NCBI GenBank assembly: GCA_949935795.1
Contig: CATLFX010000004.1
Span: forward strand, 1-64,000
Length of the DNA: 64,000 nucleotides
From: an uncultured Oscillospiraceae bacterium
Lineage (GTDB): Bacteria; Bacillota; Clostridia; Oscillospirales; Oscillospiraceae
Direction of reading: 5' to 3'
This document shows positions 1 through 64,000 of the stretch, one piece after another. The notes below the pieces were generated by a model. That model saw only the letters and a program-made list of their open reading frames with translations. It made no database searches and was not told the origin of the DNA. Position 1 is the stretch's first letter. Each line of letters starts with the position of its first letter. The position numbers and the translations under genes are program-made.

Positions 1-14
1 GTCTTATAAAGTAT

Positions 15-45
15 AAAAAGGAACTGCTTCGCGCAGCTCCTTTTT
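15..45. terminator. Hairpin terminator, probably bidirectional
   Basis: AAAAAGGAACTGC-TTC-GCGCAGCTCCTTTTT inverted repeat flanked by A and T runs, downstream of the minus-strand chromate transporter genes. Confidence 0.7.
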
Positions 46-109
46 ATGAGTTTCCATCACAGCCGTCAGGCTGTGCCGCTTCCTTATTATGGCGCGCCGG
101 GGGCTCCCG

Positions 110-682
110 TCACATCTGGAGGACGACGCCCGCCAGCGCCGCCAATCCGATGAAGCAGATGGGGTGGAGCTTTTTCAGCGGGGTGAACTTCACCAGCACG
201 AAGATGACCACAGTCAAAAGAATGGCGCCCAGCTGGGGATAACAGTAAAAGGGGGCGCTCTCCCAAACCTCGGGCTCGCGGAACAGGGCGATTTTGGCCA
301 CCTGGAGCAGGGCGGCGGTGATGAGGGCCACCGACGCCGCCCGCAGGCCGTAAAACACCGCGTCCACCGCCTTGGACTGGCGGAACTTCTCCAAAAAACC
401 AGCGATGACGAGGATGATGACAATGGAGGGGAAGATGAGCCCCAAGGTGGCCACCACGCCGCCCACCACGCCGGCGGTGTGGAAGCCCACATAAGTGGCC
501 ATATTCACCCCCATGGGGCCGGGGGTGGACTCGGAGATGGCGATCATGTTGGCCAGGTCGCCGGAATTGAACCAGGCGGTGCGCTCCCCCAGGTCGGTGA
601 GGAAGGGGATGGTGGCCAGGCCGCCCCCCACGGAGAACAGTCCCACCCGGCAGAACTCGAAAAACAGTCTCAGGAGCACCAT
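110..682 (-). CDS. Chromate transporter family protein (half-size ChrA), second subunit
   Basis: MVLLRLFFEFCRVGLFSVGGGLATIPFL...STPGPMGVNMATYVGF; ChrA-type motifs. Start chosen at internal Met overlapping the upstream gene stop. Confidence 0.85.
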   Translation of the reverse strand: MVLLRLFFEFCRVGLFSVGGGLATIPFLTDLGERTAWFNSGDLANMIAISESTPGPMGVNMATYVGFHTAGVVGGVVATLGLIFPSIVIILVIAGFLEKFRQSKAVDAVFYGLRAASVALITAALLQVAKIALFREPEVWESAPFYCYPQLGAILLTVVIFVLVKFTPLKKLHPICFIGLAALAGVVLQM

Positions 683-1272
683 TATTTCAGCCCTCCCTTC
701 GCGGCGCGGACGCACAGCCCCGCCGCACCGGCGGCAATGACCAGGAACACCGGAGAGGTTACCACGCCCAGCACCGTCCCCAGCGCGCCCTGGGGCAGGG
801 AGAAAAAGGCGCCGTATCCGGCCATCACCAGCACCACGGCGTAGATAATGCGGGTGGGCCAGTCGATGACGGCGTTTTTAAACAGCTTGATGACGCTGGA
901 CAGGATCAGGGCCACCACCCCGGCCCGGACGCCGTTGAAGGCGTGGACCACGAACTCCAGGTGCATGAAGTTCTGTAAGAAGGCGGCGATGACCATGATG
1001 ATGACTAAGGAGGGGAACACCAGCCCCAGGGTGGCAACGATTCCTCCGGCAATCCCGGCCTGGCTGCGGCCAACAAAGGTGGCGGTGTTCACGGCGATGA
1101 TGCCGGGGGTGCACTGGCCCACGGCGTAGTAGTCGGCCAGCTCGGTCTCCGTGGCCCACTTCTTGTTTTCCACCAGCTCCCGCTGGAGTATGGGCAGCAT
1201 GGCGTAGCCGCCGCCAAAGGTGCATACCCCAATGCGGGCGAAGGTGAGAAATAAATCGACCAGCAGATTCAT
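682..1272 (-). CDS. Chromate transporter family protein (half-size ChrA), first subunit
   Basis: MNLLVDLFLTFARIGVCTFGGGYAMLPIL...QCTPGIIAVNTATFVG; paralogous to the next gene, a typical split ChrA pair. Confidence 0.85.
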   Translation of the reverse strand: MNLLVDLFLTFARIGVCTFGGGYAMLPILQRELVENKKWATETELADYYAVGQCTPGIIAVNTATFVGRSQAGIAGGIVATLGLVFPSLVIIMVIAAFLQNFMHLEFVVHAFNGVRAGVVALILSSVIKLFKNAVIDWPTRIIYAVVLVMAGYGAFFSLPQGALGTVLGVVTSPVFLVIAAGAAGLCVRAAKGGLK

Positions 1273-3206
1273 TGAAGTTCCTCCAATTCATCCAGCCACA
1301 ATTTGGCCGCGGCGTCGCTGGGCATTCTCCAATCCCCGCGGGGGGACAGCGCCACCGACCCCACCTTGGGCCCGTCGGGCAGGCAGGAGCGCTTGAACTG
1401 CTGGGAGAAGAACCGGCGGTAGAAGTTTTTCAGCCATTTCAGCAGCGTCTCCTTGTCGTACCGCCCGTCAAAAGCGCGGGTGGCAAGCCGGAGCACTTTA
1501 CGGGGCGGGAAGCCCCAGCGGATGGCGTAGTACAGGTAGAAGTCGTGGAGCTCGTAGGGGCCCACCAGATCCTCGGTCTTTTGGGCGATCTCCCCGTCCT
1601 TGGGAGGCAGCAGCTCGGGGGACACGGGGGTGTCCAGGATGTCCCGGAGGACCCCGCCGATGGTTCCGCCCCGGCGGTCCGCCTCCCAGGCCACCAGGTG
1701 GCGCACCAGCGTCTTGGGAATGGAGGCGTTGACGGCGTACATGGACATGTGGTCCCCGTTGTAGGTGGCCCAGCCCAGGGCCAGTTCGGACAGGTCCCCG
1801 GTGCCAATGACCAGGCCCCCCCGCTGGTTGGCCAGGTCCATAAGCACCTGGGTGCGCTCTCTTGCCTGGGCGTTCTCAAAGGTGACGCTGTGGTCTTCCA
1901 TGGACTGGCCGATGTCGGCGAAGTGCTGCTCCACCGCTCTGCCGATGTTCACCTCCCGGAAGTCCGCGCCCAGCTCCATGGCAAGGAGTTCCGCGTTGGA
2001 GCGGGTGCGGCGCGTAGTGCCGAAGCAGGGCATGGTGACAGCCAAAATCCCTTTACGGTCCCGGCCCAGCATATCGAAGGCTTTGGCGGTGATGAGGATG
2101 GCCAGGGTGGAGTCCAGCCCGCCGCTCAGGCCCACCACGGCGCAGGAGGCGCTGGTGTGTTCCAGCCGCTTTTTGAGGCCCAGGGCGGCGATGGTCATGA
2201 TCTCCTCGCACCGTTCCGCACGGTCCCCGGCGTCCGCCGGGATGAAGGGAGCGGGAGAGACGGGGCGGGTGAGGGGAGTCTCGGCAGACTCCAGAGAGAA
2301 GAAGCCCCGGCCAATGCCCAGACAGTGGGCGTCTTCCATGGGGGTGTGCTCCGGAGGTGTAAAGGTGTTTACCCTGCGGCGGTCATAGATCAAACGGTCC
2401 ACGTCGATCTCCGCCACGGTCAGCCCGGTATCAAAGCGGTTTTCCGCCAGCAGGACCCCGTTTTCCGCCACCATGTCGTGCCCCGCGAACACCAGATCGG
2501 TGGAGGACTCCCCCTCCCCCGCGTCGGCGTAGACATAAGCGCACATGCTCCGCCCGGACTGGCCGGTCACCAGCTGGCGGCGGTAATCCGCCTTGCCCGC
2601 CACCTCGTCGGAGGCGGACAGGTTCAGGATCAGGGTGGCTCCCGCCCGGGCCAGAGCGCCGGAGGGCGGCTCAGCGGCCCACAGATCCTCACAGATTTCG
2701 ACGCCCACCACCAGATTGGGCATGGTCCCGCACTCCAGGATGATGCTGGGGGACATGTGGACGTTCTGGCCGCACAGGTCCACCGTAGTGTCCAGGTCCT
2801 TGCCGGAGGCAAACCAGCGCGCCTCGTAGAATTCCCCATAGTTGGGGATGTGTGTCTTGGGAATGAGCCGGTGAATCTCGCCCTTCTGTATTACCGCGGC
2901 GCAATTATACAGCTTGTTATCCCAACGGTTCCGCACCGGCATCCCCATGGCGGTGAGCAGGTCCAGCTTCCGGGTCTCGTCCAGGATGCGGCCCAGCTCC
3001 CGCTCCGCGCCGTCCAGCAGCTTTTCCTGCAAAAACAGGTCCCCGCAGGTGTACCCGGTGAGGCACAGCTCCGGCAGGGCTAAAACCTTTACACCCTGTG
3101 CCGCCGCCTCTTTCATCAGCGATATGATCTGGTCCGCGTTGTACGCGCAGTCGGCCACGCGGATTTTCGGCGTACCCGCCGCCACTTTTACAAAGCCGTC
3201 TCTCAT
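1269..3206 (-). CDS. nadE: NAD(+) synthase, glutamine-hydrolysing (N-terminal nitrilase domain + C-terminal synthetase)
   Basis: 645 aa; nitrilase-like LPELCLTGYTCGDLF and synthetase VVGLSGGLDSTLAI P-loop motif. Confidence 0.93.
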   Translation of the reverse strand: MRDGFVKVAAGTPKIRVADCAYNADQIISLMKEAAAQGVKVLALPELCLTGYTCGDLFLQEKLLDGAERELGRILDETRKLDLLTAMGMPVRNRWDNKLYNCAAVIQKGEIHRLIPKTHIPNYGEFYEARWFASGKDLDTTVDLCGQNVHMSPSIILECGTMPNLVVGVEICEDLWAAEPPSGALARAGATLILNLSASDEVAGKADYRRQLVTGQSGRSMCAYVYADAGEGESSTDLVFAGHDMVAENGVLLAENRFDTGLTVAEIDVDRLIYDRRRVNTFTPPEHTPMEDAHCLGIGRGFFSLESAETPLTRPVSPAPFIPADAGDRAERCEEIMTIAALGLKKRLEHTSASCAVVGLSGGLDSTLAILITAKAFDMLGRDRKGILAVTMPCFGTTRRTRSNAELLAMELGADFREVNIGRAVEQHFADIGQSMEDHSVTFENAQARERTQVLMDLANQRGGLVIGTGDLSELALGWATYNGDHMSMYAVNASIPKTLVRHLVAWEADRRGGTIGGVLRDILDTPVSPELLPPKDGEIAQKTEDLVGPYELHDFYLYYAIRWGFPPRKVLRLATRAFDGRYDKETLLKWLKNFYRRFFSQQFKRSCLPDGPKVGSVALSPRGDWRMPSDAAAKLWLDELEELQ

Positions 3207-3514
3207 AAACCGGCCCCCTATCCTGAAATGATGAATGCAGAGCCTTCCTTTTTTCTTTGAAAAGAAAAAAGGAAGCGAAAAAAGAAACTTTTGAACTTCT
3301 ATCCACGGATATTGCCCGGACAGTTGCCGGGCGCGTTTGGCGCGGTTTATGCTTACCGTCCGTCAGCGGGCCAGAAGTTCTTTTTCGGTTCCTTTTTCTT
3401 ACAAGAAAAAGGAACAATGAGGAATAGCGGTATTTTACCCCAATTCCTCCAAAAATGCAACGGGAGCCGCTTACAAAAGCTGTGGGCTTTTTCGCGGAAT
3501 TTATATCCTGTTCA

Positions 3515-3543
3515 TTGATTTCTGCCGGGAAATGGTGTAAACT
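3515..3543 (+). promoter_or_regulatory. Sigma70-type promoter for purine-nucleoside phosphorylase
   Basis: TTGATT-17 nt-TAAACT, about 40 nt upstream of the ATG. Confidence 0.55.
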
Positions 3544-3584
3544 AAATCAGTTCAACCAAAATTCTACTATGGGAGGCTGTAACC

Positions 3585-4409
3585 ATGGCGTACACATTCG
3601 CACAGTATCAGGAGAGCGCTGATTACATCAAGGAAAAAATCGGAGGATTTATCCCCAAAGTTGCCATGGTGCTGGGCTCTGGCCTGGGCTTCCTGGGCGA
3701 CGTGGTGGAAAATCCCACCGCCATTCCCTATGGCGAAATCCCCCATTTCAAAGCGTCCACCGCCCCCGGCCACAAGGGACAGCTGGTGTTCGGACAGCTG
3801 GCGGGCAAAAACGTGGCCGTCATGCAGGGCCGGATGCACCACTACGAGGGCTACGGCTATGATGACGTGTCTTACGCCGTGCGGGTGCTGCGGCTGCTGG
3901 GCTGCGACACCCTCATCGTCACCAACGCCGCCGGGTGCGTGCGCACCGACTGGCAGGCGGGAGACCTGATGCTCATCACCGACCACATCAAGATGTTCTC
4001 CGAGTCCCCCCTGCGGGGGGAGAACATCCCCGAGTTCGGCGTCCGCTTCCCCGACGCCTCCCACCTGTACACCCCCCGGTTGCAAAAAATTGCCCGGGAC
4101 ACCGCCGCGGACATGTTCATCACCCTGCGGGAGGGGGTCTACTTCTACTGCTACGGCCCCCAGTACGAGACCCCCGCTGAGGTCCGGGCGGCCCGGATTT
4201 TGGGCGGCGACGCGGTGGGCATGTCCACCGCCCCCGAGGTCATCGTGGCGGGCCACTGCGGCATGGAGGTTTTGGGCTTCACCCTGCTGTCCAACATGGC
4301 GGCTGGCATCCTGGACCAGCCCCTCAGCGAAAAAGAGGTGCTGGACGCCGCCGAGGCCGCCAAGGATAAATTCTCCCGGCTGGTGCTGGGCTGCCTGAGA
4401 AAACTGTAA
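3585..4409 (+). CDS. Purine-nucleoside phosphorylase
   Basis: VLGSGLGFLGD, HYYEGY-like HHYEGYGYDDV, GPQYETPAE, VGMSTAPEVIVA motifs. Confidence 0.95.
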   Translation: MAYTFAQYQESADYIKEKIGGFIPKVAMVLGSGLGFLGDVVENPTAIPYGEIPHFKASTAPGHKGQLVFGQLAGKNVAVMQGRMHHYEGYGYDDVSYAVRVLRLLGCDTLIVTNAAGCVRTDWQAGDLMLITDHIKMFSESPLRGENIPEFGVRFPDASHLYTPRLQKIARDTAADMFITLREGVYFYCYGPQYETPAEVRAARILGGDAVGMSTAPEVIVAGHCGMEVLGFTLLSNMAAGILDQPLSEKEVLDAAEAAKDKFSRLVLGCLRKL

Positions 4410-4431
4410 TTTATCAATAGGAGGGGTTTGC

Positions 4432-5736
4432 ATGACCACCCTGTTTACCAACGTCACCGCCCTGCTGATGGACGAGGCGTTCACCACCCTGCGCTATGGC
4501 TACGTGGCGGTGGATGGGGCCAATATCTCCTACGTGGGCCCCAACCGGCCCCAGGGAGATTTTGACCAGACCATCGACTGCACCGGCAGGGTGATGATGC
4601 CCGGCTTTGTCAACGCCCACACCCATGTCCCCATGACCCTTATGCGGGGGTATGGCGGGGGCTGTGACCTCCAGACCTGGCTCAACGACTTCATCTTCCC
4701 CGCCGAGGCCAAGTGGGATGACCGCTCCCTGGCTGCCGCCGCGGGGCTGGGGCTGGCGGAGATGATCGCCTCCGGCGTCACCTGCATCGCCGACATGTAC
4801 ATGCGCACTGGCGTCATCGCCAAGCAGGTGCTGGACGCGGGCATCTCCGCCAACCTGTGCGTGGGCGGGGTGTACTTCGGCGACCCGGCGGACTTCTCTC
4901 CGGAAACCTGCGGGGACTGCGCCAACCAGAAGGCCCTGACCGAGGAGTGGCACATGGCCGGGGACGGCCAGATTCTGGCCGACGCCTCCATCCACGGCGA
5001 ATACACCTCCAGCGCCCCGCTCTGGCAGTGGATGGCGGACTATGCCCGCGCCCACGGCCTGGGTATGCACGTCCACGTCTCCGAAACCGTCAAGGAGCAC
5101 GAGGACTGCAAGGGCCGGCACAGCGGCCTGACCCCCATCCAGACCCTGGACCAGTACGGCGTGTGGGACACCCGGGCCATCGCCGCCCACTGTGTGCACA
5201 CCATCCCCGAGGACTGGGCTATTATGAAGCAGAAGGGTGTGTCCTGCGTCCACAACCCCTATTCCAACCTGAAGCTGGGCTCCGGCGTGGCCCCCATTCC
5301 CGCCATGTGGAAGGCCGGGGTCAACGTGGCCCTGGGCACCGACGGCGTCAGTTCCCACAACAGTGTGGACCTGTTCGCCGACATGAAGCTGGCCGCCATC
5401 CTCCACAACGGCGTGTCCCGGGACCCCATGGCCGTCACCGCCCGCCAGGCGCTGGAGATGGCCACCGTCAACGGCGCCAAGGCCCTGGGCCGGAACACCG
5501 GACGCATCGAGGCGGGCCGGATCGCCGACCTCATCCTGGTGGATTTTGACGCGCCCAACCTGATTCCCTGCCACGACCCGGCGGAAAACCTGGTGTTCTC
5601 CGCCCACGGCTGCGACGTGTGCATGAATATGGCGCGGGGCAGGGTCATATACCAGAACGGGGAGTTCAAGACGCTGGACCTGGACCGCATCAAGGCGGAG
5701 GTCAAGCAGTACGCCCTGCCCTTGATTTTTAAGTGA
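4432..5736 (+). CDS. Amidohydrolase, 5-methylthioadenosine/S-adenosylhomocysteine deaminase-like
   Basis: VNAHTHVPMTLMRGYGGGCDLQTWLNDFIFPAE, HVHVSET, ALGTDGVSSHNSVDLF; MtaD/SAH deaminase family. Confidence 0.88.
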   Translation: MTTLFTNVTALLMDEAFTTLRYGYVAVDGANISYVGPNRPQGDFDQTIDCTGRVMMPGFVNAHTHVPMTLMRGYGGGCDLQTWLNDFIFPAEAKWDDRSLAAAAGLGLAEMIASGVTCIADMYMRTGVIAKQVLDAGISANLCVGGVYFGDPADFSPETCGDCANQKALTEEWHMAGDGQILADASIHGEYTSSAPLWQWMADYARAHGLGMHVHVSETVKEHEDCKGRHSGLTPIQTLDQYGVWDTRAIAAHCVHTIPEDWAIMKQKGVSCVHNPYSNLKLGSGVAPIPAMWKAGVNVALGTDGVSSHNSVDLFADMKLAAILHNGVSRDPMAVTARQALEMATVNGAKALGRNTGRIEAGRIADLILVDFDAPNLIPCHDPAENLVFSAHGCDVCMNMARGRVIYQNGEFKTLDLDRIKAEVKQYALPLIFK

Positions 5737-5754
5737 TGGGAAAGGTCTGAGGAA

Positions 5755-7449
5755 ATGTCTGCTTCCACTCCCAAAAAGAACTCGTTTTTCGGCGGCGCCG
5801 GGATACTGACGGCGGGTATCATCATCGTCAAGCTCATCGGGGCGCTCTACAAGATCCCCCTGGGCAACATCTTAACCGACGCCGCCTTCTCCGACTTCAA
5901 CACCGCCTACAACATCTATTCCCTGCTTATTATCATCTCCACCGGCGGCCTGCCGGTGGCCCTGTCCAAGATGGTGTCCGAGGCCAACGCCGTGGGCCGG
6001 GGGAACCAGGTGAAAAAGGTGTTCAACCTGGCTCTGGCCGCGTTCTGTGTGCTGGGCACCATCAGTTTCTGCATCATGGCCTTCTTCCCCCAGCAGCTGG
6101 CGGACGCCATGCGGGACAGCCAGGCCGCCTACAGCATTCTGGCCCTGGCCCCGGCGGTGTTTTTCATCTGCCCCATGTCGGCCATGCGGGGCTATTTCCA
6201 GGGCCACGCCCTCATGACCCCCACCGCCGTATCCCAGATCATCGAGGCGCTGTGCAAGCTGGTGGTGGGCCTGGCCCTGGCCTCCATGTTTCAGAAAACC
6301 ATGGAGGACGAGGCCATGGCCGCCGCCGGAGCCATTCTGGGCGTGTCGGTGGGCTGTCTGCTGGGCGCGGTGTATATGTATTTCTGCTACCGCGGGCACA
6401 CCCGGTCCCTGCTCAAGAGCAATGACGAGCCGGAGGACTCCAGGACCATCCTGTCCACTCTGGCCAAGCTGGCCATCCCCATCACGCTGAGCTCCTCCGT
6501 CATCGCCCTGACCAACATCCTGGACTCCCGCATTCTGCTGGGTCAGCTCCAGGACGCCCTGGGCATGACCGAAGAGCTGGCTCGAGAGACCAAGGGCGTG
6601 TACGACAAGGCCATGACCCTCTACAACCTGCCCGCCTCCTTCATGGTGCCGTTGACCGCCAGCGTCATCCCCCACGTGTCCGCCGCCTTGAAGGTGAAGC
6701 GCCGCCGTCAGGCCGCCCAGATCAGCGAGACCGCCCTGCGGACCACCGCGCTCCTGGCCATCCCCGCCGGAGTGGGCCTGTTTGTGCTGGGCGAGCCCAT
6801 CATGCGCCTGCTGTATTCCTCCACCGACGTGGAGCTGGGCGGGTGGATGCTGTCTGTGCTGGGAGTGGCCTCCATCGCGGTGTGCTTTATGCTGGTGTGC
6901 AACTCCGTTTTGCAGGCGTACCGGATGGTCACCCTGCCCATGGTCACCACGCTGGCGGGCAGTATTCTCAAGCTGATCGTGGCCTATTTCCTCATCGGCA
7001 GCAAGGATATCGGCATCAGGGGCGGGGCCATCAGCACCGTGGTCTGCTTCTGGCTCATCGCCCTGCTGGACCTGTTCATTATCAAGCGCACCCTGCCCCG
7101 GTCGCTGAGCCTGCGGCGGGTATTCCTCAAACCCGCGGCGGCGGCCGCCGCCATGGGCCTGTCCGCCTGGGCCTTCCATGGGCTGGCCTGTAAGGCTATG
7201 CTGGCGCTGGGCGTGAAGCTGAAACTGGGGCTGTTTGTGCTTCTGGATGAGCTGGGTGAACCCGTCCTGGACGAGCTGGGCGCGGCCGCCCTCAGCCGTA
7301 TGGGTGTGGCCCTGTCCGTACTGATCCCCATCGGCATCGCGGTCATCGTGTACTTTGCCCTCATTCTTGTGACCAAGGCCATCTCCAAGGAGGATCTGGC
7401 CCTGCTGCCCAAGGGAGACAAAATTGCCCGGATTCTGCGGGTTGAGTGA
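5755..7449 (+). CDS. MATE/MurJ-like polysaccharide flippase, SpoVB (YabM) type
   Basis: 564 aa multi-TM; GAGILTAGIIIVKLIGALYKIPLGNIL, typical of SpoVB family; followed by mazG. Confidence 0.85.
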   Translation: MSASTPKKNSFFGGAGILTAGIIIVKLIGALYKIPLGNILTDAAFSDFNTAYNIYSLLIIISTGGLPVALSKMVSEANAVGRGNQVKKVFNLALAAFCVLGTISFCIMAFFPQQLADAMRDSQAAYSILALAPAVFFICPMSAMRGYFQGHALMTPTAVSQIIEALCKLVVGLALASMFQKTMEDEAMAAAGAILGVSVGCLLGAVYMYFCYRGHTRSLLKSNDEPEDSRTILSTLAKLAIPITLSSSVIALTNILDSRILLGQLQDALGMTEELARETKGVYDKAMTLYNLPASFMVPLTASVIPHVSAALKVKRRRQAAQISETALRTTALLAIPAGVGLFVLGEPIMRLLYSSTDVELGGWMLSVLGVASIAVCFMLVCNSVLQAYRMVTLPMVTTLAGSILKLIVAYFLIGSKDIGIRGGAISTVVCFWLIALLDLFIIKRTLPRSLSLRRVFLKPAAAAAAMGLSAWAFHGLACKAMLALGVKLKLGLFVLLDELGEPVLDELGAAALSRMGVALSVLIPIGIAVIVYFALILVTKAISKEDLALLPKGDKIARILRVE

Positions 7450-7518
7450 ATTTAAAAAGAAAAAAATTTGCGAAAACCCTATACACAGGAAAAAAACCCT
7501 TGCAATTCAGGTGATACT

Positions 7519-8316
7519 ATGGTAAATTGGTCCAAGAAAAAATCTTATACCTGCCAGGACCTGATGGAAATCGTCCGGGTCCTGCGCCATCCGGGTGGCT
7601 GCCCCTGGGATCAGGAGCAGACTCATCAGTCCATCCGGCGCAACTTTCTCGAGGAAGTATACGAGGCGGCGGAGGCCATCGACAACGGCGATACGGACGG
7701 CTTGAAGGAGGAGCTGGGGGATGTGCTCCTCCAGGTGTTCTTCCACACCTCCATTGAGGAGGACGCGGGCCGGTTCAATTTGGACGATGTGGCGGACGGG
7801 GTGTGCAAGAAGCTCATCTACCGCCACCCCCACGTCTTTGGCGAAGTAAACGTTCGCTCAACGGAGGAGGTCCTCTCCAACTGGGAGGAGCTGAAGAAAA
7901 AGGAGAAGCACCAGGACACCCAGGCCGACGCGGTGGACGCCGTGGCCCGCACCCTGCCCGCCCTGTGGCGGGCGGAGAAGATGAAGAAGAAGGCGGCGAA
8001 GGCCGGTTTCGACTGGCGGGATGTGGGCGCCGCGCTGGACAAGCTGTCCGAGGAGCTGGATGAGCTGAAAGCGGCGGCTTTAAACGGGGAAGGAAACCCG
8101 GAAGAGGAGCTGGGCGACGTGCTGTTCGCCGCCGTCTGTGTAGCCCGGTTCGTGGATGCCGACCCCGAGGCGGCCCTTCACGCCGCCTGTGACAAGTTCT
8201 CCGCCCGGTTCCGCAAGACGGAGGAGCTGGCGGGCGCTTCCGGCAAAAAGATGGACGAGCTTTCCGAGCCGGAGCTGACCGCCCTGTGGAGAGAGGCCAA
8301 AAAGCGGTTGGGATGA
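7519..8316 (+). CDS. mazG: Nucleoside triphosphate pyrophosphohydrolase MazG
   Basis: LRHPGGCPWDQEQTHQSIRRNFLEEVYEAAEAID...EELGDVLLQVFFH; duplicated MazG signature. Start set at Met within the longer ORF. Confidence 0.93.
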   Translation: MVNWSKKKSYTCQDLMEIVRVLRHPGGCPWDQEQTHQSIRRNFLEEVYEAAEAIDNGDTDGLKEELGDVLLQVFFHTSIEEDAGRFNLDDVADGVCKKLIYRHPHVFGEVNVRSTEEVLSNWEELKKKEKHQDTQADAVDAVARTLPALWRAEKMKKKAAKAGFDWRDVGAALDKLSEELDELKAAALNGEGNPEEELGDVLFAAVCVARFVDADPEAALHAACDKFSARFRKTEELAGASGKKMDELSEPELTALWREAKKRLG

Positions 8317-8425
8317 CACTTACAGCGCCGCGCCGCGCTTTAAGTATATACGCGGCGATGCCGCAAGGGAAGACCTGGCCTTTGGGCCCCGCCTGACCAT
8401 ATAAATTTTAGGAGGAAGAGAAATA

Positions 8426-8701
8426 ATGAACAAAACCGAACTGATCGCCGCTGTGGCGGAGAAGACCGGGCTGTCCAAGAAGGACAGCGACGCCGCCGTG
8501 GCCGCCGTGGTGGACGCCATCACCGAGTCCCTGGTTCAGGGGGAGAAGGTGCAGCTGGTGGGCTTCGGCTCCTTCGAGGTGAAGAGCCGCTCCGCCCGTA
8601 TGGGCCGCAACCCCCACACCAAGGAGCAGATCGAGATTCCCGCCTCCAAGGTGCCCGTGTTCAAGGCGGGCAAGGCCCTGAAAGACACGGTAGCCGGCTG
8701 A
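8426..8701 (+). CDS. HU family DNA-binding protein
   Basis: [36 protein letters not shown]...[18 protein letters not shown]. Confidence 0.96.
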
Positions 8702-8758
8702 TGAACGCGGTATTCCCACCTCCTCCGGGGGTGGGAATATCTATTGCGGAGGGCAATC

Positions 8759-8998
8759 ATGAGATTGGATAAATGGTTGAAGGTGTCCCGGCTCATCAAG
8801 CGGCGCACCGTGGCCAACGAGGCCTGCGACGCCGGGCGGGTGACCGCCGGCGGCAGGCCGGTAAAGGCGTCCTACGACGTAAAGCCGGGGGACGTGCTGG
8901 AGCTGAAATTTGGCGAAAAGCTCATCCGGGTGGAGGTGCTGTCCACCGCCGACATTGTGGGCAAGGAGGGCGCGGAGGCCATGTACCGGCAGCTCTGA
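8759..8998 (+). CDS. rqcP: S4-domain RNA-binding protein RqcP (YabO)
   Basis: MRLDKWLKVSRLIKRRTVANEACDAGRVTAGGRPVKASYDVKPGD. Confidence 0.9.
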   Translation: MRLDKWLKVSRLIKRRTVANEACDAGRVTAGGRPVKASYDVKPGDVLELKFGEKLIRVEVLSTADIVGKEGAEAMYRQL

Positions 8999-9012
8999 GA
9001 AGACAGTGCGCG

Positions 9013-9045
9013 AAAAAACGGACCCCGCCGGCGGCGAGGTCCGTT
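9013..9045 (-). terminator. Intrinsic terminator of malic enzyme gene
   Basis: Minus-strand AACGGACC...GGTCCGTT stem followed by T run (GGTCCGTTTTTTCG). Confidence 0.75.
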
Positions 9046-9062
9046 CTCCGTTTATCCCGCGG

Positions 9063-10238
9063 TCAGATACGGGCGGCGCCGGTGTCCCGGGCGGCCTGGG
9101 CCACCGCCGCGGCCACTGCTGGGCCCACCCTGGGGTCGAAGGCCTTGGGCAGGATGCACTGGGGGGACAGCTCCTCCGGGCTGACCAGCCCGGCCAGGGC
9201 GTGGGCGGCGGCCAGCTTCATCTCCTCGTTGATCTCCCGCGCACGCACGTCGAAGGCCCCACGGAACACCCCGGGGAAGGCCAGCACGTTGTTGATCTGG
9301 TTGGGGAAGTCGCTGCGGCCGGTGCCCACCACCGCGGCCCCCGCCGCCAGGGCGGCGTCGGGCATGATCTCCGGGACGGGGTTGGCCATGGGGAACAGGA
9401 TGGGGCCGGGGGCCATGGATTTCACCATGTCCTCCGTCACCAGATTGGGGGCGGACACCCCCACGAACAGGTCGGCCCCGGCCAGCGCATCCTTTAAGCC
9501 GCCCCGGACGGCAGGCCGGGTCATCCGGGCCAGCTCGTCCAGATAGGGGTCGCCCGCCAGGTCGGGCCGTCCCGGATAGACCACCCCGTTGATGTCGCAC
9601 AGCACCGCGTGGCGCAGGCCCAGGGCCCACAGCAGCTTAAAAATGGCGGTGCCCGCCGCCCCGGCCCCGGAGAAGACGGCGCGGATCTCCCCGATTTTTT
9701 TGCCGGTGACCTTCAGGGCGTTGAGGAGGGCGGCGGCCACCACGATGGCTGTGCCGTGCTGGTCGTCGTGGAAGATGGGGATGTCGCACTTCTCTTTCAG
9801 CTTTTTCTCGATCTCAAAGCACCGGGGGGCGGCGATGTCCTCCAGGTTCACCCCGCCGAAGGAGCCGGACAGCAGATATACCGTCTCCACAAACTGGTCC
9901 ACATCCTTGGTCTTGACGCACAGGGGGAAGGCGTCCACCCCGCCGAAAGTCTTGAACAGCACGCATTTGCCCTCCATGACGGGCATGCCCGCCTCGGGGC
10001 CGATGTCCCCCAGGCCCAGCACGGCGGAGCCGTCGGTGATGACGGCACATAGATTGTGCCGGCGGGTGAGAGTCCAGCTCTTGTCCGGGTCCTTTTGGAT
10101 CTCCAGGCAGGGCTGGGCCACGCCGGGGGTGTAGGCCAGGGACAGGTCGGCGGCGTTTGCCGCCGGGGCCCGGGCGGTCACCTCGATTTTGCCCGCCCAC
10201 TCCTGGTGGAGCCGGAGGCTTTCCTTCGCGTAATCCAT
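9063..10238 (-). CDS. NAD(P)-dependent malic enzyme
   Basis: LSLAYTPGVAQPCLEI, VITDGSAVLGLGDIGPEAGMPVMEGK, FHDDQHGTAIV. Confidence 0.95.
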   Translation of the reverse strand: MDYAKESLRLHQEWAGKIEVTARAPAANAADLSLAYTPGVAQPCLEIQKDPDKSWTLTRRHNLCAVITDGSAVLGLGDIGPEAGMPVMEGKCVLFKTFGGVDAFPLCVKTKDVDQFVETVYLLSGSFGGVNLEDIAAPRCFEIEKKLKEKCDIPIFHDDQHGTAIVVAAALLNALKVTGKKIGEIRAVFSGAGAAGTAIFKLLWALGLRHAVLCDINGVVYPGRPDLAGDPYLDELARMTRPAVRGGLKDALAGADLFVGVSAPNLVTEDMVKSMAPGPILFPMANPVPEIMPDAALAAGAAVVGTGRSDFPNQINNVLAFPGVFRGAFDVRAREINEEMKLAAAHALAGLVSPEELSPQCILPKAFDPRVGPAVAAAVAQAARDTGAARI

Positions 10239-10566
10239 GATGGCATCTTCCTTTGTCAGTGAATTTTGATTGGAGCAAAACCTGTCCTGTTCAAAATACT
10301 ACAAAAGGGGAGCGCTGTCAAACCTTTGTCCGGCTGGAGAGCCGGGCAGAGGGAAAAACGAACAAAAATCGAACGGAATAGAGGAAAAATCTCTCCAGAA
10401 AGTAGAACATTGATCGAACAAAGTGTAAAGTTTTTCTTTGGGGGACGGCCCCGTCGGGCGGGGCAAAATAGAATAATTGGGATTTTGGTGAAAAAATTGC
10501 GCAGAATAAGCCTTTTGCAGTGCTTTTCTGAGAATTTTCTTCTGGCTTGAGCCCGAAAAAAATGAC

Positions 10567-10595
10567 TTGAAATCTGGGCTCCAATGAGGTACAAT
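10567..10595 (+). promoter_or_regulatory. Sigma70-type promoter upstream of transglutaminase lipoprotein/pilus-like operon
   Basis: TTGAAA-17 nt-TACAAT. Confidence 0.55.
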
Positions 10596-10651
10596 AAGGC
10601 CGTAAAAGGATAAAAACCATGTGTGAGCCTGTAAGGAGGAAGAGAATTCCC

Positions 10652-11713
10652 ATGAAGAAGAAACGAATGTTCGCATTTTTGCTGGCGGGGTGCTGCCTGC
10701 TCACGGGATGCGCCGGCGCGTCTCAGGACGGGGAGCAGACGGGGGGGAGCCCCGAGGCCCAGCAGAGCGGCTTGGTCCAGAGCGCTGAACCCGGCCAGGC
10801 GGCCGGGATGGACGAGGCGTATATTGACTCGGTGCCCATGCTGGAGGAAGTGAGCCTGGAGGATGAGCTGGTACCCCTGTCCGATGTGCCCGCCGTCGCC
10901 AGCATACTGTCCCCGGTGGCCTCCGGCAAGTCGGTCAAATCCGGCGGCGGCGCTGAGATCGATTACTCCAACATCAAAGACGGCTATGTCATGTGCCGGT
11001 TCGCCGCCTCCAACAGCAAGCGGCTGAAGGTGCAGGTGGCCGGCCCCACCACCACCTATACCTACGACCTGCCCACCGGGAGCTGGGTGACCTTCCCCCT
11101 GTCCGACGGCAATGGCAGCTACAAGGTCACCGCCCTGCAGAACACCACGGGAAAGAAGTACGCCGTTCTGGCCTCCGCCTCCTTCTCCGTGTCGCTGACG
11201 GACGAGTTTGCCCCCTTCCTGCGGCCCAACCAGTACGTGAACTACGAGGGGGCCGTGAACACCATCGCCATGGCGGCCCAGCTGACCAAGGATGTGTCCG
11301 ACCCGCTGGACAAGGTGGGCGCGGTGTACAATTACGTGGTGAAGAACCTGACCTACGACAAGAAGCGGGCCAGCGCGGTGTCCAACGGTACGCTGACCAG
11401 CTATCTGCCCGACCTGGACAGCGTGCTGGCCGAGAAGAAGGGCATCTGCTTCGACTACGCCGCCCTGATGACCGGTATGCTCCGCAGCCAGGGCGTGCCC
11501 TGCAAGCTGGTGGTGGGCTATGCGGGCACCACCTACCACGCCTGGGTGAGCGTGTGGACCGAGGAGACGGGCTGGGTGGACGGCGCCATCTACTTTGACG
11601 GCACCACCTGGCACCGGATGGACCCCACCTTTGCCTCTTCCGGGAACGGCAGCGAAGCCATCATGAAGTACATCGGAAACGGGAGCAATTACAAGGTGAA
11701 ATACCTCTACTGA
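10652..11713 (+). CDS. Transglutaminase-like domain lipoprotein
   Basis: Lipobox MKKKRMFAFLLAGCCLLTGCAG; C-terminal KGICFDYAALMTGMLRSQGVPCKLVVGYAGTTYHAWVSVWTEETGWVDG. Confidence 0.88.
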   Translation: MKKKRMFAFLLAGCCLLTGCAGASQDGEQTGGSPEAQQSGLVQSAEPGQAAGMDEAYIDSVPMLEEVSLEDELVPLSDVPAVASILSPVASGKSVKSGGGAEIDYSNIKDGYVMCRFAASNSKRLKVQVAGPTTTYTYDLPTGSWVTFPLSDGNGSYKVTALQNTTGKKYAVLASASFSVSLTDEFAPFLRPNQYVNYEGAVNTIAMAAQLTKDVSDPLDKVGAVYNYVVKNLTYDKKRASAVSNGTLTSYLPDLDSVLAEKKGICFDYAALMTGMLRSQGVPCKLVVGYAGTTYHAWVSVWTEETGWVDGAIYFDGTTWHRMDPTFASSGNGSEAIMKYIGNGSNYKVKYLY

Positions 11714-11727
11714 AGCGGGGGCCTTCC

Positions 11728-12756
11728 ATGAAACGATTGATTTCCAACGACGATATCGCAAGCTTGTGCCTGGAGCTCTCCCTGCTCCTCCACGCCGGTG
11801 TGAGCACCGGCGACGCCCTCTCCCTCCTCGCGGAGGAGGGAGACCGGGAGGGAGTGCTCAAGGCCATGGCGGAGCAGGTGGACAGCGGCGAAACGCTGTC
11901 TGCCGCTTTGCGTGAGAGCGGGGCTTTCCCCACCTATGTCTGCGGACTGGTGGAGGTGGGCGAGCGGACGGGCAGGACCGAGGAGGCCCTGTCCGCTTTG
12001 TCCCGTTATTACGAGGACCGGGTGCGGCTGGCCCGGCGGGTGCGCTCCGCCCTGCTGTACCCGGCGGTGATGCTGGCGCTGATGCTGGTGGTCATCGGGG
12101 TGCTGCTGGTGAAGGTGCTGCCCATCTTCGACGACGTGTACGCCTCCCTGGGCGGACGGCTCACCGGCGTGGCGGCGGGCCTGCTCACCCTGGGCCGGTG
12201 GCTGGAGGGCGCCATGCCCGTGCTGTTCGCCGTGCTGGCGGTTGTGGCGGCGGCGGTGCTGCTCTTCACCCTGGTGCAGCCGCTGCGCCAGAAAGTGGTT
12301 TCCCTGTGGCAGAGGTCCCGGGGGGACAGCGGCGTGTCCCGGAAGCTGAACAACGCCCGGCTGGCCCAGGCGCTGGCCATGGGCATGGCCAGCGGCCTGC
12401 CCGTGGACGAGGCGGTGGCCCTGTCCGCCAACCTGATGGAGGGCGGCGCGAAGGCGCGGTGCCAGAGCTGCCAGAAGAAGCTGGAGGAGGGCGGGAGCCT
12501 GGGCCAGGCGCTGAAGGACAGCGGCCTGCTTCCCCCGCGGCAGAGCCGACTGCTGGAGCTGGGCCAGCGCAGCGGCGCCGGGGACGCCTCCATGGAGAAG
12601 ATCGCCCGGGACCTGAGCGAGGAGGGCGAGGCCGCCCTGGACGCTCTGGTCAGCCGGGTGGAGCCCGCCCTGGTGCTGGTGTGCTCGGTGCTGGTGGGGC
12701 TGATCCTGCTGTCGGTGATGCTGCCCCTGATGCACATCATGAGCGCCATCGGGTGA
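11728..12756 (+). CDS. Type II secretion/type IV pilus inner-membrane protein, GspF/PilC family
   Basis: LLLHAGVSTGDALSLLAE...GERTGRTEEALSALSRYYEDRVRLARRVRSALLYPAVML; PilC repeat architecture. Confidence 0.9.
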   Translation: MKRLISNDDIASLCLELSLLLHAGVSTGDALSLLAEEGDREGVLKAMAEQVDSGETLSAALRESGAFPTYVCGLVEVGERTGRTEEALSALSRYYEDRVRLARRVRSALLYPAVMLALMLVVIGVLLVKVLPIFDDVYASLGGRLTGVAAGLLTLGRWLEGAMPVLFAVLAVVAAAVLLFTLVQPLRQKVVSLWQRSRGDSGVSRKLNNARLAQALAMGMASGLPVDEAVALSANLMEGGAKARCQSCQKKLEEGGSLGQALKDSGLLPPRQSRLLELGQRSGAGDASMEKIARDLSEEGEAALDALVSRVEPALVLVCSVLVGLILLSVMLPLMHIMSAIG

Positions 12757-12760
12757 GCCT

Positions 12761-13084
12761 ATGAAGAGAAAGAAGAGCGGCCTGTTCACCCTCCTGCGGG
12801 GGGTGCTCCTGCCGGTAATCGCGGCGGCGGCCCTGCTGTGGTTTGCCGCGGCGGTGGACAGCCTGGACAGCGGCCGGTCCCAGGAGGACCTGCGCCAGCT
12901 GGAGGAGACCCTGCGGCGCAGCTGCGTGGCCTGCTACGCCGCCGAGGGGGCCTATCCCCCCGACTTGGACTACATCAAGGAACACTACGGATTACAGGTG
13001 GATGAGGAGCGGTACACCGTCAAGTATAACGCTTTCGCGGAAAACCTGATGCCGGACATCACTGTGCTGGAGAACGCGCCATGA
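12761..13084 (+). CDS. Small pilin-like/GspG-like membrane protein
   Basis: One N-terminal TM; CVACYAAEGAYPPDLDYIKEHYGL resembles pseudopilin C-domain; ATGA overlap with next ORF. Confidence 0.65.
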   Translation: MKRKKSGLFTLLRGVLLPVIAAAALLWFAAAVDSLDSGRSQEDLRQLEETLRRSCVACYAAEGAYPPDLDYIKEHYGLQVDEERYTVKYNAFAENLMPDITVLENAP

Positions 13085-13560
13085 AGAGACAGGGGACAAA
13101 GCACCATATGGACGGGCTTCTCATGCTGCTGCTGTTCGGCGTGTTCGCGGTGTGCGTGCTCATCGTGTTGCTCACCGGGGCGAAGGCCTACCGGGGGCTC
13201 ACCGAACGGGACCGGGCGGCCTACGACCGCCGGACCTGCGTGCAGTACATCGCCACAAAAGTCCGCCAGGGGGACGTGGAGGGCGGCGTGACGGTGGAGC
13301 CCTTCGGGGATACCGCCGCCCTGTGCATGAGGCAGTACGGCTTCGTCACCCGGGTGTACTGCTATGACGGCTGGCTCATGGAGATGTACACCTTTGAGGA
13401 CGCAGAGCTGACCCCCCAGGACGGGGAGAAGGTCATGCCTCTGTCGGGGCTGTCCTTTGACCTGGAGGACGGCCTTTTGACGGTGGAGCTTCAGAGCGGC
13501 GAGGGCGTGACGGATACGCTGCGGCTGGCTCTGCGCTCCGGAGAGGGGGCGGCGGGATGA
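13081..13560 (+). CDS. Hypothetical single-TM protein (DUF4860-like)
   Basis: Single N-terminal TM, in tightly overlapping operon with GspF and PilT homologues. Confidence 0.65.
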   Translation: MKRQGTKHHMDGLLMLLLFGVFAVCVLIVLLTGAKAYRGLTERDRAAYDRRTCVQYIATKVRQGDVEGGVTVEPFGDTAALCMRQYGFVTRVYCYDGWLMEMYTFEDAELTPQDGEKVMPLSGLSFDLEDGLLTVELQSGEGVTDTLRLALRSGEGAAG

Positions 13561-14042
13561 GAAGCAAAGCCCCCCTGCTCCTGATGGAGCAGATGGTGAT
13601 GCTGCTGGTGTTCGCCCTGGCGGCGGCGCTGTGCCTCCAGGCCTTCGTGAAGTCGGACGGCCTGTCGGGGGACAGCGAGAGCCGGGACCGGGCGGTGACC
13701 CTGTGCCAGGAGGCGGCGGAGGTGATCCGCCGCAGCGGCAGCGCGGGCGCGGGCGGTACCGGCGAGGCAATCGCCGCCGCCGCGGAAAAGCTGGGGTATC
13801 ACTGTGAGCACGCGATTCTCTGGCAGGACTTTGACGAGGACTGGAATCCGATGGAATACGGCGTTTACCGGTTGGAGGCGGAAGGAGTTCCCACGCAGGT
13901 CCCCGGCATGGAGGCCGCGCATGTCAGCGTCGTGAAGTGGCATGACGAGGAGCAGGAGCTGGAAGTGCTCTTTGAGCTGGATGTGGCCTGGCAGACCCCG
14001 GTGATGGCGGAGGTGGAGGTGGACGATGGCACAGCAGGCTAA
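13557..14042 (+). CDS. Pilin-like single-TM protein (PilV/GspI-like position)
   Basis: MRSKAPLLLMEQMVMLLVFALAAALCLQAF; overlapping start/stop with neighbours. Confidence 0.65.
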   Translation: MRSKAPLLLMEQMVMLLVFALAAALCLQAFVKSDGLSGDSESRDRAVTLCQEAAEVIRRSGSAGAGGTGEAIAAAAEKLGYHCEHAILWQDFDEDWNPMEYGVYRLEAEGVPTQVPGMEAAHVSVVKWHDEEQELEVLFELDVAWQTPVMAEVEVDDGTAG

Positions 14043-14472
14043 AGCCCGGGAGCGGTTCTCCCCTCCGGCGGTGGGAGGCATTTCCCTGCTGGTGGTGTTC
14101 GCGGTGCTGTGTTTGACGGTGTTCGCCCTGCTGGCGCTGACCACGGTCCAGGCGGATACCCGGCTGGCGGACGCCTCCGCCCAGTCGGTGGCGGATTACT
14201 ACGCCGCCGACTACAGGGCCCAGGAGGTTTTGGCCCGATTGCGCAGCAATGGGGACTGGCCCCAGGATGTGGAGATTGAAATTGCGGGCGCCGTGGTGAG
14301 CTATGCTGTGGCCATCTCGGACAGGCAGGAGCTCCAGGTGGAAGTGGAGCTGGACTGGATGCTTCCGGACGCGGAGCCGGACAGCCGCGGCTATACCATT
14401 CTGCGCTGGCAGGCCGTTCCCACCGGCGAGTGGGAGGGCGACGAGTCCCTGGATATCTGGGACGGAACTTGA
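14026..14472 (+). CDS. Single-TM protein (PilX-like position)
   Basis: VGGISLLVVFAVLCLTVFALLALTTVQADTRLADAS, followed by PilT. Confidence 0.62.
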   Translation: MAQQAKARERFSPPAVGGISLLVVFAVLCLTVFALLALTTVQADTRLADASAQSVADYYAADYRAQEVLARLRSNGDWPQDVEIEIAGAVVSYAVAISDRQELQVEVELDWMLPDAEPDSRGYTILRWQAVPTGEWEGDESLDIWDGT

Positions 14473-14491
14473 CGACCAAAGGAGAAACCAT

Positions 14492-15550
14492 ATGACACAA
14501 CTGACGGACTATCTACAGCGGGCTGTGACCGGCCAGGCCTCCGACCTGTTCATTGTGGCGGGCGGGCCGGTGTGCGCCAAGGAGGAAAACCGGCTGGTGC
14601 CCATCAGCGAGGACCGGGTGTTTCCCGAGGAGACGGAAAGGCTGGTCCGGGAGGTGTATGACCTGGCCAAACGCCCCATAGACCGCTTTCTCCAACAGGG
14701 GGACGACGATTTCTCCTTCTCCGTGGCGGGCATGGCCCGGTTCCGGGTGAACGTCTACCGCCAGCGGGGGTCCATGGCGGCGGTGATCCGGGTGGTGGCC
14801 TTCGACATCCCCGACTGGAAGGAGCTGCTGATCCCCGAGGGGGTGATGGCCCTGTCCCAGGTCCAGCACGGCATGGTGCTGGTCACCGGCACGGCGGGCA
14901 GCGGCAAGTCCACCACCCAGGCCTGTGTCATTGACCGCATCAACCGCACCCGGGAGTGCCACATCATCACCTTGGAGGACCCCATCGAGTACCTCCACCG
15001 GGACCAAAAGAGCATCGTCAGCCAGCGGGAGATGGCCATTGACACTGCGGATTACCCATCCGCCCTGCGGGCCTGCCTGCGCCAGGCCCCGGACGTGATC
15101 CTGCTGGGGGAAATGCGGGACCAGGAGACCATCCACACCGCCATGACGGCGGCGGAGACGGGCCATCTGCTCATCGCCACCCTCCACACCAAGGGGGCGG
15201 TGAACACCATCGACCGCATCGTGGACACCTTCCCCAGCGGCCAGCAGGACCAGGTGCGGGTGCAGCTGAGCATGGTGCTGCGCACGGTGGTGTCCCAGCA
15301 GCTGGTGCCCAACACCAAGGGAGGGCTGGTGCCCGCCTTTGAGATCATGCACGTGAACAACGCCATTCGCAGCCTCATCCGGGACAGCAAGACCCATCAG
15401 ATCGACAACGCCATCGCCGCCGGCGGCGCGGAGGGAATGATTACCATGGATCAGTCCCTGCTGGCCCTGTACAAGGGCGGGGAGATTACGGCGGAGACGG
15501 CGCTGGCCTACGCGGACAATGCGGACCAGCTGAAGCGGAGAATGGGATAA
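14492..15550 (+). CDS. pilT: Type IV pilus retraction-type ATPase PilT
   Basis: GTAGSGKSTTQACVIDRIN, HIITLEDPIEYLH, LLGEMRDQETIHTAMTAAETGHLLIATLHT, NNAIRSLIRDSKTHQI (AIRNLIRE-type box). SD GGAGAAAC upstream of ATG. Confidence 0.92.
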   Translation: MTQLTDYLQRAVTGQASDLFIVAGGPVCAKEENRLVPISEDRVFPEETERLVREVYDLAKRPIDRFLQQGDDDFSFSVAGMARFRVNVYRQRGSMAAVIRVVAFDIPDWKELLIPEGVMALSQVQHGMVLVTGTAGSGKSTTQACVIDRINRTRECHIITLEDPIEYLHRDQKSIVSQREMAIDTADYPSALRACLRQAPDVILLGEMRDQETIHTAMTAAETGHLLIATLHTKGAVNTIDRIVDTFPSGQQDQVRVQLSMVLRTVVSQQLVPNTKGGLVPAFEIMHVNNAIRSLIRDSKTHQIDNAIAAGGAEGMITMDQSLLALYKGGEITAETALAYADNADQLKRRMG

Positions 15551-15586
15551 AAAATGGGAGCTTCCACGGGAAGCTCCCATTTTTTC
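15551..15586 (+). terminator. Intrinsic terminator of pilus-like operon (probably bidirectional)
   Basis: AAAAATGGGAGCTT-CCACGG-GAAGCTCCCATTTTTT. Confidence 0.85.
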
Positions 15587-17337
15587 TAGGTCCGCGTCAG
15601 ATACCAGCTGTATTCGCTCTCGGTGAGGACGTAGCCCCGGCTTTGAGCGGCCTCCAGGATGGCGGCGGGGTCGTCGAAGAGGCAGTTTTTGGACAGAAAG
15701 ATATAGTCGGGGATCTTGTCCGGGTTGAGCCGGTAGTAGTCCTCCAGCCGGTCCAGGGCGGCCTGGTTCTCCCCGGAGATCCAGCCGGAGAAGGAGGCGT
15801 ACTCCATGGGGTCGGCGGCCAGGGGGCACCAGGACCGCTCGTTGAGGATGAGCAGTTTGCCCCGGGGCAGGGTTTTGTAGATTTGCAGTTCCCCGTTGAG
15901 CCGCTCATACACCCCGGCCCGGTAGGGGGTGGTGCGGATACCCCGTCCCGGTCCCTCTTCCAGGACGGCGGTGAGGGCGGGCGGGGCGTCGTCCATGAAG
16001 CAGTGGAGGGCCTTCACGGAGACCTGGAGCAGAAGGAGGGCGGCGGCGGCAATTGCCGCCGCCCCGGCGGCGATGCGGCGGGGCCAGGGGCCGAAGGACG
16101 CTCCCATCCGGTCCGCCGCCAGCTCCTGGAGCAGCCTGCCCATGAAGAGCAGGCCGGCGGCGCCGGGGAGGGCGCAGGCCATGGAAAAGGCGTAAAAGTA
16201 GTTGTTGGAGCCCAGGGTGACGGCGGCGGCGTAGGCCAGCCCGCCCAAAAACAGGGCGGCGAACAGCCCCCAAGGCCGCTCCCGGCACAGAAGAAAGGCG
16301 GTGAATCCGGGAAAGAGCATGGGGACCATGATTGCGTTGTAGTAGGTGTCCGCCGCCCCGGCGCGGAACAGGGCGTAACCGGCCAGGGCCAGGGCGCAGG
16401 AAGCGGTCAGGTAAATCCACCGGCGGCTCTGCCGACCCCGGTCGGCCAGCAGGGCCAGCAGGAGGGCGGCAAAGCCCCACAGCAGGTACTGGAACAGAGG
16501 GTGGCAGTGGACCAGGGCGTGCCAGGTGTTTTGCAGCTTCACCACCGGGGAGATGGCCTGGTGCTCCGGGTCGGCCAGGATATAGGGCAGGTTGTCCAGC
16601 ACCCCCCGGAGGCCGCAGGCGGTCAGAATATAGAGCAGAAACAGGGCGGCCGCGGCGGCGCACCCCGCCGTCAGCCACAGCAGGCGGGCGGGTGAGAGAA
16701 CGCCGCCCGCGCCGTTTCCGGCGGGCCTGAGCCTCTGCCGGCGGGCGCGGGCCCCCGCTGCGGCGGCGTAGAGGAAATAGGCCCCGGCCAGGTAGGGACA
16801 GCACAGCACCGCCCCCGCCAGAAACAGCCCGGACAGCGCCCAGCGCCATCTTTGCTCAGAAGCGGCCAGCAGGAGGCCGGACAGGAGCAGAAAATCCATG
16901 CCCATGGTGTTGTAGCTCAGGGCCATGATGTCGTATGGCGCGAAGAGGAACCAGGACAGGGCGGCTGCTGCGGCGGCCAGGCCGTACTCCCGGACGCGCC
17001 GGTAGAAAAACAGGGAGACCAGCCCATGGAAAAACACATAGGCGTACCGGGCCGCCAATAAAATGCCGTCGATGGAGCCGGTAACCGTTCGGTACAGCCA
17101 CACCAGAGGGGTGGTGAACAGCCCCGCCATCTGGGACACGTGCCACTCGTCCACAAACAGGGCGTCCCCCATGCTCAGCCGGTGGGGCACGGTGAGGTAG
17201 AAGGCGTCGTCGTAGGAGCCGAAGCCGAAGGGGCACTTCCACAGGGCGAACAGCACGGCGGCGGCGAAGAGCAGGGCGAAAACCCCGTCCCGCCAGCGCC
17301 CTCGCGGGTCAATTGTGTGGGGCAAGGCCGGGATCAC
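15586..17337 (-). CDS. Polytopic membrane protein, GT39/ArnT-like glycosyltransferase
   Basis: 583 aa with many TM segments; FGSYDDAFYLTVPHRLSMGD resembles GT-C first loop (DD motif). Confidence 0.6.
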   Translation of the reverse strand: MIPALPHTIDPRGRWRDGVFALLFAAAVLFALWKCPFGFGSYDDAFYLTVPHRLSMGDALFVDEWHVSQMAGLFTTPLVWLYRTVTGSIDGILLAARYAYVFFHGLVSLFFYRRVREYGLAAAAAALSWFLFAPYDIMALSYNTMGMDFLLLSGLLLAASEQRWRWALSGLFLAGAVLCCPYLAGAYFLYAAAAGARARRQRLRPAGNGAGGVLSPARLLWLTAGCAAAAALFLLYILTACGLRGVLDNLPYILADPEHQAISPVVKLQNTWHALVHCHPLFQYLLWGFAALLLALLADRGRQSRRWIYLTASCALALAGYALFRAGAADTYYNAIMVPMLFPGFTAFLLCRERPWGLFAALFLGGLAYAAAVTLGSNNYFYAFSMACALPGAAGLLFMGRLLQELAADRMGASFGPWPRRIAAGAAAIAAAALLLLQVSVKALHCFMDDAPPALTAVLEEGPGRGIRTTPYRAGVYERLNGELQIYKTLPRGKLLILNERSWCPLAADPMEYASFSGWISGENQAALDRLEDYYRLNPDKIPDYIFLSKNCLFDDPAAILEAAQSRGYVLTESEYSWYLTRT

Positions 17338-19099
17338 CTCCTGCTCGCAGCGCCTCCATGATCCGGGCGATGAGGGCCACCCGGCGGAAGGGGGTCATGA
17401 GATACCAGCCGTCGGTGTAGGGAACCATGGCCCGGGCGGCCTGGACCGACAGCTCCAAAGCCAGCTCCTCCGCATCCTCCCGGCCCAGCCCCTCGTAGCG
17501 CCGCACGGTCTCCTCCGGCACCGACACACCCGCCACCTCGTTGTTGAGAAACAGGGCGTTGCGGTGGCTGACGATGGGGAACACGCCGCCCAGAATGTAC
17601 CCCTTCAGCGCCTCCCGGGCCCGCGCCAGGTTTTCCAGGGCCTGGGGGGAGTGGACCGGCTGGGTGAGGAAGCCCGCCGCGCCCGCCTCCTCCTTTTCCC
17701 TGGCCAGGTCAAGCTGTTTGGCGAAGTTGGGGGCGTTGACGTTCAGCGCCCCGAAAATTTGAAAGGGGGTGGACAGGCCGTGGTCCGTGAGGCCGCTGAC
17801 GAAAGCCGTCAGCTTCCGGGAGTTGAAGTTGAACACGCTCTTCACCTCGTCCCGGTCCTGGGTTGGGATGGGGTCGCCGGTGACCAGCAGGACGTTGTGC
17901 ACCCCCTCCATGCTGAGCCCCAGCAGCAGGGCCTTGGTGGCGTTCAGGTTGCGGTCCCTGCAGGTGAGGTGGGGCAAGGGCTCCACCCCGGTCTCCCGCC
18001 TGATTTTACAGGCCAGCAGGGAGGAGTCCGCCCGGGGACGGCCCACGGGGCAGTCGGCCACCGTCACCGCGTCCGCCCCCGCCGCCCGCAGGGCCCGAAC
18101 CCCCTCCATGAAGCCGTCCACGCTGTCGTCGGCGGGAGGGTCCAGCTCCACGGCGGTCACCCGCTTCCCCGCCGCCAGCTTGTCCCGCAGTCGATTCTGT
18201 CCGGGGCGGACCTCCGCCCTGGCCCTGGGCTGGGCGGGAAGGGAAGGGGATTTGCCTGACAGCCCCTCCAGCGCCTGGGCGGCGCGGGCGGTGTGGGCCG
18301 GGGTGGTGCCGCAGCAGCCCCCCACAATGGACGCGCCCGACCGGGCGATGTCCGCCAGCTGGGCGGCGAAGTAGTCCGCCCCGCCCCGGTACGCCACCCG
18401 CCGCCCCAGCACCGTGGGGTAGCCCGCGTTGGGCATGACGGACAGGGGCTTTCCGTCCAAAAGGGACAGGTCCAGCCCCCGGATGAACTCCAGCAGGTGC
18501 CGGGGGCCGGACACGCAGTTGAAGCCCACCCCGTCCACCCCGTCCAGGGCGGCGGCCCGCTCAAAGAGGGCGCGGCCGGACAGCCCCTCCCGGGTGACCC
18601 CGTCGGGGGCCACGGCGAAGGAGGCCAGCAGGAAGGACCGGGGACAGCGCTCTTTCAGATACTGGGCCAGCTCCCAAAGGCCCTCGCCGCTGGGCAGGGT
18701 CTCGGCGATAAAGCAGGTCAGCCCCTGGGCCAGGAAGACCTCCGCCTGACGGCAGTAGTATGCTCCGGGGGACAGCGGCCCCTCCTGGGGGGCGGGGCCC
18801 AGGTCGGCGAATACATACGCGCCGAAGGGGCGGGCCGCGTCCAGGGCGATGGAGCACCCGGCCCGGATGATCTTTTCCGCCGTCTCCCAGTCCCCGGACA
18901 GGTCGAAGGTGTTGGTGCGGACGGCTTTACACCCCGCCTCCAGATAGGCCCGGTGGATGGCGGCGATCTCCTGGGGGGTGTGGAGGTTCGCCAGCTCGCA
19001 CCGGGCCTCGGCCCGGCCCGGCTGGGCGGCGTACCAGGTGCCCATGGCCCCGTCGAACAGCAGGGGCTTCCCCTGCGTCAAATAGTCCCGAATGCTCAT
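17309..19099 (-). CDS. Bifunctional homocysteine S-methyltransferase / 5,10-methylenetetrahydrofolate reductase (YitJ-like)
   Basis: N-term LFDGAMGTWYAAQ...VGGCCGTTPAHTARAA (Hcy-MT); C-term VTAVELDPPADD...LPHLTCRDRNLNATKALLLGLSMEGVHNVLLVTGDP (MTHFR). Confidence 0.93.
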   Translation of the reverse strand: MSIRDYLTQGKPLLFDGAMGTWYAAQPGRAEARCELANLHTPQEIAAIHRAYLEAGCKAVRTNTFDLSGDWETAEKIIRAGCSIALDAARPFGAYVFADLGPAPQEGPLSPGAYYCRQAEVFLAQGLTCFIAETLPSGEGLWELAQYLKERCPRSFLLASFAVAPDGVTREGLSGRALFERAAALDGVDGVGFNCVSGPRHLLEFIRGLDLSLLDGKPLSVMPNAGYPTVLGRRVAYRGGADYFAAQLADIARSGASIVGGCCGTTPAHTARAAQALEGLSGKSPSLPAQPRARAEVRPGQNRLRDKLAAGKRVTAVELDPPADDSVDGFMEGVRALRAAGADAVTVADCPVGRPRADSSLLACKIRRETGVEPLPHLTCRDRNLNATKALLLGLSMEGVHNVLLVTGDPIPTQDRDEVKSVFNFNSRKLTAFVSGLTDHGLSTPFQIFGALNVNAPNFAKQLDLAREKEEAGAAGFLTQPVHSPQALENLARAREALKGYILGGVFPIVSHRNALFLNNEVAGVSVPEETVRRYEGLGREDAEELALELSVQAARAMVPYTDGWYLMTPFRRVALIARIMEALRAGGDPGLAPHN

Positions 19100-21459
19100 G
19101 AGCCCAGCACCTTTCGGGCGATTTCCGCCGACTGGCGGGCGTCGCGGGCGTAGTAGTCCGCCCCCATTTGGGCGGCGAAGTCCGGCGTCACCACCGCGCC
19201 GCCCACCCAAATCACGGGGGGATGCTCCAGGGTGTGGAGGAGCCGGATGGTGTCCTCCATGGCGGGCAGGGTGGTGGTCATCAGGGCGGACAGCCCCACC
19301 AGCTTGATATCCTGGGCCTTCACGGCATCCAAGACGGCCTCCGGCGGCACGTCCCGGCCCAGGTCCACGGCGTCATAGCCGTAGTTCTCTATCACCGTGC
19401 GCACGATGTTCTTGCCGATGTCGTGGATGTCCCCCTTGACGGTGGCGATGACGAATTTGCCCTTTTTCACCGGGGCCCCGCCCTTTTCCGCAATGGAGCT
19501 TTTCACTGCCTCAAAGACGGCCTGGGCGGCCTGGGCGGCGCTCAACAGCTGGGGCAGGAAGGCCCGGCCCGCCTCGTAGTCCGCCCCCACCTTGTCCAGG
19601 GCGGGGATGAGGCGCTGTTCCACCAGGGACAGCTCGTCCTGGTTTTGGAGGGCCTCCCGGGCCAGACGGCCCGCGTCTCCCTCCAGGCCCCGGGCAATGG
19701 CATCCTCCAGGGTGAGCGCGGGATTGGCAGCGGGGGCGGTCTGGGCGGGGGCGGCGTTCGCGAACCGGGCGATGTAGTCCCGGCACCCGGCGTCCTCCCC
19801 GGACAGCGCCCGGAAAGCCGCCACCGCGTCCATGATCTCCCGCTGGTTGGGGTTGAGGATAGGCAGGGTGAGCCCGGCGGACAGGGCCTGGGTCAAAAAG
19901 CTCCGGGTGACGGCGGCCCGGTTGGGCAGGCCGAAGGAGATGTTGGACACACCAAGCACCACCTGGAGGCCCAGCTCCTCCCGGACCATGCGCACGGCCT
20001 TCAGCGTCTCCGCCGCCTGCTCCTGCTGGGCGGATACCGTCAGCGTGAGGCAGTCAATCCACACGTCCTCCGCCGGAATGCCATAGCCCAAGGCCGCGTC
20101 CAGAATGCGGCGGGCGATGGCCACCCGGCCCTCAGCGGTCTGAGGGATGCCGTTTTCGTCCAGGCACAGCCCCACCACCGACGCGCCGTATTTCTTCACG
20201 ATGGGCAGGATGCGGTCCAGCACCGCCCGCTTCCCGTTCACCGAGTTCACCGCCGCCTTGCCGTTGTATACCCGCAGGGCGGCCTCCAGGGCGGCGGGGT
20301 TGGTGGAGTCCAGCTGGAGGGGCAGGGCCACGGTGCTTTGAATCTTTTTCACCGCCTGGGGCAGCAGAACCGCCTCGTCCACCCCGGGATGGCCCACGTT
20401 CACGTCCAAAATGTCCGCCCCGGCGTCTTCCTGCTGGACGGCCAGGTCCAGCACGTAGTCCAGGTCCTGTTCCAGCAGGGCCTGCTGGAGGCGTTTTTTG
20501 CCAGTGGGGTTGACCCGCTCCCCGATGACCCGCACCTCCCCCAGGAAGCAGGGGGTCATGGCGGAGCAGACGAAGCCGGTTGAGCGGTACGTCCGTGGGG
20601 CGGGCATTTTCCCCTCCAGGGCCTTGGACAGGGCGCGGATATAGTCCGGCGAGGTGCCGCAGCAGCCGCCGAAGATGGTGACCCCCGCCTCCAGGCAGGG
20701 GAGCAGGGCGCTGACGAACTCCTCCGGGCCCATGCCGTATTTCCCGGTGGCCGGGTCGGGCAGGCCCGCGTTGGGCTTGGCGATGACGGGCAGGCGGGTA
20801 TTTTCGCACAGCTCCTTCAGCAGGGGGGCCAGCAGGTCCGGCCCCAGGGAGCAGTTCAGCCCCACGGCGTCCGCCCCCAGGCCCTCCAGGGTCCGGGCCA
20901 TGGAAGGGATGGTACAGCCGGTGAAGGTGCGTCCGCTCTGCTCAAAGGACATGGTGACCAGCACGGGCAGGGAGGTGTTCTCCTTCACCGCCAGCAGGGC
21001 GGCCTTGGCCTCGTACAGGTCGGTCATGGTCTCGATGGACACCAGGTCCGCCCCGGCCTTTTCCCCGGCCACGGCCACTTCTTTGAAATAGCCGTAGGCC
21101 CGCTCAAAGGACAGGGTGCCCAGGGGCTCCAGCAGCTCCCCCAGGGGGCCCAGGTCCAGGGACACCTTCATATCCGTCCCGGCGGCGGCCTCCTTGGCCA
21201 CGGCCACGGCGGCGGACACCACCTGGTCCACGGTGTACCCTGTCCCCGCCAGTTTCAGGGCGTTGGCCCCAAAGGTGTTGGCGCAGAGAATCTGACTGCC
21301 CGCCTCAATGTACTCCCGGTAAATGGAGCGCAGCAGTCCGGGGTTTGTAAAATTCAGCAGCTCCGGCTTGCCGCCGGGGGGCAGGCCCCGCTGCTGTAAG
21401 ACGGTGCCCATGGCCCCGTCCAGAATGACCAGTCCATTGTATAAAAAATCAAGCTCCAC
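19096..21459 (-). CDS. metH: Cobalamin-dependent methionine synthase (Hcy, pterin and B12-binding domains; no reactivation domain)
   Basis: ILDGAMGTVLQQ, GGCCGTSPDYI, VIGERVNPTGKKRLQQALLEQD, VKGDIHDIGKNIVRTVIENYGYDAVDLGRDVP. Confidence 0.95.
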   Translation of the reverse strand: MELDFLYNGLVILDGAMGTVLQQRGLPPGGKPELLNFTNPGLLRSIYREYIEAGSQILCANTFGANALKLAGTGYTVDQVVSAAVAVAKEAAAGTDMKVSLDLGPLGELLEPLGTLSFERAYGYFKEVAVAGEKAGADLVSIETMTDLYEAKAALLAVKENTSLPVLVTMSFEQSGRTFTGCTIPSMARTLEGLGADAVGLNCSLGPDLLAPLLKELCENTRLPVIAKPNAGLPDPATGKYGMGPEEFVSALLPCLEAGVTIFGGCCGTSPDYIRALSKALEGKMPAPRTYRSTGFVCSAMTPCFLGEVRVIGERVNPTGKKRLQQALLEQDLDYVLDLAVQQEDAGADILDVNVGHPGVDEAVLLPQAVKKIQSTVALPLQLDSTNPAALEAALRVYNGKAAVNSVNGKRAVLDRILPIVKKYGASVVGLCLDENGIPQTAEGRVAIARRILDAALGYGIPAEDVWIDCLTLTVSAQQEQAAETLKAVRMVREELGLQVVLGVSNISFGLPNRAAVTRSFLTQALSAGLTLPILNPNQREIMDAVAAFRALSGEDAGCRDYIARFANAAPAQTAPAANPALTLEDAIARGLEGDAGRLAREALQNQDELSLVEQRLIPALDKVGADYEAGRAFLPQLLSAAQAAQAVFEAVKSSIAEKGGAPVKKGKFVIATVKGDIHDIGKNIVRTVIENYGYDAVDLGRDVPPEAVLDAVKAQDIKLVGLSALMTTTLPAMEDTIRLLHTLEHPPVIWVGGAVVTPDFAAQMGADYYARDARQSAEIARKVLGS

Positions 21460-22108
21460 AGGTTTTTCCTCCCTTGCGGTATTGGCAGTTCTCTCTCAGA
21501 TTGCAGAACCCGCAGCCGCGGATTCGGGCGGGCTGAGGCCGCTCCGACAGGCCGATGACGGCGGTGACGGTTTTGGACGGGTTCAGGAGAAAGCTGTCCG
21601 TCACCTGCACCCCCAGCCGCCGGGAGGCGTCCAGCAGGGCGCAGATATCCTTTTGCAGGGCCAGCGGCAGGTCCCCGTAGCCGGGGCTGAACCGGTCGGT
21701 GCGGTACAGCTCCGGAAAGCGGGCGGAGATCTTCCCCTCCGCCTGATCGCACCCCGCCTCCGCCCAGACGGACCCGCAGGCGTCCAGCATAGCCGCCCGG
21801 GCCATGTTCCGGGCCTGCTCCGCCCTCAAAAGCGCCTCAAAGCCAGCCCCCAGGGTGCAGGCGAGGAGCACGGCCTGGGAGCACTCTTCCAGCATCCGCG
21901 CCGCCATCCCGCCGGGCAGGGTGAGGCCGGCGCCCTCCAGCGTGGGCCCTTCCCCCCGGAAGGACAGGGGGAATACCCGCCAAATATACCGGGGCGTTAC
22001 CGAGCGGGTGAGCTTGTCCGACATAGCGGACAGCTGGGCCAGCAGGGCGGGGTCCGGTTCCCCCGGCGCACCCAAATAGCGCAGAGCCTCGGACAGATTC
22101 AGTTCCAT
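21449..22108 (-). CDS. Stand-alone vitamin B12-dependent methionine synthase activation (AdoMet-binding) domain protein
   Basis: MELNLSEALRYLGAPG...RFSPGYGDLPLALQKDICALLDASRRLGVQVTDSFLLNPSKTVTAVIGLSE; immediately upstream of metH. Confidence 0.88.
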   Translation of the reverse strand: MELNLSEALRYLGAPGEPDPALLAQLSAMSDKLTRSVTPRYIWRVFPLSFRGEGPTLEGAGLTLPGGMAARMLEECSQAVLLACTLGAGFEALLRAEQARNMARAAMLDACGSVWAEAGCDQAEGKISARFPELYRTDRFSPGYGDLPLALQKDICALLDASRRLGVQVTDSFLLNPSKTVTAVIGLSERPQPARIRGCGFCNLRENCQYRKGGKTCGA

Positions 22109-22185
22109 AGGGCTGCCCCCTCTCACTGGGGAAGGATGTCTCATATCATACCGCAAACCGGGGAAAAAATCCAGAGGCTGGAGAG

Positions 22186-22219
22186 AAAAACAGGCGCGGG
22201 GAGGGCTCCCCCGCGCCTG
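22186..22219 (-). terminator. Intrinsic terminator of prfC
   Basis: Minus strand CAGGCGCGGGGGAGCCCTCCCCGCGCCTGTTTTT. Confidence 0.8.
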
Positions 22220-22228
22220 TATAAACGC

Positions 22229-23830
22229 TCAGAATTTGGCCCCGCCGAACTCGGACAGGGTGACGGACTTGTTGCGCTCCGCCGTCCAGTTGATGGACCA
22301 CAGGGAGGCGAACAGCAGCAGCTGGTTCTGCCGGTAGTCCTCCACCAGCATGGCGTCGCCGGGGAGGGTCAGGTCCTCCGCCCGCAGGGGCTCGTCTCCC
22401 TCGTGGTGCATCCAGCGGAGATATTCGTAGGGCAGGCCCTCGGCGTACAGGTCCACGCCGTACTCGTTTTTCAGGCGGTATTCCAGCACGTCGAACTGCA
22501 AGGTACCCACCACGCCCACGATGACCTCCTCCATGCCGGAATAGGGGGTTTTGAAAATCTGAATCGCGCCCTCCTGGGCGATCTGCTCCATGCCCTTGAG
22601 GAACTGCTTGCGCTTCATGGTGTCCAGGGGGCGCACCCGGCGGAAGTGCTCGGGGGCGAAGGTGGGGATGGGGTCGAACTGGAACTTGTGGGCCGCCGTG
22701 CACAGGGTGTCCCCGATGGAGAAGATGCCGGGGTCGAACACGCCGATGATGTCCCCGGCGTAGGCTTCTTCTATGATTTCCCGCTCCGCCGCCATCAGCT
22801 GCTGGGGCCGGGAGAGCTTCAGCTTTTTGCCGCCCTGGACGTGGTAGACCTCCTTGTCCGCGTCGAACCGCCCGGACACCACCCGCATGAAGGCGATGCG
22901 GTCCCGATGGGCCTTGTTCATGTTGGCCTGGATTTTGAACACGAAGGCGGAAAAGCCGTCGTCGAAGGAGTCAATGAGCTCCTCCCCCGCCGTGCGGGGC
23001 AGGGGGGCGGTGGTCATGCGCAGAAAGTCCTCCAGGAAGGGCTCCACGCCGAAGTTGGTCAGGGCCGAGCCGAAAAACACCGGGGAGAGCTGGCCGTGGC
23101 GCACCCGCTCCATGTCAAACTCGCAGGAGGCCCCGTCCAGCAGCTCGATCTCGTCGCTGAGCTGGTCCCGGTAGGACTGGCCGATGAGGTCCGCCAGGGC
23201 GGGGTCGTCCAGGGACACCTCGGTGGCGGTGGCCGCCTTGGACCCGCCGTTGGAGGTGAAGTGGATGATGCGCTTGCGCTCCCGGTCGTACACGCCCTGG
23301 AAGGCCTTACCGCAGCCGATGGGCCAGTTGACGGCATATGTGTCGATGCCCAGCTCGTGCTCCAGCTCCTGGCACAGCTCGAAGGGGTCCCGGGCCTCCC
23401 GGTCCATCTTGTTGATGAAGGTGAAAATGGGGATGTCCCGCAAGCGGCACACCTTGAACAGCTTCCGGGTCTGGGCCTCCACACCCTTGGCGGCGTCGAT
23501 GACCATGACGGCGGAGTCCGCGGCCATCAGGGTGCGGTAGGTGTCCTCGGAGAAGTCCTGGTGGCCGGGGGTGTCCAGGATGTTGATGCAGAAGCCCTCG
23601 TACTGGAACTGCATCACGGAGGAGGTGACGGAGATGCCGCGCTGTTTTTCGATTTCCATCCAGTCGGAGGTGGCGGCCCGGGCGTTCTTCTTGCCCTTGA
23701 CCACCCCCGCCTGGGCGATGGCGCCTCCGTAGAGCAGGAATTTTTCCGTCAGGGTGGTTTTGCCCGCGTCGGGGTGGGAGATGATGGCGAAGGTCCGCCT
23801 CCGTTTGATTTCGGATTCATATTGTGACAT
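22229..23830 (-). CDS. prfC: Peptide chain release factor 3
   Basis: RRRTFAIISHPDAGKTTLTEKFLLYGGAIAQAGVVKGKK, DTPGHQDFSEDTYRTL, GTLQFDVLEYRLKNEYGV. Confidence 0.97.
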   Translation of the reverse strand: MSQYESEIKRRRTFAIISHPDAGKTTLTEKFLLYGGAIAQAGVVKGKKNARAATSDWMEIEKQRGISVTSSVMQFQYEGFCINILDTPGHQDFSEDTYRTLMAADSAVMVIDAAKGVEAQTRKLFKVCRLRDIPIFTFINKMDREARDPFELCQELEHELGIDTYAVNWPIGCGKAFQGVYDRERKRIIHFTSNGGSKAATATEVSLDDPALADLIGQSYRDQLSDEIELLDGASCEFDMERVRHGQLSPVFFGSALTNFGVEPFLEDFLRMTTAPLPRTAGEELIDSFDDGFSAFVFKIQANMNKAHRDRIAFMRVVSGRFDADKEVYHVQGGKKLKLSRPQQLMAAEREIIEEAYAGDIIGVFDPGIFSIGDTLCTAAHKFQFDPIPTFAPEHFRRVRPLDTMKRKQFLKGMEQIAQEGAIQIFKTPYSGMEEVIVGVVGTLQFDVLEYRLKNEYGVDLYAEGLPYEYLRWMHHEGDEPLRAEDLTLPGDAMLVEDYRQNQLLLFASLWSINWTAERNKSVTLSEFGGAKF

Positions 23831-24102
23831 GAGAGTTCCTCCTATTCAATTTAGTGTTAGAAGAAAACAGTCATTTACATTGGAAGAACCCCCTAAATAA
23901 AATCACAGTTTTTGTAGTATATCACAGCCATAGCAGGAAGGAAAGAGTCTTTATGCTCTATTCCTCTATGTCCATAAGTTGTCGCGTCTGTAAGGTAATG
24001 CATCATTTTTATCTCGATTCATAATCATAGAAAAATAAACAACTTTTATATACTTTATCATACCTTGAAATTTCCGTTTAATTATTATTACCAATCCTCT
24101 TC

Positions 24103-24381
24103 TTACCACCAGCGTTCTTCTTGCCTTCGCCGCTCTTCCTCCTCCTCTTCTTGTCTTCGCCGCTCTTCCTCCTCCTCCTCTCGTCTCCGTCGTTCTTCCT
24201 CTTCTTCTCGTCTCCGCTGTTCTTCTTCCTCTTCTTCTCGTCTGCGTCGTTCTTCCTCTTCTTCCCTCCTATAGTCGCTATCATCCCAGTTATAGACGTA
24301 TTCTCCTTGTGTATAACTATAGCCATCTCTATCTATATCTTCAAATTCTCCAGAATCATAATTGAAGCACCACTTTGACAT
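24103..24381 (-). CDS. Small acidic protein with Glu/Arg low-complexity repeat (possible single alpha-helix)
   Basis: MSKWCFNYDSGEFEDIDRDGYSYTQGEYVYNWDDSDYRREEEEERRRREEEEEEQRRREEEEERRRREEEEEERRRQEEEEEERRRQEERWW; SD GGGAGGAAA upstream; AT-rich flanks. Confidence 0.6.
   Translation of the reverse strand: MSKWCFNYDSGEFEDIDRDGYSYTQGEYVYNWDDSDYRREEEEERRRREEEEEEQRRREEEEERRRREEEEEERRRQEEEEEERRRQEERWW
24117..24270. repeat. Degenerate tandem repeat of roughly 27-33 nt units (CGTCTCCGTCGTTCTTCCTCTTCTTCT-like)
   Basis: About five visible iterations of CGYCGYTCTTCCTCYTCYTCT; encodes the E/R repeat of the overlapping ORF. Confidence 0.8.
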
Positions 24382-24427
24382 ATTATTTTCCTCCCCATTT
24401 AGTGATTTTCCAGAAACAAACAACGAA

Positions 24428-25273
24428 TTATAGTACTATGCACGCGTGCCGCGTCACATGGCACCCCAGGTTGACCGCGCAGGGCAGTCCGGCGATATGA
24501 GTGCCCTGGGTGAGGATGGCGGCGGACAGAGCGGTGGTCCGCCCTCCCAGCCCCTGGGGCCCGATGCCCAGGCGGTTGACCCGCTCCAGGACCCGCTTCT
24601 CCATGGCGGCGTAGAAGGGGTCGGGGTGACGCTCCCCGGCGGGGCGCAGGAGGGCCCGCTTGGCCAGCTCCGCCGCCGCCTCGGACGTGCCGCCTAGCCC
24701 CACGCCCACCACCACCGGCGGGCAGGGGTTGGACCCAGCCTGAGATACGCAGTCCACGATGAAGTCCTCCACCTGTTCCACGGTGACGGAGGGGTTGAAC
24801 ATCTTCAGCCTGGTCATGTTTTCGCTCCCGAAGCCCTTTGGGGCGATGGTGATATCCACCCTGTCCCCGGTTACCATGCGCAGGTGGAGAATGGCGGGGG
24901 TGTTGTCGTTGGTGTTCACCCGGCGGAGGGGGTCGCCCACCACCGACAGCCGGAGGTGGCCGTCCAGATAGCCCCGGCGCACACCGTCGTTTACGGTGTC
25001 CTCAAGGGAACCGCCCACCAGATGGCAGTCCTGGCCCCAGTCCAGGAACACCACGGCCATGCCGGTATCCTGGCAGATGGGGAGACCTTTCGACTCGGCA
25101 AATTCGTAATTCTCCACCAGGTCCCCCAGGATGGCTTGTCCCACCGGGGAGGGCTCGCTTTCCCGCGCGGAGCAAATGGCCTCCCGCAGGTCCTGGGGCA
25201 GGATGGTGTTGGCCTCAATGCACAGCGCCCGCACCGCGTCGGATAGGGCCTTTGCCTGGATTTCCCGTACCAT
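24428..25273 (-). CDS. Fumarate hydratase class I alpha subunit (anaerobic Fe-S hydro-lyase)
   Basis: GLPICQDTGMAVVFLDWGQD, NDGVRRGYLDGHLRLSVVGDPLRRVNTNDNTPA, CPPVVVGVGLGGTSE. Confidence 0.9.
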   Translation of the reverse strand: MVREIQAKALSDAVRALCIEANTILPQDLREAICSARESEPSPVGQAILGDLVENYEFAESKGLPICQDTGMAVVFLDWGQDCHLVGGSLEDTVNDGVRRGYLDGHLRLSVVGDPLRRVNTNDNTPAILHLRMVTGDRVDITIAPKGFGSENMTRLKMFNPSVTVEQVEDFIVDCVSQAGSNPCPPVVVGVGLGGTSEAAAELAKRALLRPAGERHPDPFYAAMEKRVLERVNRLGIGPQGLGGRTTALSAAILTQGTHIAGLPCAVNLGCHVTRHACIVL

Positions 25274-26422
25274 TCAGATGACCTCCTGTCCGTCGATGAG
25301 CACATGGGTGACCTTGCTGTCCCACTGGAAGGGGTGGCCGTCCATGACCACAATATCCGCGTCCTTGCCGGGGGCCAGGGAGCCCAGCCGGTCCCCTACG
25401 CCCAGGATATTGGCGGCGTTGACGGTGATGGCGGCCAGGGCTGCCTCCGGGTCCATCCCCGCGCGGGCCGCCATGGCGGCGCAGAAGGGGAGCAGGTTGA
25501 TAGGCGTCTCCGGGTGGTCGGTGCAGATGGCCACCCGCACCCCGGCCCGGGCCAGGATGGCGGTGTTCTCCATGGTGAGCCGCCCCAGTTCCGGCTTGCC
25601 CCGGTCCATGAGGAAGGGCCCGGTGATGACGGGGACCCCCTCTTTCGCTAAGAAGTCCGCGATGAGGTGACCCTCGGTGCCGTGGACGATGGTGAGGTCC
25701 AGGCCGAATTCCTTGGCGATGCGGACGGCGGTGACGATGTCGTCCGCCCGGTGGGCGTGGAAGTGGGCGGGGAGATGGCCCGCCACCACCGGGCGGAGAG
25801 CGTCCAGACGGGCGTCGAACTCCGGGTCCTCCATCTGGTCGTCCGCCTGGGCCCGGGCCCATTTTAAATCGTAGTTCAGCGCCTGGGTCAGTGTCTCCCG
25901 GATCACGGCGGCGGTGGCCATGCGGGTGGCGGGTCCGTGGTCTTTGTGGACCCGCTTGGGGTTTTCACCCAGGGCGAATTTCATGGCGGCGGGGGCGCGG
26001 ACGGCCATCTGGTCCACGACCGTGCCCACGGTTTTGAGCAGAACCGACTGCCCGGCGATGGGGTTGGCGGAGCCCGGCCCGGTGTGGACGCAGGTGATGC
26101 CCGCCCGGCGGGCCTCCTCGAAGTAGGGGCTGAGGGGATTCACACCATCCAGCGCCCGGAGCTGGGGGGTGCAGGGGGCGGGGGACTCGTTCAGATCGTC
26201 CTCCTGGGTGACGGCGCCGTAGAGGCCCACATGGCAGTGGGCGTCGATGAAGCCGGGGAGGACGTGGCCCCCCTGGGCGTCAATGAGGCCGCCCGCCCCG
26301 GCGTCCTCGGGCAGATCGGACATGGGGCCCGTCCGGGCGATACGCCCGTTTTGAATATGGACAAAGCCGCTGGGGATGACAACCTTTTCCATGGTGTGGA
26401 CCACGCCGTTGACAATGAGCAT
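25274..26422 (-). CDS. Amidohydrolase family protein (imidazolonepropionase-like)
   Basis: VLPGFIDAHCHVGLYG, HFHAHRADDIVTAVRIAKEF, VAICTDHPETP, LAPGKDADIVVMDGHPF; start at ATG preceded by GAGGAGG. Confidence 0.88.
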   Translation of the reverse strand: MLIVNGVVHTMEKVVIPSGFVHIQNGRIARTGPMSDLPEDAGAGGLIDAQGGHVLPGFIDAHCHVGLYGAVTQEDDLNESPAPCTPQLRALDGVNPLSPYFEEARRAGITCVHTGPGSANPIAGQSVLLKTVGTVVDQMAVRAPAAMKFALGENPKRVHKDHGPATRMATAAVIRETLTQALNYDLKWARAQADDQMEDPEFDARLDALRPVVAGHLPAHFHAHRADDIVTAVRIAKEFGLDLTIVHGTEGHLIADFLAKEGVPVITGPFLMDRGKPELGRLTMENTAILARAGVRVAICTDHPETPINLLPFCAAMAARAGMDPEAALAAITVNAANILGVGDRLGSLAPGKDADIVVMDGHPFQWDSKVTHVLIDGQEVI

Positions 26423-26551
26423 TGTTATGCCTCCTCGGTCAGGATTCGACGGGTTTTTGCCCGCCGGTGTGGTATGCTGGTTCTGCGGCACAGGCCGCGG
26501 CATGGGATTGTCCCATGCGGTCATTCCATTCTCCCGCGCAATAGACCCTTT

Positions 26552-26587
26552 GGCTCTTCCTCCAGGCGGAGGAAGAGCCGATTTTTT
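26552..26587 (+). terminator. Strong 12-bp hairpin with T run (terminator-like)
   Basis: GGCTCTTCCTCC-AGGC-GGAGGAAGAGCC-GATTTTTT; no plus-strand CDS directly upstream. Confidence 0.6.
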
Positions 26588-26643
26588 GGAGGGCGGCCCT
26601 CCGGGGCGCTTCCGGTGAGGCCCCGGCCAGGGGCCTTCGGCGA

Positions 26644-26755
26644 CCTACTTTCTGCTTGTGCAGAAAGTAGGCAAAGACACCCTTAAGGGGGAAAATCCGG
26701 TTCGGCTTCGGTCGCGGAGGGCGCTCCCTGCGCTCACAGGATTTTTCCCTTTAAG
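26644..26755. repeat. Composite structured intergenic element
   Basis: Perfect hairpin CCTACTTTCTGC-TTGT-GCAGAAAGTAGG followed by inverted repeat CTTAAGGGGGAAAATCC...GGATTTTTCCCTTTAAG. Confidence 0.6.
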
Positions 26756-26947
26756 AATCCCCAAATTTACGGGAGAGCCCTATACGCGCAAGGGCGCAGA
26801 CCCTTCCGGCGCCAGCGGCCTTGCGGCTGACGCCGCCCTATCTGTGCTGCCGCCGGTATCCAGGTGCTGTAGACAGGCGGGGTCCACCGTCTGCGCCTGG
26901 GCGGGTGCGCCGTTCCCCCAGCTGGAGGCGCAAGGCCGCCGCCGCGC

Positions 26948-26976
26948 AAAAAGGGGGACGCGCCCGCGTCCCCCTT
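26948..26976 (-). terminator. Terminator downstream of S1-domain gene
   Basis: Minus strand GGGGGACGCG-GG-CGCGTCCCCCTTTTT. Confidence 0.75.
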
Positions 26977-26983
26977 CCTGGGT

Positions 26984-27469
26984 CTATTTTCTTCCGCCCC
27001 GGCGGCTGCCCCGCTTTTCATTCATGTGAAGCTCGGACAGCTTGCTGTCGGAACTGGCCATAAACTGCTTGAGCTGGTCCTCAAAGCTGGCGGGCCCTCT
27101 GGGCTGAGCGGGCTCGGGCGCAAAGCCGCGGCTTGGGCCGGGACGGCGGCCCGTCTGAGGACGGCGGTCGCCCTCAGGTCTGGGGCCGGACCCTCCGGTC
27201 CTGGGGCCGGGGCGGCGCTCCGGGCGGGGCGGCGGGGGCAGAGCCTGCTTGATGGACAGGTTGATGCGGTTGTTGTCATCAATGCCGATGACCTTCACCT
27301 TGACCTCCTGCCCCTCGGCCAGCAGGTCGTGCACGTCGTTGACATAGGAATAGGCGATCTCCGAGATATGTACCAGCCCGGACCGGTTGCCGGGCAGCGA
27401 TACAAACGCACCGAATTTGGTGATCCCCGTCACCTTTCCATCCAAAATAGAACCAACTTCAATCCCCAT
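26984..27469 (-). CDS. S1 RNA-binding domain protein (YabR-like)
   Basis: MGIEVGSILDGKVTGITKFGAFVSLPGNRSGLVHISEIAYSYVNDVHDLLAEGQEVKVKVIGID plus basic low-complexity tail. Confidence 0.92.
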   Translation of the reverse strand: MGIEVGSILDGKVTGITKFGAFVSLPGNRSGLVHISEIAYSYVNDVHDLLAEGQEVKVKVIGIDDNNRINLSIKQALPPPPRPERRPGPRTGGSGPRPEGDRRPQTGRRPGPSRGFAPEPAQPRGPASFEDQLKQFMASSDSKLSELHMNEKRGSRRGGRK

Positions 27470-27503
27470 AAATCTCTTTTTTCCCTCTCAATGTATAGGA
27501 TTT

Positions 27504-27782
27504 TTATTTGCTGGAGTCCTCGAATACGATTTCTCCCGGCTCCACCAGGCCCAGGCGGCTGCGGGCGATGTCCTCCAGGTACTCAGGATCGCTGCTGTGG
27601 TCGATGCCGTCTTGAAGCGCGGCGTTTGCCTCCTGCTGCTCCTGGACCCGGCGGCTCAGTGCCTCCCGGTCGGCCTGGGCGGCGCTGAGCTTGGCCTGGG
27701 TGGACAGCAGGGCGATGGCCACGGCGGCCAGCAGCACCAGCACCAGCAGTTTTGTGGCCGCGCCGGCCCGCTTCAGCTTCAT
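27504..27782 (-). CDS. Septum formation initiator DivIC/FtsB family
   Basis: 92 aa, TM then coiled coil, C-term EYLEDIARSRLGLVEPGEIVFEDSSK. Confidence 0.88.
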   Translation of the reverse strand: MKLKRAGAATKLLVLVLLAAVAIALLSTQAKLSAAQADREALSRRVQEQQEANAALQDGIDHSSDPEYLEDIARSRLGLVEPGEIVFEDSSK

Positions 27783-28254
27783 TGTCCACCGCCCCTTCCT
27801 TCCCGTTTCCGGCGAAACGGTATAGTATATTTATTTTATACCAGGCCAGCCAATTTTGGAAGTGTTTTTTTTGATTTTTCAAAAATTTTTTCCCAGCCCT
27901 CCCAGCCCGCCGGGCGGGGGCGGTAAGCAGGCGGAACAGGGCCCGGATCTTGTCCGCCAGCCACAGCAGGGCGGTCAGGACCAGCCGGCTGAGGATGAGA
28001 AAGTAGAGCCCGCCCCCCAGGGCCACGGCGGCCATGTGGTAAATGCGGACCTGCCCGTCGTCCCGGAGCAGGGTGAGGGCGAACAGCCCCGCCGCCGTGC
28101 CCAGCCAGAACAGCAGGTCCAACAGAAAGGCCAGCCCGGGCAGCTTCCAATTCCGGCGCAGGGTGCGCATGCCGTCGTAGACCAGGCCCAGCGCCGCCCC
28201 CAGCAGGAGGCCCTGACCGAAGATGGCCGCCTGGTCCAGAACGTCCGCGGGCAT
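27583..28254 (-). CDS. yabQ: Spore cortex biosynthesis protein YabQ; C-terminal ~67 codons overlap divIC out of frame
   Basis: FGQGLLLGAALGLVYDGMRTLRRNWKLPGLAFLLDLLFWLGTAAGLFALTLLRDDGQVR...; between yabP and divIC as in B. subtilis. Confidence 0.82.
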   Translation of the reverse strand: MPADVLDQAAIFGQGLLLGAALGLVYDGMRTLRRNWKLPGLAFLLDLLFWLGTAAGLFALTLLRDDGQVRIYHMAAVALGGGLYFLILSRLVLTALLWLADKIRALFRLLTAPARRAGRAGKKFLKNQKKHFQNWLAWYKINILYRFAGNGKEGAVDNEAEAGRRGHKTAGAGAAGRRGHRPAVHPGQAQRRPGRPGGTEPPGPGAAGGKRRASRRHRPQQRS

Positions 28255-28257
28255 GGG

Positions 28258-28539
28258 TCAGCGCAGCAGCCGGGCCAGGAAGCCGCCCCGGCCTCCCCCG
28301 GCGTCGTCCTCGTAGGTGACGGCATCAATGTCCCCCTCCACCTTCAGGTCGCCGCCATCCAGGGACAGCTTCTCAATGTGCAGGTTCTCCCCGGCCACCA
28401 CCATGGCGCCCTTGGAGGTGGACAGCACGATGGTGTTCTCGTCAAACCGCTCCACGTCCTCCACGCCGGACACGGTCAGGCTCTTGCGCTCCTCGATCAC
28501 CACGTGGTGGGGGGCGGACAGGCCGCCTTCATATGCCAT
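28258..28539 (-). CDS. yabP: Sporulation protein YabP
   Basis: HHVVIEERKSLTVSGVEDVERFDENTIVLSTSKGAMVVAGENLHIEKLSLDGGDLKVEGDIDAVTYED. Confidence 0.92.
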   Translation of the reverse strand: MAYEGGLSAPHHVVIEERKSLTVSGVEDVERFDENTIVLSTSKGAMVVAGENLHIEKLSLDGGDLKVEGDIDAVTYEDDAGGGRGGFLARLLR

Positions 28540-28591
28540 AGGACCATCTCCCTTACCTTAGATGGTCCATTCTATGGGGTTTGTCCCAGGA

Positions 28592-29758
28592 TTATGCCTG
28601 GGGCGGGTCCTCAGACTGGGGCGGGTCCGGCCGCTGGGCCTCCAGAGCGGCGGTGCGCTCCCGCAGGTCCTGCTTCAGCAGGGTGTAGGCCACCGCCGCC
28701 AGGGGGACGCTGACCACCATGCCCACCAGCTGGAGCAGGGAGCCGCCCACGGTGACCGCGGCCAGCACCCATATGCCGGGCAGGCCCATGGAGGTGCCCA
28801 CCACCCGGGGATAGATCAGGTTGCCCTCCAGCTGCTGGAGCGCCACCAGGAACACCAGGAACCACACCGCCTCCCAGGGGTCGATCATCACCAGCAGCAG
28901 CACCGCCAGCACCGCCCCCAGGTAGGCCCCCGCGATGGGGATGAGGGCGAACACCCCCACCGCCACCGAGATCAGCGGGGCGTAGTCGAAGCGGAAGATG
29001 CACATACCGATGAAGCACAGCCCGCCCAGAATACAGGCCTCCACCATCTGGCCGCTGATGTATTTGGTGAAGGTGTCGGCGGTGAGGCGGGCGACCCGCA
29101 GGACGGCGTCCGCCGCCCGCTCGGGCAGGTAGGCCCGTACCAGGCGGCGGCACTGGGCGGTGAGCCGGGGCGCGCCGGACAGCATGTAGATGGAGAACAC
29201 CAGGGAGATTACCCCGGTGACCACCGCCGAGATGAGTACGCTGGTCATGCTGATGAGGTGGGGCAGGGTGTTGGTCAGCGCGTCCAGCGCCCCGGTGAGC
29301 AGCTTTTGCAGCGACTCGCTGAGGCCGGTGGACAGGTCCAGATTGGCCAGCTGTTCCAGGTCCAGCTTGGCCACCACCCAGTCCAGCAGGCCCTGGAAGT
29401 TGGCGGCGTAGGTGTTGATGTTGCTGATGAACAGCTCCAGGCTGTGGGTGAGCTCAGGCACCACCAGGGCCGCCAGGGCGGTGATGAACACCACCACCGC
29501 CAGGTAGACGGTGGCCGCAGCCAGGGGCCGGACCGCTCCCTTCGCCTTTTCCGGCAGGGCCCTCTCGTACAGGCGGGCGAAGAAATTGCAGGGCCGGTTG
29601 AGGATGAAGGCGATGACCCCGCCGATGACGAGGGGCTGGAAGGCCCCCGCCACCCCGCCCAGCCAGCCGGCCACCGCGTCCAGCTTGACGATGACCGCCA
29701 CCAGCACAATGGCGTAGGTGATGAGAAACATAAGACTGCGGAACATTTTTTTGTCCAT
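28592..29758 (-). CDS. AI-2E family transporter
   Basis: Multi-TM; PLVIGGVIAFILNRPCNFF, GAYLGAVLAVLLLVMIDPWEAVWFLVFLVALQQLEGNLIYPRVVGTSMGLPGIWVLAAVTVGG. Confidence 0.92.
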   Translation of the reverse strand: MDKKMFRSLMFLITYAIVLVAVIVKLDAVAGWLGGVAGAFQPLVIGGVIAFILNRPCNFFARLYERALPEKAKGAVRPLAAATVYLAVVVFITALAALVVPELTHSLELFISNINTYAANFQGLLDWVVAKLDLEQLANLDLSTGLSESLQKLLTGALDALTNTLPHLISMTSVLISAVVTGVISLVFSIYMLSGAPRLTAQCRRLVRAYLPERAADAVLRVARLTADTFTKYISGQMVEACILGGLCFIGMCIFRFDYAPLISVAVGVFALIPIAGAYLGAVLAVLLLVMIDPWEAVWFLVFLVALQQLEGNLIYPRVVGTSMGLPGIWVLAAVTVGGSLLQLVGMVVSVPLAAVAYTLLKQDLRERTAALEAQRPDPPQSEDPPQA

Positions 29759-29819
29759 GAAAACAAACCTCTCCACCATAGTTTTCCTCAGTTTACCATC
29801 GGGGAGGCCTGCCGTCAAT

Positions 29820-30290
29820 TTAAGATTTTTCTAAGGCCTCCCTGTACCGGCGCCATTCCGCCAGCCGGCGCCTGGTCTGGTTGGACAGGGTGTCGGGGAG
29901 CTGGTCCAGCGCGAAGAACCGCAGGTCCTCCACCTCGCCCGCCTGACATTTCAACGCGCCGGACCAGTCCCGGCAGGCGTAGGCAAATTCCACATTGTAT
30001 ACCTCGTCGCCGTTGGGGTAGATGTGATGCTCCTCCGGGCCGGAATACACGCCGTACAGCTCCAGGGTGTGGGCGGCGAGGCCCGTCTCCTCCAGCAGCT
30101 CCCGGCGGGCGGTGTCCTCTGCCGATTCCCCCGGCTCCATGGAGCCCGCCGCGGAAAAGCTCCACTGATTGTTGTCGGTGCGCAGCTGGAGCAGAATGCG
30201 CCCCTGTTCGTCCTCCAGAATGACGCTGGACCCTGTTTGAATCAGCGGACGGTGGCCCACATAGGCCCGCAGGTCCATGATATAGCCCAT
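29820..30290 (-). CDS. NUDIX hydrolase
   Basis: Nudix box GSMEPGESAEDTARRELLEETGL. Confidence 0.93.
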   Translation of the reverse strand: MGYIMDLRAYVGHRPLIQTGSSVILEDEQGRILLQLRTDNNQWSFSAAGSMEPGESAEDTARRELLEETGLAAHTLELYGVYSGPEEHHIYPNGDEVYNVEFAYACRDWSGALKCQAGEVEDLRFFALDQLPDTLSNQTRRRLAEWRRYREALEKS

Positions 30291-30374
30291 AACAGCCTCC
30301 GAACGGCCGTAAATTTTGTCTTTGCGGGCCGTGTACCCTCAGTGTAGCATTGGGAAGGCAGGATGTCAATTCTC

Positions 30375-31253
30375 TCAGAATTTGGGGTGGACGTCGTCGC
30401 CCCGGGCCCGCTCCAGATTGATCTGCTTCTTGCGGTCTGAGGCATGGGCTAACATGGCGTTCAGCCCCTCCCGGTCGTTATTTTCGATTGCCACCCGGTA
30501 CTGGTGAATCCGCTCCTCCAGCGCCCCCACTACCTGGGACAGGGCCGGGGCGTTGAGGGTGAACAGCTGGGTCCACATGGCCGGGTCCAAAGCCGCCACC
30601 CGGGTGCAGTCCCGGAAGGAGCCCCCCTCAAAGCCCACGCAGGAGAACAGCTCCTCGTTGTCGCACACCGACACGGCGATGACGTGCATCATCTGGCTGG
30701 TGTAGGCGATCATCTGGTCGTGGCGCTCCGGGGTGGTCTCGATGACGTCGCCGAATTGGCACCAGTCCGCCATGCGGCGGAGCAGGTCCAGGTGCTCCCG
30801 GGTAGCGTTCGGGCCGGGGGTGACGATGAAGTGGGTGTTGCGGAACAGCCCCGCTTCGGCGTTGTCGATGCCGGACACCTCCTTGCCCGCCATGGGATGG
30901 CAGCCGATGAAGTCCGCCCCGTCGGGGAGGCATCGGGCTGCCTCCATCACGGCGGTTTTCACGCCGCACACATCCCAGATGAGACAGCCGGGCTTGAAGC
31001 GGTCCCGGTGCTCTTGCAGAAAGGCGATGATGCCCGCCGGGTCCTGGCAGAGGATCACCACGTCAGCCCCGGGCAGCTCGGAGGCCGGGTCAAAGGTGAG
31101 CCGGTCCGCCGCGCCCATGGCCTCCGCCTTGTCGTAGGTGGCCTGGGAGCGCACCGCCCCCACCACCTCATAATCCTCGAAGCCCTGGAGGGCCATGGCC
31201 AGGGAGCCGCCGATCAGGCCCAGGCCCACCGCCAAAATACGCTTTTTCTCCAT
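30375..31253 (-). CDS. tyrA: Prephenate dehydrogenase
   Basis: ILAVGLGLIGGSLAMALQG, GCHPMAGKEVSGIDNAEAGLFRNTHFIVTP. Confidence 0.94.
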   Translation of the reverse strand: MEKKRILAVGLGLIGGSLAMALQGFEDYEVVGAVRSQATYDKAEAMGAADRLTFDPASELPGADVVILCQDPAGIIAFLQEHRDRFKPGCLIWDVCGVKTAVMEAARCLPDGADFIGCHPMAGKEVSGIDNAEAGLFRNTHFIVTPGPNATREHLDLLRRMADWCQFGDVIETTPERHDQMIAYTSQMMHVIAVSVCDNEELFSCVGFEGGSFRDCTRVAALDPAMWTQLFTLNAPALSQVVGALEERIHQYRVAIENNDREGLNAMLAHASDRKKQINLERARGDDVHPKF

Positions 31254-31275
31254 GAAAAGCGCTCCTCTCTGTCTG

Positions 31276-32292
31276 TTACAGTTCTCTTCCGACGCACTGA
31301 GCCACCGTCCGCAGCTTGTCCATGATCCCGCCGAACTGCTCCGGCGTCACCGACTGAGCCCCGTCGCACAGGGCGCAGGAGGGATTGTTGTGCACCTCGA
31401 TGATGAGGCCGTCCGCACCGGCGGCCACCGCCGCCATGGCCATCCGCTCCACCATCCACGCCTTGCCGCAGGCATGGGAGGGGTCCACCACCACCGGCAG
31501 GTGGCTCTGTTTTTTCACTGCCAGCACCGCCGACAGGTCCAGGGTGTTCCGGGTGTAGGTCTCGAAGGTGCGGATGCCCCGCTCGCACAAAATCACGTTG
31601 GGGTTGCCCCCCGCCATGATGTATTCCGCGCTCATCAGCCACTCCTCGATGGTGGAGGACAGGCCCCGCTTGAGCAAAACCGGCTTGTTGACGCGGCCCA
31701 CTTTCTTGAGCAGGTCGAAGTTCTGCATGTTGCGGGCCCCGATCTGGATCACGTCCACCGCCTCCTCGAACAGGGGGAGTTGGTCGGCGCTCATCAGCTC
31801 GGACACGATGGGCAGGCCGGTATTCTTGCGGGCCTCGTCCAGCAGGAGGACCCCCTCCACCCCCTTGCCCTGGAAGGCGTAGGGGGAGGTGCGGGGCTTG
31901 TAGGCCCCTCCACGCAGGGCCGCCGCCCCGGACTTCTGGACGGACTGGGCCACCTCCAGAATCTGCTCCTCGCTCTCCACCGAGCAGGGCCCGGCGATGA
32001 CCGCGATCTTGTTCCCTCCGATGGTCACCCCGCCGCCGATGTTAATCACCGAGTCGTCCGGGTGATACTTGCGGTTGGCCTTTTTGTAGGGCTCGCTCAC
32101 CCGCATGACCCGCTCCACGCCGTCCAGCTGGGCCAGCTGCTCCTGGTTCAGCGCCCCCGCGTCGCCCTCAGCGCCTAAGATGGTGGTCTCGGCGCCCTTG
32201 GACACCATGACCCGCACGCCCCCCGCCTCCATGGCGCGGATGGCGGTTTCCAGCTGCTCGGGGGTGAACTCCCGCTTCATAATGACGACCAT
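31276..32292 (-). CDS. aroF: 3-deoxy-7-phosphoheptulonate synthase (AroF type)
   Basis: VAVIAGPCSVESEEQILEVAQSVQKSGAAALRGGAYKPRTSPYAFQG, LPVVVDPSHACGKAWMVERMA. Confidence 0.96.
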   Translation of the reverse strand: MVVIMKREFTPEQLETAIRAMEAGGVRVMVSKGAETTILGAEGDAGALNQEQLAQLDGVERVMRVSEPYKKANRKYHPDDSVINIGGGVTIGGNKIAVIAGPCSVESEEQILEVAQSVQKSGAAALRGGAYKPRTSPYAFQGKGVEGVLLLDEARKNTGLPIVSELMSADQLPLFEEAVDVIQIGARNMQNFDLLKKVGRVNKPVLLKRGLSSTIEEWLMSAEYIMAGGNPNVILCERGIRTFETYTRNTLDLSAVLAVKKQSHLPVVVDPSHACGKAWMVERMAMAAVAAGADGLIIEVHNNPSCALCDGAQSVTPEQFGGIMDKLRTVAQCVGREL

Positions 32293-32319
32293 AGTGTATT
32301 CGCTCCTTTTCTTCTGTAC

Positions 32320-32449
32320 GTTGTCACGCTGCGAAGCGGCCAGGGCGTTCGGTCGCTTTCACTTCGACTCGAACAAAACCCGCCTCCGCTGTGCGGCGGC
32401 TGGGCTTTTGTTCTCGCTCCGCTCCAAGCTCCCTCGCTGTCCGCTTCTC
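32320..32449 (-). repeat. Leader palindrome element, copy B (upstream of aroF)
   Basis: Minus-strand GAGAAGCG...GAACAAAAGCCCAGCCGCCGCACAGCGGAGGCGGGTTTTGTTCGAGTCGAA...CGTGACAAC; homologous to 54987-55170. Confidence 0.7.
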
Positions 32450-32460
32450 CGCGCTTCCGC

Positions 32461-32494
32461 AAAATAAGCGCGGCCGCCCTCCGGCAGCCGCGCT
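32461..32494 (-). terminator. Attenuator terminator in aroF leader
   Basis: Minus-strand AGCGCGGCTGCC-GGAG-GGCGGCCGCGCT-TATTTT (12-bp stem with one T-G). Confidence 0.7.
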
Positions 32495-32517
32495 CCATAG
32501 GAAAGACACGCGCACCT

Positions 32518-32586
32518 TCAGGGGCATGACAAATCGCCGCTATCGCAATAGCGGTAATAGCCATACCCATAGTTCCGGCTGGTCAT
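32518..32586 (-). CDS. Tyr-rich leader peptide MTSRNYGYGYYRYCDSGDLSCP (putative attenuator leader)
   Basis: Minus-strand AGGAGGGGCCGCGC-ATG ACC AGC CGG AAC TAT GGG TAT GGC TAT TAC CGC TAT TGC GAT AGC GGC GAT TTG TCA TGC CCC TGA; 5 Tyr codons in 8, upstream of aroF-tyrA. Not in supplied ORF track because of length. Confidence 0.75.
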   Translation of the reverse strand: MTSRNYGYGYYRYCDSGDLSCP

Positions 32587-32616
32587 GCGCGGCCCCTCCT
32601 TTTTTGTGCTGGGGAT

Positions 32617-32645
32617 ACTCTAACACTTTTAACCGTGAAAGTCAA
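32617..32645 (-). promoter_or_regulatory. Sigma70-type promoter of the aroF-tyrA leader
   Basis: Minus-strand TTGACT-17 nt-TAGAGT, just upstream of leader-peptide SD. Confidence 0.65.
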
Positions 32646-32676
32646 GAGGGAATTTACAGACGGGGCGGAAGAATAA

Positions 32677-32716
32677 AAAACGCCCACCCCGGAAGAGAGA
32701 GGTGGGTGGGCGTTTT
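32677..32716. terminator. Hairpin terminator upstream of the aroF promoter
   Basis: AAAACGCCCACC...GGTGGGCGTTTT; on the minus strand followed by T6 (GGTGGGCGTTTTTTATTC). Confidence 0.65.
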
Positions 32717-32872
32717 GCCCGCCGCGGAAGGAGAGGCGCGCGGCGGGCCGCGTATGGTACTCCAGCGCCACGCCGCGCCAAAGTATGCCGGACAGAGAGG
32801 GTCAATCCTGTCCGAACATATATATAGAATACCATATTTCCAAAGATAGAAAAATTGACAAAATTCACAAAA

Positions 32873-32910
32873 TTATACTGTCGACATTATTTATAATAAC
32901 GACAGTATAA
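32873..32910. promoter_or_regulatory. Operator-like inverted repeat upstream of RHH protein
   Basis: TTATACTGTCG-N16-CGACAGTATAA, perfect 11-bp arms with TATAAT in the spacer. Confidence 0.6.
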
Positions 32911-32942
32911 CTTATACTACCTCATAAAGAGGAGGTGGTCAT

Positions 32943-33134
32943 ATGGCTTATTCTGACGCGCAGAAAGAAGCGACGGCCAGATATAACAAAAAAGCCTATG
33001 ACCGCATTGAAATTAAGGTGAAAAAGGGCAGAAAAGCATTGATTACGGCATATGCGGTGAAACGGCAGAAAAGCGTTAACCAGTTTATTGTGGAACTGAT
33101 TGACCGGGAAATGGCAAAGCAGGAGGACGCCTGA
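32943..33134 (+). CDS. Small Arc/ribbon-helix-helix-like DNA-binding protein
   Basis: 63 aa MAYSDAQKEATARYNKKAYDRIEIKVKKGRKALITAYAVKRQKSVNQFIVELIDREMAKQEDA; SD AGGAGGTGGTC. Confidence 0.78.
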   Translation: MAYSDAQKEATARYNKKAYDRIEIKVKKGRKALITAYAVKRQKSVNQFIVELIDREMAKQEDA

Positions 33135-33154
33135 ACAATCAGGCGTCCTCCTTT
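33121..33154. terminator. Bidirectional terminator overlapping the RHH stop codon
   Basis: AGGAGGACGCCTGA-ACAA-TCAGGCGTCCTCCT-TT; 14-bp perfect stem includes TGA stop. Confidence 0.75.
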
Positions 33155-33158
33155 GCGC

Positions 33159-34091
<933 letters not shown>

Positions 34092-34175
34092 AGCGGCGTC
34101 CTCCTTATGGCATAAGATGTACCGGGCCCCGGCCGGGGCCCGCCCGGAAGCCGGTTTCCCGGCTGCGGCGGTAAA

Positions 34176-34204
34176 ATTATAACGCTGTTCCCGTTTTCTG
34201 TCAA
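34176..34204 (-). promoter_or_regulatory. Consensus sigma70 promoter of cysK
   Basis: Minus-strand TTGACA-17 nt-TATAAT, perfect match. Confidence 0.8.
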
Positions 34205-34232
34205 TGGAAGGGAAAAATCAAACAAATCGGGA

Positions 34233-34261
34233 TTGACAGGTTCGCCTTGGCGTATTAAGAT
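34233..34261 (+). promoter_or_regulatory. Sigma70-type promoter for hypothetical membrane protein
   Basis: TTGACA-17 nt-TAAGAT, divergent from the cysK promoter. Confidence 0.65.
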
Positions 34262-34278
34262 AGTAGAAAATCAGGGGG

Positions 34279-34854
34279 ATGGATATGGCGGCGAAAGCAA
34301 AATTTGTGGGCGGCATCCAGCACACGGAGGACACCCTCCAGAGGCTGTTCAAAACGGAATACCGCACCTATCACCAGCTGCGCATCCTCTCCCAGCTGGC
34401 CGTCGGTTTTGTCATGGCCGCCATGGCGCTGACGGTGGAGATGAGCCGGCCCTTGCAGGCGGTGCTGCTGCTGGCGGGCTGCCTCATCATGGTGAGCGGC
34501 GACCTGCCAGCCTCCCTCCGGGCGGACAAGGCGGTGGATGACCGGAAGGGAAATCTGCCTAAAAATGTGTGCGCCTTTTTCGCCAATTACATGGAGCTGT
34601 CCGGGGAGGGGTCCATGCGGCTGGAATACAGCCGGTTCCAGCGGCTGATCGAGGACAATGAATATCTATACCTGTTTTTGGGGCGCAGATCGGTGTGCAT
34701 GATCGACAAGGCCGCCATAGAGGGCGGCGCCCCCGAGGAGCTGAAGGACTTTGTCGCCGAGAAAACCGGGCTGGCCTGGCGGCGGGGAAGGTCCTTCTGG
34801 AGCATGAACCTCGCCGACCTGCGCCAGGCGATCCGGGACCGCCGGACGCGCTGA
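34279..34854 (+). CDS. Hypothetical protein with two central TM segments
   Basis: 191 aa; LAVGFVMAAMALTVEMSRPLQAVLLLAGCLIMVSGDLPASL hydrophobic hairpin. Confidence 0.7.
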   Translation: MDMAAKAKFVGGIQHTEDTLQRLFKTEYRTYHQLRILSQLAVGFVMAAMALTVEMSRPLQAVLLLAGCLIMVSGDLPASLRADKAVDDRKGNLPKNVCAFFANYMELSGEGSMRLEYSRFQRLIEDNEYLYLFLGRRSVCMIDKAAIEGGAPEELKDFVAEKTGLAWRRGRSFWSMNLADLRQAIRDRRTR

Positions 34855-34878
34855 CCACTTTGTGAAGGAGACCGACCC

Positions 34879-35553
34879 ATGGCCGCATCGTACAGCGCCC
34901 GGGAACGGGCGTATCAGGAGCTGCGCTCCCGTATTTTGAATCTTGAATTGAAGCCCAACGACATCCTCAACGACAAGGCGCTGGCCCAGGAGATGGAGAT
35001 GAGCCGCACCCCCATCCACGAGGCCATCATCACCCTGGGGCTGGCGAATTTGGTGGTGGTCCGCCCCCAGAGCGGCACCTACGTGGCCCCCATCGACACC
35101 GAGATCGTGGAGATGGAGCAGTTTGACCGCTTCGCCCTGGAAAAGGAGATGGTGCTCCGGGCCATCCTGCGGATGGACGGCGAAGCGGTCCGGCAGTACC
35201 GGGAGAATCTCCAGATTTACCAGATTTACCTGGACTCCCGGGACGCGGACCGGCGGGCCAGGCTCTTCGAGCTGGACAACGCCTTTCACCGCATCGCCTT
35301 TGAGCTCAACGGGATGGGGCCCCACTTCGGCTGGATGCACGGGCGGCAGCACCACATCGAGCGGGTGCGGGTGCTCAGCTTCGTGATGGACCTGGACAAG
35401 ACCATCATCGACGAGCACCGGGCGCTGGTGGACGCCATGGAGGCGCGGGACGCCGCCGCAGCCGTCCGGGCCCTGGAGGACCACCTGAATCTGTACCGCA
35501 AGCATCTGGGGGAGATGCGGGCGGTTTATCCCCACTATTTCCAGTACAAATAG
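34879..35553 (+). CDS. GntR (FadR/FCD-type) transcriptional regulator
   Basis: AYQELRSRILNLELKPNDILNDKALAQEMEMSRTPIHEAIITLGLANLVVVRPQSGTYVAPID wHTH plus FCD-like C-terminus. Confidence 0.92.
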   Translation: MAASYSARERAYQELRSRILNLELKPNDILNDKALAQEMEMSRTPIHEAIITLGLANLVVVRPQSGTYVAPIDTEIVEMEQFDRFALEKEMVLRAILRMDGEAVRQYRENLQIYQIYLDSRDADRRARLFELDNAFHRIAFELNGMGPHFGWMHGRQHHIERVRVLSFVMDLDKTIIDEHRALVDAMEARDAAAAVRALEDHLNLYRKHLGEMRAVYPHYFQYK

Positions 35554-35580
35554 TAATCATGAAACCTCAAGCGCCTCTTC

Positions 35581-35613
35581 TCAGCAGAAACGGACAGTTT
35601 CTGCTGATTTTTT
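35581..35613 (+). terminator. Intrinsic terminator of gntR
   Basis: TCAGCAGAAAC-GGACA-GTTTCTGCTGA-TTTTTT. Confidence 0.88.
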
Positions 35614-35712
35614 ATACATATTGCATATTAATTTCCAGTTATACCCTGGAAATTGCGCGATTTTCCGGCATTGTGCACAAAAAACACCGTTGTATTTCTC
35701 GCAACTGTCAGC

Positions 35713-35744
35713 TTGAAAATGATATATTAACATATTAAAATATC
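35713..35744 (+). promoter_or_regulatory. Promoter with overlapping imperfect palindrome (putative GntR operator) of TRAP/uronate operon
   Basis: TTGAAA-17 nt-TAAAAT; palindrome GATATATTAACATATTAAAATATC covers spacer and -10. Confidence 0.5.
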
Positions 35745-35855
35745 AAACGAGCGGGGTGTGAGCATGTGTTTACCGCCGGAGCGATTCGCCCGGACGGCCC
35801 CGCAAGGCGGCAAATGCACGCTTCGCGCTCAAATCGAGACTAGGAGGAGTCAGAA

Positions 35856-36872
35856 ATGAGAATCAAGAAGTTCCTGGCCGGCATGCTGTGCGCCGCTCTT
35901 CTCTGCTCTCTGGCCGCCTGCGGCGGGCCGGGCGGCGTCGGAGAGACCAACGCCGATGGGGAGAAGGTCTTTCACCTTCGGCTGGCCCACAATCTGGCGG
36001 AGGACCACGCGGTCCACATCGCCATGACCGCCTGGGCCGAGGCCGTGAAGGAGAAGTCCAACGGCTCCATCACCATCCAGATCTTCCCCAACGGAACCCT
36101 GGGCAGCGAGACGGACTGCATCACCATCATGCGGGCGGGCGGCCTGGATATGACAAAGGTGTCCGCCGCCACCCTGGGCAACTTTAAAAACGAGTGGAAC
36201 GCCCTGTCCGTGCCCTACGTGTTCAACGACAAGGACCACTACTATAACGTGATGGACGGCGAGATCGCTCAGGATATGTACCAGCTCACCGCCGACGCGG
36301 GCTTCATCGGCCTGACCTGGCTGGACTCCGGCTCCCGCTCCTTCTACACCGCTAAGACCCCCATCCGCACCCCGGCGGACCTGAAGGGGCTCAAAATTCG
36401 CACCATGGACTCCCAGATGGCCATCGACATGATGAACGCTTTGGGAGGCTCCGCCCAGGTCATGGGCTACAGCGAGATCTACACCGGCATGCAGCAGGGC
36501 AACGTGGACGGCGCGGAGAACAACGTCACCGCCCTGCGGGACCACAGCGACGTGACCCAGTACTACTGCTTTGACGAGCACACCCGCATCCCCGACATCA
36601 TTGTGCTGTCCAAGACGGTGTGGGACCAGATGTCCGACAACCAGAAGCAGATCCTGAAGGACACCGCCGCCGACATGACCGACGGCTATAAGCAGGCCTG
36701 GAAGGACTTTGAGGACGAGGTGCTGGAGGCCGCCGTGAACAACGGCGTGGAGCTGATCCGGGACGTGGACATGGCCGCTTTCCAGTCCGCCTGCCAGCCC
36801 ATCTACGAGAAGCTCAAGACCAGCGACCCCGGGGTGTACTCCTACGTGGAGCGCATCCAGAACGCGGGCTAG
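35856..36872 (+). CDS. dctP: TRAP transporter solute-binding protein DctP
   Basis: Lipoprotein signal (LLCSLAACGG); AHNLAEDHAVHIAMTAWAEAVKEKSNGSITIQIFPNGTLGSETD. Confidence 0.95.
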   Translation: MRIKKFLAGMLCAALLCSLAACGGPGGVGETNADGEKVFHLRLAHNLAEDHAVHIAMTAWAEAVKEKSNGSITIQIFPNGTLGSETDCITIMRAGGLDMTKVSAATLGNFKNEWNALSVPYVFNDKDHYYNVMDGEIAQDMYQLTADAGFIGLTWLDSGSRSFYTAKTPIRTPADLKGLKIRTMDSQMAIDMMNALGGSAQVMGYSEIYTGMQQGNVDGAENNVTALRDHSDVTQYYCFDEHTRIPDIIVLSKTVWDQMSDNQKQILKDTAADMTDGYKQAWKDFEDEVLEAAVNNGVELIRDVDMAAFQSACQPIYEKLKTSDPGVYSYVERIQNAG

Positions 36873-36912
36873 TTCTTTTTCTTGAAAGAAAAAGAACCAA
36901 AAAGAACTTTTA
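36872..36912 (+). repeat. Hairpin-AAAAAGAACTT element between dctP and dctQ
   Basis: GTTCTTTTTCTT-GA-AAGAAAAAGAAC-CAAAAAGAACTTTT; begins in the dctP stop codon. Confidence 0.7.
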
Positions 36913-37008
36913 ATCCGCTTCGTCTGCGGGCGGTGACCATATCCTTCCCGCCCGGTGACGAAAGGGTTCCTGATTGAGAGCCTGTTTATGACATAAGGAG
37001 ATGACATC

Positions 37009-37485
37009 GTGAAGAAATTTGAGAAAATTTTGGACGCGGCCATGCGCTTCCTCATGGCCCTGTTCATGCTGGCCCTGCTGCTGGGCGGCACCTGGCAGAT
37101 CGTCACCAAGCTGGCCGGACACCCCTCCACCGTCACCGATGAGTTTCTGCGCTTTGTGCTGATCTGGGCCTCCCTGATCGGCTCCGCCTACTGCTTCTAC
37201 CGGGATGAGCACCTGTCCCTGGACCTGGTGAAGGACCGGGTGAAGGGCCCCGCCGCCGCCGTGCTGGCGGTGTTCATCGAGGCGATGGTGCTGTTCTTCG
37301 TCTGCTTCGTGTTCATCTTCGGCGGCTTCCGGCTGGCCATGTACGCCATCAACAACTCCCCCGTCATGCACCTGTCCTATCACTTCCTGTATGCCATCCT
37401 GCCCCTGTCCGGCGTGTTCATCGTCATCGCCCGGATCTTGAAGTATATCCAGTATTTCACCGATAAAAAAGGAGGGGACGCGTAA
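37009..37485 (+). CDS. dctQ: TRAP transporter small permease DctQ
   Basis: Four TM segments; DEFLRFVLIWASLIGSAYCFYRDEHLSLDLV. Confidence 0.94.
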   Translation: MKKFEKILDAAMRFLMALFMLALLLGGTWQIVTKLAGHPSTVTDEFLRFVLIWASLIGSAYCFYRDEHLSLDLVKDRVKGPAAAVLAVFIEAMVLFFVCFVFIFGGFRLAMYAINNSPVMHLSYHFLYAILPLSGVFIVIARILKYIQYFTDKKGGDA

Positions 37486-38801
37486 TGCTGCTCACTGTTT
37501 TGGTCCTGTTTGGGTCCTTCTTCGTCATGCTGCTGGCGGGTGTGCCCATCTCCGCCGGCATCGGCATCGCCTCCATCATCACCGCCCTGGCCAGCGGCAT
37601 TCCCGCCGACACCCTGGCGGTGGTGGCCTCCCTGCGCTGCTTCTCCGGCCTGGACTCCTTCGCCCTGCTGGCCCTGCCCTTCTTCTCCCTGGGCGGCAAC
37701 ATCATGAATAAGGGCGGCATCGCCCGCCGCCTGGTCCGGCTGGCCCGCCTGCTGGTGGGCTGGGTCCCCGGCTACCTGGCCACCACCAACGTGCTGGCCA
37801 ACATGTTCTTCGGCGCGGTGTCCGGCTCCTCCGTGGCCGCCACCTCCGCCATGGGCTCCATTATGAGCCCCCTGGAGCTGGACGAGGGCTATGACCCCAA
37901 CTACTCCGCCGCGGTCAACATCTGCTCCGCCCCCACCGGCATCCTGATCCCGCCCAGCGGGCCCCTCATCCTGTACTCCATCACCGCGGGCGGCGTGTCC
38001 GTGGCGGCCCTGTTCATGGGCGGCTATCTCACCGGCGCTCTGCTGGGCATCGCCGTGGCGGCGCTGGCCATTTTCCTGGCCGTCAGGAAGGGCTACAAGA
38101 AGTCTGAGGTCAAGGAGACCGATCCCGCCTGGAAGATCTGGGTGGACGCCATTCCCTCCCTGCTGGCCGTCATCATCGTCATGGGCGGCATCCTGGGCGG
38201 CTTCTTCACCGCCACCGAGGCCGGCGTGGTCATGTGCCTGTACTGCGGCCTGCTGGCTGTTATCTACCGGGAGATGGATTTCAAGACCTTCTACGACCTG
38301 CTGGCGGACACCATGAAGAGCTCCGCCACCATCCTCTTCCTCATCGCCGCCTCCTCCATCATGTCCTTCGTCATGTCCTATACCGGCATCCCCGCCGCCA
38401 TCAGCCAGGGCCTGATGAGCGTGTCCGACAACCGCTACGTGCTGCTGCTCATCATGAACGTGTTCCTGCTGGTCATGGGCATGTTCCTGGACCTGACCCC
38501 CGCCGTGCTCATCTTTACCCCCATCTTCCTGCCCATCGCCCGGAGCATCGGCATGAGCGACGTCCACTTCGGCCTGATGCTCATCATGAACCTGGGTATC
38601 GGCTCGGTCACCCCGCCTGTGGGCTCCTGCCTGTTCGTGGGCTGCGGCGTGGGCCACGTGAAGATCGAGGGCGTCACCAAGTACATTGTGCCCATTTTCG
38701 CCGCTATGGTGGCGGCCCTGTTCGTCATCACCTTTATCCCCGCCATCCCGCTGATCGTCCCCTATCTGTGCAAGCTGGTGCCCTCCTTCTGGTGGGGCTG
38801 A
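37485..38801 (+). CDS. dctM: TRAP transporter large permease DctM
   Basis: GVPISAGIGIASIITAL...FFSLGGNIMNKGGIARRLVRLARLLVGWVPGYLATTNVLANMFFGAVSGSSVA. Confidence 0.96.
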   Translation: MLLTVLVLFGSFFVMLLAGVPISAGIGIASIITALASGIPADTLAVVASLRCFSGLDSFALLALPFFSLGGNIMNKGGIARRLVRLARLLVGWVPGYLATTNVLANMFFGAVSGSSVAATSAMGSIMSPLELDEGYDPNYSAAVNICSAPTGILIPPSGPLILYSITAGGVSVAALFMGGYLTGALLGIAVAALAIFLAVRKGYKKSEVKETDPAWKIWVDAIPSLLAVIIVMGGILGGFFTATEAGVVMCLYCGLLAVIYREMDFKTFYDLLADTMKSSATILFLIAASSIMSFVMSYTGIPAAISQGLMSVSDNRYVLLLIMNVFLLVMGMFLDLTPAVLIFTPIFLPIARSIGMSDVHFGLMLIMNLGIGSVTPPVGSCLFVGCGVGHVKIEGVTKYIVPIFAAMVAALFVITFIPAIPLIVPYLCKLVPSFWWG

Positions 38802-38903
38802 GCCCGCGCGTGTAATTCATGATCCCCGGGGTCTCCGGCTCCAGCGCCGGGGACTCCGGGGAAGCGCCCCCTTTCATTTAAAATCTGACAGGAGTGATAC
38901 GCC

Positions 38904-41462
38904 ATGAAAATCTGTTCCGCCGTCACCGGACTGGAGCGCCTGGACGGCGCCTTCCTGCTGCACACCAACTGCGCCGACGTCAAGCTGTACTTTGTCACCG
39001 ACGAGATCATCCGTGTCCGCGCCTCCTTTGACAAGGAGCTGGCGGAGGAGTCCTACGTGCTGGCCGCCACCGCTTGGGAGGACCGCTTAGACCCCCTGTT
39101 TGAGAAGGAGCGCACCCGCCTCCAGCCCGTCCGGCCCAACCTCACGGAAGGGGACAAGACGCTGGTGTTCGACACCGGCAAGCTCCGCCTGGAGGTGGAC
39201 AGGGACCCCATCTCCTTCCGGCTCTACGACCACGAAAACACCCTGCTCTACGAGGACTTGGCGGGCAATCCCTTTGTGCTGGACTCCAACAACCGGGTGA
39301 CCCACTACAGCCGGATGGAGGAGGAGGACTGCTTCTACGGCTTCGGCGAGAAGGCGGGGCCGCTGAACAAGAACAAGGAGTTCCTCCGGGAGCGGGCCAC
39401 CGACGCTATGGGCTACAACGCGGAGAAGATGGACACCCTGTACAAGCACATCCCCTTCTACATCCGCCTGAGCCGGACCACCAGGAAGGCGGTGGGCCTG
39501 TTCTACCACAATTTCTACGAGTCCGTGTTCAACATGGGCCGGGAGAAGAGCAATTACTGGCCCCGTTACACCTACTGGCAGGCGGACGGCGGCGATATCG
39601 ACCTGTTCCTGCTGGGCGGAAACACTCTGGCCCGCATCGTGGACAACTACACCCTGCTGACCGGCCGTCCCGCCCTGCTGCCCAAGCGGGCGCTGGGCTA
39701 CCAGGGTTCCTCCATGTACTACCCCGAGCTGGAGAAGGACAGCGACGACGCGGTGCTGGACTTCATCGACACCATCAAGGAGGAGGGCTTCCCCATCGAC
39801 GGGTTCCACCTGTCCTCCGGCTACACCAGCTATCAGAACCGCCGGTGCGTGTTCACCTGGAACACCACCCGGTTCAAGGACCCCAGGGCCTACTTCGCGG
39901 CCATGAACGAGAAAGGGGCCCAGAACGTGCCCAACGTAAAGCCGGGCATCCTGCTGATGCACCCCTGGTTCCAGGAGTTTGTGGACAAGGGCGTATTTGT
40001 CAAGGCGTCGGACAGCGACGGGTACGGCGTGGGCAAATGGTGGGGCGGCGACGGCGCCTTCTGGGACTACACCAAGCCCGAGGCCCGGGAGGCATGGAAG
40101 AAGTACCTCACCGACAACGTCATCGACGTGGGCACCAACTCCATCTGGAACGACAACTGCGAGTACGACAGCCTGCTGGACAAGGACTGCCGGTGCGACT
40201 TCGACGGCAAGGGGGGCACCATCGCCCAACTCAAGCCCATCATGTGCACCATTATGTGTAAGATCGGTGGGGACGCGGTGGTGGAGCACGACCCCAATGC
40301 CCGGCCCTATATGGTGTGCCGTAGCGGCTCAGCGGGCATTCAGCAGTACGCCCAGAACTGGTGCGGCGACAACTGCACCAGCTGGACCTCCCTGCAATAC
40401 AATATCCCCATCATCACCGGCATGGGCCTGTCCGGCCAGCCCAACGAGGGCGCGGACATCGGCGGCTTCGCCGGACCCGCCCCCGACGAGGAGCTGTTCG
40501 TCCGCTGGGTGCAGAACGGCGTGTTCCAGCCCCGGTTCTCCATCCACTCCGCCAGCAACGACAACACCGTCACCGAGCCCTGGATGTACCGCAATTCCGC
40601 CGGGCTCATCCGGGACGCCATCCTGCTGCGCTACCGCCTGACCCCCTACCTGTACTCCGCCGAGTACGAGGCCAGCCAGACCGGCGCGCCCATCATGCGG
40701 GCCCTGGTGTATGAGTTCCAGGACGACCCCGGCGTCTATGACGAGAGCTTTGAGTTCCTCTATGGCCGGGATATCCTGGTGGCCAACGTCATCGAGCCGG
40801 GGGCCAGGACCCGGAAGGTCTACCTCCCCGCGGGCTGCAAGTGGTACGACTGGAACGACAACTTCAAGTGCTACGAGGGCGGCCAGACCATCGAGGTCCC
40901 CGTGACGCTTGAGACCATCCCCATGTTCATCCGGGAGGGAGCAATCATCCCCATGGCGTCCAACCAGCTGATGAGCATGGAGCGGGACCACGCCACCGGA
41001 CTGCACATCGTCATGGCCCCCGGCGTGGAGCGCACCTATACCCTCTATGACGACGACGGCGTGAGCAACGACTTCCGAAAGGGTGTGTTCCGCAAGACCA
41101 CCATCCATATGTCCGGTGCCGACGTGGTGAAGGTGGACTTCACCTCCGAGGGTGAGTACACGGACCATGTGAAGGACATGGAGATCGAGATGATCCGCAA
41201 GGACCGCAGCCCCTTCTGGGTGGCGCTGGGCGACGAGAAGCTGGAGCACTTCCTGAACCGCCGCAAGTTCGACGCCGCGGAAAAGGGCTGGTACTACAGC
41301 CAGACCAAAAAGGCCGTGCTGGTCAAATACCCCAACCCCGGCAGGGACATCACCCGGGGCATCGCCGATATCGGCCAGCCCCAAGAGGCCAAAACCGCCA
41401 ATGTCCAGCAGAAGGTCACCCTCACCGTTTCCTTCGAGGACTTCGATCTGATCGGGATGTGA
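38904..41462 (+). CDS. Glycoside hydrolase family 31 (cytoplasmic)
   Basis: 852 aa; FYGFGEKAGPLNKN, nucleophile-region SIWNDNCEYD, acid/base WCGDNCTSW; no signal peptide. Confidence 0.93.
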   Translation: MKICSAVTGLERLDGAFLLHTNCADVKLYFVTDEIIRVRASFDKELAEESYVLAATAWEDRLDPLFEKERTRLQPVRPNLTEGDKTLVFDTGKLRLEVDRDPISFRLYDHENTLLYEDLAGNPFVLDSNNRVTHYSRMEEEDCFYGFGEKAGPLNKNKEFLRERATDAMGYNAEKMDTLYKHIPFYIRLSRTTRKAVGLFYHNFYESVFNMGREKSNYWPRYTYWQADGGDIDLFLLGGNTLARIVDNYTLLTGRPALLPKRALGYQGSSMYYPELEKDSDDAVLDFIDTIKEEGFPIDGFHLSSGYTSYQNRRCVFTWNTTRFKDPRAYFAAMNEKGAQNVPNVKPGILLMHPWFQEFVDKGVFVKASDSDGYGVGKWWGGDGAFWDYTKPEAREAWKKYLTDNVIDVGTNSIWNDNCEYDSLLDKDCRCDFDGKGGTIAQLKPIMCTIMCKIGGDAVVEHDPNARPYMVCRSGSAGIQQYAQNWCGDNCTSWTSLQYNIPIITGMGLSGQPNEGADIGGFAGPAPDEELFVRWVQNGVFQPRFSIHSASNDNTVTEPWMYRNSAGLIRDAILLRYRLTPYLYSAEYEASQTGAPIMRALVYEFQDDPGVYDESFEFLYGRDILVANVIEPGARTRKVYLPAGCKWYDWNDNFKCYEGGQTIEVPVTLETIPMFIREGAIIPMASNQLMSMERDHATGLHIVMAPGVERTYTLYDDDGVSNDFRKGVFRKTTIHMSGADVVKVDFTSEGEYTDHVKDMEIEMIRKDRSPFWVALGDEKLEHFLNRRKFDAAEKGWYYSQTKKAVLVKYPNPGRDITRGIADIGQPQEAKTANVQQKVTLTVSFEDFDLIGM

Positions 41463-41484
41463 CCTCGGAAAGGAGCAAATCCCC

Positions 41485-43998
41485 ATGCTTTTGAAAAAAT
41501 ATGTCTCCCATGAGAAAACCCCCGTGGGCTATGTGGTCCACGGGGACCAGGCCGACGTTTTGCTGGTCTTTCTCAGCGACGACGTGATCCGCGTCCGGGT
41601 GTCCTTCTCCCGGGAGTTTCCCGAGCAGTCCTACGCCCTGGTGACCACCGCCTGGGCGGACCGGCTGGACCCCCTGTTCGCCGGGGAGCGCACCCGGATC
41701 ACCGCCCTGGACGTGCCCTGTGAGGAGACCGCCCAGGCCCTGACCTTTACCACCGCCGCCCTGAAGCTGGTGCTGAACAAGTCACCCTTCGGTTTCTCCC
41801 TGTACACCGCCGGGGGGACGTGCATCTACCGGGATCTGCCCGAGCGGGCCTTCGAGGTGGACCAGCTGGGCCGCCTCAGCCACTACTCCTGCCTGGACCG
41901 GAAGAACGACCACTTCTACGGCTTCGGCGAGAAGACCGGCCACCTGGACAAGAAGTACCGCCGCCTGCGCATGAGCCCCAAGGACGCCATCGGCCACGAC
42001 CCGGAGCACGGCGACCCCATGTACAAGCACATCCCCTTCTATATCCGTGTCAACGAGGAAAACCTCCATTCCCTGGGCCTGTTCTACCACAACTCCTACG
42101 ACTGCGTGTTCGACCTGGGCCAGGAGATCAGCGGCTACTGGGAATCCTACTGCTACTGGCAGGCGGACGGGGGCGACATCGACCTGTTCCTCCTCAACGG
42201 CCCCACGGCGGCGGACGTGGTCCGGCGCTACACCTGGCTGACGGGCCGCACCGCCCTGCCCACCAAGCAGTCCCTGGGCTTCTGCGCCTCCACCATGTAT
42301 TATGCGGAGCTGGAGAAGGACTGCGACCAGGAGATCTACAAGGTCATCGACAAGCACCTCCAGGAGAAGCTGTGGATCGACAACTTCTGGCTGGCCTCGG
42401 GCTACTCCTCCGGGGAGGAGGACGGCCTGCGCTACACCTTCAACTGGAACCACAAGCGCTTCCCCGACCCGGAGAAGTTCTTTGAGACCATGAACGCCAA
42501 GGGCATCAACGTGATTCCCAACCTGAAGCCCGGCGTGCTGAAAAACCACCCCTATGCCAAGTACTACGAGGACCGGGACGCCTTCATCAAGACCGCCGAC
42601 GGCAAGGAGGACTACTACGGCCGCTGGTGGGGCGGCGAGGGACGGTTCATCGACTTCACCGGGCCCGCCGGACGGGAGGCCTGGAAGAAGCTGCTCAAGG
42701 AGAACATCCTGGCCAAGGGCTGTACCACCGTTTGGAACGACAACTGCGAGATGGACGGGGTGGAGGACCGGGACGCCAAGTGCGACTACGAGGGCGGCCA
42801 GGGCACCATGGCGGAGCTGAAAATCATCCACTCCAACATGATGGCCTATGTGGGCTGGAAGGCCCTGGAGGAGATGTACCCCAACCAGCGGCCCTACGTC
42901 ATCAACCGGGCGGGCTTCGCGGGCATACAGCGCTACGCCCAGGTGTGGGGGGGCGACAACCTCACCGACTGGAAGACGGTGAAGTTCAACCTGGCCACCA
43001 TTATGGGCATGGGCCTGTCCGGCTGCGCCAACATGGGCTGCGATATCGGCGGCTTCGCCGGGGGCGCCCCCGAGGGGGAGCTGATGCTGCGCTGGATTCA
43101 GAGCGGCGTGTTCCAGCCCCGGTTCACCATCAACTCGGCCAACAACGACAACACCGTCACCCAGCCCTGGATGTACGAGGAGCTGCTGCCCCAGGTCCGG
43201 GCGGCCTACGCCCTGCGCTACCGCATGCTGCCCTACCTCTACTCCCTGATGTATGAGGCCAGCGTGACCGGCATGCCCGTCATGCGGCCCCTGTTCCTGG
43301 AGTTCCCGGACGACGTGAACTGCTACACCGACCAAAATCTGACCTTCATGTTTGGCCCGTCCCTGCTGGTGGCCAACGTGGTGGAGAAGGGGGCGGCGGA
43401 GCGGACCATCTACCTGCCCGCCGGGACCAAGTGGTACGACATGAACGACTTCATGCGGGAGTACGAGGGGGGCCGGACCATCACTGTTCCCGTGACCCTG
43501 GACACCATCCCCATGTTCCTGCGGGGAAGCGCCGTGTTTTTCACCAGCGAGGACGTGACCCACATCCTGTCCGACACCCTGCGCCAGCTGGACCTGACCG
43601 TCGGTGCGGAGGGGGACAGCAGCTTTGTGTTCTACGACGACGACGGCCATACACAGGACTTCAAAAAAGGCGTGTACGCCAAAACCACCATCTCCGTGAA
43701 AAGCGGCGACCGGAAGGTGATCTCCTTCCATAAGGAGGGCGGCTGGCCCGGCACGGTGGAGCGGCTGACGCTGAAGGTGGTCAGCAAGAGCAAGGGGGCC
43801 TACTGGGCCGCCGTAGACGGGGAGCGGATTCCCCGCTTCCTGGTCCGGGACAACTGGGAGGAGGCGGAGGCCGGGTGGTATTACAACCTGTCCGACCGCA
43901 CCGTGTGGATCAAGTGCCCCAAGCCCGCCAAGGATGACTTCGACATTGTGGTGTCCACAGAGAAATTCGACCTGATTGGCATGGCCGACGAGGTATGA
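41485..43998 (+). CDS. Glycoside hydrolase family 31, tandem paralogue (cytoplasmic)
   Basis: 837 aa; FYGFGEKTGHLDKK, TVWNDNCEMD, VWGGDNLTDW; no signal peptide. Confidence 0.93.
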   Translation: MLLKKYVSHEKTPVGYVVHGDQADVLLVFLSDDVIRVRVSFSREFPEQSYALVTTAWADRLDPLFAGERTRITALDVPCEETAQALTFTTAALKLVLNKSPFGFSLYTAGGTCIYRDLPERAFEVDQLGRLSHYSCLDRKNDHFYGFGEKTGHLDKKYRRLRMSPKDAIGHDPEHGDPMYKHIPFYIRVNEENLHSLGLFYHNSYDCVFDLGQEISGYWESYCYWQADGGDIDLFLLNGPTAADVVRRYTWLTGRTALPTKQSLGFCASTMYYAELEKDCDQEIYKVIDKHLQEKLWIDNFWLASGYSSGEEDGLRYTFNWNHKRFPDPEKFFETMNAKGINVIPNLKPGVLKNHPYAKYYEDRDAFIKTADGKEDYYGRWWGGEGRFIDFTGPAGREAWKKLLKENILAKGCTTVWNDNCEMDGVEDRDAKCDYEGGQGTMAELKIIHSNMMAYVGWKALEEMYPNQRPYVINRAGFAGIQRYAQVWGGDNLTDWKTVKFNLATIMGMGLSGCANMGCDIGGFAGGAPEGELMLRWIQSGVFQPRFTINSANNDNTVTQPWMYEELLPQVRAAYALRYRMLPYLYSLMYEASVTGMPVMRPLFLEFPDDVNCYTDQNLTFMFGPSLLVANVVEKGAAERTIYLPAGTKWYDMNDFMREYEGGRTITVPVTLDTIPMFLRGSAVFFTSEDVTHILSDTLRQLDLTVGAEGDSSFVFYDDDGHTQDFKKGVYAKTTISVKSGDRKVISFHKEGGWPGTVERLTLKVVSKSKGAYWAAVDGERIPRFLVRDNWEEAEAGWYYNLSDRTVWIKCPKPAKDDFDIVVSTEKFDLIGMADEV

Positions 43999-44066
43999 GA
44001 TACTTTTTCTTGAAAGAAAAAGTATCCAAAAAGAACTTTAGACCGCTGACGGCCAGAGTGTGGACT
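43999..44066 (+). repeat. Hairpin-AAAAAGAACTT-CCGCTGACGG element
   Basis: GATACTTTTTCTT-GA-AAGAAAAAGTATC-CAAAAAGAACTTTAGACCGCTGACGGCC directly after a stop codon. Confidence 0.7.
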
Positions 44067-44102
44067 GTCTCATTCCCACCCGGCCACGAAAATTGATGAA
44101 AG

Positions 44103-44146
44103 CTTGAAAGTATCCAAAAAGAACTTTGGACCGCTGACGGCCGCAG
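44103..44146 (+). repeat. Partial second copy of the same element
   Basis: CTTGAAAGTATCCAAAAAGAACTTTGGACCGCTGACGGCCGC. Confidence 0.7.
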
Positions 44147-44281
44147 GCAGACGCTGCTCCACTGCCGCCCGACGACGGACAGGCTGTTCGACATACAAAG
44201 AAACTGTTAGACCTATATGCTGATTGTGGTTTCCCGCCCGCCAGGGCGGGAAACCAGGATAAAGATTTGGAGGGATTTTCC

Positions 44282-45367
44282 ATGAAAATGACATGGCGCT
44301 GGTACGGCGAGGGCAACGACCAGATCAAGCTGTCCGACATCAAGCAGATCCCCGGCGTGGAGGGCATCGTGTGGGCGCTCCACGACAAAATGCCGGGCGA
44401 GGTGTGGCAGCCCGAGGAGATTGCGAAGGTCAAGGCGCAGCTGGACGAGTACGGCTTCAACATGGACGTGGTGGAGAGCGTGAACGTCCACGACGACATC
44501 AAGATCGGCCTGCCCACCCGGGACCAGTATATTGAAAACTACAAGCAGACTATCAAGAATCTGGCCCCCTTTGGGGTGAAGGTGATCTGTTACAACTTCA
44601 TGCCGGTGTTCGACTGGACCCGGACGGACCTGTTCCACCCTGTGGGGGACGGGTCCACTGCCCTGTATTACGAGGCGGCTAAGATCAAGCAGGACCCCAA
44701 GGAGATGGCGGACTACGTCATGTCCTTCACCGAGAAGTACCACATGACCTTTCCCGGCTGGGAGCCGGAGCGGATGGCCAAGCTGGACGAGCTCTTTGAG
44801 AAGTACCGCCCGGTGACCAAGGAGAAGCTGTGGGACAACTTCAAGTATTTCCTGGAGGCCATTATGCCCACCTGCCATGAGTGCGATATCAAGATGGCGG
44901 TCCACATGGACGATCCCCCCTGGGACATCTTCGGCCTGCCCCGTCTGCTCACCAGCGGCGCGGCCATCGACAAGTTCCTCAAGATGGTGGACGACCCTTA
45001 CAACTGCCTGACCCTGTGCTCCGGCTCGCTGAACGCCGACCCGGACAACAACGTGGCGGACATCGTGCGCAAGCACTGCGACCGCATCGCCTTTGCCCAC
45101 ATCCGCAACGTGAAGCACTTCCCCAACGGGGACTTCTCCGAGGCCAGTCACCGGGACTGTGACGGCGACACCGGCATTCTGGACATCCTGAAAGCCTACC
45201 ATGACTGCGGGTTTGACGGCTACATCCGTCCCGACCACGGCCGCCACCTGTGGACCGAGGGTCCCGGCACCGTGCGGCCGGGCTACGGCCTGTACGACCG
45301 GGCTTTGGGCGTGATGTACATGCTGGGCGCCTGGGATATGATGGACAAGGAGGCGGAGGGAAAGTGA
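44282..45367 (+). CDS. uxuA: Mannonate dehydratase
   Basis: MKMTWRWYGEGNDQIKLSDIKQIPGVEGIVWALHDKMPGEVW...FAHIRNVKHFPNGDFSEASH. Confidence 0.96.
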   Translation: MKMTWRWYGEGNDQIKLSDIKQIPGVEGIVWALHDKMPGEVWQPEEIAKVKAQLDEYGFNMDVVESVNVHDDIKIGLPTRDQYIENYKQTIKNLAPFGVKVICYNFMPVFDWTRTDLFHPVGDGSTALYYEAAKIKQDPKEMADYVMSFTEKYHMTFPGWEPERMAKLDELFEKYRPVTKEKLWDNFKYFLEAIMPTCHECDIKMAVHMDDPPWDIFGLPRLLTSGAAIDKFLKMVDDPYNCLTLCSGSLNADPDNNVADIVRKHCDRIAFAHIRNVKHFPNGDFSEASHRDCDGDTGILDILKAYHDCGFDGYIRPDHGRHLWTEGPGTVRPGYGLYDRALGVMYMLGAWDMMDKEAEGK

Positions 45368-46947
45368 AGCTCACCGATATTTTGAAGGGCGCGCCCGACC
45401 CCAAGGCATGGGAGGGCTATCAGCTGCCCAAGTTCGACGTTCAGGCCGTCCGGGCCAAGACCCACGACCAGCCCACATGGCTCCACTTCGGCGCGGGCAA
45501 CATTTTCCGGGCCTTTCCCGCCGCCATCCTCCAGGATGTGCTGGACAAGGGGGAGTACGACCGGGGCGTCATTGTGGCCGAGGGCTTTGACTACGAGATC
45601 ATCGACAAGGCCTATGCCCCCTATGACAACCTGAGCCTGCTGGTGGTGCTCCAGTCCGACGGCTCCATCCAGAAGAAGGTGGTGGCCTCCGTCACCGAGA
45701 GCCTGAAGGCCGACCCCCAGTTCGGGGACGACTGGGCCCGGCTGGAGCGGATTATGACCGCCCCCACCCTCCAGATGGTGAGCTTCACCATCACCGAAAA
45801 GGGCTACTCCGTGGCCCCGGCGGACCTGGAGCGGGGCTTGGCCCCCGCCCTCATCATGGGCAAGGTCACCGCCCTGCTGTATAAGCGCTACCAGGCGGGG
45901 AAGCTGCCCCTCACCCTCCAGAGCATGGACAACTGTTCCCACAACGGGGACAAGATGAAGGAGGCCGTGCTGGCCTACGCCAACGCCTGGGTCAAGGCCG
46001 GCCTGGTGGACGAGGGCTTCCTGGCCTACCTCACCGACGAGAGCAAGGTGACCTACCCCTGGTCCATGATCGACAAGATCACCCCCCGGCCCGACGCCCT
46101 GGTGCAGGGAATGCTGGAGCAGGACGGCTTTGAGGACCGGGAGGTCATCATCACGGAGAAAAAGACCTACACCGCCCCCTTCGTCAACGCGGAGGAGACG
46201 GAGTACCTGGTGGTGGAGGACCGCTACACCAACGGCCGTCCGCCCCTGGAGCTGGGCGGCGTGCTGTACACCGACCGGGCCACCGTGGACAAGGTGGAGC
46301 GGATGAAGGTGTGCACCTGCCTCAACCCCCTCCACACCGCCCTGGCCATCTACGGCTGCCTGCTGGGCCACACCCTCATCTCCGCCGAGATGAAGGATGA
46401 GGACCTGCGGGAGCTGGTCACCAAGATGGGCTATCAGGAGGCCATGCCGGTGGTGGTGGACCCGGGCGTGCTCAAGCCCGCCGACTTCATCGGTGCGGTG
46501 CTGAACAAGCGCCTGCCCAACCCCTTCATGCCCGACGCTCCCCAGCGCATCGCCACCGACACCTCCCAGAAGCTGCCCATCCGCTTCGGCGAGACCATCA
46601 AGGCCTACGGCGCAAAGGGGCTGAACAAGGACGAGCTGGTGCTCATCCCCCTGGTGCTGGCGGGCTACGCCCGGTACCTCAAGGGGGTGGACGACGAGGG
46701 AAATGCCTTTACGCCCTCCCCCGATCCCCTGCTGGCTGAGCTCCAGCCCATGGTGGCCGGACTGGAGGTCAAGGAGGGGGCGCAGGACATGAGCTGTCTC
46801 AGGGCCCTGTACAGCCGGAAGGACGTGTTTGCCGTGGACCTGTACGAGGTGGGCCTGGGCCAGCGCATCGAGGCCATGGCCGCCGAGCTCTTCGCCGGAC
46901 CCGGCGCGGTGCGCCGCACCCTCCACAAGTACGTCTCCGCACGGTGA
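45364..46947 (+). CDS. uxuB: Mannitol dehydrogenase family protein, probable fructuronate reductase
   Basis: GTG start overlapping uxuA stop (GTGA); WLHFGAGNIFRAF, CLNPLHTALAIYGCLLGH. Confidence 0.88.
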   Translation: MKLTDILKGAPDPKAWEGYQLPKFDVQAVRAKTHDQPTWLHFGAGNIFRAFPAAILQDVLDKGEYDRGVIVAEGFDYEIIDKAYAPYDNLSLLVVLQSDGSIQKKVVASVTESLKADPQFGDDWARLERIMTAPTLQMVSFTITEKGYSVAPADLERGLAPALIMGKVTALLYKRYQAGKLPLTLQSMDNCSHNGDKMKEAVLAYANAWVKAGLVDEGFLAYLTDESKVTYPWSMIDKITPRPDALVQGMLEQDGFEDREVIITEKKTYTAPFVNAEETEYLVVEDRYTNGRPPLELGGVLYTDRATVDKVERMKVCTCLNPLHTALAIYGCLLGHTLISAEMKDEDLRELVTKMGYQEAMPVVVDPGVLKPADFIGAVLNKRLPNPFMPDAPQRIATDTSQKLPIRFGETIKAYGAKGLNKDELVLIPLVLAGYARYLKGVDDEGNAFTPSPDPLLAELQPMVAGLEVKEGAQDMSCLRALYSRKDVFAVDLYEVGLGQRIEAMAAELFAGPGAVRRTLHKYVSAR

Positions 46948-46954
46948 GAATGAA

Positions 46955-46996
46955 AATGACGCCCCTGGAACCAATCTGGGTTCCAGGGGCGTTTGT
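46955..46996. terminator. Bidirectional terminator between uxuB and HD-GYP-like gene
   Basis: ACGCCCCTGGAACC-AATCTG-GGTTCCAGGGGCGT, A/T-rich flanks. Confidence 0.8.
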
Positions 46997-48852
46997 TATT
47001 CGGAGGCGGGGACGGCCCGGCGGGCGTCGTCGTACATCAGCCGGTAGGCGTTCTGACGCCCCCGTTCAAAGGCGCGTTCCAGCTGCCCGGCCACCGATTT
47101 GTCCCGGAGCAGGGCGGTGAGCAGGGGGGAGAAGCGGCGGCCCTCCAGCTTGACGGCCTCCTCCACGGCCTGGGCGAAGGGAAAGCCGGCGCCGGACATG
47201 GAGGAAAAGGAGGTTTTGCTCTCCAGCCAGTCCACCAGGCCCACCACGTCCACCATCTGCCGGGCGGGGCACTCCAGCCGGGTGTAGGCGTCGGGATAGC
47301 CCCGGGAGCCGTCGTACCACTTGTGGTGGCCCAGGGCGGCGGGGGCGTACCGGCTGGTGGAGGGGTGGGGCTCCAGGAGGATGCGGCCCGCCAGGGTGTG
47401 GAGGTGGGCCATCTCGTACTCCTCTTCGAACCACTGCCGGGGGGTGCGGGAGTGGAGCTCGATGACACTGAGCTTGCCCACATCGTGGAAAGAGCCGCAG
47501 CCCATGGCGTAGGCCAGCACGGCCTGCCGCTTTTCCTCCGGGCCGCCGATGTCCCGGATGAAGGGGATGTCGTCGAAAAATCCGGGGTTGTCGTCCAGCA
47601 GGACGGCGCACAGGGTTTTGGCCCCCTCGCCCACGGTGAGGGAGTGGCGGTAGACGTCGGGGACAAAGCGCAGCAGCAGCCGCTGCAAAAACTGGCCGTA
47701 GAGGACGCCCTCCCCAGTCTCGATGAAGGTGAAGGACAACTGCCGCAGGTATAAAAAGAGGTTTCCGTCCCCCAGCACGCCGGGGCAGCCGTCCACATAG
47801 TCCAGCATCCGGCTGTAGAGCCCGTCCAGATACTCCTTCCGGGGCGGGATGCGCTCGGGGTACTGGGACAGGTACTGGCAGTAGAAGGCGGGCAGGGAGA
47901 TCATCTCGTACATGCCGTCCGGAGTGTAATCAGTGGGGTCGGCCCCGTCCAGCAGGCGCTCTATCTTGGTCAGCAGGGCGCTCAGATCGCACAGACCGCA
48001 GTAATATTCAATGGTGTAGTAGGCAAAGGCGGACTTGGCGGGGGGCTGCTTGCCCTGCATTTCCGCCTCGTCGAACCGGCGCTGGTAAACAATATAGGCG
48101 GACTCCATGATATCCGCCATGTCCTCCGGGGTCATCACCTTGTCCCGGCTGTGGGAGATGCAGGAGGTCATATTCTGGTGGGTCAGGTAGATAAACCGCT
48201 CCCAGGGGAGGGAGGGGGCCAGCTCCTGATAGCGCCTGTCCTGGAGGATTTTCAGGGTGTCCTTCAGCAGGGCGATTTTTTCGCCGGGGGAGTGGAACTG
48301 CCCCAGCGCCATATTGGCCCGGGAGCGCAGGATGTACCCCCGGATCTCCATGTCGTCGATGATGTCGTAGTATTTCAGATAGGCCGCCGCCTCGGTGAAG
48401 CACAGCCGCATCCGGTTGGTGTACTCCAGGATGTCGGACAGCTCCAGCCCCACCAGCTTGCTCACCAGGCTGTTGCGGCCCATGCCCAGCCAGTACAGCG
48501 ACCGGATGGCGCCGGACAGGCTCTGCTTCTGCCGGGACAGGGTGAGCAGGGCCTGCTGGATCTGGCAGAACAGCCCCACGTCCAGCTCCTTCCGGCCGTC
48601 GAAGAGCTGAAAGGAGAACTCCGACAGCTCCTCCACATCCTCCCGGCTGGCATCGTACAGATTGTCCAGCATGGGGAACAGGTGCTCCCGCAGCAGCTTC
48701 ATATTCCGCCGGCCCAGGCGGAAGATCTGGTTTCGGTTTTCCTCCAGGTGGGCGGCGTACTCCTCGAAGGTCAGCCCGCCGGGCCGCTCCCGCTGGGAGA
48801 GGACGGCGAACTGCCGCAGATTGTCAAGATACTCCTTCTGATACGGCTTCAT
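46996..48852 (-). CDS. HD domain protein with divergent HD-GYP motif
   Basis: 618 aa; C-terminal FHDVGKLSVIELHSR...HHKWYDGSRGYPDAY; long helical N-terminus. Confidence 0.78.
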   Translation of the reverse strand: MKPYQKEYLDNLRQFAVLSQRERPGGLTFEEYAAHLEENRNQIFRLGRRNMKLLREHLFPMLDNLYDASREDVEELSEFSFQLFDGRKELDVGLFCQIQQALLTLSRQKQSLSGAIRSLYWLGMGRNSLVSKLVGLELSDILEYTNRMRLCFTEAAAYLKYYDIIDDMEIRGYILRSRANMALGQFHSPGEKIALLKDTLKILQDRRYQELAPSLPWERFIYLTHQNMTSCISHSRDKVMTPEDMADIMESAYIVYQRRFDEAEMQGKQPPAKSAFAYYTIEYYCGLCDLSALLTKIERLLDGADPTDYTPDGMYEMISLPAFYCQYLSQYPERIPPRKEYLDGLYSRMLDYVDGCPGVLGDGNLFLYLRQLSFTFIETGEGVLYGQFLQRLLLRFVPDVYRHSLTVGEGAKTLCAVLLDDNPGFFDDIPFIRDIGGPEEKRQAVLAYAMGCGSFHDVGKLSVIELHSRTPRQWFEEEYEMAHLHTLAGRILLEPHPSTSRYAPAALGHHKWYDGSRGYPDAYTRLECPARQMVDVVGLVDWLESKTSFSSMSGAGFPFAQAVEEAVKLEGRRFSPLLTALLRDKSVAGQLERAFERGRQNAYRLMYDDARRAVPASE

Positions 48853-48889
48853 GCCGGGCGCTCACTCCCTTCCGGACAGCCCGTCGGGC

Positions 48890-50530
48890 TCAGTGCCGGG
48901 CCGTCTTGGGCCGCAGCTGCCCCCGCAGAATCTCCATGAGCCGGTCCACGTCCACCGGCTTGGAGATGTGCTCGTTCATCCCCGCCTGCCGGGCCAGGCG
49001 CACGTCCTCCACAAAGGCGTTGGCGGTCATGGCCACGATCCAGACGCTCTGGGCGTCCGGCCTGGGCAATTGCCGGATGCGGCGGGCGGCCTCGTAGCCG
49101 TCCATCACCGGCATCTGTATGTCCATGAGGATCAGGTCGAACCAGCCCTCCGGGGCGTTTTGGAATTTGGACACCGCCTGGGCCCCGTCTTCCGCCGCCT
49201 CCACCTGTACGCCGGTCATGCCCAGCAGCTCCATGGCGATCTCACGGTTGAGCTCGTTGTCCTCCACCAGCAGCACCCGGCTGCCGCTGAAATCGTCGTC
49301 CGTACCCTGGCTGTCCTGGCCGTCCCCGGCGCTCCGGCTGGTGAGGGAGGAGAGGGTGGCCAGCAGGCGGCTGGGGAACAGGGGGCAGGGGACGAAGGCA
49401 TTGACCCCCGCCCGGGTGGCCCGGTACTCGATCTGGGCCCAGTCGTCCTCCGAGGCCAGCAGGATGGGAAAGCCGGGCCCGGCCAGCTGCCGCGCGTGGG
49501 AGGCCAGGTCCAGGGGGGACATGTCCTCCAGCTCCTGGCCCAGCAGCAGGGCGCAGGGCATGTGGTCCTCGAACTGGGCCTCGGTGAGGCGGGTCACCGC
49601 CTGGATGCCGGTGGACAGGCAGATCGGGGTGAGGCCCGCCCGGGTGAGGCAGTCGGAGATCTGCCGGACCTGGCCGCTGCGGCGCTCTGCCACCAGCACC
49701 GTGCGGCCCGCGGGGAGGTCCGGTTCCCTGTCCCCCTGGGGGGAGACGGGGAGGGGCAGGCTGACGGTGAAGCAGCTGCCTTTTCCCTCCTGACTCTCCA
49801 CGGTGATGGAGCCCTCCATGCTGTCCACCAGCCTTTTCACGATGGACATGCCCAGGCCGGTGCCCTCGATCTGTTGGGTGGCGGCATTGCGCACCCGCTC
49901 AAAGGGAATAAAGATTTTATCCAAAAACTCCCGGCTCATGCCCATGCCGTTGTCCCGGCAGGAGAAATCCAGCCATATGTGTCCCTCGGGGCCGGGCCGC
50001 TGGGAGAAGCGGACCTGAATCTCTCCCCTCTCCTGAGTGTACTTCACGGCGTTGCCGATGATGTTCACCAGAATCTGCCGCAGGCGCAGGGAGTCGCCCA
50101 TCAGCTCCTCCGCGAGGATGTCCGCGATCTGGATGTGGAGGGTTTGGCCTTTCCGCTCCGCCTGGGGGCGGATGATGACGGCCACGTCGTGGACCAGGTC
50201 GGCCAGGGAGAACGCCTCCTCGCTGAGCGTCATTCTGCCGCTGTCGATGCGGGACATGTCCAGCACGTCGTTCACCAGGCTCATCAGGTGGGAGGAGGCG
50301 GTTTGAATTTTGTTCAGGCAGTCCTGCACCCGGGCCTTCTCGTCGATGTGGGACAGGCCGATGGCGGTCATGCCCACAATGGCGTTCATGGGGGTGCGGA
50401 TGTCGTGGGACATGCTGGACAAAAAGCGGCTCTTGGCCTGGTTGGCCTCCTCCGCCTCATGCAGAGCGGCCCGAAGCTCGGCGTTGGTCCGCTCCAGCTC
50501 CTCCACGTAGGTCCGGTCCGTGTGTTCCAT
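48890..50530 (-). CDS. Cytoplasmic hybrid histidine kinase (HisKA-HATPase-degenerate REC-REC)
   Basis: H-box [20 protein letters not shown]-box [33 protein letters not shown]; no TM segments. Confidence 0.93.
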
Positions 50531-50549
50531 ATAGAAAGCTCCTAAAAGT

Positions 50550-52211
50550 TTACTCCAGTACGGCCCCCCTTGCGGCGGAGGTCACCAGTTTGGCGTACCG
50601 GGCCAGATAGCCGGTCTTGATCTTGGGCTCGGGGCACACCCAGGCGGCCTTCCGGGCGGCCAGGGTATCCTTGTCCACCAGCAGTTCGATCTTGCAGGCG
50701 GGTATGTCGATGGAGATCTGGTCGCCCTCCTCCACGAAGGCGATGGGCCCGCCCTGGGCGGCCTCGGGGCAGACGTGGCCGATGGACGCCCCGCGGGTGG
50801 CCCCGGAGAACCGCCCGTCGGTGATGAGGGCTACGGACTCGCCCAGCCCCATGCCGCAGATGGCGGAGGTGGGGTTGAGCATCTCCCGCATGCCGGGGCC
50901 CCCCTTGGGACCCTCGTAGCGGATGACCACCACGTCGCCCGCCACGATTTTTCCGGCGTAGATGGCCTCGATGGCCTCCTCCTCGGAGTTGAACACGCGG
51001 GCGGGGCCCTGGTGGCGCATCATCTCGGGGGCCACGGCGGACCGCTTCACCACGCAGCCCTCGGGGGCCAGGTTGCCCTTGAGGACGGCGATGCCGCCGT
51101 CGGGGGAATAGGGGTCGTCGATGGGCCGGATCAGGCTGTGGTCCCGGTTGACCACGCCCTCCAGGTTTTCGGCCAGGGTCTTGCCGGTGCAGGTGAGGAC
51201 GGAGGTGTCCAGCAGGCCCTTCTTATTCAGCTCCATCATGACGGCGTGGACGCCTCCCGCGCCCTCCAAATCCTCCATGTAGGTGTCCCCGGCGGGGGCC
51301 AGGTGGCACAGGTTGGGGGTCTTGCTGGAGATCTCGTTGGACATGTCCAGGTCCAGCTCAATGCCGCACTCGTGGGCGATGGCGGGCAGGTGGAGCATGG
51401 TGTTGGTGGAGCAGCCCAGGGCCATGTCCACCGTTTCGGCGTTGTGGAAAGCGGCCTCGGTCATGATGTCCCGGGGCTTGATGTCCTTTTTGACCAGCTC
51501 CATGATCTGCATACCGGCGTGCTTGGCCAGCCGTAGCCGGGCTGACCACACGGCGGGGATGGTGCCGTTGCCCCGCAGGCCCATGCCGATGGCCTCCGCC
51601 AGGCAGTTCATGGAATTGGCGGTGTACATGCCGGAGCAGGAGCCGCAGGTGGGGCAGGCGGCGTTCTCGTACTCCTCCACCCCGGCCTCGTCCAGCTTGC
51701 CGGCGTAATAGCCGCCCACCGCCTCGAACATGTGGGACAGGCAGGTGCGCCGCCCGTCGTTGAGCCGCCCGGCCAGCATGGGGCCGCCGGAGCAGAAAAT
51801 GGTGGGGATGTTCACCCGGGCCGCCGCCATCAGCAGGCCGGGGACGTTTTTGTCGCAGTTGGGGATCATCACCAGGCCGTCGAACTGGTGGGCCATGGCC
51901 ATGGCCTCGGTGGAGTCGGCGATGAGGTCACGGGTGACCAGGGAGTACTTCATGCCCACGTGGCCCATGGCGATGCCGTCGCACACGGCGATGGCGGGGA
52001 ATTCAATGGGGGTGCCGCCCGCGGCCCGGACGCCCGCCTTCACCGCCTCGGCAATCTTGTCCAAATTCATGTGGCCGGGGACAATCTCGTTATAGGAACA
52101 CACCACCCCGATGAGGGGCCGCTCCAGCTCCTCCTTGGTGTAGCCCAGGGCGTAGAACAGGGAGCGGTTGGGGGCGGTGGGGACGCCTTTTTTCACATGG
52201 TCGGAACGCAT
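50550..52211 (-). CDS. ilvD: Dihydroxy-acid dehydratase
   Basis: [78 protein letters not shown]. Confidence 0.97.
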
Positions 52212-52248
52212 AGCGCAAAACTCCTTCGCAGTTTGGATTGGATAAGGC

Positions 52249-52277
52249 ATTGTACCATAAAAACGCCGGGAGCGCAA
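52249..52277 (-). promoter_or_regulatory. Promoter of ilvD
   Basis: Minus-strand TTGCGC-17 nt-TACAAT with extended -10 (TGGTACAAT). Confidence 0.55.
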
Positions 52278-52435
52278 TGGAAAATCCGTTGATTTCCAGG
52301 CGTTCCCGACATCGCCGTCGCAAAGTCCGCTTAGTTCCGCTTCCGCCTGCGGCGAAAGCTGCACACGCTCCCTCGCTCCTCCTCTCCCCACAAAGCCGAA
52401 GGGCGGCTTTGCGGGGGCCCCATTTTGTGGATAAA

Positions 52436-52472
52436 AATGCAAAAACCGTCACTCGACCAAGTGACGGTTTCT
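52436..52472 (-). terminator. Terminator of AGCS transporter gene
   Basis: AAACCGTCACT-CGACCA-AGTGACGGTTT, T-rich on the minus side. Confidence 0.75.
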
Positions 52473-52559
52473 TAACCTGAGTTTTAAAACACTTGTCCCG
52501 AGCCAACCGCCCTCCGCCAGCGCGGGTGTACTTATATGATACACCTCCGGGGCGCTTTG

Positions 52560-53969
52560 TCAAGGACAAAGCGCCCCGGCGCTGTAGTCGCCCCGCTTTT
52601 TCCGCCCTGCCAGCCAGGTCCGCAGCAGGTGGAGGGCCTCCGGCGACAGCAGCAGCAGGGCGGGCAGGTTCACCGCCGCCAACAGGCCGTTGAACGCGTC
52701 CACCAGCTGCCACACCGCCGTCACGTCCCCCACTGCCCCCAGGATGATAAAGGCGGGGAAGGCCAGCTGGTAGGCCCACTGGGCCCACCGGGCGGAGGTG
52801 AGGGTCTCCACCCCCCGCCGTCCGTAGTACCCCGAGCCGATGAGGGAGGTGAAGGCGAACAGGATGAGGCTCACCGACACGATCCACTCCCCGGCCTCGC
52901 CGAACAGGGTGGCGAAGCCCGCCACCGTCAGCGGCGCGCCCAGCAGGGCCTGGGGCACCGCGTTTCCCTCCGCCAGAGGGAGCATCCGGACCGGGTCGTA
53001 CACCCCGGAGGTGAGTATCACCAGCGCGGTCACCGTGCAGATGACCATGGTGGCGAAAAACACCTCAAAGATGCCCCACATGCCCTGTTCCGCCGGCTCG
53101 TCCACATCGGCGCAGGCATGGGCGATGGCGGACATGCCCACCCCCGCCTCGTTGGTGAACACCCCCCGGGCCACGCCGTACCGCAGGGCCGTCCCCATGG
53201 CGTAGCCCCCCGCCGCCGCCCGCGGGGCAAAGGCGTAGGAGATGATCTGCTGAAATGCCCCCGGCACCGCCCGCCAGTTGGCGGCGATCACCGCCAGCCC
53301 GCCCCCCACGAACAGCAGGGCCATGGCGGGCACCAGCAGCTCGCACAGCTTGCCGATGCGCTTGATGCCGCCCGCCAGCACCAGGAAGGTGAGGACGGCC
53401 AGCACTACTCCTACAGCCACCGGGTTGACCCCTCCCGCAGCGGACAGCGCCGTGGCGATGGAGTTGGCCTGGGCCAGGTTGCCTCCCGCCAATGTCTCCG
53501 CCACGCAGAAGAGGGCAAAAATCTTGGCCAGCCCCGGCAGGCGCAGCCCCTTTTCCATGTACTGCATAGGCCCGCCCCGCCAGCGGCCGCCGGGGTCCTT
53601 CTCCCGGTGGCGCACCGCCAGGATTTTCTCCCCGCACCCCGTCATCATCCCCAGCAGGGCGGACATCCACATCCAGAACACCGCCCCCGGCCCGCCGTAG
53701 GCGATGGCAGTGGCTACCCCGGCGATGGACCCGGTGCCGATGGTGGCGGCCAGGGCGGTGGACAGGGCCTGGAGCTGGGTCACCCCCCGGGGTTCTTTTT
53801 TGTCCTGCTTCCGGCGGAACAGGGAGCCCACAGTGGCGCTCCACCAGGTGGGCAGCCCGAAAATCTGGAAGAACCCGGAGCCCAGGGAGTACCACAGCCC
53901 CACCACCAGGAACAGCGCCAGCAGCGGCCCGCCCCACAGAAAATCGCCCAGCGCCTTAAAAAATGCCAT
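52560..53969 (-). CDS. Alanine/glycine:cation symporter (AGCS) family
   Basis: TQLQALSTALAATIGTGSIAGVATAIAYGGPGAVFWMWMSALLGM; start at MAFFKALGDF. Confidence 0.95.
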   Translation of the reverse strand: MAFFKALGDFLWGGPLLALFLVVGLWYSLGSGFFQIFGLPTWWSATVGSLFRRKQDKKEPRGVTQLQALSTALAATIGTGSIAGVATAIAYGGPGAVFWMWMSALLGMMTGCGEKILAVRHREKDPGGRWRGGPMQYMEKGLRLPGLAKIFALFCVAETLAGGNLAQANSIATALSAAGGVNPVAVGVVLAVLTFLVLAGGIKRIGKLCELLVPAMALLFVGGGLAVIAANWRAVPGAFQQIISYAFAPRAAAGGYAMGTALRYGVARGVFTNEAGVGMSAIAHACADVDEPAEQGMWGIFEVFFATMVICTVTALVILTSGVYDPVRMLPLAEGNAVPQALLGAPLTVAGFATLFGEAGEWIVSVSLILFAFTSLIGSGYYGRRGVETLTSARWAQWAYQLAFPAFIILGAVGDVTAVWQLVDAFNGLLAAVNLPALLLLSPEALHLLRTWLAGRKKRGDYSAGALCP

Positions 53970-54030
53970 GTCCGCGCCTCCTCTCCTGGAAAGGTATGCG
54001 GACATGGCACAAGTTATGCGGCTTGGACGG

Positions 54031-54678
54031 TCAGTCCTCCCAGGGGACGGCTTTTTCAGGCGCTTTCCGCTGCGGGCGCTTCCACAGCCGCAGCCGGGCG
54101 GCCTGGTCGGGCAGGAAGCCCATGCGGTGGAGTATGGGCAGCAGGGCGGCGAACAGCGCCGCCAGCATGAGGGTTTGTACCGGCAGCATGACGGCGTTCT
54201 TGACGGCGCTCCCGGCCGCAATGGCCCAGTAGCCCTTGCCGCCGGAATACCAGAGGTAAGTCCCCAGCCCGCCGATGAACACGTTTTGCAGGTTGGTGGC
54301 CAGCTTGGCCAGAAACACCCGCAGCACCGTCACCTCCGCCCGGTAGAGGAACAGGGCGTAGGTGAACACCCCCAGCATGGTGGTGAAAATATAAAAAGGA
54401 TTGTACCCCTCGCTTGGGTTCATAAAATAGCTCACCGTGTCCTCCACAGCGCCGAACAGCAGGGCGTTCACCGGCCCCCCCACCAGGGCGCACAGGGCCC
54501 GGGCCAGAAAGCCCCAGCTCACCCGGATGTTGTTCACCACCGGCACGGATTTCAGGTAACCCAGCGCTACGCAGGCGGCCACCATCAGGGCGGAGAACAC
54601 CAGGGTGCGCAGCTTTTTGGAGTCCCGGATGGCGCACCGCCAGTAGGCCCGGGAGAAGGGCGTTTTGAAAATTTCCAT
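54031..54678 (-). CDS. folT: Folate ECF transporter S component
   Basis: LVFSALMVAACVALGYLKSVPVVNNIRVSWGFLARALCALVGGPVNALLFGAVEDTVSYFMNPSEGYNPFYIFTTMLGVFTYALFLYR. Confidence 0.9.
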   Translation of the reverse strand: MEIFKTPFSRAYWRCAIRDSKKLRTLVFSALMVAACVALGYLKSVPVVNNIRVSWGFLARALCALVGGPVNALLFGAVEDTVSYFMNPSEGYNPFYIFTTMLGVFTYALFLYRAEVTVLRVFLAKLATNLQNVFIGGLGTYLWYSGGKGYWAIAAGSAVKNAVMLPVQTLMLAALFAALLPILHRMGFLPDQAARLRLWKRPQRKAPEKAVPWED

Positions 54679-54761
54679 GAAAAAAGACCTCCTTTTTCTT
54701 CGGCAGCACCCGTAACGGGTCAGCCGCACAAAGGAAGCCGTAAAAACGCGGTCCGCCATGC

Positions 54762-54862
54762 GGCAGCGGGATGCGGAACACGCACTGCGGGGGTGATTCC
54801 CTTCGTCCGGCGGACAACTCCCCGTCCCGCCGGCACTTTTACACGCGCGCTCCTACTCTGCC
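54762..54862 (-). promoter_or_regulatory. THF (tetrahydrofolate) riboswitch-like leader of folT
   Basis: Minus strand GGCAGAGTAGGAGCGCGCGTGTAAAAGTGCCGGCGGGACGGGGAGTTGTCCGCCGGACGAAGGGAATCACCCCCGCAGTGCGTGTTCCGCATCCCGCTGCC; GAGTAG/AAGTG/ACGAAGG/GCATCCCGC blocks closed by GGCAG/CTGCC. Confidence 0.75.
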
Positions 54863-54986
54863 TCTTGGGGATAGTTTACCCCATCGGCGGGCAGATTGCA
54901 AGGGGGATTTTGGGAAAGCGCGTCCTTTCTTAAATGGAATTTAATCATTTTCCCTCTTGCGGCTTAATCGGCTTATCTGGTAACAT

Positions 54987-55170
54987 GAGAAGCGTGGAGC
55001 CGTCGTGAGCAGCGCGGATGGACTGGAGCGAAGGCAAAAGCCCAGCCGCCGCAGAGCGGAGGCGGATTTTGCCTGAGTCGGAGGGCGCTGTGTGCCGGTG
55101 GCACACGTCCAGCGCCGACCGAGCCGAAGGCGAGACAGCCGCGCGTCGCGAACAGGCGGAACGTGACAAC
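54987..55170 (+). repeat. Leader palindrome element, copy A (upstream of response regulator)
   Basis: GAGAAGCG...AGGCAAAAGCCCAGCCGCCGCAGAGCGGAGGCGGATTTTGCCTGAGTCGGA...CGTGACAAC; homologous to 32320-32449. Confidence 0.7.
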
Positions 55171-55194
55171 AGAGGGAGCAAGGGGGAATACGCC

Positions 55195-55899
55195 ATGTAC
55201 ACGGTGCTCATCTGCGACGACGACAAGGACATCGTCTCGGCGCTTGAGATTTACCTCACCAGCGAGGGCTATAAAACGGTGTCCGCCTACAACGGGGAGG
55301 AGGCCATCCGGGCGGTGAACGAGGGGAACATCGACCTGATCCTGATGGATATCATGATGCCCCAGCTGGACGGCATCCGGGCCACCGCCCGCCTGCGGGA
55401 GTCCGGCGGCAACATCCCCATCATCCTGCTCACCGCAAAGAGCGAGGACACGGACAAGGTGCTGGGGCTGAACATCGGCGCGGACGACTATATCACCAAG
55501 CCCTTCAACCCCATCGAGGTGCTGGCCCGGGTGAAGAGCCAGCTGCGGCGGTACACCACCCTGGGAGGCAAAGCGACGCCCCAGGAGGCGGACGGAACCC
55601 TGCGCAACGGTTCCATCGTCATGGACGACGAGGCCAAGTCGGTGACGGTGGACGGCGAGGCGGTGAGCCTCACCCCCATCGAGTACAACATCCTGCGCCT
55701 GCTGATGAAGAACCTGGGCCGGGTGTACTCCACCGCCCAGATCTACGAGCAGGTGTGGAACGACCCCGCCCTGGGGAGCGAAAACACGGTGGCCGTCCAC
55801 ATCCGGCACCTGCGGGAGAAGATCGAGATCGACCCCGCCAACCCCCGGTATTTGAAGGTCGTGTGGGGCCTGGGCTATAAGATGGAGAAAATGCAATGA
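55195..55899 (+). CDS. OmpR-family response regulator
   Basis: MYTVLICDDDKDIVSALEIYLTSEGY...LILMDIMMPQLDGI...YITKPFNPIEVLARV plus wHTH. Confidence 0.96.
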   Translation: MYTVLICDDDKDIVSALEIYLTSEGYKTVSAYNGEEAIRAVNEGNIDLILMDIMMPQLDGIRATARLRESGGNIPIILLTAKSEDTDKVLGLNIGADDYITKPFNPIEVLARVKSQLRRYTTLGGKATPQEADGTLRNGSIVMDDEAKSVTVDGEAVSLTPIEYNILRLLMKNLGRVYSTAQIYEQVWNDPALGSENTVAVHIRHLREKIEIDPANPRYLKVVWGLGYKMEKMQ

Positions 55900-58268
55900 A
55901 GTGGCGGGAAAGTTTATCGGTGAAGGCCCTGGCCTTCACCGCGGCTGTGGCGGCGTTTACCGCCACAGCCATCATGGGCTGGTATCAGCTGGCCAATTTT
56001 GACGCGCTGTGGGGCGGCAGCTTTTACGGCTACGACGGGGAGCTGGGGGGCTACACCCGGACTTATCTGGTGCGGCAGGACTATTTTATGGTGCGTTATC
56101 TGGTGGATCTGAAGGACAAACAGGCGGCGGGGGAGGGGCTGGACCTGTCGGAGCGGCGGGCCATTGAGCGGTATGAGGCGGAGTTTGACGCCGGGGCCAC
56201 CAACCTGCGCTGGCAGCTGCTGGACAACGACGGCAAGGTGATCTACGGCAACACCCAGGAGGACGGCGCCCAGGCGGACATTGCCTACGAGGTGGATTAC
56301 CGCCGGGGCGGGTATCGGACTCAGAGCGTCGACGCTGATTGGGGGTACTTTGACCCGGAATACCCGTCCAGCGCCGTGAATGCGGGGGACTATACCAGTG
56401 TGTGCTATAGTTCCAGCTGGCGGGACCTGCTGCCTATATGGGTGGAGAGGCTGAACGAGCCGGATACGGAGGACGCAGGGCGGTACGAGGTGACGAACAG
56501 CAATGGCGACCTTGTCGTCGTGGCGGAAGACCAGGTGCTGACGGACGAGAACGGTGATACCAAGGTGCTGCGGGTGATAGATGCGGAGGGCGATCTTTAT
56601 ATTTTCTATCCCACCGTCCGAGCCTGCCTGGAGGCCAACCAGTTTGGCTATATCTTCGATCCGCACGGCCTGGAGTGGGGACTGACCCCGGAGGCCGCCG
56701 CCGAGTCGGAGGCGAGAAACGCCAGCCTGATCCTGTGGGTGGACGACGCCCTGCGGGTGGACGATCAATACCGCAAGGCGGCCGATCAGCTGGCCCACTG
56801 GCAGGCGGACCGGGAGTGGTTCCTGGCAGGCACCATCGTGCTGGGAACGCTGGGCCTGCTGCTGACGGTGTACCTGTGCTGCGGCGCGGGCCACAAGCGG
56901 GAGGTGGAGGGGATCTACCTCAACTGGTTCCACCGGGTCCCCGGCGATGTGCTGCTGGCCCTGCTGTTGCTGGGCGGCGTGGGCTCGGTGGGGCTTGGGG
57001 TGGCCATTGTGGCCGACGCCTATGGGGACGCGCCCATGTTCATGCAGCTCATCGGCGTGGGGCTGGGGGTGGCCTTCGCGGCGGCCATGGGGCTGGCGGC
57101 GCTGGTGACGGTGTGCGCCCGGGCCAAGGCCCACACCCTGCTGCGCGACACCTGGACCTGGAAGCTGTGCGCCTGGTGCTGGAAGCTGTTTTTGAGGCTT
57201 TGGGGCTGGTGCTGGGAGCTGTTTCGGACCGTGGGGCGGGCCGTCCAGGCCGTCCCCCTCATCTGGAAGGCGGTGATAGGCTGTATGGCGTACCCGATCT
57301 TCACATTGGCGACCATCCGGTGGGCCGCCGGGCCATGGCTGCTGGGGACCTTTGCGGCGGCGGCCTACCTGTGCACCTGGGCCTACCAGTGGAAGCGCAT
57401 CCGCCGCGGCACCCAGGAGATTATCGGCGGAAACCCCAGCTACCACATCGACACCAACCGGATGCTCCCCGATTTGAAGAGCCACGCCGACGAGCTGAAC
57501 AACCTGGGCCACGCCATCTCTACGGCGGTGGATGAGCGGATGAAGAGCGAGCACTTCAAGGCGGAGCTCATCACCAACGTGTCCCACGATCTGAAAACGC
57601 CGCTGACCTCCATCATCAACTACGTGGACCTGCTGAAAAAGGTGGAGATCAGCGACCCCAAGGCCCAGGAGTATATCGAGGTGCTGGACCGCAAGAGCCA
57701 GCGCTTGAAAAAGCTGACGGAGGACCTGGTGGAGGCGTCCAAGGCATCCACCGGCAACCTGACGGTGAACTGGGAGCGGCTGGACTGGGCCCAGCTCACC
57801 GACCAGGCCCTGGCCGAGACCGGGGAGCGGCTGGAGGCTCAGAAGCTGACGGTGGTGCGCTCCCTGCCCGAGGAGCCCATGTGGGTGGAGGCGGACGGGC
57901 GGCACCTGTGGCGGGTGCTGGACAATCTGCTGACTAACTGCGCCAAGTACGCCCTGCCCGGCACCCGGGTGTACGTGGACCTGCGGCGCAGCGGGGACTG
58001 GGCGGTGCTGTCGGTGAAGAACATCTCCCGGGACCCGCTGGACATCCCGGCGGAGCGGCTCATGGAGCGGTTCGTCCGGGGCGACGAGTCCCGCAACCAG
58101 GCGGGCAGCGGCCTGGGGCTGTCCATCGCCCAGTCGCTGACCGAGCTCCAGCACGGCAGGTTCGAGATCAGCATTGACGGCGACCTGTTCAAGGCCATCG
58201 TCACCCTGCCCCTTGCGGGGGAGCGGCCGGAGGACCCCATCCAATTGTTCCTGTCTCCGAAAACCTGA
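55896..58268 (+). CDS. Membrane sensor histidine kinase
   Basis: ELITNVSHDLKTPLTSIINYVDLLK, SGLGLSIAQSL; several TM segments; overlaps the response regulator stop. Confidence 0.95.
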   Translation: MKWRESLSVKALAFTAAVAAFTATAIMGWYQLANFDALWGGSFYGYDGELGGYTRTYLVRQDYFMVRYLVDLKDKQAAGEGLDLSERRAIERYEAEFDAGATNLRWQLLDNDGKVIYGNTQEDGAQADIAYEVDYRRGGYRTQSVDADWGYFDPEYPSSAVNAGDYTSVCYSSSWRDLLPIWVERLNEPDTEDAGRYEVTNSNGDLVVVAEDQVLTDENGDTKVLRVIDAEGDLYIFYPTVRACLEANQFGYIFDPHGLEWGLTPEAAAESEARNASLILWVDDALRVDDQYRKAADQLAHWQADREWFLAGTIVLGTLGLLLTVYLCCGAGHKREVEGIYLNWFHRVPGDVLLALLLLGGVGSVGLGVAIVADAYGDAPMFMQLIGVGLGVAFAAAMGLAALVTVCARAKAHTLLRDTWTWKLCAWCWKLFLRLWGWCWELFRTVGRAVQAVPLIWKAVIGCMAYPIFTLATIRWAAGPWLLGTFAAAAYLCTWAYQWKRIRRGTQEIIGGNPSYHIDTNRMLPDLKSHADELNNLGHAISTAVDERMKSEHFKAELITNVSHDLKTPLTSIINYVDLLKKVEISDPKAQEYIEVLDRKSQRLKKLTEDLVEASKASTGNLTVNWERLDWAQLTDQALAETGERLEAQKLTVVRSLPEEPMWVEADGRHLWRVLDNLLTNCAKYALPGTRVYVDLRRSGDWAVLSVKNISRDPLDIPAERLMERFVRGDESRNQAGSGLGLSIAQSLTELQHGRFEISIDGDLFKAIVTLPLAGERPEDPIQLFLSPKT

Positions 58269-58272
58269 AACG

Positions 58273-58304
58273 AAGCGCCCCCGGCTCTCGCCGGGGGCGC
58301 TTTT
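58273..58304. terminator. Bidirectional terminator
   Basis: AAGCGCCCCCGGC-TCTC-GCCGGGGGCGCTT between convergent genes. Confidence 0.88.
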
Positions 58305-58310
58305 GACGCG

Positions 58311-59474
58311 CTACCGCTCCATCAGCTCCACCACCGTCCGGGCGTACAGCCGGGCGGCGGTGATGGCCTCCTGGAGGGTGTTGCCGTGGGTGCCCACCTC
58401 GACCAAAAGCATCCCGGTGGACAGGTGCTGGTTGAACCGGGTGGGCCGGAGCACCAGGGGCCGGGCCAGGGTGGACCACTTGTCCGCGATGGCCGACTGG
58501 ATGGACAGGGCCAGCGCCAGATTTACCTTCCAGTTGGGGTGGACCTGTCCGGTGGCGTCGCTGCCCATCACCATCATCACCTGGGCGCAGTCGTCCACCG
58601 TCCCCGCCACCACTTTATAGATGGTGCCGTCGCTGGCCACCAGGGCGTCCCGGTGGACGTCCAGCACCAGCACGATGGAGGGGTACTTTTTCAGGTTTTC
58701 CGCCACCCCCTGCACCGAGCGGTTGTAGGCGTCGTTGTAGCTGGGGTAGTCGTACAGGGTGGTGTCGTGGACCACGCCGATGCCCGCCGCCTCGAACACC
58801 GCCTTCATCTCCTCCCCCACCCGGACCATGTTTTGAGTGGTGTCCAGGGTGCGGTGGTCGCCGCTGGGCTCGTACACGTCGGTCCCCGCCATGGTGTAGG
58901 ACTCGGTGGCGTGGGAGTGGTAAATGAGCACCTTGGGGCCCTCCCCGGCGGCGGACAGCCGGGGGGCGTTTTCCAGGAGGGCGGGGATGTCCACGGTGTA
59001 GTCCGTGTGGTTGTAGATGGACACGTTCCCCGATGTGATGTACTTGGCGGAGGACCCGGCCACCATGGTCTTGGGGATGATGCCCTCGGGGGTCTGGGCG
59101 GAGGGGGCGGGGGAGCTGCTGGGCTCCTCGTCCTCTCCCGGGGGGTCCAGCTCCAGCAGGTCGCCGGGTTCAGAGGGGGGCGGGGCGCTCTGCTTGGGCT
59201 CCGGGGAGGACAGCACGCCCCCCAGCAGGGAGGACTGGGCCAGCACCATCCTGTCCCAGCGGGACAGGCCGTCCCCCTGCTCCTCCAGCCCCAGCTCCGC
59301 CGACAGCAGGGCCAGGGACACCTGGGCGCTGCCCGCCCACTCCCGGAGCTGGTCCAGGGCGGCGGCGGGGTCGCCCACCAGCCAGGCCAGCCACACCGCC
59401 AGCGTCCCCACCAGCACCGCCGCCCCGGTCCGCAGTCCCCGGACCCAGGGCCGGGTTGTCCTTTTCTTTCGCAT
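58311..59474 (-). CDS. spoIIP: Stage II sporulation protein P
   Basis: KVLIYHSHATESYTMAG, GIGVVHDTTLYDYPSYNDAYNRSVQGVAENLKKYPSIVLVLDVHRDAL. Confidence 0.95.
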   Translation of the reverse strand: MRKKRTTRPWVRGLRTGAAVLVGTLAVWLAWLVGDPAAALDQLREWAGSAQVSLALLSAELGLEEQGDGLSRWDRMVLAQSSLLGGVLSSPEPKQSAPPPSEPGDLLELDPPGEDEEPSSSPAPSAQTPEGIIPKTMVAGSSAKYITSGNVSIYNHTDYTVDIPALLENAPRLSAAGEGPKVLIYHSHATESYTMAGTDVYEPSGDHRTLDTTQNMVRVGEEMKAVFEAAGIGVVHDTTLYDYPSYNDAYNRSVQGVAENLKKYPSIVLVLDVHRDALVASDGTIYKVVAGTVDDCAQVMMVMGSDATGQVHPNWKVNLALALSIQSAIADKWSTLARPLVLRPTRFNQHLSTGMLLVEVGTHGNTLQEAITAARLYARTVVELMER

Positions 59475-59538
59475 ACGCTTTCACCTCCCTGCATTGTATG
59501 CGGGGGAATATGGGAAAAGAACGTCCGGCGATTGCCTC

Positions 59539-59567
59539 TTGACAGAGAAAGCAGATAGAGTTATGCT
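59539..59567 (+). promoter_or_regulatory. Sigma70 promoter of abrB-ABC operon
   Basis: TTGACA-17 nt-TATGCT. Confidence 0.75.
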
Positions 59568-59602
59568 AAGTGGGAAAAGTATAACTGATAGGAGGAGTTG
59601 CC

Positions 59603-59848
59603 GTGAAGCTGAAATTACCCAGGGATCAGTTTCTCTCCACCGTCCGGGTGGGGGACAAGGGCCAGATCGTCATTCCCAAGGAGGTGCGGGAGCTGTTCGA
59701 GATCGAGCCGGGGGACAACCTGCTGCTGATGGCGGACAAGAAAAAGGGTATCGCCATCGTGGCCTTCGACGGCATGATCGACTTTATGGACGAGTCCATC
59801 CGGCAGGCCCGGAAGGCTCAGGAGGAGCAGAAGGAGGGGCAGAAGTGA
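59603..59848 (+). CDS. AbrB/MazE/SpoVT-family transcriptional regulator
   Basis: FLSTVRVGDKGQIVIPKEVRELFEIEPGDNLLLMADKKKGIAIV. Confidence 0.95.
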   Translation: MKLKLPRDQFLSTVRVGDKGQIVIPKEVRELFEIEPGDNLLLMADKKKGIAIVAFDGMIDFMDESIRQARKAQEEQKEGQK

Positions 59849-60564
59849 ACGCCATTGAAATTTTGGGCCTCACCAAGGAGTACGGGGGCCGCAGGGTGGT
59901 GGATAAGCTGGAGCTGTCCATTCCGGCGGGGGAGCTGTTCGCCCTGCTGGGGGTCAACGGGGCGGGGAAGTCCACGACGATCAAAATGCTGTCCTGCCTC
60001 ACCGTCCCCACCGAAGGGGACGCCCAGCTGATGGGTCACAGCGTCCGCCGGGACGGCCACGCCGCCAAGGAGATTTTGGCGGTCTCCCCCCAGGAGACGG
60101 CCATCGCCCCCAATCTCACGGCGCTGGAGAACCTGGAGCTGATGGCGGGGGTCTACGGCCGGTCCAGGGAGCGGGTGGACCAGGTGATGGAGCGGCTTGA
60201 CCTGGCCCGGTGGGCCAAGGCCCGGGCCAGGACCCTGTCCGGCGGCTGGCAGCGGCGGCTGTCCATCGCCATGGCCCTGGTGTCCCAGCCGGAGGTGCTG
60301 TTCCTGGATGAACCCACCCTGGGGCTGGACGTGCTGGCCCGCCGGGAGCTGTGGGGCGTCATCCGGGGCCTCAAGGGGCACACCACCATCATTTTGACCA
60401 CCCACTACCTGGAGGAGGCGGAGGCCCTGGCCGACCGGGTGGGGGTGATGAACCAGGGCCGCCTCCGGGCGGTGGGGACGGCGGAGGAGCTGAAGGCCCT
60501 GGCGGGCTGCGACAGCTTCGAGGACGCCTTTGTGGCACTGGCGGGAGAGGGGGCGGCGTCATGA
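59845..60564 (+). CDS. ABC transporter ATP-binding protein
   Basis: GTG start overlapping abrB stop; LLGVNGAGKSTTIKMLSCL, LSGGWQRRLSIAMALVSQPEVLFLDEPTLGLD. Confidence 0.95.
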   Translation: MNAIEILGLTKEYGGRRVVDKLELSIPAGELFALLGVNGAGKSTTIKMLSCLTVPTEGDAQLMGHSVRRDGHAAKEILAVSPQETAIAPNLTALENLELMAGVYGRSRERVDQVMERLDLARWAKARARTLSGGWQRRLSIAMALVSQPEVLFLDEPTLGLDVLARRELWGVIRGLKGHTTIILTTHYLEEAEALADRVGVMNQGRLRAVGTAEELKALAGCDSFEDAFVALAGEGAAS

Positions 60565-61292
60565 GAATGCGGGCTTTTGCCAAGCGGAACCTCAAGGAGC
60601 TGCTCCGGGACCCCCTGACCCTGTTTTTCGGGCTGGGCTTCCCCCTGGTCCTGCTGGTGTTGATGAACGTGATTCAGCGCAATGTCCCGGTACACATTTT
60701 CGAGCTGGACACCCTGGCCCCGGGCATCGCCCTGTTCGGGCTGACCTTTATGGCGCTGTTCTCCGGGCTGCTGCTGGCCAAGGACCGCTCCTCCGCTTTT
60801 CTGGCCCGGCTGGCGGCCTCCCCCATGACCGCCGCCGACTTCCTGCTGGGCTACCTGCTGCCCATGCTGCCCATGGCGGCGGGACAGACCGCCATCTGCC
60901 TGGGGGCGGCGGTGGCCCTGGGCCTGCCCCTGAGCTGGAATCTCCCGGCGGTGGTCCTCTCCCTGATCCCGTCGGCCCTGCTGTTCATCGCTCTGGGCCT
61001 GCTGTGCGGCGCCCTGTTCAACGACAAGCAGGTGGGCGGCATGTGCGGGGCCATTCTGACCAACGTCACCGCCTGGCTGGCGGGGATCTGGTTCGACCTG
61101 TCCCTGATCGGCGGGCCTTTCCAGGCCGTGGCTTACGCGCTCCCCTTCGTCCACGGCGTGGAGGGGGCCAAGGCCGCCCTGGCCGGGGACTGGACCGCCC
61201 TGCCCGGACATCTGCTTTGGGTGTCCCTTTGGGCGGCGGCGGTGCTGGGGCTGGCCGTGGGGCTGTTCCGGCGGCGGCTGGTGGAGCGGTAA
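60561..61292 (+). CDS. ABC-2 type transporter permease
   Basis: MRMRAFAKRNLKELLRDPLTLFFGLGFPLVLLVLMNVI; six TM-like segments. Confidence 0.93.
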   Translation: MRMRAFAKRNLKELLRDPLTLFFGLGFPLVLLVLMNVIQRNVPVHIFELDTLAPGIALFGLTFMALFSGLLLAKDRSSAFLARLAASPMTAADFLLGYLLPMLPMAAGQTAICLGAAVALGLPLSWNLPAVVLSLIPSALLFIALGLLCGALFNDKQVGGMCGAILTNVTAWLAGIWFDLSLIGGPFQAVAYALPFVHGVEGAKAALAGDWTALPGHLLWVSLWAAAVLGLAVGLFRRRLVER

Positions 61293-61424
61293 TTTAAATG
61301 AGCAGGGGACACATTCAGACTTGAAATTTCCCCCGGCCTGTGCTAGTATGGAGGACACAAGCGGGGGAGCGAAAGCCTTGCGGCTGGCGGGTTTCAGCCT
61401 CTCCTGAAGGAAAGGTGAGGTCTT

Positions 61425-61922
61425 ATGGGTTTCTTTGGAATGCAGAAGGTGGACGCTCCGGCGGAGGTTCCGGCCGTTCCCCAGGAGGAGCCGGTGAGCG
61501 CCCCCGCGCCTGCCCGGGCGGGCAGCACGATCATCGCCCAGGGCATTACATTTACCGGCACCATCCGGGGTGAGGGCGTGATCCAGGTGGAAGGCGTCGT
61601 GGAGGGCGAGTTTGACATGACCGGCGCGGTGGTCGTGGCGGAGTCCGGCCTGATCCGGGGTCCCGTGGCGGCTGACGTGGTCCGGGTGGCGGGCCGGGTG
61701 GAGGGCAATGTCCACGCCCGGGAGCACATGCGGCTGGAGTCCTCCGGCAGCCTGGACGGCGACGTGACCACCGCCTCCCTGGTGGTGGAGGACGGCGGCA
61801 TCCTCAACGGCCGGTGCACCACTGTGAAGCCTCAGCCCGCCCTGGAGCCCGATCTGGGGAAGGTTTCCGGGGGCGGCGCCCTGGAATTCGGCCCGGAGTT
61901 CGAGCTGGACGAGGAGAACTGA
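61425..61922 (+). CDS. Bactofilin family polymer-forming protein
   Basis: GSTIIAQGITFTGTIRGEGVIQVEGVVEGEFDMTGAVVVAESGLIRGPVAADVVRVAGRVEGNVHARE. Confidence 0.94.
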   Translation: MGFFGMQKVDAPAEVPAVPQEEPVSAPAPARAGSTIIAQGITFTGTIRGEGVIQVEGVVEGEFDMTGAVVVAESGLIRGPVAADVVRVAGRVEGNVHAREHMRLESSGSLDGDVTTASLVVEDGGILNGRCTTVKPQPALEPDLGKVSGGGALEFGPEFELDEEN

Positions 61923-61969
61923 GGGGACCCTGCACCTGAAAGACCGGGTTTCCAGCGCCATTGATAGAG

Positions 61970-62001
61970 AAAGGCCGCGGCTGAACAGCCGCGGCCTTTC
62001 T
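61970..62001 (+). terminator. Intrinsic terminator of bactofilin gene
   Basis: AAAGGCCGCGGCT-GAAC-AGCCGCGGCCTTT. Confidence 0.8.
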
Positions 62002-62126
62002 GCGCAGGCGGGCGGTTCCCGGGGCTGGAAAATGTATTTGCCCGGGCGGGGAAATGGGGATTGCTTTCCCCTCCCGCAGCGTGTATAATATTAAAATAAT
62101 GTTTGGAACACAGGAGGAACCCGGCT

Positions 62127-62609
62127 ATGAAAAATCTGCTCCAGCTTTTGGAGGATGACTCCACCCTGACCCACGCCCAATTGGCGGCTATGACCGGCAT
62201 GACGGAGGCCGAGGTGTCGGCGGCGGTGGCGCAATATGAGAAGGACCACATCATTCTGGGCTACAAGACCATTGTGGACTGGGACCGCACCCAGCAGGAG
62301 TCGGTGACCGCCCTCATCGAGGTGAGCGTCACCCCCCAGCGGGGGGAGGGCTTCGACCGGGTGGCCCAGCGCATCTACCAGTACGACGAGGTGGAGTCCC
62401 TCTACCTCATGTCCGGCGGGGCCTACGACATGACGGTGACCATCTCCGGGCGCACTTTGAAGGAGGTGGCCCAGTTTGTGGGGGAGAAGCTGGCCCCCAT
62501 CGAGGGGGTCACCGGCACCGCCACCCACTTTATCCTGAAAAAGTACAAGGAAAAGCACCTGATCTTCCCCGTGCAGGAGGTCCAGGAGGAAAGGTTCGTG
62601 TTTGAATGA
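62127..62609 (+). CDS. Lrp/AsnC family transcriptional regulator
   Basis: LTHAQLAAMTGMTEAEVSAAVAQYEKDHIILGYKTIVDW plus RAM-domain-like C-terminus. Confidence 0.93.
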   Translation: MKNLLQLLEDDSTLTHAQLAAMTGMTEAEVSAAVAQYEKDHIILGYKTIVDWDRTQQESVTALIEVSVTPQRGEGFDRVAQRIYQYDEVESLYLMSGGAYDMTVTISGRTLKEVAQFVGEKLAPIEGVTGTATHFILKKYKEKHLIFPVQEVQEERFVFE

Positions 62610-63778
62610 TGGACTACAGCAAAGTTATGTGCCGGCGGGTGCAGGACATCCAGCCCTCCGGCATCCGGAAATACTTCGACCTGCTCCAGGGCATGGAGGG
62701 GGGCATCTCCCTGGGCATCGGGGAGCCCGATTTCCCCACCCCCTGGCACATCCGGGACGCGGGCATCTACTCGTTAGAGAAGGGCTTCACCAAGTACACC
62801 CCCAACGCGGGCCTGTCCGACCTGCGGGCCGCCATCTCCCGGTACTTGAAGCGCCGCTTCGACCTGGAATACGCCCCGGTGGGCCAGGTTCTGGTCACCG
62901 TGGGGGGCAGCGAGGGGCTGGACCTCACCTTCCGGGTCCTGCTGGAGCCGGGGGACGAGGTGATTATCCCCACCCCCTCCTTCGTGTGCTACGGCCCCCT
63001 GGTGTCCATGGCCCACGGCGTGCCCGTGCTGGTGGAGACCAAGGCGGAGCACGAGTTCCGCCTCACCCCCGATGAGCTGCGGGCCGCCATCACCCCCCGC
63101 ACCAAGGCGCTGGTGCTGCCCTTCCCCTGCAACCCCACCGGGGGCGTCATGGGCCGGGAGGACCTGGAGGCCCTGGCGGACGTGCTCCGGGGCACCGGCA
63201 TCATGGTGATTTCCGACGAGATTTACGCCGAGCTGACCTACGGCGGGCGGCACGTGTCCATGGCCAACCTGCCCGACATGGCGGAGCGCACCGTGGTGGT
63301 CAACGGTTTCTCCAAGGCCTACTCCATGACGGGCTGGCGGCTGGGCTACGTGTGCGGGCCCAAGCCCCTCATCGGCGCCATGACCAAGCTCCACCAGTAC
63401 GGCATCATGTCCGCCCCCACCACCAGCCAGTACGCCGCCATCGAGGCCCTGGACCACGGCGACGGCGATATCGACGCCATGCGGGAGGAGTACGACGGCC
63501 GCCGCCGGTTCCTGGTGGACGGCTTCCGCAAGCTGGGGCTGAGCTGCTTCGAGCCCCTGGGGGCCTTCTACACCTTCCCCTGCATCAAGTCCACGGGGCT
63601 CACCAGCGAGCAGTTTGCCGACCGCTTCCTGGCCGAGCAGAAGGTGGCCGTGATCCCCGGCCCCGCCTTCGGCCCCGGCGGGGAGGGGTATGTCCGGGCC
63701 TGTTACGCCGCCTCCATGCGGGACCTGGCGGAGGCGCTGAACCGGCTGGAGAAATTCTTGAACAGCCTGAAGGCCTGA
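62606..63778 (+). CDS. PLP-dependent aminotransferase class I
   Basis: SLGIGEPDFPTPWHIRDAG, NPTGGVMGREDLEALADV, VVNGFSKAYSMTGWRLGYVCGP. Confidence 0.96.
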   Translation: MMDYSKVMCRRVQDIQPSGIRKYFDLLQGMEGGISLGIGEPDFPTPWHIRDAGIYSLEKGFTKYTPNAGLSDLRAAISRYLKRRFDLEYAPVGQVLVTVGGSEGLDLTFRVLLEPGDEVIIPTPSFVCYGPLVSMAHGVPVLVETKAEHEFRLTPDELRAAITPRTKALVLPFPCNPTGGVMGREDLEALADVLRGTGIMVISDEIYAELTYGGRHVSMANLPDMAERTVVVNGFSKAYSMTGWRLGYVCGPKPLIGAMTKLHQYGIMSAPTTSQYAAIEALDHGDGDIDAMREEYDGRRRFLVDGFRKLGLSCFEPLGAFYTFPCIKSTGLTSEQFADRFLAEQKVAVIPGPAFGPGGEGYVRACYAASMRDLAEALNRLEKFLNSLKA

Positions 63779-63796
63779 GAGAAAGGAAGCGTTGTT

Positions 63797-64000
63797 ATGA
63801 ACATCGTCTGTTTGGATATGGAGGGCGTGCTGGTCCCCGAAATTTGGATTGCTTTCTCCCAGGCCAGCGGTATCCCGGAGCTCTCCCGCACCACCCGGGA
63901 CGAGCCGGACTACGACAAGCTGATGGCCTACCGGCTGGCTATTTTGAAGGAGCACGGCCTGGGTCTCAAGGAAATTCAGGCCACCATCGCCAGGATCGAC
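63797..64000 (+). CDS. thrH: Bifunctional phosphoserine phosphatase/homoserine phosphotransferase ThrH (partial, runs off window)
   Basis: MNIVCLDMEGVLVPEIWIAFSQASGIPELSRTTRDEPDYDKLMAYRLAILKEHGLGLKEIQATI. Confidence 0.85.
   Translation, partial: MNIVCLDMEGVLVPEIWIAFSQASGIPELSRTTRDEPDYDKLMAYRLAILKEHGLGLKEIQATIARID

Follow-up and report, generated by a model that had tools for sequence, protein, structure and literature searches.

An Oscillospiraceae repeat family of paired hairpin-linker modules, with a linker that mirrors its hairpin and is a candidate third strand

What is the strongly symmetrical stretch of DNA between the genes for NAD synthase and a nucleoside phosphorylase in an uncultured Oscillospiraceae bacterium? 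The window analyzed here is the whole 64,000-nucleotide stretch containing this locus. The initial annotation had read the locus as two opposed copies of one hairpin-linker sequence and as a mobile or REP-like element rather than a simple 3' terminator. The analyses described below suggest that it is probably a copy of an interspersed repeat family of Oscillospiraceae, non-autonomous and resembling MITEs and BIMEs, in which the linker has coevolved with the hairpin and would fold with it as a class II triplex in single-stranded DNA. The coupling between hairpin and linker and the placement of many copies at stop codons are new relative to the initial annotation.

The composite element and its repeat family

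The composite element occupies positions 3244-3415 and is an inverted pair of hairpin-linker modules without genes (Table 1). Both hairpins are perfect, with 3244-3258 pairing with 3261-3275 (15 bp) and 3388-3400 with 3403-3415 (13 bp). The NAD synthase gene is on the minus strand (1269-3206) and the gene for a PNP/UDP phosphorylase of the purine nucleoside phosphorylase type on the plus strand (3585-4409), and the flanking genes are therefore divergent. The hairpin and linker sequences named in the initial annotation were all recovered, including the continuation of the right hairpin, on the minus strand, into CGAAAAAGAACTTCTGGCCCGCTGACGG. The inverted pair between divergent genes also stood as described, but its halves are relatives and not identical copies (T5/CTT versus T6/CTTT), with segment complementarity of 73% and 94%.

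The motif AAAAAGAACTT, allowing at most one mismatch, had 6 matches in the window, compared to 0.17 expected from shuffles, and CCGCTGACGG alone was not significant there (16 matches with at most one mismatch, 11.4 expected). The same sequence type does recur at 36872 as a single unit and at 43999 as two tandem units, in agreement with the initial annotation. Folding of the 175-nt element is far stronger than that of its shuffles (z of -7.5 as DNA and -5.9 as RNA), and in the fold predicted for the window copy the two linkers form Watson-Crick pairs with each other around the GC-rich centre.

Table 1. Features of the composite element and of the related units in the window (LE, left end; RE, right end).
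Feature	Positions	Strand	Basis
RE hairpin CTTCCTTTTTTCTTTGAAAAGAAAAAAGGAAG, inner pyrimidine arm T6CTTT	3244..3275	+	15 bp perfect
RE linker AAAAAAGAAAC, parallel complement of RE inner arm T6CTTTG, candidate third strand	3278..3288	+	sequence, coupling statistics
Central GC-rich part; linkers pair around it in predicted fold	3289..3374	.	fold prediction
LE linker AAAAAGAA, parallel complement of LE inner arm TTTTTCTT, candidate third strand	3378..3385	-	motif position, coupling statistics
LE hairpin GTTCCTTTTTCTTGTAAGAAAAAGGAAC, forms inverted composite with RE	3388..3415	-	perfect 13 bp; LE beside RE at other loci too
LE hairpin (GTTC stem), starting on last base of dctP stop codon TAG (36870-36872)	36872..36897	+	sequence, gene calls
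LE linker AAAAAGAA, then GC module to about 36963	36899..36906	+	sequence
LE hairpin (GATAC stem), directly after TGA (43996-43998) of GH31 gene	43999..44026	+	sequence, gene calls
LE linker AAAAAGAA of first tandem unit, then GC module to about 44094	44028..44035	+	sequence
Second tandem unit: decayed 5' arm, 3' arm and linker (44116-44123), GC module	44100..44180	+	sequence

The additional copies that the initial annotation had called for were found in the draft genome from which the window derives (2.24 Mb, 70 contigs, 70% complete), where the LE-type hairpin-linker pattern has 59 sites, with none for a reversed-pattern control, and the RE module has 25. An inverted LE partner was shown for 20 of the 25 RE modules, with a total span of 133-387 bp and no gene between the two; no autonomous copy, whose ends would enclose a gene, was seen in this genome. 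LE modules are also found singly and in tandem arrays of two or three, and a GC-rich part (TCGCTGACGG...CCGCCCGGCGACGA) follows each of them. The complete form is thus an inverted module pair of about 130-390 bp, mostly 140-250 bp, and partial and tandem forms are common. Every module follows one plan, in which an outer stem X, a pyrimidine arm T_nCT_m, a 2-nt loop, a purine arm A_mGA_n and the complement X' are followed by 1-2 nt, a purine linker A_nGA_m with a C, and the GC-rich part.

An exact-pattern scan of GTDB-type genomes returned 93 stretches, mostly of Oscillospiraceae type (Oscillibacter and relatives) where the title names a family or genus, with one stretch labelled Butyricicoccus and one labelled Clostridiaceae. 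The distribution is patchy, with the strict pattern present in 7 of 151 Oscillospiraceae genomes and RE counts in 42 genomes of the same genus ranging from 0 (30 of 42) up to 25. The plasmid and phage collections searched for the element gave no match, and no paper on the family was found in the open-licence literature. A copy of the strict pattern was observed in one IMG/VR viral contig (4621 bp).

The sites themselves are unstable between close relatives. At the window sites, several relatives with flanks roughly 75-96% identical have compact intergenic DNA without the element, and others carry a full or truncated form. The site at 36872 is empty in three relatives, full in a fourth and truncated in a fifth (G170), and the site at 43999 is empty in five. 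When 15 further sites were followed in six relatives, 52 of the 69 orthologous positions were empty, 14 were filled and 3 held remnants. Since the element is missing at most orthologous sites in the same genus, it appears to be gained and lost like a non-autonomous mobile element, and this pattern, read from genome comparison, is that of an element which is mobile or at any rate comes and goes rapidly; some of the empty sites could be losses. Short length, lack of coding capacity, inverted ends, many copies and insertion polymorphism with empty sites are all features of MITEs.

No transposase or clear target-site duplication was identified for the element. One locus suggested a 3-bp TGA duplication, a single candidate that was not consistent across copies. 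The flanks of composites vary; AAGGGC..GCCCTT often lies outside the hairpins, as at three loci, but not consistently, and it is possible that this is a true terminal inverted repeat in composites. At one of the three these flanks are accompanied by TA on both sides.

Several loci showed other repeats in or next to the modules. A second GC-rich interspersed repeat (..AGCCGCGCGTGGCGAACAGGCGAAGCGTGACA..) lies inside or replaces element arrays at three loci (one of them L015, near 1060-1107), and in G170 a stretch related to it fills the stop-codon site where the genome of the window has the element. At five loci another hairpin (GCGAAACGAAGTTTCGC type) takes the place of the GC module after the linker or is combined with it, and from these swaps the modules of the repeat seem to be exchangeable. 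Partial hairpins stand directly 5' of a full hairpin at four loci (..TTTTTCTTGA|CCTACTTTTTCTTGAAAG..), an arrangement that resembles insertion of elements into the hairpin tips of other elements, or recombination with them.

Coupling between hairpin and linker

The A-rich linker is the parallel complement of the inner pyrimidine arm of its hairpin, i.e., the mirror of the 3' arm, so that T_nCT_m is accompanied by A_nGA_m. This parallel complementarity amounts to mirror symmetry between 3' arm and linker, a relation that does not arise through Watson-Crick pairing, copying or direct repetition. The linker follows n from 3 to 6 and several inner sequences, the pairs observed being T5CTT/A5GAA, T4CTC/A4GAG, T6CTTT/A6GAAA, T3CTTTC/A3GAAAG, T5CTTTCT/A5GAAAGA, T4CTTTT/A4GAAAA and T6CTTC/A6GAAG. 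At one orthologous stop codon the CTTG/GAAC or the CTTTG/GAAAC form is found, depending on the relative, and at another CTTG/GAAC or CTCG/GAGC.

Across 232 unique hairpin-plus-linker sequences, the linker matched the whole inner arm in 187. In a permutation test 180 of 218 were coupled, compared to a mean of 88 and a maximum of 103 for permuted linkers; because the copies are related by descent such shuffle counts overstate their independence, and the fairer unit is about 15 (n, inner-arm) types. With the T5CTT and T5CTC types dropped as retrieval-biased, these loci having been retrieved through their linker, 49 of 70 were coupled (permuted mean 6.5, maximum 16), and the final count without these types was 53 mirror matches in 79. 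A prospective test with a hairpin-only pattern was run over 301 genomes of the family and gave matches from four genomes of three genera other than that of the window. The predicted 8-mer followed 13 of 14 distinct hairpins, with T3CTTTC leading to A3GAAAG (8) and T3CTTTT to A3GAAAA (5) and no crossing at the innermost position.

The outer stem X varies widely with its complement kept; its three free positions were complementary in 99 of 112 cases, with 17 distinct triplets and a shuffled mean of 22. Coupling is only partial for the loop bases and for the base that follows the linker (CTT is retained with GT loops). Pairing between LE and RE linkers was considered as the source of the coupling and rejected, because a single element combines an LE with n=5 and m=2 and an RE with n=6 and m=3, and the linker of each half agrees with its own hairpin. 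In another hairpin family of Oscillospiraceae (GGGTACTTTTCCC..GGGAAAAGTACCC; six loci), the flank AAAAGGG obeys the mirror rule in 2 of 6.

Judged from sequence, the coupling is the signature expected of a class II (Y-R-R) intrastrand triplex, which the modules may form. In the terms of Holder et al. 2015, the order of pyrimidine, purine and purine with a short second loop corresponds to a purine-motif intrastrand triplex of class II, defined as a pyrimidine strand, a purine strand and a reverse-Hoogsteen purine strand with a stem of 6-15 nt and loops of 1-6 nt (PMC4666352). In the present family the inner arms are 6-11 nt long and the first loop is mostly 2 nt; X' and the spacer together measure 5-7 nt in nearly all copies and at most 6 in 139 of 180. 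Triad by triad, the linker as candidate third strand matches the duplex in most sequences of all three sets (187/232, unbiased 53/79, prospective 13/14). Because the outer stem X:X' is conserved as well, a third strand that begins at its foot has to cross 4-5 bp with a spacer of 1-2 nt. Such a crossing may be strained. The weakness of A.A-T triads and the ability of the two linkers of the window copy to pair with each other also count against the triplex.

The sequence of events we propose starts from a linker with the mirror symmetry of a class II purine-motif third strand, coevolved with its hairpin. The module would most likely fold while in single-stranded DNA, on the lagging strand or in an excision or insertion intermediate, and form a hairpin along whose purine arm the linker runs antiparallel. 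A single-stranded DNA stage is favoured because RNA strands are reported to be excluded from purine-motif triplexes, according to a title in the reference list of PMC4666352. The folded module would then be acted on by an enzyme or by the replication machinery when copies are gained. Surviving units stand mostly downstream of genes in sense orientation, often beginning exactly at the stop codon, and could there double as hairpins at mRNA 3' ends. We suggest, tentatively, a further step in which selection keeps the ends of this mobile repeat as DNA triple helices, with hairpin and third strand coevolving and the triplex as the functional form recognised during spread.

Placement at gene 3' ends and alternative explanations

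The elements stand mostly in sense orientation at gene 3' ends, which does not hold for the window composite with its divergent neighbours. In 57 of 66 copies from the genome of the window, the end of a long sense ORF coincides with the hairpin or lies close to it. Of the copies in this genome, 16 of 46 have a stop codon that ends 0-2 nt into the hairpin, as do 35 of 119 copies from other Oscillospiraceae; a second peak, 14-17 nt into the hairpin, represents stops in the hairpin loop. This placement may reflect either an insertion preference, which would be an unusual targeting rule, or selection.

It would also be expected of a structured mRNA 3'-end element, in which stop-codon hairpins would bring about protection or termination of transcripts and the linker would be coupled for the sake of an RNA-binding protein or of an RNA structure (a U.A-U triple helix in the case of the opposite strand). 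The sense orientation within 0-2 nt of stop codons in many genomes, the recurrence of different subtypes at one stop codon among relatives and the very stable RNA fold all agree with this explanation, which we nevertheless regard as unlikely. Most orthologous genes lack the element, the composite form and the window copy between divergent genes do not fit, and the reported exclusion of RNA strands from purine-motif triplexes, again as a title cited in PMC4666352, is a further point against it. Additionally, no U-tract follows the hairpin, and a terminator scan of the window element gave no site in either hairpin and one weak match in the GC-rich middle at 3332, which bears out the initial annotation in that the element is not a simple 3' terminator. 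The element also corresponds to no Rfam family (Rfam 15). RNAalifold on 47 LE units supported the first hairpin only, with no consensus pairing in the GC module. A THF riboswitch aptamer was observed elsewhere in the window (54762-54862, minus strand, 88.6 bits).

The coupling could be a by-product, with the linker copying the outer 3' arm by slippage or conversion, or with a few subtypes sharing ancestry. The copies are indeed related, and in the GTTC-stem type (window 36872) outer 3' arm and linker are identical. Direct copying of the outer arm, however, fits only 15 of the 232 sequences and, in the unbiased set, 2 of 79 compared to 53 for the mirror; the linker matches the inner arm even where the outer arm differs, across at least 10 (n, inner) types and four genera, making a by-product improbable.

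Movement of a REP/BIME-type element by a RAYT (Y1 HUH) transposase was the possibility that the initial annotation had proposed to check, and dispersed intergenic palindromes in inverted pairs would be compatible with it. No Y1_Tnp (PF01797) match was found in the genome of the window (70% complete) or in four element-rich relatives (89-95% complete), two other genomes have many Y1 matches yet no RE copy, and no REP tetranucleotide was defined. This explanation is largely refuted and has very little probability left. Of the mobile or REP-like character once suggested, the dispersed non-coding inverted pair with empty sites is retained, and REP-like is a fair description as far as dispersed inverted palindromes are meant; the RAYT link is not supported, nor is membership in REP/BIME established. 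Ordinary intrinsic terminators that look repetitive through base composition would account for hairpins near gene ends, but a linker and GC module that are nearly identical at dozens of loci, the inverted pairs, the empty sites and the A/T-rich stems followed by CAAAAAGAACTT without a T-run refute them for the family as an almost negligible possibility, and single solo hairpins could have been co-opted as such.

Comparison with known systems

Altogether, the element is real, dispersed and of mobile type, of the PIT/MITE kind and without a link to RAYT in the genomes searched, and the coevolving third strand is its unusual part. REP/BIME elements resemble it in being extragenic, present in many copies and palindromic in inverted pairs; it differs from them in its sequence logic and in the lack of a Y1 transposase match in the carriers examined. 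Bacterial MITEs such as Correia and RUP, along with BOX for modularity, are small and non-coding, with inverted ends, modular and tandem forms and insertion polymorphism. The present element shares all of these properties, but no parent transposon or clear target-site duplication was found for it, and its ends are hairpins with a mirror linker. In the triple-helix RNA elements of transposons and long RNAs (ENE/MALAT1 type) an A-rich tract is bound to U-rich loops, and in some eukaryotes these are linked to mobile elements. A hairpin with a third strand and one-to-one base triads is common to both, whereas the candidate third strand of the present family is a purine strand in the sense strand.

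Ever since intrastrand triplexes were catalogued in bacterial genomes, it has been an open question whether they do anything in cells, as there is hardly any variation among the known repeats. Here arm length and sequence vary and the third strand follows, which provides the compensatory-change test that was previously missing. The family also supplies natural variants by the dozen, close relatives that differ in empty sites, and a lineage of gut bacteria in which an enzyme can be sought. In the open-licence literature, no paper with natural covariation evidence of this kind for triple-stranded DNA was found; if the proposed selection on the triplex is true, this would to our knowledge be the first such evidence for an intrastrand triplex with an in vivo role.

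The family can also be compared with TM_ECO of E. coli, which is the PIT of Hoyne and Maher (2000, 2002), a dispersed intergenic repeat that sometimes occurs in inverted pairs and forms a stable triplex in vitro, and for which in vivo DMS footprinting did not support a triplex (PMC4666352). Both families are dispersed intergenic repeats with the order Y-loop-R-loop-R and a short second loop, occur as inverted pairs of two subtypes and vary in presence or absence between close relatives. The TM_ECO consensus (CCCTCNCCC...GGGNGAGGG) is not matched here, the sequence being T_nCT_m / A_nGA_m. The present family differs in being A/T-rich, in its conserved outer stem X:X', GC-rich extra part and tandem arrays, and in its sense orientation and placement at stop codons. 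Above all, TM_ECO is nearly invariant, with no covariation reported (PMC4666352), whereas in the family described here arm and third strand vary together across lineages.
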